Below, in pieces: positions 1 to 64,000 of a stretch of 64,000 nucleotides of DNA (within the stretch, counting starts at the first letter, position 1; every line of letters begins with the position of its first letter). The position numbers and the translations under genes are program-made. The notes beneath the pieces are model-generated. The model was given only the letters and a program-made list of their open reading frames with translations, did no database searches and was not told the origin of the DNA. The stretch lies in the NCBI GenBank assembly GCA_022925895.1, contig JAKSYS010000203.1, positions 1 through 64,000 of the forward strand, in the 5' to 3' direction. The DNA is from Fragilaria crotonensis (taxonomy: Eukaryota; Bacillariophyta; Fragilariophyceae; Fragilariales; Fragilariaceae).

Positions 1-2377
1 TGTCCGGATTTCACATTCTACAGTATGACGGGGCACGTGGAAACGTGTGAATGTTGAAACAATAGTACTGGTACTAATACCAGGTATGTTATGCATACAT
101 ATGCCTGGTAAACGTCGTCTTTACTACCGGTATTCGCGTACCAGGTACTCCTACTCACTACACTCCGTTAATTGCGAAATCAGCGCAAATTTTTTTTTTT
201 AATGTACAAGATTCCTTCAAGATTCCTGACAGTAGGAGTAGTCAACCACTATGGTAGTACTCGTACCTAGTACCTTCAAACACATATTGTAAAACAAATG
301 GCATACTCGCTCAGCATATCTGGTTCATCGTGCAATTTGACACTGCTGTAGTTGTGACCTGCTGTTCTTGATGAAGAATGGCATGAGGAGAGGAGCAATG
401 AGTTACGCATCCCTGAAGCACCGCAATATTGCTCTATTCAGAATGTACATAAGATTCCGTCAAAATTCCGTCAAACTCTCTTGATCACCGCCATCCCTTA
501 GGGTGCATATTATCCGGATGAAATTTGTACTTTTTGTACTTTGTACTTTGTGCTTTCGAAGTTCAAAGTACAAAAAGTACCATGGGTCTCACCTCTCACC
601 CAGAAGGGCAAAACAAAAATTCTTCATTATGCAATTTCGTTTCGGTACACGTTTTGGGGTTCAAGTGCTATTTAGGTGAATATGCGCCCCTCAAAAGTGT
701 GAGGTGCGAACAAGATCAACCAAACCACTCATGACTTCCTGCTCATCACATCACCAGGAGATTGTGCAAACCAATCATATTAACTGTGCCCTACGCGCGA
801 AGTAATCAGTTTTTAACAAGTAATTTGCAGTTAGTTTTTATGGGGTGATTATTGTGGGTTAATAAAAGTTATGAGACTAGTTGATAAAAGAATTGAGAGC
901 AGTCCCATTCCAGATGGGATTGAACTGTTCTCATTCTTATTCTCTTGGACTCTCACTGAGTTTCCAAGAGTTGTCAACTAGTTCTCATTTTACTAGTATA
1001 TAATCACATGTTTGTACAGTTGTACTGTAGTACAGGATACCCTCCTCTTGGATCTTCACAGTGCAACGGTCCCGTGAAACAAGGAAGGTGAAGAACCGCA
1101 CCATAGTAGCAAATTGTCACAATCCGTCAAATACAGAACGTGCACTCATACAATCATACTAGTAGAGCAAATAGGCTTCGTCATTCGTCGTCAAATTTGT
1201 AGTAGAAACTGAAATTGCCACGGTGGTTCGCGCCACTATGGAGTTGTGTTGTATTGTTGTATGTGAATAGCTAGCATTGTCTAATTGTAGTGGCACTCGC
1301 AGCTTTTCAGATGTAAACTTCTGCATGGGCACACCATTTCTTTTCCAACAAGCAACATGATGCAATGTGTCTTATTATTGTACTGCTACGACTGCATCAA
1401 CGGGTGCTTGCAGATGTACTGCAAAGTGCCATTTGTAGAAGCAAGTAAGTCCCGACAAAAGTTTCAAGACAACACACCCCGAGTCGGTTTGTAAAATGTG
1501 TATCTACTTATTTCTCGGTATTTTGTACCCCTCAAACATACATCAAAAATGTCCGAAGGGTACAGGTCACCTGTTTAATACTAGCTACTGTATACTGTGG
1601 TGACAAAGTGGTGCGTCATTATTCGCTGACATGACGATTCGGATTCTGGGTATATACGAGCATGTACGTATGCTGTACGAGATTGCAATCAGAATGATTG
1701 ATAAAACACTTCATAGTTTTTAAACTTTGACTTTGTTATCTTCTTCCCTTCTATCTTTGATCTACTATCGTAAGTATATCCGCTATATTGACCAGAGTTA
1801 AACACACCGAGGAAAAAAAACAATGCGCAAACCACCAGTGAAAAACTTGAAAACAAAGATTCAAACTCATCAATTGATCATTGAAGTTATACATGTAAAT
1901 ATAGGTTTCGGCACAAAGAATTCAAATGACCTGACGTTTCAGCAAAACTCACTCAATTGACAACCAATATCTTGGAGCTCAGCGCTCAATGACGGTTTCG
2001 AAGAATTTGCCTATCTACAGTACAAGTCTAGTTGAGGTTGCGGATCGGAGCCACGACCAGTCAAGACATCCCAATCACAACAGATCCCATTGGAATAATG
2101 ATCCTGGAATTGAAGGCTTATTGTTTGCACCTCGATCGTGGCGTCCCGTGGGTGTCGTTTCGCCTTGAACTCCGTGCATTCTCTTAAACTATCCATTCGG
2201 AACATCAACACTTCAAGCGATTCCAAGTGAAAGCGTTGCGTTAAAGGATGACTGCCTTGCTTTGCATCATCCCTCCCTTCTTCAACTCGTTCGCGCCAAC
2301 AGGCATGAACGACATGCCACATGCTTTAGACATACAAATGGTATACCAAAACCTGTTATATGGATTACATTTACATC
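1..2377. other. Intergenic spacer, no gene seen
   Basis: No open frame here has coding-like composition or a recognisable domain; the longest are under 125 codons and most of those lie antisense to the downstream repeat-protein gene. The stretch is AT-rich, with short GTAC palindromes (for example around 60-150 and 250-270) and a T-run near 190. The last few hundred bases probably hold the 3' UTR of the minus-strand gene that ends at 2378. Confidence 0.6.
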
Positions 2378-5353
2378 TCAGTCGACAATCACCCGGGAGC
2401 ATAATCCAAGCTGCGAACTCTCTATCCCAAGGGGAAAAAAAGATCGCAGGAAATTCTTCTTTGGAACGCCGGCAATTCCAGCACGATCCCGACGCCCAGA
2501 CTGAGGTTTGCAAAGACTGGGCTGACATTGAAGTACATAGCGATACTGACACGAATTGCGTCCGTCCAGTGGTGACGAACATGCTTTCGGGATGGCGATA
2601 TGTTCATCTCCATTGAAAAGCTCGTTGTCGGTAACATATACATCAATAATGGCTACTCCGTCAATACATCCTGAGGTGAAGGACGAAGATGCACCACACT
2701 TCAACAAGGTTTGTCCAACACACTTGAATTTGCTTTCGGCGTCGTCAAAGTCAGCGGCCAGCCAGTCAAGTGCCACAGCTGCACCGTCGACGCCACAACC
2801 CTTCCAAACCTGTGACAAGCTGAAGGTGACAGAACTTCCGTTTTGTGATTCAATTTTGATGGGAGTTACCTCGGGAGCGGCGCATCTATGATCAATCTCA
2901 ATTGTCGACACGTCGATCGTCTTAGAAAGGTCTTCACACGGTACTGCAATTTCGGCTCCTGCAAATGATTCTTTGAGTTGCAGATGCCTGTCTGCGACAT
3001 CGACGCAAGCGATTTTGAACTCCCAATAGCATCGTTTGTTCGGATTGAACTGGGGAAATGCACCTTCGAGCGGCGATTGACAGCGAGCTTCTGGGATCAG
3101 TGAAGTATCGACGCCAATCTGGTTGAAATCACCATCGTTACCTCCATACACACTGATCAATGCAGATCCAAGAGTACACTTCGCTTTGAATTCAGAGTTA
3201 ATATGTCCAGAAGAAACGAAATCCCGGTAGTAGCAGAAATCTTCGCTTTCGCTTTGCTCCGGGTTGTCAAACCAAACAGCGTATCGTTCCAGTCCACTAA
3301 GGAAGGGTTGAGACAGCTGAAAACTCACTGTTTCGCCGTCAGCACTGGTAACTTTGACGTTAGATTCGCCGTAGTACCCTTGCTTACAAGCCGTTGAGAA
3401 AACAGTCTCCCTTACAAGTGCAATTGTCGTCTTAGGCGAAGTCACACTCGTTCGACCAAAACTCGATCGTCCAGAAACCGTATTAGAAACCTTCGTTGAA
3501 GGCTCAGCAGACGGCATCGAGCTGCCTGTAGGAACCTGGCTAGGTTCTGACGAAGGAAGCCGACTCAGACTCGAGCTTGGCAAGAAATTGGGAGAAGGCA
3601 TTGAGGACTCAGGAGGCTGTGGAACGCCAGTAGGCTGAAACGTCGGGGACGCTGTGACTGGGACGCCAGCTGGCGGAAGGGTGGAACCTGGAGGGACGGG
3701 AGCGCCCGTCGGTTGCGACGTCGGCGAATTTGTGACGGGGACTGGACTGGCTGGATCTGGACTCGCAGGATTGAGGGGTGTAGGAGACTTCGTTCCCGAC
3801 GACACGTCAATCTTGATCTCAATCGCATCAAAATCGTTGCAACTGCACCCCTCAGCAGATTGACCATTCACCTCCACCCTATCAACATACCCCGCATCCG
3901 CGCACACACCAATCTCGACGGACTCAGATACAGTGAACGTTTCACTCGAAAACAACTGCAAGTTACCCGCAAGCAAATTGCGAGATTCGCCGTCGAAAGT
4001 GCGGTTCAGCTGCTTGATGTCGACCTTCGATTCTCCGTTATTGACGACCAGGTATGTGTATTGAATATCGACAAAGCAATCGTTGTTTCCCTCGCAATTC
4101 TTGAACCTCACAAGCTCCAACGATCCAAAAGAATCCAAAAGTTTCAGTCCATCGCCGCTGCACGTTGTGTCGATCTCAATTCGCTGAGCAGTGTCGCCGC
4201 TCTGGGACTCAACAAACGCAAAGAGCTTCGCAGGGAGCGCATCGCTATTGGATGAAACACAGATCTCGTCACCTGCTGCGAGAGTCTTCTCTACCAAGTT
4301 AATGCCACCGGGGTCATCATCGAGTGATACAACCATTCCAGCCACAGTCGGTAGAACACCCAAATCCTGACACATCAGCAGACCGCCCTTTCCAATTCTG
4401 CTCGCATCACACTTCGAAGCAGTGTATCGGAAACACAACTCGGTTGCAGCACAACCCTGGCAGGTGAATTGCGAGACCCCGCTTAAGTCTGCGCAGGTGT
4501 TGCTCGATCCTTTCACAGTGCAAGAAACGTCGACACCGAGAGAGCAACACTGTCCAGTCGGGGCAGCAGTTGGAGAAACTGCATTTGGTGGAGGCGTGGA
4601 GCCTGGAGGCACGGGTGCGCCAGTCGGCTGTGAAGCCGGGGATGTTGTGACTGGGACGCTAGCTGGTGAAGGTGTGAATCCAGGAGGCACGGGTGCGCCC
4701 GTCGGCTGAGATGCCGGGGAGAATGTGATGGGAACGCCAGCTGGCGATGTCGTGGACCCTGGCGGAACGGGTGCACCCGTCGGCTGAGACGCCGGGGATG
4801 CTGTGATGGGAACGCCAGCTGGTGAGAGCGTGGACCCTGGAGGCACGGGTGCACCTGTCGGCTGAAATGCCGGAGAGGATGCGACAGGGACGCCAGCTGG
4901 GGAAGGGGTGGACCCTGGAGGCACGGGTGCGCCTGTCGTCTGAGACATCGGGGACATCGTGACTGGGACGCCGGCTGGTGGAAAGGTGGAGCCTTGAGGC
5001 ACGGGTGCGCCCGTCGGCTGAGACGCCGGGGAGAATGTGACAGGGACACCAGCTGGCGGAGGCGTGGACCCAGGAGGCACGGGCGCACCTGTCGTCTGAG
5101 ACATCGGGGACGTTGTGACTGGGACACCAGCTGGTGAAGGGGTGGACCCTGGTGGCACGGGTGCGCCCGTCAGCTGAGATGCCGGAGAGGATGTGACAGG
5201 GACGCCAGCTGGCGAAGGCGTGGACCCTGGAGGCACGGGTGCACCAGTCGTCGGAGGTAGTGGGAACGTTGTGATGGGGACACCAGCTGGTGAAAGGGTG
5301 GACCCTGGTGGCACTGGTGTGCCGCAACGCTGGGGACGTTGTGACTGGGACAA
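2378..5353 (-). CDS. Giant secreted repeat protein, C-terminal part (frame-separated from its N-terminal part)
   Basis: This 991-codon frame continues the minus-strand gene that starts at 12699, but in a different frame. Order of parts: an array of about 18-residue units of the type [18 protein letters not shown]; the third copy of a Cys-rich domain (about 4550-3830, with paired cysteines and an N-R-T glycosylation sequon); a short second Pro/Ser/Thr array; then two tandem copies of another Cys-containing domain (about 3400-2990 and 2910-2520). The last two share a pattern of VxFxLSQ, AVxxD/W, FxC, IxVY, FN, IPxAC/EARC, SPL.G and C-Y.. . The first residues after the apparent ATG at 5353 are out of frame with the repeat, so that ATG is not a real start. 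Frame restoration relative to the upstream part needs the indels described at 5320-5511. Secreted or cell-wall location is inferred from the upstream signal peptide. No catalytic motif is seen. Confidence 0.7.
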
Positions 5354-6870
5354 TAGCTGGTGAAGGGGTGGACCCAGGAGGCACGGGTGCGCCCGTCAGC
5401 TGAGACGCCGGAGAGGATGTCACAGGGACGGCAGCTGGGAAGGCGTGGACCCAGGAGGCACGGGCGCACCTGTCGTCTGAGACATCGGGGATGCTGTGAC
5501 AGGAACGCCAGAGGAGGGGTGGACCCTGGTGGCACGGGTGCACCTGTCGGCTGAGACGCCGGGGACGTTGTGACTGTGACGGGGACGCTAGCTGGTGAAG
5601 GGGTGGACCCAGGAGGCACGGGTGCGCCCGTAAGCTCAGATGCTGGTGAGGATGTGACGGGGACGCCAGCTGGCGAAGGCGTGGACCCAGGAGGCACGGG
5701 TGCACCTGTCGTCTGAGACGTCGGGGATGCTGTGACAGGAACGCCAGCTGGCGAAGGCGTGGACCCTGGCGGCACGGGCACGCCCGTCGGCTGAGACGCC
5801 GGCGAAGATGTTTCTGGGAGGCCAGCTGGCGAAGGGGTGGTCCCTGGAGGCACGGGTGCACCCGTCGGCTGAGACGCTGGGGAAGATGTGGTGGGCACAC
5901 CAGCTGGCGAAGGGGTGGACCCTGGAGACAAGGATCCGACCGATGGTTGCGACGTTGGGGGCATTGTGGTAGGAACAGGGCTGGCTGGATCTGGACCCGC
6001 CGGATTGATAGGAGTGGGAGACTTAGTGCCCGATGATACATTAAGCTTGATCACGTTGCTATCATCATCATTGCAACTGCACCCCTCAGCAGATTGACCA
6101 TTCACCTCCACCCTATCGACATAATCAGCATCCGCGCACACACCAATCTCAACTGACTCAGATACCGTGAACATTTCACTTGGAAACAACTGCAAGGCAC
6201 CAGCAACAATGCCAGAGAGCATATTGCGAGATTCGCCATCGAACGTGCGGTTCAGCTGCTTGATGTCGACCTTCGATTCTCCGTTATTGACGACCAGGTA
6301 TGTGTATTGAATATCGACAAAGCAATCGTTGTTTCCCTCGCAATTCTTGAACCTCACAAGCTCCAACGATCCAAAAGAATCCAAAAGTTTCAGTCCATCG
6401 CCGCTGCACGTTGTGTCGATCTCAATTCGCTGAGCAGTGTCGCCGCTCTGGGACTCAACAAACGCAAAGAGCTTCGCAGGGAGCGCATCGCTATTGGATA
6501 AAACACAGATCTCGTCACCTGCTGCGAGAGTCTTCTCTACCAAGTTAATGCCACCGGGGTCATCATCGAGTGATACAACCATTCCAGCCACAGTCGGTAG
6601 AACACCCAAATCCTGACACATCAGCAGACCGCCCTTTCCAATTCTGCTCGCATCACACTTCGAAGCAGTGTATCGGAAACACAACTCGGTTGCAGCACAA
6701 CCCTGGCAGGTAAGTTGCGAGACCCCGCTTAAGTCTGCGCAGGTGTTGCTCGATCCTTTTACTTTGCAAGCAACCTCCACACCGAGAGTGCAGCACTGTC
6801 CAGTCGGGGCAGCAGTTGGAGAAACTGCATTTGGTGGAGGCGTGGAGCCTGGAGGCGCTGGAGCGCCAGT
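5100..6870 (-). repeat. Segmental duplication copy A inside the repeat-protein gene
   Basis: This block is almost base-for-base the same as 7110-8890, offset about 2.0 kb, including a whole Cys-rich domain and its flanking Pro/Ser/Thr arrays. Copy A differs from copy B by an 8-bp deletion near 5320-5324, a 1-bp deletion at 5436-5439 and a 4-bp deletion at 5508-5511. All three break frame. The near identity implies recent tandem duplication or gene conversion. Confidence 0.85.
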
Positions 6871-9800
6871 TTGCTGAGAGATCGGGGAAAATGTGACGGG
6901 GACGCCAGCTGGAGAAGGCGTGGGCCCTGGCGGCACGGGCACGCCCGTCGGCTGAGACGCCGGGAAAGATGTGTCTGGGAGGCCAGCTGGCGAAGGGGTG
7001 GTCCCTGGAGGCACGGGTGCACCTGTCGGCTGAGACGCTGGGGAAGATGTGACGGGGAGGCCAGCTGGCGAAGAAGTGGTCCCTAGAGGCACGGGTGCAC
7101 CCGTCGGCTGAGACGCTGGGGACGTTGTGGCTGGGACACCAGCTGGTGAAGGGGTGGACCCTGGTGGCACGGGTGCGCCCGTCAGCTGAGACGCCGGAGA
7201 GGATGTGACAGGGACGCCAGCTGGCGAAGGCGTGGACCCTGGAGGCACGGGTGCACCAGTCGTCGGAGGTAGTGGGGACGTTGTGATGGGGACACCAGCT
7301 GGTGAAAGGGTGGACCCTGGTGGCACTGGTGCGCCCGTCGGCTGCAACGCTGGGGACGTTGTGACTGGGACAATAGCTGGTGAAGGGGTGGACCCAGGAG
7401 GCACGGGTGCGCCCGTCAGCTGAGACGCCGGAGAGGATGTCACAGGGACGGCAGCTGGGGAAGGCGTGGACCCAGGAGGCACGGGCGCACCTGTCGTCTG
7501 AGACATCGGGGATGCTGTGACAGGAACGCCAGCTGGAGGAGGGGTGGACCCTGGTGGCACGGGTGCACCTGTCGGCTGAGACGCCGGGGACGTTGTGACT
7601 GTGACGGGGACGCTAGCTGGTGAAGGGGTGGACCCAGGAGGCACGGGTGCGCCCGTAAGCTCAGATGCTGGTGAGGATGTGACGGGGACGCCAGCTGGCG
7701 AAGGCGTGGACCCAGGAGGCACGGGTGCACCTGTCGTCTGAGACGTCGGGGATGCTGTGACAGGAACGCCAGCTGGCGAAGGCGTGGACCCTGGCGGCAC
7801 GGGCACGCCCGTCGGCTGAGACGCCGGCGAAGATGTTTCTGGGAGGCCAGCTGGCGAAGGGGTGGTCCCTGGAGGCACGGGTGCACCCGTCGGCTGAGAC
7901 GCTGGGGAAGATGTGGTGGGCACACCAGCTGGCGAAGGGGTGGACCCTGGAGACAAGGATCCGACCGATGGTTGCGACGTTGGGGGCATTGTGGTAGGAA
8001 CAGGGCTGGCTGGATCTGGACCCGCCGGATTGATAGGAGTGGGAGACTTAGTGCCCGATGATACATTAAGCTTGATCTCGTTGCTATCATCATCATTGCA
8101 ACTGCACCCCTCAGCAGATTGACCATTCACCTCCACCCTATCGACATAATCAGCATCCGCGCACACACCAATCTCAAGGGACTCAGATACCGTGAACATG
8201 TCACTTGGAAACAACTGCAAGGCACCAGCAACCATTCCACCGATCAAATTGCGAGATTCGCCGTCGAACGTGCGGTTCAGCTGCTTGATGTCGACCTTCG
8301 ATTCTCCGTTATTGACGACCAGGTATGTGTATTGAATATCGACAAAGCAATCGTTGTTTCCCTTGCAATTCTTGAACCTCACAAGTTCCAACGATCCAAA
8401 AGAATCCAAAAGTTTCAGTCCATCGCCGCTGCACGTTGTGTCGATCTCAATTCGCTGAGCAGTGTCGCCGCTCTGGGACTCAACAAACGCAAAGAGCTTC
8501 GCAGGGAGCGCATCGCTATTGGATAAAACACAGATCTCGTCACCTGCTGCGAGAGTCTTCTCTACCAAGTTAATGCCACCGGGGTCATCATCGAGTGATA
8601 CAACCATTCCAGCCACAGTCGGTAGAACACCCAAATCCTGACATATCAGCAGACCGCCCTTTCCAATTCTGCTCGCATCACACTTCGAAGCAGTGTATCG
8701 GAAACACAACTCGGTTGCAGCACAACCCTGGCAGGTAAGTTGCGAGACCCCGCTTAAGTCTGCGCAGGTGTTGCTCGATCCTTTTACTTTGCAAGCAACC
8801 TCCACACCGAGAGTGCAGCACTGTCCAGTCGGGGCAGCAGTTGGAGAAACTGCATTTGGTGGAGGAGTTGCCCCTGGAGACGCTGGTGCGCCCGTTTGCT
8901 GAGAGATCGGGGAAAATGTGACGGGGACGCCAGTTGGTGGAGGCGTGGACCCTTGCGGAACGGGTGCGCCCGTCGGCTGTGACGCCGGGGATGTTGTGAT
9001 AGGGACGCTAGCTGGTGAAGAGGTGGACCCAGGAGGCACGGGTGCGCCCGTCGGCTGAGACGCCGGGGAAGATGTGACGGGGAGGCCAGCTGGCGAAGAA
9101 GTGGTCCCTAGAGGCACGGGTGCGCCCGTCGTCTGAGACGCTGGAGAGGATGTGACAGGTATGCCGTCGGGCGAAGGCGTGGAACCAGTAGGCACGGGTG
9201 CCCCTGTCGTCGGAGGTATTGGTGACGTTGTGACTGGGACGCCAGCTGGGGAAGGGGTGGACCCTGGAGGCACGGGTGCACCTGTCGTCTGAGACATCGG
9301 GGAAGAGGTGGTAGGGAGGCCAGCTGGTTGAGTGGTTGACCCTGGTGGGACGGGTGCTCCTGTCTGCTGGGATGTGGTGGGTCGTGTATCGGGAATGCCA
9401 GTTTGCGGAGTCGAGCCCGTCGCCTGCGACGTCGGGGAGCTCGAAACTGGAACGGTAGTTGGTGGAGGTGTTATCTCTGGAGACTTGGACCCGCCTGTCG
9501 GCTGAGACGACGGCGATTTTGTGACGGGAGCCTCGCTAGCTGGATTTGGACCGGTTGATGTGTTAGGTGTGGTCGCAGGTGTGGGATTCGGTGTGGCAGG
9601 CCCAGGCGTCGGGAAGGGCGTTACGCCAGTGCCAGGGATTGTTGGTCCGGGTGTTGGTGCTGTGTCAGGAACGCCAGTCGGAGCAGGTGTAGATCCCGGA
9701 GGTGTGGTAGCACCAATCGGCTCAGACGTTGGGGGTATTCTCACCGGACCGTCACTTCGCTGTGGCTGAGGTGTTGATCCTGGAGAGACGGGTGTGCTTG

Positions 9801-12699
9801 TCGGCGGTCTTGTGAAGGGATTGGGGCTTGCTGGATCTGGAACTGTTTGTGTGATAGGTGGTGGCGTAGAGGTAGGGGTCTGGTCAGTGCTAGGAATCGT
9901 AGGTCCAGAAGTTGGCTCTGTGAAGGTAGGATTCGGAGTTGGCTGCTGGGTTGGCCTTGGCGTCGGTGGAGGAGTCGTAAGGGTAGGCGTAAATTCATTC
10001 GGAGATGGCGTTGGGGCTGTAGTCCGAATGGGATTCTCCGTAGCCAGCGTAGGGAAAGGCGTCGGCCCCGGAATCGGAGGAGGAGTCAAAAGCGCAGGTG
10101 CAGATGTAAAAACGTTCGGAGCGGGCGTTGGGGGTGGAACTGTAGGCAGAACGGGATTCGCCGTAGATGACGTGGGAAAAGGTGTTGACAGCGGGCTTGG
10201 GCCAGGTGTCGGCCCAGGAGTCGGCAGAGGGGTTGGCCGAGGTGTCGGAAGTGGGGTGGGCCCAGGTGTCGGAAGTGGAGTCGGAAGTGGGGTGGGTCCA
10301 GGTGTCGGATTTGGAGTCGGCAGTGGGGTTGGCCCAGGTGTCGGATTTGGAGTCGGCAGTGGGGTTGGCCCAGGTGTCGGATTTGGTGTCGGCAGTGGGG
10401 TTGGCCCAGGAGTCGGTATTGGGGTTGGCCCAGGTGTCGGATTTGGAGTCGGCAGTGGGGTTGGCCCAGGTGTAGGATTTGGGGTTGGCAGTGGGGTGGG
10501 TCCAGGTGTCGGATTTGGAGTCGGCAGTGGGGTTGGCCCAGGTGTCGGGTCTGGAGTCGGCAGCGGGGTTGGCCCAGGTGTCGGGTTTGGAGTCGGCAGT
10601 GGGGTTGGCCCAGGAGTCGGGTTTGGAGTCGGCAGTGGGGTTGGCCCAGGAGTCGGGTTTGGAGTCGGCCGTGGGGTTGGCCCAGGTGTCGGGTCTGGAG
10701 TCGGTAGTGGGGTTGGCCCAGGAGTCGGATTTGGAGTCGGCTGTGGGGTTGGCCCTGGAGTCGGATTTGGAGTCGGCAGTGGGGTTGGCCCAGGAGTCGG
10801 ATTTGGAGTCGGCAGTGGGGTTGGCCCAGGAGTCGGATTTGGAGTCGGCAGTGGGGTTGGCCCAGGTGTCGGATTTGGAGTCGGCAGTGGGGTTGGCGGA
10901 CGGGTTCCTTCAAATACTCCATTAGTCGGAGCCGGTGTTGCAGGCACAGGCGTAGGGAAAGGTGTCGCTACAACAGGCTTAGAAGTCGGTTCGTCCTCGT
11001 CGCTTGGGTTTTGAAATGGGAAAACAAACGGCGAGTTAGTTCGAGCAGGGTTTGGGACAATGGACGGTGGCAATGTTGGACTCAGAGTATCTCCAACCCC
11101 TGGGTCTGGGACAAGGGGGACAGGGGGCCGTGGCGTCGGCGGAATGGTTGATCCGGTAGGAGTTGGCATCGAGTCAGGCGGAGCAGTAGGAGAACAACCA
11201 GGTGGCCGTGGCATCCCAGGCATACTTGGCATACAGTCCAAAGTTCCTTGGCAACGTTGATGCGAAGCCGGAAGGATAACAATACGACACGAATCAAAAA
11301 CGGTAAGACCTTTCCCTCCTTCATAGTCATTCTCTCCTTCGTAACCCTTCTTTCCTCCATAACCCTTCTTTCCTCCATATCCCTTCTTTCCTCCATATCC
11401 CTGCCTTCCACTGCCGTAGTCCTTATCTTTAGTTCTTCCGTATCCCTTCTTCCCACGATAGTCATTATTTCCTCCATATCCCTTCTTTCCTCCAGAGTCA
11501 TTACTTCCCCCATATCCCTCATTTACTTCATAGCCCTGCGTTCCGTCACAGTCCTCGTCTCCTTCATAACCCTTCTTTCCGCCATAGCCCTTCTTTCCGC
11601 CATAGCCCTTCTTTCCGCCATAGCCCTTCTTTCCGCCATCACCCTTCTTTCCTCCATAATAGTCGAAACCTCCGCCGCCTTTCTTTCCCGCCCCTCCACT
11701 TCCTCCTCCAGCTTCCACATACGACGGCAAGCTACATTGCATATCCCAAAGGGGACAGTCAATAGGTTCGCCAGGACAACGGTATTGAACATTTTCGCAA
11801 GACGAGCAGCTTTGAGAAAGGATGTATTCTCCGTTTACTTCCAACAAATTGCTAGCATCCAGATGTCCCTGCAAGGCCAGATTCCTGCTGCTTGGGAACA
11901 TGATGTCCACCAAGTTGGGGTCTCCTAATCGACGCCCATTGGTATACTTCCTCTTGGAGGATTTTCGAGACTTCCTCTTGGAGGATTTTCGAGACGATGC
12001 CTTGTTCCCTCCGCCCGATCTCCCATAAATATCTTCACCAGGGTACTCACAACGACATGGAACTTTCTGGCGACCACAACCACCGTTACGATTCTGACGC
12101 GATTGACGAGGCTCGGTACTGCGGAGTGGAGCATCGTTACTATCACGACGGCTGCGACTCGTAGCTTCCGCCTTGTCCCCGTCGAAGGCTCTGGCCAAAT
12201 CTCGCATGACACGACTACTCGAGGTTTTCTCGGTTTCGTGTCGTGCGTCCCGGTTTTCTTCATGACCAACTTGACGGCCTTGAAATAATTGAATGTTTTG
12301 AAGTAAAGTCTTGGTGTTGGCACGTCTAACTTGAGTGCCACCATCTGGGTTACGACTCATAAGGTATTCAGATATCTCGGCACGCTGCGACTGAGCACCC
12401 TTCGACACAAGAAGCATTCGGTGAACATGCTCTACCTCTGCATCCCCGATAGGTCCAACTTCGTTCTCAAGCATTTCTCTCACATTGTCGACGGTCATAG
12501 TAGGGATAACATCGATGAAATCATCGCTTTCGTCGAAGGCCTCTGTTCCTTCCAGAGTTTCCAATGAGGAGGAGTTCTCTCTTTCTGGAGGATGCTGAAA
12601 TTCACGTCTGAACGATGTCGCGGTCGTCGTGGCATCTGCAAGGTATGCAAGAATTACCAAAAAGCACAGGATCTTGGAGCTCATCATGATTGGCTTCAT
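5170..12699 (-). CDS. Giant secreted Lys/Ser- and Pro/Thr-rich protein, N-terminal part (silaffin/mucin-like)
   Basis: The frame runs 2509 codons from an ATG followed by a clear signal peptide (about residues 1-23, hydrophobic core then ADA/TT). Then come an acidic/polar region to about 210, a Lys/Ser block with [17 protein letters not shown]-type spacing near 233-250, and an RRL site. Next are GGKKGY repeats (about 336-463), a [14 protein letters not shown] array (about 600-835), [18 protein letters not shown] arrays, and two near-identical Cys-rich domains (about 1290-1540 and 1965-2215). Lys-rich blocks with Ser, and RxL processing sites, are known in diatom silaffins; Pro/Thr arrays are known in diatom wall and adhesive mucilage proteins. 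A role in the frustule or extracellular mucilage is therefore inferred, not shown. Below about 5511 the frame leaves the repeat register because of a 4-bp deletion relative to the paralogous copy, so its last ~115 codons are not genuine. Confidence 0.75.
7110..8890 (-). repeat. Segmental duplication copy B inside the repeat-protein gene
   Basis: This is the frame-intact partner of the block at 5100-6870. At each of the three places where copy A has lost bases (8, 1 and 4 bp), copy B keeps the full repeat unit and stays in frame, so it serves as the reference for the ancestral state. Confidence 0.85.
10195..10895 (-). repeat. [14 protein letters not shown] minisatellite coding array
   Basis: About 24 or more 30-36 bp units encode the Pro-Thr motif [15 protein letters not shown] with rare D, R, Q and I variants. 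The opposite strand is read through without stops in all three frames (for example a Gly-Val repeat frame at 9794-11014). That is a composition effect and not evidence for antisense genes. Confidence 0.9.
11310..11690 (-). repeat. GGKKGY-type hexapeptide-coding repeat
   Basis: Short tandem units read on the minus strand as YGGKKG / [12 protein letters not shown] variants. They put paired lysines at regular spacing next to Gly and Tyr. In the protein this block lies just after a Cys-containing segment and before the Pro/Thr arrays. Several units are identical at DNA level, so unit number is probably variable between strains. Confidence 0.85.
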
Positions 12700-13553
12700 T
12701 TAATCGATGAGTGCAAGAAATCAATGCTCAATGTGTGAAAAAATGGTTTATGGTGTGCTTGGAACGAATTTATTGCATCTTCATGCATGCGACTCGTGAC
12801 TCTCGGACTTGGGAATCCACCCAATGGTTTTTTAATCAATTACACTATGTCATACTCGGGAGGACTCGGTATATGAACAACAATCGAATTTGGAAACGCG
12901 AAGTGACTGGTTCCTTGGAATTAGCCGCCACCAGCCGGATCGACAGATATGTCCAGCCAAGCTTACAGGACCACCCCAAAATACAATCCGTAAGGTGTCT
13001 GTTTCATTAAAGCAAATCAGTTGCGAAACTTGCCGCGACAGGACAAAATGTTGACAAGACCAATCGCTGTAGCAAAAAGAAAGGCATTCGACGACAAGAA
13101 TCTTGCGTCCTGGTCATGTGGCATCATTTTGAGACAAGTTCGTTCACGAACGGATACGTCTCGGATCTAAATGGCAACTTAAAACATTGATTTTACCATA
13201 TTGCTTCTAACGTGACGGAAATCAATACTGGACGGTATGTAGCCGTCCAAACCTTTCGGACAGAAATGCCGTTTCAATATTCAGACGCGTGATTCCACAA
13301 ATTTCAATAGACACGCCTTGGGTGTCGTTCAAGGAGAAAACGAGTATCAGCTGGTTCTATCGTTACCAGTCACGAATGGGTGACGGCTGATGCTGCTGAA
13401 TTAACGAATTTACCACAAATAATCAATTGCATCATCCTTCACGTACAGTACATACCTTAAATTGTACCCAGCACCCAGCGACCAGCGACCACGGGACTAC
13501 GTAGGATGTGATACATGAGGTACAGCCGAAAAATAGGAATATCTTGTTAGAAT
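12700..13553. other. Spacer, probable promoter side of the repeat-protein gene
   Basis: No frame here looks coding. The first few hundred bases upstream of 12699 should hold the 5' UTR and promoter of the minus-strand repeat-protein gene; I see no clear TATA or initiator element. The remainder is unremarkable spacer. Confidence 0.5.
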
Positions 13554-14027
13554 TCACCCTGAAACTGAATTCAGTGCTACGCTTTTGTTCTGTATCATCA
13601 TATGGGGTTGGTACATGGTACTGGAGTACTGTACAGTTTCTGGAGCAGTGCTAAAAAGTCCAGATTTCTTTCTTGACAGTTGTTCAAGGCTTTCATCAAT
13701 CTCTTCTGCCTCATCAGTCGCATGATCCCCACCCTCCATATTGTCGTGTGACGGTCTTTCTAATATGAATTCATGCAATCCTTTCTGGTTGAAGCTTGAA
13801 AAATGGATCACAGCAGAGAGGATTTGATCCTTGTCAGAAAAAGTTTGATGTGTGATGCATTGATGCATTGAGACAGTCCTGCTATTCCTTGCAAACACCT
13901 TTCTCCTCATGTCCCACAATATGAAGGTCACCAATTCCATCATTCTTTGATGCATTGGGGTATTTAGCACAATCCATTGCACTAGGGTGGCGCAATGTCT
14001 TGTTGGCCAAGATCTTGGATCTGACAC
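13554..14027 (-). CDS. Hypothetical 157-residue frame at the edge of the transposon region
   Basis: An open frame of 157 codons with no domain that I recognise. It is rich in Met, His, Ser and Gln, and its C-terminal half is acidic then Ser-rich. It sits beside the degenerate retroelement cluster and could be a remnant of an element protein. No splice sites or signal sequence were found, and it may not be a gene. Confidence 0.25.
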   Translation of the reverse strand: MSDPRSWPTRHCATLVQWIVLNTPMHQRMMELVTFILWDMRRKVFARNSRTVSMHQCITHQTFSDKDQILSAVIHFSSFNQKGLHEFILERPSHDNMEGGDHATDEAEEIDESLEQLSRKKSGLFSTAPETVQYSSTMYQPHMMIQNKSVALNSVSG

Positions 14028-14459
14028 AATATTGTACTAACAATAAAAAATCTTTTGTCTGCCAAACTTCATGAGGTCATGTCTCAACTTCTACCAAAAA
14101 AATTTGGTCATCTAAATTTCTTATATTGGAAAGTACCAGTACTAAGTTCATAGTCATATTTGTTGAAGATGCAAAGATCAATTGACAGCACGTTTTAGAT
14201 TGTGGCACTGAATCTAGTCAAAAATACTGAGGTCAGTTGGGATGGTCAAATGTCATGGTATTTGGTACTAGGCATACATATCCTATAAGGCCATTCCTAA
14301 CCGTCAACAAAAACAAAACTGCATTTTGTTTTTTCACAAATCCCTCCCCTACCGTTGACAACACCTCCGAAAAAAGTGAATTCAGTAATTGTTTATACAT
14401 GGTACTGGTACTTGATGTTACAACAATGGGAGTGGTATTCTAGCCGTGTTCATCATAGA

Positions 14460-14680
14460 CTTCCCAAAATCAAGTAAATTATTGCTGTTTGTCAGTAAAT
14501 AATTACTGACTGTCAGTAAAAATTGCAGATAGTCAGAAAATCTGGTTTGTCTTTAAGGAGTTCTCGTGGACACATAGTAGTATGTTCTTATATCAGCAAT
14601 TTGTTTTGACCGTCAGCAATTTTTTACTGACCATCAGTAGTTTTATACGGACCGTCAGCAATTCTTTACTTAGAGTCATC
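14460..14680. repeat. Cluster of GTCAG inverted/direct repeats
   Basis: At least seven imperfect copies of a TGNCYGTCAGYAA-like core occur within about 220 bp, several arranged as inverted pairs around ATTACTGAC. This gives potential for a long stem. It lies just outside the degenerate retroelements and may be a decayed foldback element; no flanking target duplication was identified. Confidence 0.5.
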
Positions 14681-14699
14681 CACATGATAATTGCGCTGG

Positions 14700-16130
14700 C
14701 CTATGCTTCCCGTTGCGTCACCACAACTCAGAATGGAAACAATTTTCAGACCCCCAGGGTGTCGCGAATCTTCACCTTATTCACAATTCCCTACTAGGTA
14801 TGGCCGGACCTTCCTGAGGCCTTGCTTAACGCGTATTTTTCATCAGTATAGTCGGCTAAAATCTTGAGCAGAGGTATCCTTGCTTTTGGGTGAGGCTGTG
14901 GGTTCAAGTCCTGTAGGAAAGTCAAAAACCTATTGATTAGTGAACCTACAGCATGACGCTATCCACTTGTAGAGGGTAGAATTGTGCTGTGTGGCATGAG
15001 TCCTCATAATCATGAGCACAGCAGCAGCCTGTGAAATAGATTTGGGATATTTATGATTAAGGAGCCAAGGTTTGAAGATGCTTTGAAGTGAAGGTACGAA
15101 TCTCTAACTTTGTTTATTTCTTGCTTTGCGTGAATGAATTCATATTGATTTTTTGTCCCACCATTACATTGCCCAACACGCACTCGTCTCTCACTTTTGA
15201 TCCTGTGTAGCTTGTGATGATAACTATGCTGGTCAAACCTGTTGACCAAGAGACTTCTTTTGGTGCATTGTTGTTTGAAGCAAAAGTAATGCATGACCTC
15301 TTCCTTCTGGGGCTCAGGGCTTTTGCAGCACCTCATTTGCAGTTAAACCCGGATTTCTTGTGATTCAATAGAAGGATGTTCAACACCAAACCCATTATGG
15401 TAATGCTTGATGCTAATAGTAACTTCTTTGTTGCAAATGTGATGAAAGAAGTTGAACCCTTGTAGTCTGGAGGATGTTGAATACTCTGCGTGGCGCGATG
15501 AACATGTAGATTCATTTCGGTTGAACTTGGTGACAATCGCATTAGTACCTACATTGCCACGTGACGGGCTCCTGTTGTGCGTATGCCATCAAAGCTGTCA
15601 CTGCATAACATCCATTGTTGCTAAAGGATGCTGGAGCTAGACATTAGCAGCAGCAATTGGAGTACGTTTACTAGTTGATTCAGCAGGCAGGACTGTCAGG
15701 GCAACTATGATGACACCAACTGGTTATTCAGCTTTTGTGCCACAAGCAAGAATGATAGGTTCCTCCCAAAGTGCTTGCTTCTTCAAGGAAGCCGTCAATT
15801 GAAGCATATCAGCCTGCAGTGGAACACAAGATAAATGGACTTTTGGTTGCTTGGGTGATCCCAGTATGAAGACACTTTGGAGTGCTTGGTGGCAATGTGG
15901 ATTTGCTACACCATCAAAGTAAAGTTAAGGCACTCCTCATCAATCATATTTGGCATGAATCCAATGTCTTCAAGCTTGATGACCATATGCTTATTGTCTG
16001 TCTCCTTGCTTCTGACCAAACAGTGTCCTCGGCTTGAGGACAGAGTTTTGACCAATATCTTGAACTTTAAAGCCTTTTGAGATGGCCATGTACTAGTGCT
16101 GGCACTCCAGATCTGGTTGAGTAAAGGCCA
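14700..16130 (-). mobile_element. Highly degenerate 3' part of the Ty1/copia remnant
   Basis: Read on the minus strand, the sequence just below 16130 continues the copia reverse-transcriptase frame for several stretches, with stop codons scattered through: an AFTQPDLECQ-like stretch, then AISKGF, then a frame with ADMLQLTASLKKQALWEEP. No intact frame remains. The boundary is uncertain, and no LTR could be identified by eye. Confidence 0.4.
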
Positions 16131-17449
16131 TCATGACCACCCTTGAATCAAGGTCATGATAAGCACCATTCTGGTGACTACCCATGATGTCACAGGGTAG
16201 AAGGTTTCACAATGATTGACTGCTTCCTCTTGTTTGGACCCATCAGCATTGAGTCTTGCCTTCCATTTCTTGTAGACTAACCCGTTTGCATTTGGCACTT
16301 GCACTTCATGACCCAACACAACTGCTGGAAGATTCTCGGTTCCTCATGGAACTGATGACCTTGACACCAACTCCCTGACATAATTTTCAGCCAGCAGAGT
16401 AACCCTGGACTTCTCCACGGCCTCGATGAATTTGCCATGATCAGGCTACCTCACGGCCTCATGGTAGTACAAAGGGTTGGGATTTGCATAGGCTGCATAT
16501 GCCAGCAATGCTCTCCCTCAATGTCTACCCACTACTTGATGGTTCCATAGGCCTCACAACAAGGAACTTTGCTCAACAACATGGCTTCAAAACCATACTG
16601 CGCTTCTAACACCTTGGATTCCTTGCTAAAAGGTTCATCAGCGACCTCAGTTTGTTGACTCTTCTACAACCTAGTTAAGCCTTGAAGACCTCATGAGTTA
16701 GGCTTAAGGTTCACGATCTGGCTATCCCTCAGATGAAGGTACTAGTTGACTGCTGTCCCAGACTCCAGATCAAAGTCCATGAAGGGCACATACACTTGCA
16801 ACTCTTGAAGTTGAACTCGTTGTTTGATGCCGGAGTACCTGATAGATGACGAGGCTTTTTGAAACAGCACATCATCTGCCATTCTGAGGGTGGAGAAAGC
16901 AGGTTTGCAAGGGATCAAACTTGGAATGAAAATCACATGGAACTGAGAGGAGACATCAGCACCCATCTTCAGGTTGAGAGCACAAAACACATTGGATGTA
17001 TGTTGCATGGAGCGACATGCTAAGGTATAAACCCATTACTCATATGCAACCTGACGTCCCACTTGGGCAATTTCTTGCCAGGTTGCATCTTGATGTCAAG
17101 GACAAAACACAGGATATCCAATAGGTTGTTGAAAATGATTCATAATTGGAATACTTCAGATCTTGTAAAGAACAACTCAATAAGTCTTGTTGTGATCCTG
17201 TTGCTCAATCTTATGTGTAGAGTTGTGAACTTCATTGGCAACCCTGATGGCATAAGGCCATAGATAACCATCAATAGCAGTGGGCCACACCGTGTTGTGC
17301 ATGGATAAAGATGGTTCTTGCAAGGTGTTGATCCTTGTTTCAGCAACAGCATTGGTGAAATTACATGCTTCATCTGCACCAGCCAGTACACTAAGAACAG
17401 TGAAGAATGCCTCCAGCGTTTGCCTATGTCCCAGGAACACGGCAAGCAA
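16131..17449 (-). mobile_element. Ty1/copia retrotransposon remnant (integrase and reverse transcriptase pieces)
   Basis: Read on the minus strand from high to low coordinates the pieces are in copia order. An integrase C-terminal part at about 17300-17140 has HNTVWPTAIDGYLWPYA followed, in a shifted frame, by LIELFFTRSEVF. An integrase-RT linker at 17008-16742 has LNLKMG then SSQFHVIF. The RT start at 16319-16131 has KARLNADGSKQ then a degraded ETFYPVTSW. Frames change between pieces and stops intervene, so the element is dead. The integrase-before-RT order is diagnostic of Ty1/copia. No LTR pair was found by eye. Confidence 0.8.
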
Positions 17450-17728
17450 AATCTACAAAAGTGGTAGTATGTCAGTAAGCAAGAATGCCTCCAACTGCAA
17501 GGCTGAGAGCTGTATCAGTTCCTCAAGGACGTGCGCGACCGCGCGGACGAGATGCCATTAATGGTGGTGCTGCAGACGAACGTGAGCAGAGCTTCATGGA
17601 CAACTAAGGCATGATCATGCTCCACCATGTGGTTGCATCGGAACTCCAATACCTTGATGAAGAGGAAGAAAGGCTTGTCAAAGACACTTGTGAACTAAAC
17701 AAGTGACTCATTGCAAGCCTAACCAAGG

Positions 17729-18160
17729 ATGAAGGAGTCAATCTGGTTTGAACCCGTATATGTCAAGATGAGATTGGTAAAACAAAGTTGGGAGGATGAC
17801 CAGGAGCTCACACACGCCTTCCTGATCCCCGACTTGAATAACGTCCCCGATGCCAAAGTAGGGCTACTCAGCCCGAAACAATGGGCAAGATTGCTATCAA
17901 AGAATCGCAAGCTGCGAGTAACGTGTGGCAAAGGAACTGATGGAAACAAATGTGTCCTGTTCTGGGACAATGGAAAACACAATCTGCACAACTGATTTGC
18001 AACCTTCCCTTTTGACGCATGGATACAAGCAATTTGTAGTCTTCTGCAGTGAAGTCACTCTGATGATCCCATGACTGACAATAAAATCATTTCCTTGCCA
18101 ACCTCTTTCTTTGTTTCTGTCGACGAGAGTGACCATGATGACGTGGAGATACCATCACCA
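17729..18160 (+). mobile_element. Second copia-like fragment (protease-side region), opposite strand
   Basis: On the plus strand a frame reads LTHAFLIPDLNNVPDAKVGLLSP then QWARLL, CVLFWDNGKHNL and, after one stop, HSDDP. From memory this resembles the segment between gag and integrase in diatom copia polyproteins (a YVP..KVRLLSPQHWA-type motif). Its orientation is opposite to the integrase/RT fragment just below, so it belongs to a different insertion. The assignment is tentative. Confidence 0.45.
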
Positions 18161-18538
18161 CCGCAGTGGTAAGAAGCAATGCAACCAACCACGCCGATCC
18201 CCACGAATCAAACTGCAAAACTCACGAACTTGAAGTTTCGCTAAATGGGCGAACCACAACGGCTTCAGACAGGGAATTACAGCTTTAGTTGCAAATGACA
18301 TGTCTCTGAATGTAATCATGGACAAGGAACACAGAAAGTCCCAATCAGGAATGGCAGAACTTGCATGATGCACCACAAATGTAGGCGCATATCAACATGG
18401 AAGATTCAGAATTGGTTAAGCAAGGTATCATAACCCAGCAGTGCCTTGCCAACTGCCAAATATCTGTATGCAAAGGCGACAAAGAAGCCATGGAGCGGAA
18501 AACCAAGCAGCAAATTAGGAGAAGATCTGGAATGATCA

Positions 18539-20640
18539 ATGAGACCTGACAATGGGTCGACTTGTGTCCCCAACTCCAGGCCTGATTGCGTAAATGACGA
18601 GCAGACTAGGCTTCGTGTACCTGCTAGAGACAGCATTGGCAGAGAAAAGGTAAAAAGAAAGAATGCCTTCAAGACCTATGACAAACATCGCAGAGCACAA
18701 GACACCAACTACCTGGCGGATAATGGGATATTCAAAGCAAACCTGTGGGTCAAATCTTGCTAACAGAGCGGCAAGGGCCTGACATTTTCTAGCTATAATG
18801 AACGAACACCAAACAACGGGATTGCAGAATGACGATTCAGGTCGTTGCAGAAAGTCATGGGTTTGTTGGGCGAAAGCAATTGAAAATAACAGCGAACAAG
18901 TCCAAAATCCCATCAGCCGCAACAATGGAAGGAACCACCAGCATGATGACGGAGACAAATGGCGGAGATGGTGCTGCCCCAGAGGGAGGCAGACCATCCA
19001 AATACTGAACACGAAAGTTGCGGCTGGAGGAAACCAATAAAGTAGCAGCAGGCTATCCACGAACACAAAACTGTGGGCCAGCTGCAGCAAACGTTGGGCG
19101 TGATGGCCCACCACCAACACTTCAAGTCGACCATCGTGAGGCCACAGACAAGTAAGCTTATGGAGCAAGAAGACTATACCACAAGGTCCGGCCAAAAGAT
19201 GAAGCAAGCACCAAGGTTGATAAGCGCAATGATTGCTGAGGTTCAAGATTTAACGTTGGGAGACTTACCGGGCGAGACATTCTGCTTTCAGGCTGTGTTT
19301 TCCTCATGGGTCCCGCGTTTGGATTACACCCGCAATCAAATCAAGCAGAACGATATGGAATGTTGTCGTTCTTTTGCTTCCTAATGCGAATAGCAGAATT
19401 TACAAACAAATTGGATCCATGGAACGGCATCATCGGCGCTGATAGTCAGATTGTACTAGATACCTTAGCGAGGAAAGCAGACAAGGATGATGAACATAAA
19501 CCATGCCAAGAACCGACAAGAATTAATGGAGACACAATTACTCTCAATCCACTAAGTGCAGATTGGGAGGTATTTATTGACATTCAATATGCATTAACAC
19601 CACTTCCCGGACCACAGCATTAATGCATTAAAGGGCATCAAGATTGAACAAGAGCATTGCCATTGATGGCACAGTTGAATGTGGAAGCAGATACAAATGC
19701 AGCAACATATCAGGATGCAGAAGGAGGCGACAGACCAGTGGTATCGATGACGCCACAAACTTGAGCACATTTGCATTCCGGTCGGGAACAAGAACGTCGA
19801 GATTCCAAGCAGCAGTACGCAGAGAGTATAGTGGCGATGCATTATTTCAAGCAACACATGAAAATCCGGAATTGATGGACAGACGAGACAGCGATGGAGA
19901 TCAATTGGGATTCATATGGCGCAGCCCTGAGTAAACATATCCAGCAGAAGAGACTCCATTACTCCAAATTAGTGCACAATATCTACCAACTTTGGCATTC
20001 CTCAATAAACGGGACAAATGTACACGGCTCTGCCCTTGTTATCCTCTTAAATTGTCCGCCGGCACCCGCGAGAAACCGATGGTGCCATTCCTTTTTGACA
20101 TCGCCGGACACCTTTTGCATCACCACAAAAACGGATCCACAAGTGCAACAATTATTGCAAGACATCTTCAGGAAATAGTTTTATCCCGGCGAAGCATCGG
20201 TCTACATCCCGGACAAAACGCATCATCCAGTGAGACTTCGTCACCTTGTTCAATAACAAACTGCAATCGGGTGGAGACAACTGATAAAGGGAAGGTTTAG
20301 TGTCCAATGGAGTATAATTCAGGATGCTTATCTTTATCAAATGCAAGTTGAAGGAAACGGCACAACTAAAAATTAACAGGGGCACAATGGCGAACCAAGT
20401 TAAAACTTCATATTTGGGAACAATGGCAAGGAATATGGACACTTTGAAATGACAATCTTCATGGGAACGATACCGCGGCCAAGGCAACAGCCGAGGCAAA
20501 AGAAGTGCTGAGGAGGTAACCAGAAGAAATATACGACGAGGTCACATGGAACCAAGTCCACAAGCGTTGTTATGTACGAACATCCATCGGCATCTACAAA
20601 AATGACCGTGGACAACGAATAACTGGTTGCAAATTCACAT
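18539..20640 (+). mobile_element. Degenerate retroelement 3' portion (RNase H and C-terminal domain)
   Basis: Plus-strand fragments in shifting frames are collinear with the C-terminal part of an RT-RNase H polyprotein type common in diatoms. They are: GADSQIVLDTL (RNase H, ~19430), PLSADWEVFIDIQYAL (~19560), SGTRTSRFQAAVRREYSG (~19790), AALSKHIQQ and HYSKLVHNI (~19930), FLNKRDKCTRLCP (~20000), DPQVQQLLQDI (~20140), IGWRQLIKGRFSVQWS (~20270), and NLHGNDTAAKATAEAKEVLRR then a stop (~20450-20520). Many stops and frameshifts show it is dead. It lies between the plus-strand copia fragment and a minus-strand gag fragment, which suggests nested insertion. Confidence 0.7.
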
Positions 20641-21373
20641 TCCTCTGTTTCAAGCGAGTACGCGAAGAGTAAAAGCCAGAGCAACACAAGGCGTCTGTAA
20701 CATTTGGATGTACTTTGGTCCCCAATAAAGGACATTCGATGCCTAACACTTCCGACGTTTGGATAACGTCAAAGTATTTGGCGTTATCCATTTCGAAGAT
20801 AATAATCTCAGTGAGGATTTGATCCGCACTACAATCCGGTTTGTGGACAATTGAATCTCGAACGAGTTCAAAGTTGTCATCTTGAATTGCAACCAGGAGT
20901 AGAGCTCTGAGAATCGCAGTGTCGTCCGAGAGTTCATAGGTGTTATTCTTATGCAATTGCTGAAGACAATCCCGCACCTCGGAAATGAACTTTGTTGCCG
21001 TGTTGCCGGGAGTAAGACACTAATTAAGGAGGCGTCAAATGTCAAGGATCACAACACTTGTCCGACTGAGCACCGTATTATACTAGCTCTCAAGCCCGGA
21101 CCAAAGATCAGCCGGATCCATTTGCTTGTCGTCAAGCATGAACCGAGCAATAGATTGTACCGCACCCGGCAACGCATAAAGCACACTCTCAGAGACCTCC
21201 GGATACATAGGTGTCCAAGTCGTTTTGTCAAGGAAATGCCTGAACCCTGCGGTTCCTAAGATGTTTATCGTCAACTTCCACCAAGCAAAGTAATCCTCAT
21301 CGTGTCCCGAGAACTTATCCAAAGTCAGAATGGATTTCTTGTCGAAAATCTGAACCGAACGCCGCGTGGGCAA
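20594..21373 (-). mobile_element. Ty1/copia gag-like fragment
   Basis: Two minus-strand frames (21373-21083 and 20977-20594) read like the N-terminal gag domain of a copia element. The first has an ILTLDKFSGHDEDYFAWWKL segment (target-sequence binding and folding domain), then a degraded alanine/leucine-rich helix with DPADLW. The second has DCLQQLHKN then DDTAILRALLLVAIQDDNFELV. A stop at the junction separates them. It could be the 5' end of the same element whose integrase/RT lies at 16.1-17.4 kb, split by later insertions, but that link is an inference. Confidence 0.5.
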
Positions 21374-21720
21374 GCTTGCATAGGATGATGGGGACGTGAC
21401 GACGTGACCATAGAAACATTCTGGGTCATTGTGATATCCTCTGTCAATTCACCAATTCTGTCGTAGTCCACCATGTACACAAGTTGTCATACACCAGTAA
21501 TGAGCAACAGTGACTATTACATAGATATAGATCTCTGTGATGTGTTGGCATGGTGAGCTACGTGCTATACATACGTGGCCAGCAAACGGGGGCGGGAGCA
21601 GGACAGACAACATTATCCTGACATCTTCCATCCACGTACTGCAGCAACGAACATAATGCACAATCATTAACCAAACTCGTCCACATCGTGAGCGTCCGTT
21701 CGAGACTCTGGTAAAGCGTC

Positions 21721-22008
21721 ATGACTGCAAGAGAAGAGGCCAAGCAGTTGGATTCTGTAACGGATCGCGTACAGGACAAGGAGTTTGATGAAAATGTGGC
21801 CAAGGACGCCATGTCAGCACTTCGACAGCAGTCTGAAAACCAGACCGAACAGCAACAAACGGTCGCGGTTTCGAAGGAAGACGTGGACCTTATTGTTGAA
21901 CAACTGGAAGTTTCTAGAGAAGAAGCGGAAATGGCACTTCGAGAAGTTAAGGACGCAGATGGAAAGAGCGCTTTGTTTTTGGCGCTGAAAAAGCTAGTGA
22001 ACGGCTAG
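21721..22008 (+). CDS. HYPK: HYPK-like UBA-domain protein (NatA accessory factor)
   Basis: A single-exon gene for 95 residues. The N-terminal half is charged and helical (KQLDSVTDRVQDKEFDE). The C-terminal 45 residues carry the HYPK/NAC-alpha-type UBA pattern: V-x-KEDVDLIVEQLEVSREEAEMALRE followed by a GK-x-ALFLALKKLV tail. In other eukaryotes HYPK binds the NAA10-NAA15 N-terminal acetyltransferase A complex at the ribosome and acts as a regulator and chaperone. Length and domain position match the family. The stop lies only 53 bp from the convergent TsaD gene. The start is the first in-frame ATG after an upstream stop. Confidence 0.8.
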   Translation: MTAREEAKQLDSVTDRVQDKEFDENVAKDAMSALRQQSENQTEQQQTVAVSKEDVDLIVEQLEVSREEAEMALREVKDADGKSALFLALKKLVNG

Positions 22009-22061
22009 AAATCAATTATACATACGTTCCCCTGTACTCTGTCAGGCACAAACGTTGTAGG

Positions 22062-23580
22062 TCATGGTTCTTCGAAAACCGAGAATGGATACCTCGCGTA
22101 GACTTCTTGTGTTACGGCATTGTCCGTCGATCCCACCATTATACGTTCGACGGCCGCCCAAGCACTCATCGCACCCTGATCGGTACAAAGTCGAGGAGGA
22201 GGTACGTGCATGCTCCAATTCCTCTCCGAACAAATCGCATCCAAGCGCAACCTTAACTCTTGGTTGGCAGCGACACCACCAACTACAGCTAGCGTTTTAA
22301 TGCCGTCTTCTTCTTCACAAATAGTCATGGCACGCACAATGCGTTGTTCAATGTGTTTGATGGCAGTATTCTGGAACGAGGCTGCCAGGTTGGACTTGTC
22401 TTCGTGTGATAGGTCGCCAATCGTCATCAAACCTCGCTCGACCCTCAACTTCTCCGACGCTACGCGCACTGCAGTTTTCAAGCCTGCATAGGAAAAATCG
22501 CAATCCTTGCGGTTGCGCAAGGGTATGGGAAGGACAATTGACTTCGGATCGCCGTCTTTGGCAAGTTGTTCAACAGCAGGACCACCCCCACCGCCGACTG
22601 GAAGACCCAACAAGCGGGCAGTCTTGTCAAAGGCTTCACCTGGAAAGTAATGAGAACAACGCGTATCTGACATTAGTGCAACGTTCGATGTAACGAAACT
22701 CACCTAATGAATCATCAATTGTCCCTCCAATAATGGTGTAGTTTCCAATCCCATGACATTTCATTAGTTGACAATGCCCACCCGACACCAGCAAGGCGAG
22801 AAATGGAAAATGCATGGCTCGTTCTGAGGCATGAGTTTCGGTAGTCTCTGGCAATGTTGCCCCTGAACCTATTCTGGCCATCAAGATGTGAGCCTCCAAG
22901 TGATGAATCCCGATGAATGGTTTCTTGTATAAGGCAGCCAATTCGCGGGCCTTGTTGCATCCGACACGAAGACAGATTTCCAATCCAGGTCCAACCGTCA
23001 CACCAATGGCATCGATATCTTCCAGAGTCATATTCGCATTCCGCAATGCTTCTTCCACGACCGAGTCCATATTCGCAACATGGGCATCACGTGCAAGCCC
23101 GGGCACAACCCCTCCCCATTCTTCATGAATTTCTTGTTGCGACGCCAGTGCCTCGCCTAGTATTAATCCATCGCTACTTACAATCGCTGCACCTGTATCA
23201 TCGCAGCTACTCTCGATACCCAAGACGGTAAAGAGTCGTGTTCGATCGGGTAGGCCGGATCGCGCTTGAAAGGTAGGAAAGCCTGGATTGTACGTCGTAA
23301 CGTTGATTTGACCTCGATCGACTGCCTTGGCCATGCCGATGAATTTGCGACGCTTTTCTCGCGCTTTTTTATAACGCTCTTCTTTCATGACGTTACCAAT
23401 CAGTCCTGGTTGCAGCACAGAGACAGTGTCGGCATCTACATTGTCGCTTGCGTCAGTTTCAGTGGAAAATAGTTGAGTCTTGGTGGTGCGACGGGGAATA
23501 CTTCTTCGTATCTGAGAAAAGGCACCTGCCAGTCTCGTCGAGGAGCAGAGTGCCATAGTCCAGAGAAGAGGAAGCTTCAT
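22062..23580 (-). CDS. OSGEPL1: tRNA N6-adenosine threonylcarbamoyltransferase, organellar (TsaD/Qri7/OSGEPL1 type)
   Basis: Two exons, 23580-22704 and 22639-22062, are joined across a 64-bp intron (gtgagt...tttccag) and give 484 residues. The junction restores TIDDSLGEAFDKTARLLGL exactly. The protein is a Kae1/TsaD ASKHA-fold enzyme: VLGIESSCDDTGAAIV near residue 95, the metal-binding HHLEAH near 226, and SGGHCQLM and GGGGPAVEQLA in the C-terminal half. It transfers threonylcarbamoyl to A37 of ANN-decoding tRNAs. The N terminus has a short hydrophobic segment ending LAGAFSQ, then a basic Ser/Thr/Arg stretch. That is the bipartite signal with Phe at +1 that directs proteins into diatom plastids, so a plastid location is likely; mitochondrial delivery is the alternative for this family. 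Convergent with HYPK. Confidence 0.9.
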
Positions 23581-24517
23581 TTACTGGAATCAATGGCGTA
23601 TGCTATGCCCATCTACTTCACTTTGACAATTCCCGTTCTGCGTGTCTGATGCTTGTATAGGTGATTGATGGCCGAAGGTCAGATTTCAAGCCTGATGGAC
23701 TGATCGAACATCAGACGAGACTGAGAAGAGCAGTGAGAAATGAAACATCAATAGCCAGCCAAGCCAAAGAGTGACGAAAGTACTGGTACAGTGCAATGGC
23801 TACAGTATCTGCAGTACAGGTAGAGGCCGGTAGTACCATGGTACTCTGGCGAACTGGTACTAGTACACTCGTACCCAGTACTCCAAGCATGCAGCATCGA
23901 GGTGCAGCATCGAGGTGCAGCCTCTTGGCGCTTGCCACATTCCGGCTGCGCGAGCGCGAGAGACGACGAGGGCAGGGTACGAGTACCTGTATGGTATGGT
24001 ATGTATGAGGCACAAATGTAGGCAACTCCGTACTCCAGTACCATTTACAAGTACAATATATGCGTTAAACAAAACGTCGTGAATGTACTGTATACGATAC
24101 ACATGCACATGCCTTGCTCCAGTTGTAATACACCATGTATGCGCATACGAGCCAACTTCTTCAATTGTTTCATTTTTGATTTGACCCTTGTGCTGTGTGG
24201 CCATTCCTGTTTAACATCATTCATCGGAAGAGGTCTACCGGTAGAGTTGATTCTCAATCGTGTAGATTAAATTCAAGTGGGGTCGAAGCTACCGGTAGAG
24301 GGTGGTTGATCGACATTGAGTCCAAGGTAAGGCGAACTTTCACCATCACGAAGCGGCGCGCCCATAACAAGCGTGGACGAGTGTAAATGAGATCCCTCTC
24401 GAGTACGAAAAGAGGTCGTGAGTCTCTCTTGAATCTGGCAGGTCCGTCGTCAACATCTAACACGATCACCATACCTCATTCCCACTCAGATTAGAACTCT
24501 CCAACTGCCGAATCATC
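23581..24517. other. Bidirectional promoter spacer with GTAC palindromes
   Basis: This lies between the starts of two divergent genes (TsaD on minus, carnosine methyltransferase-like on plus). No coding signal was seen. It contains clustered palindromes such as GTACCATGGTAC-like and ACTGGTACTAGTAC-like strings near 23780-23880, and two TACCGGTAGAG copies at 24235-24245 and 24290-24300. Confidence 0.5.
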
Positions 24518-25907
24518 ATGCAGGATCAATGCGACGACCACCATTCGCTCTCACAAGCATTCCAAACATACCTTCGTCACGATAAAGAAGAACAATCGCA
24601 TTGGGAGGATGTTTGCAATGCCTATCGTCAATACGCCACGTTTGCACTTTGTAGTTGGGGGAATCAACGACATCGACTCGATCGTCTGCCAGACAATCAA
24701 CGGAAACTGCTACCACCGGGTCTGCGGAGCGGAACGCCGGAAGCGGAGGAGCGGGCACGAACCTTCAAGGAGGCCGCTGTGCGGAACCAGTACACGTTGG
24801 ATTGCATCTTGCGACATGCAGGAATGCCGCATTCTCAACAAGTGGGACCCACCACGACGGTGGTGGGGGATGGACAGATATCCAAAGTATCGTCGGTATT
24901 GAAGTCGCTTGCAAGGGATTGGTCGTTAGATGGTAAAGGGGAACGCGATCAAGCCTATGAGCCGATTTTGAATGCTGTGATGGAGTATGTGCCGATTGGG
25001 CTGGGAGGTGACGAGGCGCCGAAAGTATGTGTGCCGGGCGCAGGTGTGGGGCGACTTGCGTTGGAGCTCACGGCCTTGGGGTATCGTGTACAAGGAAATG
25101 AGTTTTCGCTTTTCATGTTATTAGCGTCGGATTTCATCCTAAACGGTGGGGTGTGTACACCGGATAAGCCCATGGCTCTTTCACCGTGGTTGCTCGAGAC
25201 AAGAAACTTGCATGCACCAACGGATCCGACGAGGTGAGTACGACGAATGAATGCTCAGGCAGCCGTTGTTGTAGGCAGGATAATCACAAAGGTGTCTGCC
25301 AGGATTGCAAGCTCACAGCCTTGACAACCTCCCCGCAAAACAAAGAAAGGTCTTGATTCCGGATGTAGACCCAGCTTCGTATTTGCTCAACAACGATGAG
25401 GATGAAGACACACCTCCGCCAGACTTTTCCATGGCTGCTGGCGATTTCGTAGGAATATACGGCAACGCCAGAGAGGTGGGTCAATGGAATGCCGTTGTGT
25501 GTTGTTTTTTCCTCGACGCTGCCCCGTCCATCATTGAGTACATTCAGGTAATCTACAAGATGCTCAATGACGATGGCATTTTGGTCAATTTCGGGCCACT
25601 CCTTTACCATTGGTCAGGTCCTGCCATGAGACCGGACGACCGGTCCACGTCCGACTACGAAGCGCGATTCTCGTACCTTGACTCGCGGTATATGACCAGC
25701 GTCGACCTATGTTGGGAGGACGTGAGAGAAGTCCTTTTGAATGTCGGCTTTGAATTTCTCGAAGAGAAAGTGGGAATCCGGTCCCTTTATACAGCAGACA
25801 GACGGGCCATGATGAACATGGCATATCGATGTATTCACTTTGTGGCTATCAAACGAGGACCTACGTCCAAGGGAAGGAAGGAGAGCAACGGCGATCAATC
25901 GTCATAG
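24518..25907 (+). CDS. CARNMT1: Carnosine N-methyltransferase-like protein (N2227 family)
   Basis: Exons 24518-25233 and 25319-25907 are joined across an 85-bp GT-AG intron and give 434 residues; the junction codon AG|C is Ser. Features: an N-terminal helical region with HWEDVCNAYRQYATFAL, a Rossmann SAM-binding motif VCVPGAGVGRLALEL near residue 170 followed by YRVQGNEFSLFML, then after the intron IPDVDP, MAAGDFVGIY, VCCFFLDAAPSIIEYI and VNFGPLLYHW. These are the hallmarks of the N2227/CARNMT1 family, which in animals methylates carnosine on histidine. Homologues occur in many eukaryotes that do not make carnosine, so the substrate here (another His peptide or protein) is unknown. It converges with MinD, with stops 152 bp apart. 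Confidence 0.85.
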
Positions 25908-26059
25908 CATCATTTTCAAGCTAGAGGGAACGATAGATGTTTCGGAGTAATGGAACAATTGTCATGTATGTTACTCCAACTGTAATTTTCGGGTTGTAAA
26001 CGTTGTTTTTCATACTGCAGCAAGGGCGTCCTAGCTAACCCTAAAGGCCGTCCCTACTT

Positions 26060-27162
26060 TTACCCAAAGATGCGTCTGAAGAATGACACAGGCTCTGGAG
26101 TAGTGAAGCGAAGTTCCTTTTCCTCGCCCAGGTATCGATCAACCGTATCTCGAAAGGCGCCGGCAACTGGCTTGTCCTCGCTCAACAGAATAACTGGGCT
26201 GCCGACGTTGGTACACGAAAGCACTTCTCTAGATTCTATCGAGGAGGTTCATCAGAAAGGTATGGAGAGGCGATGAATTACGAAATCGACATCGTTTCCT
26301 CATATGTGTAGACCACACTAAACAACAAAAAGGACAAAACAAACGTACCTGGTATTACCCCGACAACCGGCAATCCCAATAATTCTTCTATATCAGCTAT
26401 CGACAACGCTTCTTCTGCTGCCGCGCGCGCTGGATCATAGCGATTGATGAGAAGCGACTGCTGTACAGGAAGACACTCGAGCTGTCCTAATTCCGCACGT
26501 CTCGACTTGCTGGCAATAAATCCGACCATTTTGTCTGCATCTCGACAAGAACTTAATTCTGGATTAACCACCAACACAGCATCATCGCAAAAGTACATGC
26601 TGTGTCTGGCACCACTCTCGATCCCCGCAGGACTGTCTAAAACAACATAATCAAAAGTGCTGCAGAGTTGAGCCAAAATCATTTCGACTCCTTCCACAGT
26701 GAGTGAATCCTTATCCCTCGTTTGACTTGCCGCCAACAAACTAAGATTTGGTTCTCGTTTGTCCTTGAGGAGTGCCTGGTGCAATTGACACTCTCCCAGC
26801 AAGACGTTGACAAAATCGAAGATAACACGCCGCTCACATCCCAAATGAATATCCAAATTCCGAAGGCCAATATCAAAATCGACCACACAAGTCTTGTGGC
26901 CCTTTTGGGCCAATCCCATGGAGAAGGATGCGGCGGCTGTCGTCTTCCCAACTCCTCCCTTTCCAGACGTCACGCAAACAATGCGACCTCGCTTCTGTTG
27001 TTCCGATGCCGGATTTTGGTCGCTGCGACGAGGATCAACGACCGAAGGATGGGACAAAACAAACGGATGCGACGAGGAGGACCGTTGGAGGGCGCGTCGA
27101 CATGCTACCGAACACCAAGTAGACGAGGGGAGGCGGCGAGTGGGAAGCAAGGATATCATCAT
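26060..27162 (-). CDS. MIND: MinD-type division-site ATPase, organellar
   Basis: Exons 27162-26349 and 26235-26060 flank a 113-bp intron and give 329 residues; the joined codon completes VIPESREVLSCTN. The protein has the deviant Walker A motif SGKGGVGKTT (about residues 66-75), VVDFDIGLRNLDIHLG, DYVVLDSPAGIESGA, VVNPELSSCRDADKMVG and a C-terminal amphipathic membrane helix ending FFRRIFG. MinD polymerises on membranes with MinC/MinE and positions the FtsZ ring. The first ~55 residues are basic and Ser-rich with no hydrophobic signal peptide and no A-F motif. This looks like a mitochondrial rather than a plastid presequence. Mitochondrial Min systems are known in stramenopiles; plastid MinD is the alternative. 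Confidence 0.9.
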
Positions 27163-28625
27163 TCAAGGGCAATCACAATGTGTACATACATTCAGTTTGA
27201 TTACATCTCACCGAGACTTCATGTGTATAGATTACAGATATTATGCATTACAAGCATGATGCATGGTATGGTACTATTCATATACTCCGTAGTACGTTTT
27301 GACGTATACTTGTAGTAGTACCTGATACGCATACAGTACATGCATACTACCAGTAGATCTGCTCGTCGGTCTCGAGTACTAATGGGATCTACGCTAGTAG
27401 ATTAGAGAGCTACTGTAGTAGCTAGCGGTGTCGCTGTATGTATACGGGGTGGGTTTCTAACATGGAGCCCGTACAGCGTACATTCTCCCTTAACCATACG
27501 CAGTGGTACCAGTAATACTCTACTAGAGTTCCTGTACAACTGTACCAAAGTTTTTTTCGTACTACTCCAGTAGAATACTAGCATGTACGAAGACCTCGGA
27601 GTTGCGACAAGCGAAACAGGGCACGGCATGCTGGGAAGTCTCTTCCGTTTTTTTTAGTATGAGCAGATTGAGCATACGGAAAAGTGCAAAGTACCTGTAG
27701 CTTTATCGTTAGTCTCCGTACCAGGTATCCTAGCCATACCAACACGCTTGTAAATCTGGATGACATGTCATGACAATGACCTCACCCTGTCATACGGAAG
27801 ATACGACACACGACACACATGTATGTAACATGTACAGCACATCACATACATCCTACGATAAATATGATACTCCGAGTATATGTCATGTGACCCTGGGCTC
27901 CATGGTCGGGGAGTGCACATGTTTTTATTTTACTGGAGTACAACTACTTGTACTTGTACTCCGAGTACCTACTACATGTACTACCGGTGTAGGGTGTTGT
28001 AGTAACATCTACAGTACCGCACACAACACACATGACATACTTGGAGCATGGTGCAAACACGGAGTACAGTACCAGTATCATCGTACGAGTACTTGTTTCT
28101 ATTCTACCACAGTGAATGTGAGTGGATGAGGATGTTATGTCACCTCGCCAAAGATTTTTCTATTTCCAGCTCGAGAGGTAAATTTTTCGTAGTTGAGCAT
28201 GCGCAAAAACTCTATTCCCGGAAACTTCGAGAGCATGTCTCGGTGTCCAGGTGCATTGGCGTGTTGTTCGCGCAGATTTTCACTGTGGCTCCGAGCGCGT
28301 AAATAAAACAGTGGTCCCACAAATAGCACCTTGCAATTGCACACGTTCCTTCGGCCCTCGTCCATGCTTGTGTACAGGCCGGTGCTTCCAGACTGTTACA
28401 ATCCGATCAAGGGAAGCACAAGTTCGAAACTACCACCCTGTTCCATCACTTCTTGTGATTCTGTGTTGAATCCAGATTCACTTTTCGTATTGGAACGTAT
28501 ACTCCGCGCTGCACTGTTGTAGTTTCCCACTGTTAATTCCATTGGGAATCTTAAGAAAATCCATCGGAAATCCGAAGATACCCGCACAAAATTGCAAGTG
28601 AGCGTGTGAAAGGAGCGGCGACCCT
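27163..28625. other. Long GTAC-rich spacer
   Basis: No coding frame is supported. It contains dozens of short palindromic or complementary strings built on GTAC, AGTACT and TACCGGTA (for example 27275-27420 and 27940-28110). Upstream regions of two divergent genes (MinD and the kinase) are expected at its ends. Confidence 0.5.
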
Positions 28626-29958
28626 TTGGTTATAGAAACTACTCGAGTTGATCCCACAACCATGCAACACGCAGCTGGCACCCACCACGCATCCCTAACA
28701 TTCGACCAAGTCGCCTCGCACGGCGAAGCCTGTCGCCCACTCGACTTCCCTCCCCCCGTCGTCGCCCGCGGCGTCCGCGTCAACGCGCTTGTGGTGCATC
28801 CCGCGTCAGGCAGCCGTCAAGTATGCTCCGGCGTTGTTCACCGTGAGGATCTGCAGGGATCTGCCTATTGGCCGCAGCGTCGATTGCAGGATGCTATTTA
28901 TGGAAGTGTCTGGGCGTGTCTGGTACTGCAACGCCATTCGGGCCCAGCAGCAGACGATGCTGCACGGGCGGCGGGAGTCGAGCCAGGAGCGGCAGATGCG
29001 CCGATTGTGTGGGAAATTACGCCAAAACATGTGGCGATCAAAATGGTGGAGTGGGGACGAGTGCATCAAATGAGAGGACGACTGTTGGAAGACCCAGTTA
29101 AGGAAGTTGCGGCGTTGCAACTATTGGGGGAAATGGGGAGCAGTCCTCATGTTTTGAGCAGTACTGAAGTGCTGCAGGATGGAGACTTTCTGTATTCTGT
29201 CATGCCCTATTGTTCCGGAGGAGACTTGTTCGGTGTTGTGGTTCAGCATGCGGAAGAAAGCGGCGGCGATGGAGGTATGAGTGAGCCTGTCGCTCGATAT
29301 TGGTTTCGACAAATTTTGTTGGTACGTTCCTCTTCATACGTCACGCGGTAAAGGGATTGATTGTCTGATTTGCTCTAAAACCTTACCCACTATCTTTTAG
29401 GGTCTGATGCATCTACAATCCCTGGGTGTTTGTCATCGCGACTTATCGCTGGAAAACATACTCGTTGACGATGTCAAGTGTTTGATCATCGATATGGGCA
29501 TGTGTTTGCGAGTCCCCTACGATACTGGTACCCCCGACAGCGAAATTGTTGATGTCACCCAAGGTTCCCGTCGACGACTACTGAAACCACAAGGAGTTTG
29601 TGGCAAACACAACTACATGTCTCCAGAGATCTATAACAATACGGAAAATTTTGATGGATTTGCGATCGATTTATGGGCGGCAGGAGTTACTCTGTACATC
29701 ATGCTGACTGGCTTCCCTCCTTACGATCAAGCTTCGATGACAGATGCAAGGTTTGCTCTAATTGTCGGTGGACGGCTGGTGGAACAGTTGATAAGTTGGG
29801 ACATTCATCTGTCTCCGGAAGCAGGTGATTTACTTCAACGGATGCTTCGCCTCCATCCACGAGATCGATTGACATTGGCCGAAACAATGGCGCATCCCTG
29901 GATTACTGATGGTCCGGTGGAAGGGCCAGCTCCCAGCGAAGCCAACGTTATCTATTAA
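28626..29958 (+). CDS. Serine/threonine protein kinase
   Basis: Exons 28626-29321 and 29401-29958 are joined across a 79-bp intron (gtacgt...ttttag) and give 417 residues. The N-terminal ~80 residues match no family that I recognise. The kinase domain follows: a glycine-loop-like IYGSVW, VAIKMVEW with the ATP-binding Lys near 139, EVAALQLLG, HRDLSLENILV near 245, IDMGMCL in place of the usual DFG, KHNYMSPEIY as activation segment and P+1 loop, DLWAAGVTLYIMLTGFPPYD and HPRDRLTLAETMAHPWI. The catalytic Asp and the metal-binding Asp are both present, so it should be active; the DMG variant is unusual. No regulatory domain identifies the subfamily. The start could instead be the second Met at 28662. 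Confidence 0.85.
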
Positions 29959-31626
29959 CGAGGCAGAGCTGGACGAGAACACCAATGGATCCACATTCCA
30001 CACGCAGCTGACGTTGCTGGGGAAGCGTCGCCCTTGGAGAACAAACCCACACGGAAATCCATGCTCGCAAGCAAGAGTTTGGCACGTGGGTCTTATTTTA
30101 TCTACTCTACTCTAGAGTGTAAGGTTAATGTTTTACAGCAACACTCGCCTATGTTGGAATGGACCAATTATAGTTGCATCGCAGGTTGAAAAATGCTAAA
30201 ACACAAGGGATAGAGCGAGATATAAAAACAACAACTATGTTTGCTCCAGGTCGCCACTCTGGAGTCACTTAATCGACACGTGTTGGCATCAGATTGCCAT
30301 AAACTTGGACGAAATCGAGGCATCAGACGTTTGTCCAAAAACCACCATCAACAGGAGTCGAATCAGAGTATTGGAGGCAACGCGAAAACAAGGCATCTCC
30401 TGATTTCTTTTCAATCGCGCCGTACACTCTACGATGACATCAGCATCCTTGTCTTGGTGTTGCTCAGACTCACGTAGACCTGATAACAACATATGAGACT
30501 ACCCTCGTTCGCCACGCTACGGTAGACTTTGCTTGAGTTGAGAGAAAATAAAAGGTGTTTGCGTCAGATAAGGACCCAGTTCGAGATGGAATAATAAAAC
30601 ACGTGTGGGCTGTGATCGACGATTATTGTTCTTCCCAACCGGTAACAAGAGAGACCGCTCCTTCTCGCGAAAGAGCATACCGTCCCTCATGAACGCATCC
30701 CTTTCGGGATGCGTTGATACGACCAAGATGGGTTCATGGTTGCTTGTTGTGATCAACGATTGCCACGTACCTATTTCATGAATGATTGACCATACCTAAC
30801 CTTCAAGAATGCTACGCTCGGGGAGTAGTTGTTGTGTCGTTTGCGAAACAGCGAGAGTGAGAATAATGCGAGGCAATGACCGACGGGTTTGCTGCCGGAA
30901 AAACCCTACTGACGCCAAACCGCACGGATTCATAGGAGATTGTAGATTCAGATCCATCGCAGGAACATTGGATGGAATTGAAATCCCTATAAAGGCGAAA
31001 GCGGAAGGGAAGCCTTGCACCAACGAATCGGTGCCTGACGGCGTCACGTTTCATGACATGTGGGAGGTAGAGGCAACACCATTCCTTCAACTCCTGTCTA
31101 TTGACATGGTACAGGTCACAGCGATTTGAGATGTGAGGCTTCACTCAGAGGCTTCATACATTCCTGTGATAAATGTGCGGACAAACTCAATTGGCGTGTA
31201 TGATATATGCATTGGGTAGAGAACGTAGAACGGGACGGACGAATAACATATCTTCGGATGGTGCACAGACGCTGCTCCTGCCATTCACCCCGTCTCGGTG
31301 TTGGGGTTGTGATTAGTACTCGTACAGTAGAAAATAGAAAATATAGTACTACCTCTGGTATAAGCAGTTTTTGACAGTACTCCGTATGATATTCATACAC
31401 AGTACGACAACATTTCGTCCTATGTCTACAGTCGACAGTTTTCAGCATACCAGGTAATACAGTGCTCGACTAACTAAGATACACCGTACGCCTCCCTCTA
31501 CCGGTAGTAGGAGTACAAACATAGTAGTACACCATACACTACTTGTAGTACCCTTCTTTACGACACCCACTGAGAGGTTTTGCTCACATCATTTTTCTAT
31601 CCGGTCTCCACGTCCCCAACATTGAC
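29959..31626. other. Spacer with weak coding-like frames
   Basis: No gene is clearly supported. Two minus-strand frames (31047-30796 and 30756-30517) have near-normal amino-acid composition. The second begins with a stretch loosely like the signal-peptidase I region (PILVV...MRDG.LF), but the catalytic Ser-Met is absent and the rest does not match. Palindromic GTAC sequence fills 31300-31560 before the sulfotransferase start. Confidence 0.4.
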
Positions 31627-32985
31627 ATGCCGTCGACTGTCATCGGTCCAATTCGAATGCGATCATCCCTTCAGGAGTTGTGGAAGAAACACCCTAATGA
31701 GAATGGGTTTGACAAGATGAGGGCTGAGAAGGAACACCGGTTGTCAACAGCGGTCGTATCGATCAATCGATCTGTAGTGAAGTCAATCCTGAAACGTTGG
31801 CAACTTCCTGTCATTTTTGTCCTGTTGATCCTGCACTTATCCACCCTGGTGCGACGCCCAATAGAGATTTCTAATGCATCCTGTTCCTGTGACAACGAAC
31901 GCAACCTACCGCTCAGATCGGACTCAACATCGCATCCAGCCAGATCTATCGTCTACAATGGCCCTCAAACAACCTGGACTCCTTGGGCACATGACTTTCC
32001 GTGTTTCCCAGACGAGCCTGACTGGCAATCCGTTACCGTGCAGCGAAGTCCTTCTGGAAGAGGACTTTTGTTTGTCCGTGAAATGAAGACGGCGTCGTCT
32101 ACATTGTCGGGTGTTCTTTTGCGCCTTGCCCATCGACGGGGACTTGTCGTCAACAATAGCACTAGTAGCGGTGTTGAGACGATTCCCTGCCGACTCCGCA
32201 TCTCTCATTCGAGCGCCCGCGAGATGGAATACTACAAACGAGATGTTGAAAAATCCTTCCTTCTTTCATTGTTGCGCGATCCAACAAAACGCGCCATTAG
32301 CCACTATTTTCACTTCATTGTTTCCCAACAGAAACACGACCCTACAGATGAGAATTTTAAAGGCTATTTCTTACGAGAAAACAGCCCGTGGTCCAGTTAC
32401 TACATCAAAGATTTAGCGATGAGAACCGAAGATTTGCCTGACGAGGATACTGACTCAAAGGACGATCTTAGCGTAAACCAGATCTTGAGCCAGTACAACT
32501 TCATCGCCATTACTGAGCGGATGGAGGAGTCACTCATCGTGTTGAAACTGTTGCTTGGTTTGGAAATGGAGGATATTCTCTTCATGCCTGCGAAAAAGCA
32601 TGGATCCTTCACGACAGGAGTGCCTCCTGAACGTCCATGCGTGTACATTGTTCCCCCTTTCCTGACACCCGGGATGCAGGAATTTTTCCAGTCGCAGTAT
32701 TGGAAGAATTATACTCGCATCGATCAACGACTGTACGATGCTGCAGTGCAATCGCTGGACAATACGATTGAAGCCCTGGGGCGGCAGAAGGTACAAGAAG
32801 AGCTACTGGTATTCCGCCAAGCGCTTCAATACGCTCATCAGCGATGCGAGGAGCGCACTGTTTACAAATGTAATTCGAAAGGTGATTTCGTGGATAGCAA
32901 TAGTACATGCTACATGTGGGATGTTGGATGTGGCTATGAATGCTTGAATGAAATCTCGATTACAAAGGATGTTCTGATGAAGTGA
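31627..32985 (+). CDS. Type II membrane sulfotransferase (Golgi carbohydrate sulfotransferase-like)
   Basis: A single exon of 452 residues. A cytosolic basic N terminus is followed by one transmembrane helix (WQLPVIFVLLILHLSTLV, about 59-76), a stem region, and a lumenal catalytic domain. The PAPS 5'-phosphosulfate loop is REMKTASSTLSGVLL (about 149-163) and the 3'-phosphate site is LLRDPTKRAISHYFHF (about 213). Several N-x-S/T sequons are present (e.g. NNST). The family moves sulfate from PAPS to sugar hydroxyls in the Golgi. A role in sulfated extracellular polysaccharide, abundant in diatom mucilage, is inferred. The acceptor sugar cannot be read from the sequence. Confidence 0.8.
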   Translation: MPSTVIGPIRMRSSLQELWKKHPNENGFDKMRAEKEHRLSTAVVSINRSVVKSILKRWQLPVIFVLLILHLSTLVRRPIEISNASCSCDNERNLPLRSDSTSHPARSIVYNGPQTTWTPWAHDFPCFPDEPDWQSVTVQRSPSGRGLLFVREMKTASSTLSGVLLRLAHRRGLVVNNSTSSGVETIPCRLRISHSSAREMEYYKRDVEKSFLLSLLRDPTKRAISHYFHFIVSQQKHDPTDENFKGYFLRENSPWSSYYIKDLAMRTEDLPDEDTDSKDDLSVNQILSQYNFIAITERMEESLIVLKLLLGLEMEDILFMPAKKHGSFTTGVPPERPCVYIVPPFLTPGMQEFFQSQYWKNYTRIDQRLYDAAVQSLDNTIEALGRQKVQEELLVFRQALQYAHQRCEERTVYKCNSKGDFVDSNSTCYMWDVGCGYECLNEISITKDVLMK

Positions 32986-33204
32986 ATCATATTCATGCAG
33001 GGCTACAGATCATTCGCGTGAATATCATGTCGTCTGTTATTTGGCTCAAACCTTGCAATACAGCATGCGTTGCTGTCTGGTTGTGTGTATGCAATATCCA
33101 AGGGAGAAGGCCGCCCATCTGTTCATAAGTTGCACTCAAGGAAGTTGCAATCAAAGCGTTTCTGATCATCTGTGATCTGTGAGGTGCGCTGATGCGGATG
33201 CCTT

Positions 33205-33645
33205 TTATGTCAACTCTATGCTTGGGTGGACGGAACAAACATTCTGCACAATGGACGGCGGTGACCAGTGTGATCCCTCTTTCCATCGTGTGTCAATTTG
33301 GGTAATCCCACGGAATTGGGCTTGATGAGGAGAATGAGTCATCTTGCTTTGCAACTGAGGCATCAAATTAAGGAAGCCAGCGATGTGCTCAGCAACGTTT
33401 CGCCAGGAAGCATTGAGACACATCGTCCACTTGCACTTTTTAATAGGCAGCGAATTCCTCGTACCCTTCAGCGCTTTCGAATCCTCTTTCCAACGCATCG
33501 TTCTGGAAAAGTTGGCGGCTAAGCCCGGGCCCAGTGCATCAGTATACGGCGTCGTATGCGGATTGCCACTCAGCGCCTTCATGGTTGGCAAGTCTTCTTC
33601 CCTGCATCCTCTACAACAAGCATAGACGGTTGATAGTAGTCTCAT
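33205..33645 (-). CDS. Hypothetical 146-residue protein
   Basis: A complete frame with mixed, coding-like composition. It contains a Cys-rich start (CCRGC), a basic middle with KCKWTMCLNASW, and no membrane segment. I do not recognise a family. It lies downstream of, and on the same strand as, the small four-exon gene ending at 33915. It may contain an unrecognised intron, or it may be fortuitous. Confidence 0.3.
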   Translation of the reverse strand: MRLLSTVYACCRGCREEDLPTMKALSGNPHTTPYTDALGPGLAANFSRTMRWKEDSKALKGTRNSLPIKKCKWTMCLNASWRNVAEHIAGFLNLMPQLQSKMTHSPHQAQFRGITQIDTRWKEGSHWSPPSIVQNVCSVHPSIELT

Positions 33646-33914
33646 GGTGCATGTTGTGTGCTCGTTACGGTGCTGGTGATCGCACTTGTCTGATTGTGCT
33701 AGTGTCTTGACACGATCTCAAGCATCGTGACAATAACTTTGCTATCCTTCCGTCTCTCAACAGCGAACCCATTCTAGCTTTTTTACAATTTCTGGAGAAA
33801 TTTTCGATGCGCTCGATCTCTGACGTTGATAGTGTAGCATTCGCCCTTGATTCATGCGTTTCCACTTCTTCATGTGGAAAGCAAGCGATAGTCTCCTTCC
33901 TTTCCTGCATTCAG

Positions 33915-34536
33915 CTACGCGCTTGAGTACAGTGCCTTTTCAATCTCCTTCATGGACTTTAGTCTCTTGGCATACTCGTCAACTTCGTTCCACAGTGCAC
34001 TGGCGTCCAGTGGCGGTGTCATTTCGATCAGATCGAGTCTTTCCACGATCAATCTGATATCTCTGTCCAAGAAACCTGTAATCTATACTGGCGTCTTAGC
34101 AAATTAGTCTGCCATCAGAGCTGTCAACGATACATGATTCCCGTTCGTCGCATTTACCTTCGAACTTCTTGGGGATGATGGCGGATGACCTCCCGCTGGT
34201 GTGGTATGGCGTCTTCTTCTTGAGTTTCGAGCTACTTATCCTTGGCTCGCAACTCCATCAGAATGAGAACCATGTTATAAAAGATGATGTTGAATTCACA
34301 AATGCAGAGCGTACCTTCTCCGTGTCAACAGACAATGGATCCAAACTATACTGGAAGGTTTAAAGAAATTCTAAACCAGATAAAAATTAATGAGCTTTGT
34401 ACATTTCGTTGTAATCGCCAAACAAAGGAGTTTCAAGACCATTGGCGGACACTCGCTCATCATTTGTCACGAACGGATCTTTCGTCTCCGAGGCATGACG
34501 GTAATCCATCTGTCTGCGTTTTCGCTTTGTCGGCAT
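33915..34536 (-). CDS. Small four-exon gene, 137-residue basic/helical protein
   Basis: Pieced together from sequence: exons 34536-34403, 34345-34315, 34245-34158 and 34075-33915, with introns of 57, 69 and 82 bp, all GT-AG and phase-consistent. The product starts MPTKRKRRQ and passes through FGDYNEILDPLSVDTEK and a Lys/Ser stretch ending AIIPKKFEG. It ends in an amphipathic helix pair (FLDRDIRLIVERLDLIEM, then ALWNEVDEYAKRLKSMKEIEKAL). No family was recognised. The last exon has strong coding character. The acceptor of exon 3 (gcgag) is atypical, so that boundary is the least certain. The start lies 140 bp below the NAA38 stop on the same strand. Confidence 0.5.
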
Positions 34537-34676
34537 CGCTTGGTGCCGGCACCATTATTAAACAGCTTCATGCTAGTGAAGCCCAAGTAAATTTGTAGTA
34601 CCCACTATTCGGGTTAATCAGATTCCTTGTCGGCGCAATCACTCTAGACAGCGACCGAAGCTGTGCAAGGTAAACC

Positions 34677-35090
34677 TCATTTCAGAGCAGCGTTCATGGT
34701 TTGAAACACAGGCTCCACGCACTGTTCATAGACCGATTGCGCCAATTCTACCTTGACCAGGTGGATTCCAGGAACCATGGCCTGCGCTAAAACTCGCTTT
34801 GTAGTTATAATCTTTCCACCCGTTGATCCAGAATAGAGCGCCGAATCCACCGTTCGTTCTTCGACGACTTGACTGAGGATCAAGTTCTTTCTGTGCCATG
34901 CGGAGCAATATAGGATGAGTGAATTACGCTGCAGCACGGACTAAGGGGTCTTGTTACAGGCAGTCTGAACTTACAATCGATCGATACAAATAAGGGTTCC
35001 TGTCGCTGTCCTCCCATCTGCCAACGTACACTTGAGTGTCTGTCCCAAAAGGTTGCGAAGCGCCTGCTGATGAGGATTCGTTGTCCCCAT
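34677..35090 (-). CDS. NAA38: NAA38-like LSM-domain protein (NatC auxiliary subunit)
   Basis: Exons 35090-34975 and 34890-34677 are joined across an 84-bp intron and give 109 residues; each exon alone is too short to stand out. The Sm1-like part LRNLLGQTLKCTLADGRTATGTLICID is followed after the junction by KNLILSQVVEER. The Sm2-like part RVLAQAMVPGIHLVKVEL matches the LSMD1/NAA38 signature (LG.AMVPG.H.V.VE). In other eukaryotes this subunit joins NAA30 and NAA35 in the N-terminal acetyltransferase C complex. Length fits the family (about 100-125 residues). Confidence 0.75.
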
Positions 35091-35159
35091 TTTCTTTCGT
35101 ATGCGATGTCAAAATGCTGAGTGTTCTCTAAAAATGATTTCTGATAATCTTTTGTACGG

Positions 35160-35400
35160 TAATACGACTACAGGTAGCCGGTACCAGGTATGATAGTACT
35201 CAGACTCAGACTCACACTGCACCGTGCACCGCTCCTTTCCGAGCATCGTACTTGTACTACGGTAGAGTACAATGTACGCATACAATGTGTACCTTGTACT
35301 TGTACTGAATGTACAATACTACGGCTCTTTTAGTTCAACGAGTACTGGTACTTGTACTGAAGAACTGGAGTACAACCATAGCTGCAACCTCCAACCTCCA
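35160..35400. repeat. GTAC palindrome cluster
   Basis: About ten GTAC tetranucleotides occur within 240 bp, many inside longer palindromes such as GGTACC, AGTACT and TTGTACAA-like strings. There is no coding content. Confidence 0.6.
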
Positions 35401-35416
35401 ACGAAAACCGGAAGAT

Positions 35417-36181
35417 GCGTCCTGAGGCCCGTTCTTATCGAAAAATTCTTCATCCAAAATCTCGATCTTCATCCGACACGTCATTGACACATCAGCAAAT
35501 GTCGCAGTTTTGCGAACCCGGAAATAATTTTCGATGAAGAAATGAAGGACCCATAACCTTCATCCTGCAGGGGTCCCGAGGATGAAGGTTATGGGTCAAA
35601 ATTGCACCTTCATCCTCTTCATCTCCTTCATCTCTTGACAGCAACATACACGTGTAATTTTAATAAGCTCTTTTAGCGACAGTAAAATTGGTCGCCAGTA
35701 TTTATCGCACTATCGACGTCTGGATGTACGGTACTCGAACCTGCTATGCGTACCATTGCAGCGATGAAACGACTAACACAACGATGGCGCGCAAGTGCAC
35801 AGGTGCCACACCGTTGTGACACCGATTCTTCTATCGGGTAAGGAATTGCAATTTCCTTACCCGTACCCGTACCCGTGGTCAGAATGCTCTACCCGTACCA
35901 GCACCCTGTGATCCGCGGGTACGGGTACGGGTACGGGTACGCGGGTAAACCACGGGTTGGGTACGAACCCGTGCATGGCTCTTCGTCTGCCTTGTGAAAT
36001 GAAGTGTGCGCATGCGCGCAGAATTTTGATGAACAACCAAGATGAAGGGATGAAGGGCAGAAAAATCGATAAGAACAAAAATATCTTCATCGAGTTTGGT
36101 GGACTTGCTACGTCAGCAAGATGAAGATGAAGATGCAGATTTTGGGTGAAGAATTTTTCGATAAGAACCGGCCTGACGCGC
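35417..36181. mobile_element. Foldback / MITE-like element with ~55-bp terminal inverted repeats
   Basis: The left end (35417-35473) and the right end (36125-36181) are inverted copies over about 55 bp, sharing the core GTTCTTATCGAAAAATTCTT with few mismatches elsewhere. Inside lie a perfect 19-bp inverted repeat with a 12-nt loop (35548-35566 and 35579-35597) and a GGGTAC/CCCGTA minisatellite on both strands (35858-35975). No transposase frame is present, so it would be non-autonomous. A target-site duplication was not identified with confidence. Confidence 0.6.
35858..35975. repeat. GGGTAC minisatellite
   Basis: Hexamer units of GGGTAC run in one orientation (four or more near 35915-35945), and CCCGTA units run in the opposite orientation at 35858-35880. 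This forms a potential hairpin inside the foldback element. It is not a recognised telomere repeat. Confidence 0.8.
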
Positions 36182-36565
36182 GATGTGTCGCGCAACCTAT
36201 GGGATGCACAAATGCGCCACAAATTTGTGCAAAACGTCAGTTTCTGGATCTTTCTACGGAGGGTACTCTCCGAAATCGATTGGACAAGACTCGGAGACTC
36301 CCCGAACGTACTGTACTCTGGCCTCTGGCTCGCCATCTCCCAGTCTATCGCAAAACTCTTTAGGTACCGTCTGTGCCGTTCATTTTCAATCTATTTTAAT
36401 CATCCTTCAAGTACTTGTTGTACAGTTGAGCACATTCACACACATATACTCAAGCAAACACACACAGTCAACACAAGAGCGAGAGCGAGAGACAGAACAG
36501 AAGAGACCATTTGATCTCACCTTGTTTGTGGAAAGTTTAGTCGAGTTAGGTTTCAAACCTTCGTC

Positions 36566-37350
36566 ATGAGTGACATTCGGTGGGCCGATTCGTCCGACGA
36601 CGAAGATGACTTTGTCGATGATCATCCACAGACCGTGATCAACGAACCGTCAATAGCATCGATCTCACAGGTATGGCTTCGTCTGACTTCCCCATTTGCT
36701 TTCGCTTGGTAGACCCAGCGTATGTCGTATCGATTCTAACTCTGTTTTTGATTCAGATGAAGGAACCAATTCCTCAGGGAGAAGCGGTACAGGTCCCCAA
36801 GGGTCGTTTTCACATGGGCGACGACGAAGAACACGCTGATGATGAAGGCGAAGCTGCCGCGGACGACGACGAGGAAGAGCGACAACGTCGGTTAGCGGAG
36901 GCAAGAAAGAGGGCTGAGGAAAAGGAATTGAAAAAACAGAACAGCAAGAAACAGAATCTCAACGAGCAGCTGGATGATCTGGACGATATTCTAAATGAAT
37001 TTGGTCTTGTTCCTAATAGTTCTGAGAAAGATGAACAGCTTGAGGACGAGGAAAATGACAATGGCGGACAGGCATCTGCCGGAGGAGCCAACAAGAGGCG
37101 AGGAAGGAAAAAGAAGAAGGGGAAGGCTCCTGGTGCTGAAGAGGAGAGTCTTGTCACGGATGTTGCTGTTGCCGCTCCAGCTGCCGCCGAAGTGGATGTT
37201 GCTGCTGTCATGAGAGCCAAGACCAAGAAAAAGGAGAAGTCTCCCGCTGAGATTGCGGCAGCAACTGCTGCAAAGGAAGCCAATTTGAAGAAGGAGGCAG
37301 AAGCCAAGAAGAAGAAAAAGAAAAACAAAGAACCTTTCGTTATGAGATAA
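36566..37350 (+). CDS. Acidic/Lys-rich coiled-coil protein, function unknown
   Basis: Exon 36566-36670 (35 codons, beginning MSDIRWADSSDDEDDF) is joined to 36757-37350 across an 86-bp GT-AG intron, giving 232 residues. After a KGRFHMGDDEE stretch comes a long acidic-then-basic coiled coil (DEEERQRRLAEARKRAEEKEL), then an LDDLDDILNEFG element, a Lys-rich block and a C terminus ending KKKKNKEPFVMR. Composition is like that of ribosome- or RNA-associated cofactors such as eIF3j or SERBP-like proteins, but no diagnostic domain is present and I do not assign one. The open frame that continues upstream to 36673 is intron sequence. Confidence 0.6.
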
Positions 37351-38399
37351 GGCAGCGACGTGGATCTTTGGACTTGCGTATGCCGATGCTAACAAAATGC
37401 TGGTGTGCGCCTTGACGTCCCACACATTGCAACCGATGCGAGTTCTATAGCGTAAAAGTAGTAGAACTATAGGAATCATCGTCCTCCATTGAAGGCTTGA
37501 GGCTCCTGGGATCATAGTGGAACACAACGCGAACACAATGTCTACGTACAAGGTACGAGTACTGCGTATTGCACTGTGTACGTCACCAAGAATCATACAT
37601 ACAACCCATACATGATACTGTGGCAAACTACATGTAGTGACTGTGACAGTGGCAAGACGTTTCGGTTGAGGGTTGGGTTTACAGTTTACAGTTTGTCCAA
37701 GCTCCCGTCTGTCTTTCATCCATACAAATTCAGAACTACAGTATTGGTTATATATTATATACTACTAGTTATCCTACTATATTATAAATTAATTGTGTGC
37801 GTGTGTGCGTGCGTGCGTCCGTCTGTTACGGAGTATGACCACTCTGGGGTACTGGATCAAATGAATACTGTCTCATACTCGGAGTATGATATATGTCATA
37901 CATGCATACTGGAGTACTCCGTAAGCGATGTCGGTAAGATTTGCATATACGTAGTTGCGTCAGTGCGTGCGTCTGTTACGGAGTATGACCACTCTGGGGT
38001 ACTGCACTACTTGCGTATAGTACTGAACTGTACAAACAGTACACACAACCGTGCACAACCCATACCGTACACGTATTCCAAAAGTCCGACCAATTGGGAG
38101 GTACCCACTAGTATACTATATATTGATTATTGATAGGTACAGTACAAATGTGCTACAGTACATGCAACTCGTGTCCAATGAACTAGACCAGTACAAGTAC
38201 CAGGTACTTGTACCGGTGTAGGTTGACAAGGAAGTCCCACGCGCCATCAATCTCCACATCTCCACCATCGCAGGCAGGGAATGGGTGTGTGCTGGGGTGC
38301 GCTGGGGACTGGTTGATTTGCAGCTGTCAATTGTTCGCCATTAAGCAAGGGTATCATTCGCACCACGTTGATATCAGAAAGCAAAAAGCGCTGCTCGCA
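37351..38399. other. Spacer with a duplicated ~35-bp motif
   Basis: No gene was seen. A direct repeat with core GTCTGTTACGGAGTATGACC and the bases just after it occurs at about 37821-37854 and again at 37971-38004. GTAC palindromes are dense just before the aspartate kinase start (38130-38215). If the aspartate kinase has a targeting presequence on a separate exon, it would lie here. Confidence 0.6.
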
Positions 38400-41237
38400 A
38401 TGGATCTGGATTTTACAGAATCGAACAATGTTGGCTTTGATGGGAAGCAATGGGAAGTTCACAAGTTTGGAGGAACATCTGTGCAAAATGCGCAGTGTTA
38501 TCTGAGTGCCGCTGCCATCGTGGAAGAACAAATCGGCATTACCAATAAGAATCCAATGCCCACAAGCACCTTAAACTTGGCGATAGTCGTGTCGGCCATG
38601 GGTGGCAAACCCAAGACGACTGATCTGCTCCTCTCCACGGTCGAAGCGGCTGCGGTTCGCGATTCTGACCAAGTAGATGCCGCGATCGCGACGATTACCG
38701 CCAAGCACGTGACATGCCTGGAACAACTTTTTTCGGACGAGACGACTCAGGCTCGCCTAAAGCAGCTCATTCTTAAGGATCTGGAGGACATTCGAGACAT
38801 TCTCAAGACTGTGGCACTTATGAAGTGGCAAGCATCTCGCATTTCGGAGTTGGTGTCCGGCTATGGCGAGGTTTGGAGTGCTCAGATCTTGGCTGCCCTT
38901 CTGCAACTTCGATCGGATGAGCGTGGTACAGAAGGCCAACCCTACTTCGCTTACCTCGATGCCAGACGAGTTATAACTATTGACGAGGAAGCGATCAAAG
39001 ACGGAGCAGTTTGTTGGGATATCAGTGCAGCGAAGCTAAAGGAAGTATATGAGACCGAGACGTTTCCAGCAGGGAGAACTTTGAATTTTGTTATTACAGG
39101 CTATGTTGCCTCCAACACCCATGGAGTTGCAACCACACTTCAACGCGATGGATCTGATTACAGTGCTTCAATTATGGGAAAGCTTTTGCAATCTCGTAAT
39201 GTTACAATCTGGACCGATGTTGACGGCGTCCTCTCAGCCGACCCTCGCCGTGTGCCCAACGCTTTTGTAATTCCAGAAGTTTCCTATAATGAAGCCATGG
39301 AATTGGCGTACTTCGGCGCTAAAGTCATTCACCCCAAAACAATGCAACCAGCCATCACAGCGAACCCGCCGATCCCCATCTACATTCGTAACACCTTCAA
39401 CCCGTCTTTTCGAGGAACTCGTATCTACACATCCAGCACGACACACACCGACCGCGATCGCAGTGTATGCGGATTTAGTAGCATTGAGAACATGGCATTG
39501 ATCAATGTGGAAGGTTCAGGTCTGGTGGGCGTGCCAGGTGTTGCCAAAAGACTCTTTGGCACACTTGAGACTGTTGGAGTGAACGTTGTGCTTATTTCGC
39601 AAGCCTCCTCTGAGCATAGCATCACCTTCGCAACTGTCGAAAGTCAAGTACTCGTAGCCAAGGAAGCCATTGAAGAGGAATTTCACAAGGAGTTGAAGCA
39701 AGGCAGAATCTCACAAATTGAAGTGCAGGCGCCGTGCGCTATCATTGCAGCGGTTGGAGATGGCATGAAATTAGTCGCCGGAGTGTCCGGTCGTTTCTTT
39801 TCTGCCCTCGGAGACGCAAAGATCAACATCCTCGCCATTTCGCAGGGCTGTTCGGAACGAAACATTAGTGCCGTCGTCTTCACTCGAGAATCCACTCGTG
39901 CGCTCCGTGCTGTCCATGCTGCGTTTCGCCTTTCTCACACGACGGTTCGTGTCGGTGTTATCGGCATGGACGACGTGGGAGATTCTCTCTTGAAGCTTTT
40001 GCAGACACAGCGCGCCAAGTTGCGAGAGAAGTTCGAGGTCGACTTGCAGGTTTGTGCTGTCCTTGCAGATGGGTTCAGCTCAGATTTGGTGTGCTTGAAG
40101 CAAGACGAAGCTGGGTGCGCTGATTCCATCACCTCAGCAGCTTACACCTTGGTGACTGGTGAATTAGCAACGGGATCCAAGGTTGCTTTTCACAATGATG
40201 CAGAATTCGCAAAGCGGGTGTCGGGAGGAATAAGTGCCGTCAAGGACGTTTTGATTCTGGAAGACTGCGCTCACCATGTCATTTTCGACTGCACGGGTGA
40301 CAAGGAAGTCGCTTCAAAGCATGCTGAATGGTTGACGGCAGGTGTTAATGTTGCGACAGCGAACAACTGGGGCCTCGCCGGTCCGAAAGAACAGCGCGAT
40401 GCCATCACTGCAGCTGAAACAGCCAACGGTAAGCTCTCCGCCAAGTATTTGCGGGAAGTCACAGTTGGAGGAGCCCTTCCAGTCATAAACACCGTGAGGA
40501 GTCTTCTGAACTCAGGCGATAGGATTCGCAGAATCGACGGAATCATCTCGGTGTCCATGTCATACATTCTGTTCCGCATCTCTCCACCACCCCAAGCCGA
40601 CCGAAACAGTCAATTCGATGAACACATCAGCAACGGGGCCTTCACGGAAGAATCAGCTTATAACTCGGGCGAGGCATGCTCCTTTTCTCAAGCAATTAAA
40701 GAAGCTGTGGCCTTAGGCCTCATGGAAGACGATCCTGCGAAGGATCTTAATAACGAATACAGCGCCAGGTGCTTGATGATTTTGGCCAAAGAGCTTGGAC
40801 TTGATCACAACACTTCCACCGAAGCCATTCAAGCTGCTTGTGAAAAGTTGGTCGAAGGGCCCGTCGACTATACCAACATTTCAGAGGAAGTGGACAAATT
40901 GGTACAGGAGAAGGTTAATGCAGCGCACGAAAAGGGCTGCGTGCTACGTCAGATTGCAAGCGTGGACGTCGCTCAAGAGCTGATCGAAATCAAATTGATG
41001 GAAGCTCCCAACAATCACATTTTCGCAGTCACTCCACCTAGCTGCGAGTGCGTGCGCTTCTTTACACAGAGGCATCTACGATATCCTTTGATCATCCAAG
41101 GACCGTCCGCTGGGGCAGATTCCACTGCTAGTGCTCTGCTCGCTGAGTTCTTGAGTCACATGCGCAGCAAGGTGGGTGTGCGCACAGGAGCCCTCTCCAG
41201 GCCCAACTCTGTCAGCCAACTTAAGACTCTAATCTAA
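38400..41237 (+). CDS. Bifunctional aspartate kinase / homoserine dehydrogenase (ThrA type)
   Basis: One exon, 945 residues from the ATG at 38400; the frame is open further upstream but without an ATG. The N-terminal aspartate kinase has HKFGGTSVQNA (about 20), VVSAMGGKPKTTDLLL and QRDGSDYSASIMGKLL, then DVDGVLSADPRRV. Two ACT-type regulatory segments follow (about 365-505), which in this family bind threonine. The homoserine dehydrogenase part has a divergent NAD-binding region (VGVIGMDDVGDSLLKLL), VNVATANNWGLAGPKEQRD and GGALPVINTVRSLLNSGDRIRRIDGIISVSMSYILF. It performs the first and third steps from aspartate toward threonine and methionine. No targeting peptide is visible, although this pathway is plastid-located in algae. 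The 3' end overlaps the convergent gene by 9 bp. Confidence 0.9.
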   Translation: MDLDFTESNNVGFDGKQWEVHKFGGTSVQNAQCYLSAAAIVEEQIGITNKNPMPTSTLNLAIVVSAMGGKPKTTDLLLSTVEAAAVRDSDQVDAAIATITAKHVTCLEQLFSDETTQARLKQLILKDLEDIRDILKTVALMKWQASRISELVSGYGEVWSAQILAALLQLRSDERGTEGQPYFAYLDARRVITIDEEAIKDGAVCWDISAAKLKEVYETETFPAGRTLNFVITGYVASNTHGVATTLQRDGSDYSASIMGKLLQSRNVTIWTDVDGVLSADPRRVPNAFVIPEVSYNEAMELAYFGAKVIHPKTMQPAITANPPIPIYIRNTFNPSFRGTRIYTSSTTHTDRDRSVCGFSSIENMALINVEGSGLVGVPGVAKRLFGTLETVGVNVVLISQASSEHSITFATVESQVLVAKEAIEEEFHKELKQGRISQIEVQAPCAIIAAVGDGMKLVAGVSGRFFSALGDAKINILAISQGCSERNISAVVFTRESTRALRAVHAAFRLSHTTVRVGVIGMDDVGDSLLKLLQTQRAKLREKFEVDLQVCAVLADGFSSDLVCLKQDEAGCADSITSAAYTLVTGELATGSKVAFHNDAEFAKRVSGGISAVKDVLILEDCAHHVIFDCTGDKEVASKHAEWLTAGVNVATANNWGLAGPKEQRDAITAAETANGKLSAKYLREVTVGGALPVINTVRSLLNSGDRIRRIDGIISVSMSYILFRISPPPQADRNSQFDEHISNGAFTEESAYNSGEACSFSQAIKEAVALGLMEDDPAKDLNNEYSARCLMILAKELGLDHNTSTEAIQAACEKLVEGPVDYTNISEEVDKLVQEKVNAAHEKGCVLRQIASVDVAQELIEIKLMEAPNNHIFAVTPPSCECVRFFTQRHLRYPLIIQGPSAGADSTASALLAEFLSHMRSKVGVRTGALSRPNSVSQLKTLI

Positions 41238-42038
41238 TAAGTCTGCGGTGGACTCGCCGCCTTTCTTCAACAATTCCATTCGTACCAGAAGTAGTACTTC
41301 GGCAATTTGCATACTTTTCAATTCTTCTGTCCATTCAGTGTGTCGACACAGTGCTATGAATGAGATCGGGTCAAAGCCGCCTTGTTCAATCCATAAAGTC
41401 CTCGTTTTGCCTTCACCTGCAATTATTTCATGCTGCCTCTCCTTCTTGGCGACTAACAGGTGTTCCAGAGTGGGTGCAAGCTCGCGACAGAGATGACAAA
41501 GCGCTTTGTGAACGGGATGCTCACCCAGACTATTGAAACGTTTTGGCCCACCCGCAACCCAATACTTGGCATTTTCCCACCCCACGTGCCCACCTTCACC
41601 CTCCGCATCGCCTTCCAGTCGATGAAGTAAGGAATGAACCAAGTCGTCCTCATCTGAAAATGGATGTTCTTGGGTCCAATTCGTTTGTCCCCGATGTGTC
41701 GCAGCATATTCGGCCGCGTCCAAATTCGTCCAGTCAACACCCAGGAGAACTTCGTGAGCTGCATCGAACCTTTTTTGCAACAAGAGCTGCAGGGCAGTGA
41801 ATGTCTTGGTACCCTTGAAGCGAGACGGCAATTTGCGCAGCGCAGAGCGTCCCGAGAAAATGGAATACTCCAGAGGACATGGTGCACTCGAGGAGAATAG
41901 CTCCACAGCCTGCGGTGACAGTCCTTCAATAGTAGCATGCACAGACAACGGAAGCAAAGATTCCATTGCAACGACGGAGAAGGCATGCGGCGTTTGGATG
42001 TGTAGACATAGGAAGATACAAATGAGGAGGACGATCAT
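41229..42038 (-). CDS. Plastid-targeted conserved protein of unknown function
   Basis: 269 residues in a single exon. The signal peptide core LLICIFLCLHIQTPHA ends at a HA-FS junction, the A-F type motif of diatom plastid import. The mature part has HSLLHRLEGDAEGEGG, ENAKYWVAGG, GEHPVHKALCHLCREL and FDPISFIALCRHTEW. This pattern (H.LLHR.EGD..NA.YW...G...HP, then FD...F..LC) also occurs in uncharacterised small bacterial proteins, as I recall them. The His/Cys residues could bind metal, which is a guess. Tail-to-tail overlap of 9 bp with the aspartate kinase gene. Confidence 0.75.
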   Translation of the reverse strand: MIVLLICIFLCLHIQTPHAFSVVAMESLLPLSVHATIEGLSPQAVELFSSSAPCPLEYSIFSGRSALRKLPSRFKGTKTFTALQLLLQKRFDAAHEVLLGVDWTNLDAAEYAATHRGQTNWTQEHPFSDEDDLVHSLLHRLEGDAEGEGGHVGWENAKYWVAGGPKRFNSLGEHPVHKALCHLCRELAPTLEHLLVAKKERQHEIIAGEGKTRTLWIEQGGFDPISFIALCRHTEWTEELKSMQIAEVLLLVRMELLKKGGESTADLLD

Positions 42039-42186
42039 TGATCACTTCTTCTTGTGCACAGGCAACGTCTTATATGTAGCTAACAGCTGGATGTCTAACC
42101 TATCCACTCGGAGTATCTTGAGTATCACGCTGAATACCTTCATTCATTATGTATGCATGATATATCGGAAGGCTGCGAACATCTTA

Positions 42187-42790
42187 GGCTCAATCTTAGC
42201 GTGGACACAGTGTTTTTTTTTTCGACACAAACGAAATAGTTTCTCCGAAAAAAATGATTTGTGTCTGTGTTTTTTGCCTTAGCGTGGACACAACCAGGAC
42301 ACAAACACAGTAAATTGGAGTTTGTGTCGGCGTTCGACACACGAGATTTGATGAAAAATACAATTGTGTCCCTGTTTTCGCGGACACAAACTCAAATCTC
42401 GTGTGTCGAGCATTCGACACAAACTGAATTTTTAACCAATAGCATTAAGTCGTTCTAGTCAGAGAATTTAAATTCGAATAATATTTTCCTACGGTATTCG
42501 AGTACTTCAGAGGAAACGACACAAAATGATTTTCTTAACCAATGGCATGAAGTCGTTCTAGTCAGAGATTTTCAGATTTGAATTATTTTCATCCTACAGT
42601 ACTTATGTACTCCAGTACTTGGGTAGACGATACAGATTCCGCTGTGTCGATGACAACACACTTTCAAATCTTTGGCCCGAAAATTCGCTAAGGCAAGCGA
42701 CACGACCATCGAACCGTGTTCTGACATCAACAAATATTTTTTTAGTTTGTGTTCTCTTTCAACACACTGTGTCCTCGCTAAGATTGAGCC
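42187..42790. mobile_element. MITE, 604 bp, TTA target duplication
   Basis: Terminal inverted repeats of about 28 bp start GGCTCAATCTTAGCG and end with its complement (GCTAAGATTGAGCC). The element is flanked by TTA on both sides (42184-42186 and 42791-42793). The interior carries many GACACAAA strings, internal inverted copies, and two imperfect direct copies of a ~35-bp segment containing AAGTCGTTCTAGTCAGAGA (about 42433 and 42537). No transposase frame is present. TIRs of this form with a 3-bp TWA duplication fit the PIF/Harbinger type. Confidence 0.75.
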
Positions 42791-42793
42791 TTA

Positions 42794-43375
42794 GTTGCGA
42801 TGTCAGGATTCTGCGCGCACTATTACGCTCATCACTCAGCGTTGGTTGCTTGATACCGTACGGTTATACGTGTAACTGTTATTGCACTGCTGGGACGAAT
42901 CAATTCCTACCGTAGAGCTGTACTCGAGGAATCCAAATGTCCGTACCATACTCCGGTACAGCTGAACTAGTGTATTACCACTAATACTACTGCATTTAAA
43001 AACGCAGTACTGGAGTACATGTACCTTGTACTTGTGCTATGGTACTACCTTAGCACTCCGACTATACGAATTGCTGGTTAGGAACATGTACGTGCGTACA
43101 GCACTGGAGTACGGAGTACCTGCTACTGGATACTGGACTTACACAGTACTGGAGTACCAGATACGAGTATAGACTCGGGCGTAGTGGGGCTTTACATCAC
43201 AGCGTCATATATATTTTACTCGTACTGGTGTACCAGATCCCTAATTGACGCATGCGATCACCATCTTCGACGGTTCGCCTCCATGCTCACAGGAGTGTCA
43301 TGTCAAATGTCAATTGCAAATATCATTAAGTGCACCCGATCGTGTCCTTACGGCCATTAGTTCTAGTTCATTAGT
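42794..43375. other. GTAC-rich spacer before the TTD14-like gene
   Basis: No coding frame is supported. Repeated GTAC and CTGGAGTAC strings are very dense between 42930 and 43240. Confidence 0.5.
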
Positions 43376-44675
43376 ATGGAGGACTCATCCGAAGCCTTTC
43401 GCAACCTCGAAAAGTCGTCTACCGTTCCTTTCTATCGCGTTGTCTTGACGGGCGGACCGTGTGGTGGAAAAACAACTGCGTTGGCCCGTCTGTCGTCCTA
43501 TCTTCGCGAACGCGGATTCGAAGTGACCATGGCTCCTGAGGCCTTTACTCTTCTTTACTCGAACGGCTTGCAATTGGAATACTTTGCGACAGAGGGTATG
43601 GATTTGGTCATTCAAGCTGCTGTGCTGGACCTACAAGAAGCTATGGAGGATGGGATGGAAACGATATTGAAGGCCAGAGGGAAGCCAGCAGTTGTGCTGT
43701 GCGATCGAGGTGCGATGGATGGGGTTGCGTACATGGGGGCTGAGCGTTTTCACAAACTGTTGAAAAGTCGCAACAGGGAGGTAGCCGATGTCCGTGAAGG
43801 GCGATACAATGCTGTATTTCACATGGTTACGGCAGCTGATGGTGCCGAGCAGTTCTATACGCTCGAGAACAATGATGCGCGTAGCGAAACAGCTGAAGAA
43901 GCGATTGCAATGGACCAGAAAACTCAGCAAGCTTGGATAGGCCACCCTCGACTGTTGGTGTTGGATAATAGCACTGATTTTGAGGGGAAGATGCAGCGTT
44001 TGATTGAATCCATGGCCAAACTTGTAGGGTTACCAACCAATCTCAGTCGATCGTCAGCCAAATTCATACTTCGAGGGCCGCCTGACTTGTCGAAGTTTAC
44101 GGTGGAATACCACATGTTTGAAGTGGAAAAGGTTTATCTTGTCAATCCAGAGCTGTCATCAATGTCGGATGTCTACGAGGATCAATACACTTTTATTCGG
44201 AAGCGCACGAATATCGGGAGGGATGGCCAACGAATCGGTGGACCTGTGTATGGTATAACTACAGTACAAAAGACGTATGACGGACAAATCGTTGAAAAGA
44301 AGCGCATCATGAACGGTCGGGAATATGCATCCTGTTTAAAGCAAAGGGATTTGTCAAGACATGTAGTCCGGCAGCAACGAATCTCATTTCTATACCTACA
44401 TCAATCGTTTAACATCCATGTAAGTTTGCAGGATTGGGACTAGATACTTTTTCCGTGATGGCGCGCCTCCTTGTTCTAACATTGTTTGTTCTCAGGTCTA
44501 CGAGGAACCAATCAAAGATTTGTGGATTCTGCATGCTCAGGTGGAGACGGCGAACGAGGGAGAGCTGCAGGTAGACTTACCGCCATTTCTTGAGGTGATG
44601 CGCCGAATCAAGAATACCAAGGAAGATGATTGCAAGTATGGTGCATTTGCGATTTCGTTGATTCATAAATCATAA
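43376..44675 (+). CDS. TTD14: TTD14-like P-loop protein
   Basis: Exons 43376-44419 and 44496-44675 are joined across a 76-bp intron (gtaagt...ctcag, phase 0) and give 407 residues. An N-terminal P-loop NTPase domain has VVLTGGPCGGKTTALARL (about 22-39), a Walker-B-like VVLCDRGAMDG, and HMVTAADGAEQFY. A C-terminal CYTH-like domain has FILRGPPDL, VEYHMFEVEKVYLV, YTFIRKRTN, VYGITTVQKTYDGQ and, after the intron, KDLWILHAQVE and QVDLPPFLEV. This order matches Drosophila TTD14, a GTP- and phosphoinositide-binding protein needed for TRPL channel trafficking. Homologues occur in many protists, where the role is unknown. The start ATG is in good context and only 20-odd residues precede the P-loop. Confidence 0.8.
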
Positions 44676-45398
44676 AATATAGAATTCCATCTTTATGTTC
44701 GATGAAGGATGCTCCACCATGAACACTTGACGTTTCGTCATAACAAAACCTGATGCTGCGCCAACGAATCGAGACAGAAGGGACCAGCTACGAGTAGTTA
44801 TTCATGGCATTCCTAGACTTCTCACACGTCACATCTGAACAGAGATGACGAGTTTTAGCGTGTGCATCTATATAAGGCATACCGCGAACACTACCGTACT
44901 ATTGCGAGCACTCCAGCTACAATATGTCATAAGTCGTAAGAGTGAATCGTGCATTCCAGCTTCAAAACCCAAACCCACGAACATCAGCCCTTACCGGTGA
45001 AGGACACTGGTACTATGTAGGAGTAGTGCCACGCACCGTGTTCGCCAGCATATACATATTATGTATACTGTATACAGCAGGACAGCTATACATATATGAA
45101 TACACATGACAAAGGTATCATACCAGGTATACACACAAGACGTATGACGTATGATGTACAATCTACATAATAATAGGATGTATACATCCACACATTCCTC
45201 TACTGGAAGGATACTAAATTCCGTTCTGTACGAGACAGATGCCATCCGTATGTTGGTGGTGGTCTCAACAAAGTTGTGTCCTGAAGATGGGTTGCGACTT
45301 GCGACGTCAACGATAGCCATCGCAGTCCCAGCAGCTCGTTTTAATCATCGCAGAATTCTGGCGTGAGAGAAGCATAAAACTCATTCGAGTTAAGAAGA
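44676..45398. other. Spacer, nothing recognised
   Basis: No coding frame was seen. It holds the 3' UTR of the TTD14-like gene and the promoter region of the chorein/PH gene, with short GTATAC/TATAC palindromes near 45050-45150. Confidence 0.5.
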
Positions 45399-48300
45399 AT
45401 GAAAGGCCCTCAAGGAATACTCGCAGAAGCTATTGCGGTCGCGTTGGCTGACTTTTTCGTCATCGACCAGGAGGCGATGGAAACAAACTTGCTTGACAAT
45501 GCTGGAATTGTGCTTCACAACACGAAACTCAAACCTCAAGAAGTGCACCTTTCTCCTAGCATGAGCGCGCGAATTGAAGGCGTTGTCCAAAGCGTGGCAT
45601 TTCAATGGCACTGGGGTCAAGACTCTGAGGAGAAGGGAGGCAGCCATTGGGTCAAAGATGTCAAATTGACCATTGCTGGGCTTAATTTTACTGTAGAACT
45701 CTCGGATAGTACCACTTCGCCCGATCTGGAAGCGTCGACTGAAAATAACCCAAAACCAGAGCCGCTTCAGGAAGAAGTTGAAGCGACGGGATTCATGGCG
45801 TACGTGCAAGACCAAGTTCAGCGAATAATCGATACATTGGAATTGACTGTCACCGATTTGGAAATAAAAATACAGCTTCCCTCTGAAGAAGCACTTCTGA
45901 TTGGTGGGACTGGCTTTAATCTTAAGTCGCTTGGAGTGATTCAGGGCGAACCCTTGAGGCAAGAACTTGAATTTGCCACACTATACTCAAGTGTTGTGCA
46001 AGTCGACGGTTCAACTTTCCCTCTTTTGGAACCTGTATCATACAGGGCACACTGCATTCGTTTGTTCGGAAAGCGCTTTTTGAGTGGGATTGAAAGGGGA
46101 TTGAAGGTCGTAGGCGAATCCACCGATGAGGGCATCATTATCAACGTAGGTGCGGAACAGATCCAATTTCTCAATGAACTGGTAGGTTTGTTGCTATCAA
46201 TAAATCCTCCGGAAAATGAAGGAAGCTCAAAAGCTGGCAACGCTATGGTTGCCTCGAAAGTGGAATCAAAAGAAATTGTTGGTAGTGGCGAGCAGAGCTC
46301 ACTCTTTGAGCTTCCCCTGTCAGCGATATCACTAGTGTTTCCAAACGACACCAAGCTTTCACTCTCAGGCCTGGTTGCCAAATATCAGATGGATGGCAGT
46401 ATCATGAAAATTGAAGGTCACGAGGGAATCTTAGTAAGTGACTTTCCCGTCCTCAAGCTTGGTGCAACGTCATTGTGGTGTCTCGACATGGTCGCCTCTG
46501 AGTTCAACTTATGGAATCCAGATCACGACGAGAATGGCCACGATACAACGGTTGCTTTTTTTCACGTGCGAAACGATGAACTCCAATCAGTCAAAAACGG
46601 GCTCGACGAAGTGTTGTCAATTTTCAATTCTCTGGAAGATGGTGCTGTTTTAGCCCTTGCAAACGACGACAAAGAGCCACTACCAGAACCACCAGGAGCC
46701 CCACAATGGATCCTTCAGCTTCAAGGTCGAATTGGACTTTTGTGGGAAGGCGATGGCGACGCTATTGACGCCGAATTCTTTGTTCGGGACGTTGTTGCCG
46801 TTTCGGAGCCCGCGTCAGTGTTGATTACATCTGTCGACCAGCTCTATATTCCTGGAATACTCAAATTGAGCAAGCCGATTGAAAACACGCGGATTATCTT
46901 TGACGGCGCAGTCTTTGATATTCAGATCGGAGACATCGTCGCGACCCTTGAAGAAGCTGTATATGCACCACCGGTTGAAAAGCAGCCTTCGATCAACGAA
47001 TCGGAAAGCTTCGGAACTTGCGACTCGTCCGTATCAATGGCAGACTCATCGCACACATCGACTGCCCCTCCAAGCCCTTTTGTCATGCCATTTGGTGTTG
47101 TGGCATCACTCCACACAATAACTCTCTACAAACTCGACGGCCAAACAACGCACCTTTCGGTGATTGACACACGTCTGGCGCTTGGCCCACACCGGTCGCT
47201 ATCACAACTGAGAGATCAAGACTTCGGAGGAATCCGACTTGCCTTGAAAATGGAAAGAATCGTCCTTGACCTGATCCTTGTTGAAAAGCCATGCATTTCC
47301 GCTGTCGTGTACCTCGAGGATTTAGATACCATCCCCACTTCTCCTTGCAAGCAAAAAGTGTCGCGGTTTCTGCTGGCTACACGGCTCTCGACTGGAAGCG
47401 ATTGAGAGACTTTCGTGGTCCAAACACCAAGAAGAGAAAGCAAAAAGTCAAAAAACAGGCGCGCAACGAACCAAACAAGGCTATTAAGCTGCCATTCGCG
47501 CACGTCAAGCCCTTGAAGGTCAGCGTCGTGGTATCTAGCGATCTCGTCGGAGTCAAGGATTCCACTCTGCACTTCAACGCCTTCCAAGGAAAACGCAACA
47601 CCACTTCTGACGACCTCATTGGTTTCTACGCTTCTCGACTGATATCAAGGGTTCCCAATATCATCGTCAATGCCGAACTCTTTGGAACTGGTGTGGCTGA
47701 TACTGTTGCCGGGTCCTATGGTGGTGCTACCGGTGCAGTTGCAATGAGTCACCTTGGGGTTGCAGCTGGTCCGCTGGGAGGAATTCTCGGGATTGCAGCC
47801 TTCGATGGAGTGCGAAACACAATCAAGGCAGGAAAGGAGAGTCGCGGAGCTGATGCTAATGACAAGTTTCAGTTGCTCGACCTCGCTCGAGGGCTGAAGT
47901 ATGCAGCTGTCAGAGCAACGCGTGGTGGAGCGGCGAAACGTGGTAAAACCGACGACCAAAGAGGAGATCCTATTGACTGGGCTGTTGGAGCAACGACCGA
48001 CGTTGCGAAATACACATCGAAAAACAAGGCAAGGCTGGGGTCTGCAGGGGCTGGAACTGTCGGATTTATGTATGGCATGATGTTTGGCGGACCCATCGGG
48101 GCAGTCGTCGGAGCAGTCACGGCAACTGTAGTAGCAGGCAAGGCCATAGACAAGGTGGATACCCTCGCGAGGCGTTCCAGGCAATTAAAGCAACAGAGGA
48201 GAAAAGAAAAATTAGCAATTGAGGCGCTTGAAGTCAATGTTGCCGTTCCCCAGGCTGACGTCGACCTAGCTGCCCAAGGAGTGGAGTATACTCTCACCGA

Positions 48301-48754
48301 CCTACAGGACAGGGTGACGGCAGAGACAGAGGCAGCGAATTCGTTTGAGGTCAATCTTAGAGACAATCCGATTCCCGTTAGAGGCGTGTTATTGAAGCAA
48401 CGAGAATTTTGTTTCTGGGATTGGCGAGCTCACTATTTCGTGCTTGACGAAGGTGAGCTCCAGTATTATCCGATATCCCTCACGCCACCACCGGATGCGA
48501 TTCCAGAGGAAAGTGCCACGGAACATGAGGGAATATTATACATCGACACCAAAGAACCTCGGAAAGTGTTAAATGTCTCCGGACTTTCCGTCGAAGTTGA
48601 CGACGGTCTGAGCAAACCAAACGAGCAATTGTTTGTGTTCACTGTTTCCTATACGGGAAGACGCGACGTACTGTGGGTTCTCGCAGCCGCTTCGCAGGAA
48701 ACTAGAAATCGCTGGGTGACGCAGATCCAGCTGCATGTTGAAAACGAACTATAG
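45399..48754 (+). CDS. Chorein-N/PH domain protein (VPS13/ATG2-like), frame broken once
   Basis: Two overlapping frames (45399-47405 and 47291-48754) form one protein of about 1100 residues. The N terminus resembles a chorein_N region (NLLDNAGIVLHNTKLKP, then RIEGVVQSVAFQWHW), followed by RIIDTLELTVTDLEIKIQ, a phrase typical of VPS13/ATG2 proteins. Near residues 770-930 lie two Gly-rich hydrophobic segments (GVAAGPLGGILGIAAF; GMMFGGPIGAVVGAVTATVV). The last ~110 residues form a PH domain (GVLLKQREFCFWDWRAHYFVLDEGELQYY, ending in a W-containing helix). Lipid transfer or membrane-contact function is inferred. The frames join if one A is added to the five-A run near 47353-47357, giving PCKQKSVAVSAGY. 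A 50-bp intron 47309-47358 is the alternative. It is convergent with the next gene, 46 bp apart. Confidence 0.7.
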
Positions 48755-48800
48755 TTTTAAGTAGTAAAGAGATTTCTTGACTTCGGAATAGAGGCGGCAA

Positions 48801-49624
48801 CTATTTCTTCACGTCCTTTTCTACAAACTCCACGTCAATCACCTCATTCTTCTTGAAATGATTCTTTCCTAGTCCAGAGCTTTTTGATGAAGACGCAAAG
48901 ACGTTGCTATTCCTGAGTCCGTCAGCTGACTTATACAAGGGAATGTCCAAAACGCGTCCACCAACGTTGAGGTAGAGGCTTTCAATGACATCATCTGAAG
49001 CCACCATTGTCGCAACGCCAAGCTGGCGCGTACCTTGAACATGAAACGAAGCCTGGACTTGCGATGAACTTTTCCCGTTGATGCTCACGCTGGAAGACGA
49101 TTGCGAAAACGGTGGTTGCATTACGAGCGGTTCTCCTAGAGCCGACGTGGCTTCAGGATCCGATAGAATGTAGTCATGCGCAGTCTCAAGCAGGTCCTGG
49201 GTCTGCTGCTGCTGCTCCTGTATGACTGACGCAAGACCTGAAAAATAGGAGCCACAAGAGAGCCAAGCATGCGAACTGCCAAGGGTGCATCCTTGAGCAC
49301 GGCGGTGATGCTGCTCTCGACGTCTTTCTTCAGTTCCTTGCGGGTAATTTCAGCCTTTCGTTCTTCTTCTGTTTGTGTCCAGCTTTTCGGTAGAATTGAT
49401 TTGACTACCTTCTTAAGACCACCGAAGAAGCCTTCGTCACCTCGAGTCGACGAAAAGAGACGAGTCTGGGGTTGGAATGAAACTGGTTTGGCTTGTACCA
49501 GCGGTTGGAGGGGTGAAAACGCGTAACCATTTGGCAGAGTTGAGCCCAAGGCTGCTGCAGCAGTCAGGAGCATAAGTTTCTTTGGACGGTGAGATATCAT
49601 CGTCAATGATCGTGCTCTTATCAT
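48801..49624 (-). CDS. Plastid-targeted Coa1/Tim21-like protein, frame broken once
   Basis: Two minus-strand frames (49624-49136 and 49121-48801) read as one 274-residue protein if one T is restored in the five-T run near 49249-49253. The restored joint reads SLVAPIFSGLASVIQEQQQQ. A signal peptide (KLMLLTAAAALGSTLPNGYA) is cut before FSPL, the A-F plastid motif, followed by a Ser/Arg-rich transit part. Then come a coiled region, QTQDLLETAHDYILSDPEATSALGEP, and a C-terminal beta-rich domain (SSSVSINGKSSSQVQASFHVQG...YLNVGGRVLDIPL). The last resembles Coa1/Tim21-type domains; function in the plastid is unknown. Either the genome has a real frameshift or the base was lost in sequencing. Confidence 0.6.
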
Positions 49625-50134
49625 TTGTGTGGGTTCTCAACACTTTGTGTGCTCCACAACCTCTTCGTTCATATCACAGTGCAGAAATCTGGAGGGCTCC
49701 GGAGTTCGCATCTTCTCTTGTTGATGAATTGACACAACGAGACAACTGACGCCAACATCATGTGACTGCGACAATCCGAAGTACTGTACGGTAAGTACGA
49801 GTACCTGGTTCGTGCGCACGGTAGACGGTACCAGTACTCCAGTACTGGGCAAAAAACAAAACCCTCCAGTGTCCAGTGTATATGTAGGACTTGACGTTTT
49901 TCTTACCCGTAGCGGTATGTTTGTATGCAGGTATTCTGCATATTCGGTTACTCCTTCTACTACGAGTACTAGACCTAGTAGCAAGTGGCAACGGTAGCCA
50001 AACGGCCGAACAAGCCACGCCTGAGCACGAGCAGTATATAATTGTGTGTAACAACTGATGCCAGTATCGGAGGTTGATCATTGTATGAAATCTTAAAAGT
50101 TATATTTATATATCAAACTTTCCGCCTGCCAAAT
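49625..50134. other. Spacer upstream of the permuted tRNA gene
   Basis: No gene was found. No tRNA 5' half (no A-box-like TAGCTCAGTGG) was seen anywhere here, which matters for reading the next feature. A TATA-rich stretch lies at 50099-50115, followed by TCAAAC about 35 bp before the tRNA 3' half, like the upstream elements of some plant and algal tRNA genes. Confidence 0.5.
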
Positions 50135-50149
50135 AACAACCCATAATAT

Positions 50150-50231
50150 TCGAATGGTCACGTGTTCGACTCACGTTTGGTGCTAAGATAGCTTGCACTA
50201 ATAGCTCAGTGGTAGAGCGTTCGATTGCAGA
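50150..50231 (+). tRNA. Circularly permuted tRNA-Cys (GCA): 3' half precedes 5' half
   Basis: The 3' half is 50150-50184: TCGAA (positions 39-43), TGGTC (44-48), ACGTG-TTCGACT-CACGT (T arm), TTGGTGC (66-72) and discriminator T73. A 10-nt spacer (50185-50194) follows. The 5' half is 50195-50231: GCACTAA (1-7), TA, GCTC-AGTGGTA-GAGC (D arm), G26, TTCGA (27-31) and TTGCAGA (32-38). Joined 5' half to 3' half they form a 72-nt cloverleaf. All stems pair fully: acceptor 7/7 (one G-T), D 4/4, anticodon 5/5, T 5/5. T73 and the GCA anticodon are tRNA-Cys hallmarks. The B box thus precedes the A box. Leader 50135-50141 and trailer 50232-50238 can pair 6 of 7, extending the anticodon stem as in other permuted precursors. 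A TTTTT Pol III stop follows at 50241. Confidence 0.85.
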
Positions 50232-50240
50232 GGATGTTTC

Positions 50241-50245
50241 TTTTT
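50241..50245 (+). terminator. RNA polymerase III terminator after the permuted tRNA
   Basis: A TTTTT run starts 10 nt after the end of the tRNA 5' half. A Pol III transcript would therefore contain, in order, leader, 3' half, spacer, 5' half and a short trailer. That is the expected precursor of a permuted tRNA. Confidence 0.6.
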
Positions 50246-50249
50246 CGCT

Positions 50250-51340
50250 TTTGCAGTTTGCATGTGTGAAATTGGCCGTGAGATAGTTTGCACTAATAGC
50301 TCAGTGGTAGAGCGTTCGATTCAAGACGGTGTCTCTTCTTCTCCACTTTCACAGGTGTGAAGTTGGTGGTATAGGGTTCGATTGTAGAGGATATTTCTTT
50401 TTCACTCTTAAGAGCATTCGAGTGCAGAGGATGTTTCTTTTTCACTTTTGCAGGTGTGAAGTTGGCGGTGAGGTAGCCTGCACTAAGAGCATGTCTTATC
50501 ATGGGGTACAAAAATTCCATGGATGTACCTGGGGGTAGATCGATGTACCCTTCCAAAAACTTCACAAAATATGCAATTCTTATCGTGTGGTCTTGTACAC
50601 GATTTATTTTCCATATCCATACATTAATATATCCTATGTCGCTATGTCTTGTCTTGCGTGTACATATTGTAATCTACATACTGAATATTTTATATGCGTG
50701 TAATGACAATTCGAGTGATCCTTGTTGTTGTTGACGAAAGCCACGAAGGCAATGACGTCTGGAATGACGACACGGACTCGATGGCTGAGTTCGTGGCGAG
50801 CGTAGAAATGCTGGGAAGGCCTCTTCCTTGTGCGGGAGTTCGGGGCAAGTGTCGAAACAATGCAATGGCAGCATCTTGGCAAGTTGTTGGTGGAGTTGTT
50901 GCTGTTGGAGGCGCTGCCATGAGCCATTGTTGAGCAATTCTCACATGTTTTATCGTGTATGACAACACAAGGAACAGGTACGGAAATGTGGTGAAACGTG
51001 ACAAAAGGTCACTGCACATCACCACTGGAGTCTTGCAACAGTAGTGTACCTAGGTAGATGAGGGGGGGTCAGATTTTCAAAATCTGACCCAGGTACGTCA
51101 GGGGGGTACATCATCTGACCCCCCCCAATTCGATGTACCCCCCTTCATAAGAATTGCTTTTTTCGACGAAAATCGAAAATTCGGCGGGATGTACCCGATG
51201 ATAAGACATGCTCTAATAGCTTAGTGGTAGAGCGTTCGATTGCAGAGGGTGCTTATTCTCCACTTTTACAGGTGTGAAGTTGGTGGTGAGTTAGCTTGCA
51301 CTTAAAGCTCAGTGTAGAGCGTTCGATTGCAGTCAGTGTT
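50250..51340 (+). repeat. Array of decayed permuted-tRNA units
   Basis: Copies of the tRNA 5' half recur downstream: 50290-50326 (anticodon loop changed to a TTCAAGA form), weaker pieces near 50371-50390 and 50408-50430, one split copy (50481-50486 plus 51217-51250, interrupted by a MITE), and 51298-51334. Each fuller copy is preceded by a degenerate remnant of the acceptor/spacer segment (GTTGGTGGTGAGTTAGCTT against GTTTGGTGCTAAGATAGCTT). The copied unit therefore keeps the 3'-then-5' order, but the T arm and the TCGAA strand are lost. Between copies lies a shared CACTTTTGCAGGTGTGAA-like linker. None of these can form a full tRNA. Confidence 0.75.
50487..51213. mobile_element. MITE, 727 bp, inserted into a tRNA-derived copy, TAA duplication
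   Basis: Terminal inverted repeats start GAGCATGTCTTATCATGGGG and end with the complement, with a single mismatch over ~22 bp. TAA flanks both sides (50484-50486 and 51214-51216). Removing the element plus one TAA rebuilds GCACTAATAGCTTAGTGG, the start of a tRNA 5' half, which proves the insertion. The interior has GGTCAGATTTTCAAAATCTGACC-type inverted repeats and no transposase. PIF/Harbinger-like. Confidence 0.85.
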
Positions 51341-51753
51341 GATTTTAGATTTTTGCAGGTGTGCAGTTTTCCAAAATGTAGCAATTCACAGCGAACAAGG
51401 GGCGATCATCGCGATGCTTATGAGCATAATTTTGGAGTTCTTTACCATGAGTTCGACGTTCTCTGAACATAATTGTATGCAAGGTGTTCAGGTGTCAGAT
51501 CCTCCAAATGCGGACTCGAATACGTACAACACTATCAACTACCAAACCCCCAACACAAACTGATGTCAACACATTCACCTAGGGATTACAAAATACAAAA
51601 CTTGCTTCGAATTCGTCCTTTTGGGGAGGTGTCAGACTAGCGCGGGCTAGCTTTACGTAAGCTGCATCCGTTGTCCTTATCCCTGTTTCCCTTCAGCTAG
51701 GTAAGGTTGTAGGAGCCTCCGCAGGCATAGATTCCAACGGCGCCGCCACGCCA
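51335..51753. other. Spacer, nothing recognised
   Basis: No coding frame or RNA gene was identified between the last tRNA-derived copy and the 3' end of the phosphatase gene. Confidence 0.5.
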
Positions 51754-52733
51754 CTATTTACCGAAAGAAAGAGGATTGAAGTTCTCAAACTCAACTAGTG
51801 CGGTCACTTTCCATACACCGCTTGGCTGCATACCACCATGTTTAGTCGCCAGAGAGGTCGACTTATGGTAGACGAACTGCAATAAGCGCATGCGCATTAG
51901 GCACAGTGAAAGCAATCGGACGAGACAAGTGATGACGTACGTACATTCAGCTCCCAAACTTCGTCATACATATTCGATGGATAAGCTGTGGGGCAGCCAT
52001 TCGCATTGGTGCAACCCATCACGTTGGCCAAGGTCGCGATATCAGAGTGTTTCCATGATGCCACCGCCATTTTCCCACACAGCTCGCCATTATCCATGAG
52101 CTGGAACATTTTTGCAGCCAGGTCTGCAGTGTGATGAGTGTCATACGAAGCATCAATGTTGAGGTGAAACTCGGTTGCCATTGGCGTCAAGGTTTCAATT
52201 TCTCGGAAGTTGTGTGTCGCGGGGTTGTTGCGTCCTGTTGGGTTTTCAGCAAAGAGAAACGACGGAACTGGCCATCTTGCTTTAGGACCGAAGAGAGATA
52301 CCAGGAAATCAGATCGCTCGAAGCCGACGGAGGAGCAATGTTCCCGAATGTTTTCTTTCTCGCAATGTCGCATCAGCAACACTGTTGCATTGCAGCCGTT
52401 GAGGACATTGCTCGATGTGTCGTGGAGAGCAGGTTGTATTACGACGGAGTTATTAGGTGCATGAGGTTCTTTCCCTTTTCGTGTCTTTATCCGTAAGGAT
52501 CCAATTGAAAGTAGGGCGAAAATGCCGAGAAGGATGGCAGCGATGATAAGATACCATGGACGGCAACCAAGTCCGTTTGAACGACTAGGATTACCTTCGG
52601 CGATCGTTGATAGCAACAAGCGAGATTTTTCAGTAGAGCGTCGATCGCTCGACATCGCTTCGCCAGGCAGAACAGGACAGTTAATTGGGAAAGAAATGCT
52701 TTGGCCAAAAGTTGCGGTTTGAGTGCGCTTCAC
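51754..52733 (-). CDS. Membrane-anchored histidine phosphatase-like protein
   Basis: Exons 52733-51945 and 51876-51754 are joined across a 68-bp intron (gtacgt...tgcag, phase 0) and give 303 residues. A polar N terminus of about 58 residues is followed by a transmembrane helix (WYLIIAAILLGIFALLSIGSL) and then the domain. The RHG-like motif is ATVLLMRHCEKE, where Cys replaces the usual Gly; later come DTHHTADLAAKMFQLM, MAVASWKHSDIATLANVMG (the second catalytic His) and, after the intron, VWKVTALVEFENF. This fits the phosphoglycerate-mutase-like superfamily; the substrate is unknown. The type II topology suggests a secretory-pathway location. A Met further in (near residue 27) is an alternative start. 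Confidence 0.75.
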
Positions 52734-53490
52734 ATAAAACGAACTACAAGTACATGTACAAGTCTACCGGTAGTTTGGGTTGACAGGTTTCCGATTAGAA
52801 TGCAAGGAAATGACGTCAAGCCGTATGTCGTATGTACTATGTACCAATCAGCATCCGAATCGGATCCGTATGCATGTGTATTGTGTCTTGAGTATTGCGT
52901 ATGCAGAATGCAGAATGCACTGGATGCATTCGTTTCGACTTCATCCATGGCTGGTAATCGAGTACTCCAGTATTCTGTAATACGAAGTACTCCAGTACGA
53001 AGTAGTAGCAGTACTGTATGCATCGACCCTGACAGACAAATATGTATTGCGCATTACGTATTATTTTAGACTACAACACCAGTTCCAGTGTATGCGTCAC
53101 ACCCAGTTCCCAGTGTCCAGTACTTGGTACCTGGGGTATCGAGGAGTATTACAACAATGCGGACTCGGAATACGATGCGTCTCATAAACAAACCGTGAGG
53201 CCGTGAGAGACATAACGTTTGTTCCTACGGTAGTGACCATTAACTTCCACCTATGACAGGGTGGCAGTCACAAAACTGGTGATAATCTATCGGTAGAGTC
53301 AATCAACTTCTCAAATGTTGTGAATGAAACCACCATTACAATGACTTGGGGATAATAACAGTCTGTCCTAATCTAGCTAGATAGTTCCTTTGTACTGAAG
53401 TGCGACGAGTTGTTCTATACGTTCTCTCAAATTTACACCGACAGACTCGATTCGCCTTTCGCATCTCCATGAAATCTGAGTCTTCCCGTC
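52734..53490. other. GTAC-rich spacer
   Basis: Upstream of the phosphatase gene. Short palindromes such as TACCGGTAG (52764-52772) and clustered AGTACTCCAGTA-like strings (52960-53010) are present; no gene. Confidence 0.5.
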
Positions 53491-55396
53491 TTAGTGCGCT
53501 TTGAATTGAGCTTCTGTTACCCCAGCGCCCATGGCAGCTGTAGAGGAGACGCCACCGCTAGCTACATTGACCATGTTGTCAACAAGTTCAGCGCCTGACC
53601 ACCTCTGATGCGTCAAAAGCTCAACTTGCTGATCGCGTTCTCGACGCTGGATCGATTGGACATAGGCCAACATGCCTCGATCTCCGAAAGATCTTGCGAG
53701 TTCAGTTACGATAAGACCATTTGAATGAAATCCGGCAAGTGTGATAAACTGCCATGTATAGCCAAGACGACCTAGGTCGTCGTTAAAGGACGCCAACTCA
53801 TTGTCCGACATACCTGACGCATCCCAATTGAAGCTTGGGCTGAGATTGTAGGCCAGCATCTGATGGGGGAACATAGCCTATAATTGACAGAAGGTTAGAA
53901 GCTGCACGAAAAAAACAGACAACGATTGACAGAGACGTAGCACCTACCATAACACCTTCAGAGAACTTTCTGGCATCCGGAATGCCTGGAACGGCGGTCT
54001 CCATCCAAATGAGATCGGAGTATGGCGCATAGGCTCTGGCTCTTTGGATGCAGTATTCAATACCAGGCTTGATTTGGTAGTATCCCTCACGTACACGGCA
54101 AAGTTCCCAATCAAAGTAAACGGAATTTCTCTCACCAAAGATGGAATCGGCGACACGTCGGGCTTTGGCATTGCTGAGAGTATCGGGGTCAGTAGCCATC
54201 CACTGATTGATCATGCGACGCTTGTCGTAGCTGCTGACACTTAGACTTTCGATCTTGGCAATAACTGCCTCGCCAAAGGTCATGAGCTTGGCTCTGATTG
54301 CCCAGTTCTGTGTCACGCTATCAACATTACGCCCACCGGCACTGTCAGTGGCATCTTGGAGGGCTTCAACTCCTGGAACCGTGACTCCCAAGATGAATGG
54401 ATGATCCCGTCCGTCGATGTTGGAATCCAACAGTGTAGCAGCCTCTGCATCAGTTCGAGCTACAATTATTGTTCCAGTACCAAGAATATCACAGGCAAGG
54501 CGAGCAGCGACCAACCTATCAACATGTTCCTGCGTCGACACTAATACCTTGCCTGATGACTTGTTTGAGAAAATGAAGACTCCGAGATGCGGCAGGCGAG
54601 TGAGCACACGTACGTACCTCCCATATGCCCGCACTTCTTAGTTCCTGGCTTCTGATCTTCAAAGTGGATTCCAGCAGCGCCTGCCTCAACAAAGAGCTTC
54701 ACAAGCTTCATGACAGCGCTCAATCCACCGTGCCCGGTGTCGCCATCTGCCACCACTGGAGTCAAATAGTCCACTTTGGGACCAGGATCAACACCAGCCA
54801 ACAAAGCCTTGGTGCGCTCGTTGTGTTGACGACGATCGTGGTGCAGCTGAGCCCGCACCAACTGGTCAACCTTGTTTGGTACAGTGTTCATTGGATAGTC
54901 CGCAAAATCTGGCCCAGGTTCATTCGTGGTGGAGGCGGTCGATGAGCATTGCCAACCAGATACATAGATCGACGACAAATGAGGAGCCATCTGTACAACC
55001 TGAACAGTGTCGAGCGCACCGAAGGTATGGCTGTAGCCCCCGACTCTCTGCAAGTTTCGAAGGAGGTTGTACAACTTATCGGCGGCCTGGGAGGCGTACA
55101 AGGTCTTGGGAGAACGGAACAGCCCCCCACGCGCTTCTGGGGAAGGACGAAGGCAGGCGACATCCTTGGCTGGAAGAGAGAGAACGAGTTAGCGCAAACC
55201 GGGAACAGACGAGAACTGTTCGCGTTTTATGCAACGCACCTGTAAATGGGCGTTTGGTGTGTCCCCATCGATGGGTGTTTGACCACCACTGTTCAATATC
55301 AGCGGTCTCCTGAATCATACGATCGTACTCCTCTTGGGTAGAGATGTCAGTCTTTGGAGGAAGACTGCGGAGGCCACGACTGATCTTGGCTCTCAT
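53491..55396 (-). CDS. ICL: Isocitrate lyase
   Basis: Four exons (55396-55240, 55169-54618, 54552-53948, 53877-53491) with introns of 70, 65 and 70 bp give 566 residues, the usual eukaryotic length. Each junction rebuilds a conserved phrase: PFTAKDV, KCGHMGGKVLV and [14 protein letters not shown]. The catalytic KKCGHMGG lies near residues 230-237. Other family blocks are [49 protein letters not shown] and VTEAQF at the C terminus. The enzyme splits isocitrate into succinate and glyoxylate for the glyoxylate cycle. The C terminus has no SKL-type peroxisomal signal, and the N terminus is short and basic ([16 protein letters not shown]), so a mitochondrial location is possible. Confidence 0.95.
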
Positions 55397-56312
55397 GTTG
55401 ATTTCTTTGGTGGTGACCCTGTGAGAATCACAGATCGCAGACGAGTGAAATTGTGGAGGTGGGGCGAAAAAGACATTTTTCCGTGAGTGTCAGTGACGCT
55501 GCGCAAATACGACCAGGCGTCAAGATATTTGTCATCGACGCTGCGCGGGATTGGGAACACCGGATCCGATGCCCACTGTCGAAATTTGTGACTGTACGAC
55601 AACCAAAACAGTAATCTGAGAATCTGAGTATCAGCCTGTCGTATGATAAGTCGAAACCAACCGTCCTCAACGAGAGGGCTTACTTTGGGCATCTATTCAA
55701 TGTAGACATGGTTGGCTTGGAAAAAGAGATAGCTTGGCTTATTGTCAATATTGACGTCGCTCTGGATCAACATCATGGTCCGAAGTCAAAATGTGAACCT
55801 GTGTAGGTCGTGCCCAATACCTGCGATCGGACAGACAAGAGGTCGATTTTTGGGACACCTGGTGGGGTGCCAAGGGTTGACACTCTCTGACTTGAAAGAT
55901 ACCTTTTGAGAAGGAAATAGCTATGATTTCATAGGAGCACCTGCAATACATACGTACTGGTGTACAACGCTATTAGTATACTACTGCATGCGTTTTTCAC
56001 ATTATAGATAGGGGTATGCAGTATGCATGTCATAGAGTAGTACAATTGTACTTGTACTTTACACAATACTCAATACTTGCACCTGGTACTGTAGTACCTG
56101 GTACAGTACACTCCGATACGCTGGATGAAAAGAAGGGACAAGGGACTGATAAAGTACTCACTGCTCACTACTACTACTACTAGAGTAGAGAGTAGTGAGG
56201 AGTAAAATGGACTCACATCTCGGATAACACATCATCAGCATCACGAGATTTCGGCTTTGTGTTGCACGTCCAGGACGGTATTGGTACGAGTACTCGTATT
56301 GTAGTCCTATTA
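55397..56312. other. Spacer upstream of isocitrate lyase
   Basis: Probable promoter and 5' UTR of the isocitrate lyase gene. A 99-codon minus-strand frame (55692-55393) ends with its TGA overlapping the lyase ATG. It could be an upstream ORF if transcription starts that far up, but its composition is not convincing. GTAC palindromes lie at 56040-56110. Confidence 0.45.
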
Positions 56313-56985
56313 GAGCATCTCTTATGGAGGGGATAACTCAATCGTGTTTCACATAAAATTAAAAGCAATTCTTATGGGGGTACAAGAGTTTTGGGGTCAA
56401 ATAATAGACTTTTTTATACCCAGGGTCAAATCTCCGAGATTTGACCCTGGGTATAAATATTTGACCCTGGGGTCAGTACTGTATCATTTACTTGATGGTA
56501 AAAATCAGTTTCTACGTGAATTTTAACACCATTGTTATACTAGATTGCTTGTCATCACCATTTCATTCCGTGTGAAACCAGTGACCAGGGTTCATGACAC
56601 CAAGAAGAGACCAGCACCGTCGACAGTTGTCGTAAAACGAGCTCTCCACGAGGGCAACACGACGAAGGCAACGACGATCTCGAATCCGTGCTGCTGGCAG
56701 TGTTGTTGGAGCAACAACGAGGCAAGCAAACATGCATGTGAGAACATCAATGTGTCGGTCAATCCACTTCAAGTAGATGCTGTGTAAAACTTGAAGGAAG
56801 TATTCTACCGTTAGAGTAGATGGTAGTACAGTATATGCTTAAAAGCGACAGTACCATACCCCAACGGTACCCGTACCACGGCTTTAACCATAAGAATTGC
56901 GTTTTTTTACTTTTCGACAAAGGTCTAAATTTTACACCCGGGGTACATAATTTTGCTTTTACACCCCCCACCATAAGAGATGCTC
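56313..56985. mobile_element. MITE, 673 bp, same family as 50487-51213, TTA duplication
   Basis: Terminal inverted repeats start GAGCATCTCTTATGGAGGGG and end CCATAAGAGATGCTC, flanked by TTA (56310-56312 and 56986-56988). The ends match the other MITE (GAGCATGTCTTATCATGGGG). The interior carries the same kind of GGTCAAATCTCCGAGATTTGACC inverted repeat near its left end. No transposase. Confidence 0.8.
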
Positions 56986-56988
56986 TTA

Positions 56989-57458
56989 TAGGAGCTCGAA
57001 AAATCGGAGTACGAGGTTGCCACGATGTGCAAGGGTGGTGGCAGTCAGCCCACCGTGCGCAGGACGAGTACCACGAGATGCTTGTTCGCTTGATGGAAGA
57101 ACGCTGACATGCAAACATCTGAAATGAGATCACACCTGCCAGACAGAGTCATGGGGATAAACTCTCTTGCTTGCAACTCGCAACCGCTACCGTGCCTCTA
57201 CTCCAGTAGCAGATTTCCCCCCCAAGTGCGTTGTCGCCTCAGGATGAAATCGAGACCATGTGAAAGGCAGGGCTTGCAGGAAAGAGAGAAATCGATCTCG
57301 ATAGCAGCATCGTGTGCATCGCATCGATAGCTGTACTGTGGTCAACGATCTTGTTCCTAGTCCTACCTACTGCTGCGTCGTCGCTGCTGATCGGAGCCCA
57401 ATACTACTAGGAATTAAAGTCGCCTGCTGACGGTGGCTGCCAGCTGTGGATCCGACGT
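56989..57458. other. Spacer, nothing recognised
   Basis: No coding frame is supported. It holds the 3' flank of the minus-strand thioredoxin-like gene. Confidence 0.5.
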
Positions 57459-58079
57459 TTATTCGGTCTTTTCCTTGTTGGTAGCTCTGATTCCTCCGAG
57501 AATGGCTTTCAGCGCAACGATTGCGACAAGTAGGACAGTCAATGCCCTTCGGAGGGTTGTAACAGATTTTCGTTCCGTGAAAACGACATCGGGTTCACCG
57601 AACACGTCATCCACAACTTTGGTGAACCACCGAGGTAAAACAAAGCCTTTGGTTTCGCGTGGGATTACAGGAGCGGGAGGAATGTCGTATGCAACGTCGC
57701 TCAGAAACCCACTACGGAGATACTCCACAATGTCCTCAGTCACAAAGCTCCTATTCGGGTCGACCTTGTAATACTTGTCTCCAACGATGTACACAAACAT
57801 GGGAGTGGTCGTAATTCCAAAGCGCTGCACCAGCCCCTTATTTGGATAATAGTCGATTCGTCCAATCCAGATATCTTCCTCACCATTACCCAACGCAGTG
57901 TCAATGGCTAGCAACGTATCAATCATACCGATGGAATCATGACAGCCAATACGCCAGAACTGAATGAAATGCTTGCCCGTCACGGTCATCTTCTCAAAGG
58001 TTCTATCATTGTATGCTTCAATGTCTGCAAGAGCCCCGATGAGACAAGAAAGAAGTGCTACAAGTCGCAAGGTCCACAT
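57459..58079 (-). CDS. Thioredoxin-like membrane protein without CxxC (TMX-like), copy 1
   Basis: 206 residues from the Met at 58079, chosen because it begins a signal peptide (WTLRLVALLSCLIGALA); the frame is open 53 codons further up without a targeting-like sequence. A thioredoxin fold follows. The active-site position reads FWRIGCHDSIGM, keeping one Cys but no CxxC, and the cis-Pro motif is TTTPMFVYIVGDKYY. A Pro-rich linker leads to a C-terminal transmembrane helix (ALTVLLVAIVALKAILGGI) and a short charged tail. The topology matches ER TMX-type PDI proteins. Without CxxC it cannot perform dithiol exchange and may act as a chaperone or binding protein. A paralogue lies 4.6 kb away. Confidence 0.7.
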   Translation of the reverse strand: MWTLRLVALLSCLIGALADIEAYNDRTFEKMTVTGKHFIQFWRIGCHDSIGMIDTLLAIDTALGNGEEDIWIGRIDYYPNKGLVQRFGITTTPMFVYIVGDKYYKVDPNRSFVTEDIVEYLRSGFLSDVAYDIPPAPVIPRETKGFVLPRWFTKVVDDVFGEPDVVFTERKSVTTLRRALTVLLVAIVALKAILGGIRATNKEKTE

Positions 58080-58789
58080 GTTGTGATTGGATCGATTGAG
58101 AATTCCACGAAGTAGACTCAAAATTGTGCTCAAAAGCACGGCTGAGATTCTCGAGGTTCGTTTCTGGCCGTGTGCGCCACACGAATAGAAATACCAGCAT
58201 GTACTCGGAGTGCTGGCATGATACACATGATACTCCATCTATCATACAGACTCGAGTATCATACATGAATGTGCAGTGCGCGTACTTAGAAATACGAACG
58301 GCCGGCGTACTACCGGTAGCTATCATAGTACGTGAACCAGGTAGTACTTGTACCATGTACAAGTAAAGCATACTTGGTACCAATACTACGATGAACGTAC
58401 GATACGAGATACGGAATACTCAGTGTACTAGGTACCGAGTACTACTACAGTTTACAAGTACTTGTACTTCACCATTGTATTAATAGATACTGGAGTATGA
58501 GTATGTCATAGCAAGAGTGAGAGGGAGTGGCAATCGTTTGATATGTACCAGATATCATACCAGTATTACCGGTAGTATGGTACTACCGTATTACCTCGGA
58601 AATGCGACCGAGGTAGTACTTCTCTTATAGGATTCCACGAAATTCCGGATCTTGCACTACTGGTACTATGCACCATAGTTGGGGTACTTGAAGACGTTTT
58701 CGGTAGATTTATGTGGACCATACTCAGTCCAAACAATAGTACCAGCAGTTTGGGAACTGCGACTTTCGTTGCACTTGCAGTAAATTTAC
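58080..58789. other. GTAC-rich spacer
   Basis: Six GTAC tetramers occur in the 100 bp 58381-58480 alone, mostly inside palindromes; no coding content was seen. Confidence 0.5.
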
Positions 58790-60871
58790 ATGTGGTACAT
58801 ATGGAACGAATGCGACAAGTTTCGTAAGGTACCCTTTGGCTCATTTGTAATACTTGTCGATAGAATGGTTGACACCAAAACTCTGACAAAGTACAAATGT
58901 ATTCTTGCTTCGTTCATGTCTTTTCTCCACAATCGTCCTGTTGGAGGTGAGTATCATCGGGATCATGTTCATGCAATGGAGGTGTTAGCTGCTATAACTC
59001 CGAATGATGTGCTGCGGTATATGAATTTGAAGACTTTTGGGACAACAGAACCTGCAGGAGATGCGAATCCCATTTCAGCACGAGCAAACTCCTTGGCAAT
59101 GGACAAGAAAGCAATCTCGTATTTCATGCCTAATCGCGACATGTGGAGTGTGACAAGAACTGAAGGTAACCCTACCCGTAGTGCGCTCGTAAATGGTCTG
59201 ATCAAGCGTGTCAAGAAGAAAGAGGCAAGGAAACAAGGGGTGGATTCGCAGACTCGACGGCCCATGCTTGGTCAGGAATTTGTTGTAATGCATGACCTTT
59301 TGAATCGTAATGTTTTGTCTGCAGGCCAGAGGGTGAAGGTGCACATGATGTATTCTGGAAAGGTATGGTATATCGGCGATGGTGAACTTCCAATTCCATT
59401 TGATAGCTCGAGTTGATGACTCAACTCAACTTGTACTGGAGCATATTCGAGTCCACGATGCGTTTCCAAATGCATTGAAAACCAGATTGAACTGGTCCAA
59501 AAATGTGGACGATGAACGAGATGCACCATGGCAGATTGTGTTGGGGTCCCTGAATCCTGTATATTGTGTTTTGTGCTCACTCGCATTGTGGCTTGAATTA
59601 AATTTGAAGTTGAATCCGACAGCAATGAATTCTCCATATGTTTTTTGCATCAGCGATGACGTACGTGTTCCAGATGGAGGACTGAAGACAAAGGCAATGA
59701 TACAATCTTTATTTACACGTATGTTCAGACGCCAGGAATTCAAGGGGGAGGAGAATGGTGACGGTGAATTGTCTATGCTGAAGTCACAGCATTCGAAAGT
59801 ATGCTGCGACATTTGCCCGACGATGTGGGGTCACTAAAGACGAGAAAGATATCAGAGGTAGATGGAAAGGAACAGGTAGAGTATCCGATGTCTATGATGA
59901 TGTTGAGCTTCCATTTCCCGATGCGAAGGTTGCTGAGAAGTTGTGTGGTGGCGGTCCTTGCTTTTATGTGCCTGACCAGACACTTGACGCGACTATGATG
60001 AACACATTCGTTCTGAGTCGAGTCGTTCCAAATATCAGGAAGCGACTCCCAGAATCGGCGTGTCTTGTACTTGGTAAGGCGTTGTTGTGGTTGATTTGCT
60101 CTCCGCTTGCTGATGAGTACGTTCCGGGTGATTTCAAACGTGACGTTCTTTCGGAATGGGAACATGTTCGCGGGGCAGATGTTGATCCTGAAATGAATCC
60201 AATCAAGAAGATGGCGGTGACGGTGTCAGGCGATCACGGAGCAGTCTTCATTGATATGGTTGGGGCAATTGATGTGGATGGAGTAGCTGGACAGCCTGCG
60301 CTTGGGACGAATGTGACAATGCGAAATCAATTGTTGGGTATGCAGTCGGGTTTGTTGTCCCTACGACAAGACAATGTGGAGTTAAAGACAGCGGTCAATC
60401 GAATTCAATTGAATCTGGAGCGGTGTTTTGGCATTTTGAATGGAAATGTGAGGCGAATTGCATTGCAACCTGCGAGGCGACGGACTGCTGGTGGGGAGAG
60501 AGGCGAGGGCGAAGCAGGAGCGGAGGAGGTGCCTGAAAGAGCTGCTGCGAACGACCTCGCAATGATGGCGACGCTGATGCCGACGCCCAGAAGTCTTCAC
60601 GACCTCTGGCAAGAGTATCATCATGGAGTCGGTGGGAGGAAAGCAGCTAGACTGTTCTCCTACACTGAGCGAGGTCGCTCAAAGCATCGGTACAGCCGCG
60701 CAAGGTTGTGTGGGACTTGGTATCAAGATTGATTCGCATGGGGATACTGCAGAGACCGCCATAGACAAGATTTATGCTGTCTATGGTGGTCAGACTTCAG
60801 TGACCAACATCATTAATGGGCTGAAGAGGGATAAGAAGGATGGGACTCTGAATCCCAACTTTAGAATTTAG
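58790..60871 (+). pseudogene. Crypton-type tyrosine recombinase, broken by about four frameshifts
   Basis: Successive plus-strand frames (58790-59416, 59379-59837, ~59776-60732, 60623-60871) are collinear pieces of one long YR protein. Recognisable blocks: SARANSLAMDKKAISYFMPN, TEGNPTRSALVNGLIKRVKK, VNFQFHLIARVDDSTQL (first catalytic Arg), LNWSKNVDDERDAPWQIV, SHSIRKYAATFARRCGVTK (H-x-x-R), GRVSDVYDDVELPFPDAKV (Tyr nucleophile), WLICSPLADEY and a C-terminal AIDKIYAVYGGQTSVTNIIN. Frame changes fall near 59355-59365, 59777, 60690 and 60745. All catalytic residues survive, so inactivation is recent or partly sequencing error. Cryptons move by recombination without inverted repeats, so the element ends cannot be read. 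Confidence 0.75.
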
Positions 60872-61256
60872 CTCGCCGTAGTATGTTTTCTACTGTACTA
60901 GTACGATACGAAGCTTTTTCTTACCATTTATACGTACTGTCGTACGCCGGAATCCTCCATTTTAGCACGGCGACAGCACGGAGTTTTTTCTACTTGGTGA
61001 ATATACGAAGCCCTACATGGTTGCTTTATTTGTTTCATGAATTTTAGGTACATCCGTAGTACTCGTAGTACCATTCGCAAACAGGGATTCGCCAGCTTCG
61101 AACGATTGACAGGCACAGACAACGTTACTGGTTATTCCATCCTCACCGCATTCACTCCCGCATCTCCCATCCCAACTCGTCTGAACACTTTTGTTGCGAA
61201 GGAGGTCAAGTTGTCTTAGTTGTCTGTATCTTGAGTAATTTCAAGTTGTTGCAAAG
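60872..61256. other. Spacer before the folate-receptor-like gene
   Basis: No clear exon was seen. A signal-peptide exon for the next gene would be expected here but could not be identified. Sequence just before 61257 ends in a pyrimidine-poor AAAG/GGCAG, which could be an acceptor. Confidence 0.4.
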
Positions 61257-62072
61257 ATGGCAGGGAGCCAGACGTGCGCTGGTTACATGTATACCGACGA
61301 CAACGGCACCATCACATACAGCGCAAACGAGCCTCCTAAAGCGGTTCCTTGTGCGAACCAAACTCTAAACGGCTGGGGACCTCCTCAGCATCAGACGCTG
61401 TCTTGTTGTGATGAAGGCGCGCGGTTTGCCTCTCAAGTTGGATTTGTAGGCGGGTTCAGCAATATGCCTTATTTTCTCCCCGGAAAGGGAGAGCTTGATT
61501 CAGACTTTGCTGGTGATGACAGGTACAACGTGCAATGCGCTCCTTTCATCGACAACTTGAAGGCGACTGTTTGTGATCCCAATCAGGGCTATTACGTGCG
61601 AAAGGACCCCGCCACCAACCAAACTGTGCTTCGAATATGCCAAAAGTCATGTGACCTGGTCTTTCAACAGTGCCAATATCTCCTTCCGAATGTCAACGCA
61701 ACTGCCCGTATCGTCAATGGAACACAACTTTGTCGCGCAGCCTGGGGGACTATTTTTTTCCAAGGAGCTGCCTGTCGTTTTTCGGATTATAATCTTAGCC
61801 GCGGATTTCTTTGCGTTGCTCAAGTTCACATTCAAGTTGTGGAAAATGATTGCTTGAGCATCATAACGCCGTCAAGAGACGACATTGAAAGCTACAAATA
61901 TAATGGGTATCCAATCGACGCGTGTGTTCTACCTGAGAATATCACCGATACGCAGCTGGGTGTTGTAATCGGAGTCAGTGCCTTGGCGGGGATAGCGATG
62001 GTCATTGCTCTCTTTTTGTATTGCTGGATAAGGCGACGTCGCAAAGAAGAAGAGTTTGCTGACAATATATGA
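61257..62072 (+). CDS. Folate-receptor-like Cys-rich membrane protein
   Basis: 271 residues. A lumenal/extracellular Cys-rich domain has TLSCCDEGARFA, then VQCAPFIDNLKATVC, LRICQKSCDLVFQQCQYLL, LCRAAWG, AACRF and FLCVAQV, with many N-x-T sequons. It is followed by one transmembrane helix (GVVIGVSALAGIAMVIALFLYCWI) and a basic cytosolic tail. The CC...C..F...C...C..C...F..C pattern is that of the folate receptor / riboflavin-binding family, with some likeness to frizzled CRDs. The ligand is unknown. From the ATG at 61257 there is no signal peptide, although the protein must be a type I membrane protein. Either a 5' exon is missed or the helix acts as an anchor. Confidence 0.65.
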   Translation: MAGSQTCAGYMYTDDNGTITYSANEPPKAVPCANQTLNGWGPPQHQTLSCCDEGARFASQVGFVGGFSNMPYFLPGKGELDSDFAGDDRYNVQCAPFIDNLKATVCDPNQGYYVRKDPATNQTVLRICQKSCDLVFQQCQYLLPNVNATARIVNGTQLCRAAWGTIFFQGAACRFSDYNLSRGFLCVAQVHIQVVENDCLSIITPSRDDIESYKYNGYPIDACVLPENITDTQLGVVIGVSALAGIAMVIALFLYCWIRRRRKEEEFADNI

Positions 62073-62688
62073 CAGAACGATGCCTGCATACCCACACCCC
62101 CGTACCTGGTACCAGATACACTAGTACCCATGAATAAATCGCTCGATGTATCACATCAATACATGCTCACATGACGACGATCATAATCGATTCAGAACTG
62201 ATTTAGAGGAAAGTGCCTATAATACTCAACACCCAGCGAGCCTACACCAAAACAATGCATCTCTTGCTACAGCCCCTTCGTTTCATCGATACTTGGCGTA
62301 GACCGTTAGGGTACCGGATGTAGTTATGAGTAATTACAACAATGTTGCATCACCTCGAGTCGATTCAAATGTATTTAGACACGGGTGGGCACAACGAAAA
62401 TCTAAATCTAATCCATGCATCAGGTCTCTTCAAAGACACTACACGTACACCTTCGGCGCCGCAAAAATGCGACATGAGCGTTGATCCTTTCCGTCCCGCA
62501 AGTCGATCTCAACATCTCTGGGGTTGATGACGATCACGAGATTGCAACTTGTGCACGCACCCCCAAGAAAATAATCAATTTCCTGCTGCCACGACACTGT
62601 CCACTCGAATCTAAAACGCTAACTCGGGTGGGTACCACCGCGACGGGGAACTTACAAATTATTGTCGATACGACATCGTCAAGTGATG
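62073..62688. other. Spacer, nothing recognised
   Basis: 3' flanks of two convergent genes. No coding frame or RNA gene is supported. Confidence 0.5.
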
Positions 62689-63345
62689 CTAGTCTACCTT
62701 TTCAAGTTTGGTAGAGGTCGCTTTTTTCCCGGGAAAGACAATTCTCAAAAGCACTACGAAAAGGGCACCTACGACTCCTCCGATCAACATCAATGCGACG
62801 GCCGCATTCTTTCGATATTTCGCAATGTGATCCATATCCTCCAGTACGACCGATACGAATCGAGATGAGTTCCTCCATACTTTTTGAACAAATTCCATCC
62901 AACCATCCCAAAACGTCGGTGGTGGGGGTACGACCGACCCCACTATACTCTGGTACCGCGTTTCTACAAAGGACAGCATGGCTTGAACCGCGCCATCGCC
63001 GGATATTGGGCCTCGGTAGGTGCACATGCGGTTCTTGACAAAGTAGAGGTGGGTGGGATAAAAGCGAATCCCCAAGCGTTGCGAGAGCTTGCGATTTTCT
63101 AGAACGTTCACAATGCCAACGTGAATTCCGTCCGAAACGATGGATGCAAGGTCCTGAAGCACCGGGTCGCGAGAGATTTTAGATGTGGTGAACATAACAA
63201 ACCATTTACCATTGGTTTGGCCAGAAGATGCTCTCGTCAGACGCTCAAAGTTGGACTCGTCAAGCTGTATTACTGCGGACGACAAAACCAGGGGCGAGGA
63301 ACAGAGGAGAAGAATTACAAGACGGGTTACCATGGTTATTGTCAT
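62689..63345 (-). CDS. Thioredoxin-like membrane protein without CxxC (TMX-like), copy 2
   Basis: 218 residues from the Met at 63345 (or 214 from the Met at 63333), taken because either starts a signal peptide (VTRLVILLLCSSPLVLSSA). It has the same plan as the gene at 57459: a thioredoxin fold with WFVMFTTSKISRD where CxxC would be (no Cys at all), GIVNVLENRKLSQRLGIRFYPTHLYFV with the cis-Pro, a PPPP linker and a C-terminal helix (AAVALMLIGGVVGALFVVLLRIVF). The Lys-rich tail could hold it in the ER. The redox motif is absent, so a chaperone or binding role is inferred. The upstream 28 codons of the frame are probably 5' UTR. Confidence 0.7.
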   Translation of the reverse strand: MTITMVTRLVILLLCSSPLVLSSAVIQLDESNFERLTRASSGQTNGKWFVMFTTSKISRDPVLQDLASIVSDGIHVGIVNVLENRKLSQRLGIRFYPTHLYFVKNRMCTYRGPISGDGAVQAMLSFVETRYQSIVGSVVPPPPTFWDGWMEFVQKVWRNSSRFVSVVLEDMDHIAKYRKNAAVALMLIGGVVGALFVVLLRIVFPGKKATSTKLEKVD

Positions 63346-64000
63346 CGCACTGCTCCCGCGTCCCTTAGCAAGCCTCTTGTTGTCACGACGACTTGTGTGT
63401 GATACGGTCTCACGGTATAGGATGCGCAATGGCCGGATCGATTTTTTTCGTGGACGACCCTGTGGAAGGGCCCCCAGCCATTGCCTCTAGTGGTATACGG
63501 GAGTACTGTCGTCTACTAACTACTGGTACGGTGCGGGGCTCAAGATTTGTAGGCAGTACAGTACTCCAGTACTTGTACCGGTATTCTTCTTCTTCTTCAT
63601 TTGCAAGCATGGATCTCTGTGATCGGGGCATAAACGGTGTCTTTTCTGTAGGTACAATATTCAGTACCTTGTACAAGTACTCGTACCTCGTCGAAATTGT
63701 GAGACGCGGCAGGGCAGGCTGCACGTTGTGAATTGACGTTACCTGTCAACTGACTTTGTGCTTTCGTATGCTCTTGAACAAAGGAAATGGGTCCGCAATC
63801 TTCACTATTTCTTACATTCCCATCACAAACTGTGCCATGTCAGTCGTCGATTCTGTATAGCGACTTCTTTATCTGCTCTATAGTATGATAATCAAAGCCC
63901 CCTTCTATACCTATGCCCTAGGTCGAACGCTCTACATTCCCATCACATGTCGTAGCAACTCGCGAACTTTGCCCGAGACGCGTGGCCCCGGATTCACTCT
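63346..64000. other. Terminal spacer
   Basis: GTAC palindromes lie at 63540-63690. A pair of ACATTCCCATCACA-like strings occurs at about 63815 and 63935. No gene could be supported at the window edge. Confidence 0.45.

Follow-up and report, generated by a model that had tools for sequence, protein, structure and literature searches.

The window, that is, the whole stretch of 64,000 nt of a Fragilaria crotonensis contig (JAKSYS010000203.1) that was analysed, contains the two halves of a tRNA-Cys(GCA) in swapped order on the plus strand (50149-50230): the 3′ half comes first and is followed, after 10 bp, by the 5′ half (Table 1). The 3′ half comprises the 3′ anticodon strand, the variable loop, the T arm, the 3′ acceptor strand and the discriminator U73, with a B-box-like GTTCGACTC inside the T arm; the 5′ half comprises the 5′ acceptor strand, the D arm, the anticodon GCA and G37, with an A-box-like TAGCTCAGTGG inside the D arm. 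This is the organization of a type II permuted tRNA gene, in which the 3′ half lies upstream of the 5′ half with a short spacer in between, and not that of an ordinary or intron-containing tRNA gene, in which the 5′ half stands ahead of the 3′ half. Intervening sequences of permuted tRNA genes range from 1 to 74 bp, according to PMC3978253. When the locus was searched, neither a 5′ half upstream of it nor a second 3′ half downstream was found, just as a preliminary description of this DNA had stated; the anticodon, the discriminator (T73), the spacer and the T run also lie where that description had placed them. Its half borders (50150-50184 and 50195-50231) hold with regard to order and position, except that the junction base is off by one (see below). 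Neither ARAGORN nor Rfam, the latter with its gathering scores as cutoff, gave a match anywhere in the window.

Table 1. Permuted tRNA-Cys(GCA) locus and the array of 5′-half copies behind it (positions in the window)
Feature	Position	Strand	Basis
TATA-like element TTATATTTATATATCAAAC, 31-49 bp upstream of the 3′ half	50100-50118	+	sequence; putative promoter role
Precursor leader	50130-50148	+	predicted transcription start
tRNA-Cys 3′ half, positions 38-73	50149-50184	+	sequence, pairing, covariance model
Intervening sequence, 10 nt, linking the acceptor ends in the precursor	50185-50194	+	sequence
tRNA-Cys 5′ half, positions 1-37	50195-50230	+	sequence, pairing, covariance model
Trailer AGGATGTTTC and Pol III-type T5 run (T5 at 50241-50245)	50231-50245	+	
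Extra 5′ half, copy 2, GCA anticodon lost	50290-50325	+	
Two partial copies of anticodon arm and trailer, lacking acceptor and D arm	50371-50413, 50411-50453	+	
Extra 5′ half, copy 3, split by the MITE	50480-50486 and 51217-51245	+	
MITE-like insertion, 727 bp, terminal inverted repeats GAGCATGTCTTATC...	50487-51213	+	
Extra 5′ half, copy 4, D loop damaged	51298-51331	+	

Joining the 5′ half to the 3′ half gives a tRNA of 72 nt with 21/21 stem pairs, distributed over the acceptor (7/7, one of them U-G), D (4/4), anticodon (5/5) and T (5/5) stems; the same pairing had been claimed before and was reproduced upon recounting. The joined molecule carries U8, A14, G15:C48, G18G19, A21, U33, G53:C61, UUC, A58 and U73, all of which belong to the tRNA consensus. 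A part of this list of bases is also given in PMC3978253. The product of joining is a complete cloverleaf with consensus bases, while its free minimum in RNAfold is a near-cloverleaf variant with a D stem of 3 bp (-23.0, or -24.3 with A38), which is 2.7-5.1 kcal/mol lower than the cloverleaf as drawn.

A covariance model for permuted tRNAs (R1) was trained on 18 nuclear tRNAs of ordinary order from this genome after they had been rotated at 37/38; out of 28 nuclear tRNAs, eight repeats, one long-armed Ser gene and one truncated match had been set aside, and the locus itself was not in the training set. R1 scores the locus with 72.9 bits (E 1.4e-21, from a short and rough calibration); elsewhere in the window it matches only twice, with 22.5 and with 20.4 bits, both times on later 5′-half copies. 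As controls, organelle sequences and viral DNA rich in tRNAs (41 sources, 397 kb together) were searched with R1; the highest of 305 matches reached 62.2 bits. Thirteen of the higher control matches, picked by hand at one per locus with repeats and further matches at the same locus skipped, were checked with ARAGORN; 11 of the 13 bridge two neighbouring ordinary tRNAs, running from the tail of the first into the head of the second, and the remaining two (L108 and L125) do not.

These two lie in phage contigs (L108:4766-4845, with the same score in L129 and L131, and L125:1812-1890) and are tRNA-like modules in permuted order, scored by R1 with 62.2 and 60.4 bits, respectively, where no ordinary tRNA is present. 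Since they overlap sub-threshold YrlA matches (37.5 bits in L108 and 30.7 in L125, gathering score 69), they are probably Y RNA-like mimics, possibly permuted phage tRNAs. L108 also contains a match to GOLLD RNA (2764-3210; 122.1 bits, gathering score 150) and 18 tRNAs according to ARAGORN. A gapped permuted tRNA-Cys pattern had no match in the collections genome_contigs and viral_contigs, neither of which is meant for eukaryotic nuclear genomes; a looser permuted pattern matched 27 viral stretches, and blastn against phages gave short matches only, covering at most 17% of the query among the best 20 of 183.

Signals compatible with transcription by Pol III flank the halves: a TATA-like box is found upstream and a T run downstream, and neither lies in the intervening sequence. 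AT content in ordinary nuclear tRNA genes of the diatom (24 compared) is highest at -35 to -26 (0.82 and 0.78); the AT-rich stretch of the permuted gene, at -60 to -36, is farther out than in these. The first run of at least four T begins 3-11 nt past the gene in the same 24 genes, and here the T5 run follows after 10 nt. For the permuted genes of Cyanidioschyzon merolae, PMC3978253 describes TATA-like sequences within 50 bp upstream as well as T runs.

The placement of the junction draws on two nuclear tRNA-Tyr(GTA) genes (L133 and L134), which have the ordinary order and contain introns of 12 and 17 nt, unlike each other, after TGTAG. Both introns begin with AGG after G37 (ARAGORN labels the second one 38-39, counting one extra base at the 5′ end), and because the trailer of the permuted gene likewise begins with AGG after G37, the comparison favours a junction at 37/38, one base from the earlier placement. 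A cut after G37 makes the T at 50149 position 38 (U38). A38 is usual in eukaryotic tRNA-Cys, and since the tRNA-Tyr introns are ambiguous by one base, with A on both sides, A38 taken from 50231, as in the earlier placement, is a possible alternative. In the canonical register of a bulge-helix-bulge (BHB) motif, bases 32-34 find partners at -3, -4 and -5 of the leader and base 35 stays unpaired; central pairs thus amount to 3/4, and the outer helix reaches 6/7 after a shift by one base. The junction motif may be described as a relaxed, imperfect BHB-like element at the canonical place. A helix between leader and trailer had been proposed before, and 6/7 pairs can indeed form between 50135-50141 and 50232-50238; however, in the unconstrained RNAfold minimum of the precursor, which contains the anticodon stem, T, acceptor and D (3-bp) hairpins, the helix is absent and the trailer folds on itself instead of pairing with the leader, which weakens this part of the proposal.

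Downstream, the intact 5′ half (copy 1) is followed by decayed 5′ halves without 3′ halves. The insertion that splits copy 3 is bordered by a target-site duplication TAA (50484-50486 and 51214-51216), and pieces related to this MITE occur on 15 other contigs, those on C372 being 97-99% identical. An intact copy 1 next to decayed copies would be expected if the permuted gene were under selection, which is no proof of such selection. Decayed 3′ halves were sought in five array spacers and are not supported: the 3′ half alone aligns no better than shuffled sequences do (360-488 of 500 reach the score). When the 3′ half was extended by the 10-nt spacer, one array spacer (sp4) stood out, with 8 of 500 shuffles reaching the score, by virtue of TTGGTG plus the 10-nt spacer; for the other four, 171, 326, 151 and 500 of 500 shuffles did so. 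Because of these results, loss of complete units from the array spacers is not claimed. By eye, the array spacers at 50240-50370, 50435-50475 and 51290-51360 resemble spliceosomal intron borders, with a pyrimidine tract plus TTTTGCAG/G and then G/GTGAGTTAG.

Whether the genome encodes a further nuclear tRNA-Cys was examined by BLAST and three patterns across the assembly (62.1 Mb in 881 contigs), in which all counts are lower bounds. The plastid psbB of this assembly points to a diatom host: in PDB it scores highest with chains 6j3y (1165.8 bits) and 8iwh (1157.2), which come from the diatoms Chaetoceros gracilis and Thalassiosira pseudonana, and then with 9kqb (1115.2). BLAST with the joined 72-mer returned five pieces, all in the window (C118) and nothing elsewhere. 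A pattern for the 5′ half occurs without mismatch only at 50203 and 51218. With one mismatch it occurs at nine places, four of them on C880 and C881, both organelle contigs, with two being plastid tRNA-Cys; the other five are not tRNAs by ARAGORN or Rfam. The pattern has 146 places in all; among the two-mismatch places listed, 19 were not tRNAs by ARAGORN, nor were two further, tRNA-like ones by ARAGORN and Rfam. C880, taken for the mitochondrion, also carries six copies of tRNA-Lys(TTT), about 1.0-1.4 kb apart (G000:C880:69508-75687). The second pattern, from anticodon to T loop (TGCARAN{13,15}GTTCRANYC), matched 25 places, four being mitochondrial and plastid copies of tRNA-Cys; 16 of the other 21 were examined, five being left out whose matched letters are identical to those of an examined place, and none of the 16 pairs in both arms (anticodon at most 3/5, T at most 4/5) or has an Rfam tRNA match. 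The third, allowing a longer D loop and one mismatch, matched 22 places including nuclear tRNA-Tyr, -Phe and -Trp, none of them Cys, and the remaining places with a GCA anticodon reach at most 3/4 D-stem pairs. Finally, the best 63 of 2258 candidates in an RF00005 search include 28 nuclear tRNAs for ten amino acids, none for Cys.

Within the pattern, BLAST and RF00005 searches there is, then, no intact ordinary gene with the same anticodon, a finding that supports function and is not strictly defining for a permuted gene. Such a gene elsewhere would have counted against the preliminary description; it was not detected within the limits of the searches, and an ordinary nuclear tRNA-Cys gene elsewhere in the genome is unlikely. 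As no second nuclear tRNA-Cys(GCA) was detected, it follows that the locus is probably a working gene, and the sole one for cytosolic tRNA-Cys, rather than a pseudogene.

The main competitor of this reading takes the locus for a rearranged remnant, no longer functional, of a tandem tRNA-Cys array and supposes a working gene of the ordinary kind that is either absent from the assembly or was missed. The decayed 5′ halves and the MITE insertion around the locus would suit such a remnant, as would the fragmentation of the assembly into 881 contigs, which makes all search counts lower bounds. However, the permuted copy retains 21/21 stem pairs right next to decayed copies, and four genome-wide queries reveal no ordinary gene, three of which do detect other tRNAs or organellar tRNA-Cys; we regard a remnant as improbable. 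Far less credible still is an artefact, be it a wrongly assembled contig or one contributed by a contaminating prasinophyte-like alga. A permuted tRNA-Cys(GCA) is indeed known from Ostreococcus and Micromonas (Table 1 of PMC3978253), and the assembly holds no second haplotype copy of the locus; yet the trailer begins like the tRNA-Tyr introns of the same genome, and the contig belongs to the assembly because pieces related to its MITE sit on 15 other contigs. Y RNAs are non-coding RNAs that bind Ro60 and possess a tRNA-mimic module arranged like a permuted tRNA. A YrlA-like Y RNA (Rfam RF02553), which would share with the locus the tRNA-like module, the permuted order and the closed acceptor loop, is the least plausible identity and was rejected, for the YrlA alignment over 50130-50247 attains 33.2 bits (E 5.5e-05, 1.6 kb searched), under half the gathering score of 69, several model stem pairs near the free ends are broken, no Ro60 (TROVE) match was found in the genome (the control matched in 1 of 14 genomes), and the locus has a full Cys anticodon loop and U73, with no other nuclear tRNA-Cys found in the genome.

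There is thus strong reason to regard the locus as a functional type II permuted (37/38) nuclear tRNA-Cys(GCA) gene, and very likely as the only cytosolic one of the diatom; the order of the halves, the cloverleaf, the signals resembling a promoter and a terminator, and the failure to detect another nuclear tRNA-Cys(GCA) all fit the functional permuted gene that the preliminary description had proposed for this nuclear contig. Pol III would start downstream of the TATA-like element and stop in the T5 run, giving a precursor in the order leader, 3′ half, 10-nt spacer, 5′ half and trailer, which is expected to fold with a closed acceptor loop and with its free ends at the anticodon loop. Next would come cleavage after G37 and before U38 by the tRNA-splicing endonuclease; a ligase would close the cut ends into a circle, and RNase P and tRNase Z would excise the 10-nt spacer before CCA is added. 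Two genomic loci match the tRNA_int_endo family (E 8.4e-14 and 3.2e-6), and therefore subunits of the splicing endonuclease exist; the intron-containing tRNA-Tyr genes imply a working tRNA-splicing pathway. With regard to the ligase, RtcB has no match in the genome (the control matched in 9 of 14), and the Trl1-type domains PF09511 and PF08302 have none either, nor did they match in any control. Tandem duplication may have produced the arrangement, leaving a single 3′ half ahead of several 5′ halves, only the first of which is intact. In its widest form the reading is that all cytosolic Cys decoding in a stramenopile depends on one permuted tRNA gene maturing via circular RNA, that the 5′-half array preserves a step of tandem duplication, and that the origin was independent of the permutation of tRNA-Cys in prasinophytes; for this combination the balance tips only modestly in favour.

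If the reading is correct, a sole-copy, essential permuted tRNA gene in a diatom extends permuted genes to the stramenopile lineage and shows tRNA-Cys once more to be prone to permutation; it would also offer a setting in which to test an origin by tandem duplication, TATA-driven transcription by Pol III and circular tRNA intermediates. To a search program that expects the two halves of a tRNA in their usual order, this nuclear genome would seem devoid of tRNA-Cys.

Permuted tRNA genes are found in a handful of red and green algae and in one archaeon; the algae mature them through a circular RNA. Type II permuted tRNA genes are a known kind; what is new here, within the literature searched, is the diatom, and hence stramenopile, lineage. 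The novelty asserted earlier stands on these terms, since the accessible parts of that literature contained no report of a permuted tRNA in diatoms or stramenopiles. Permuted tRNA genes are further noted in Auxenochlorella (PMC12636532) and in the nucleomorph of Amorphochlora (PMC4494063).

With the permuted genes of C. merolae (Soma 2007, via PMC3978253) the diatom locus shares the TATA-like box upstream, the T run downstream and the 3′-before-5′ order, and its spacer of 10 nt falls within the range of 7-74 nt given for that alga; C. merolae, however, has 11 permuted genes with junctions at four positions, whereas one was found by the permuted-model search of the diatom window. Closer counterparts are the type II permuted tRNA-Cys(GCA) genes of Ostreococcus lucimarinus, O. 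tauri and Micromonas pusilla, described by Maruyama 2010 and listed in a table of Soma 2014 (PMC3978253). Judged by the tabulated features, these genes have the same amino acid, the same anticodon, the same 37/38 junction and no extra intron; their spacers measure 26, 38 and 12 bp, respectively, as compared to 10 in the diatom. O. lucimarinus moreover has one extra 5′ half downstream of its permuted tRNA-Cys, which the same source reads as a likely intermediate of tandem duplication. The prasinophyte genes belong to nuclei of the green lineage; the diatom locus differs from them in lineage and in the several decayed 5′ halves and the MITE that lie behind it.
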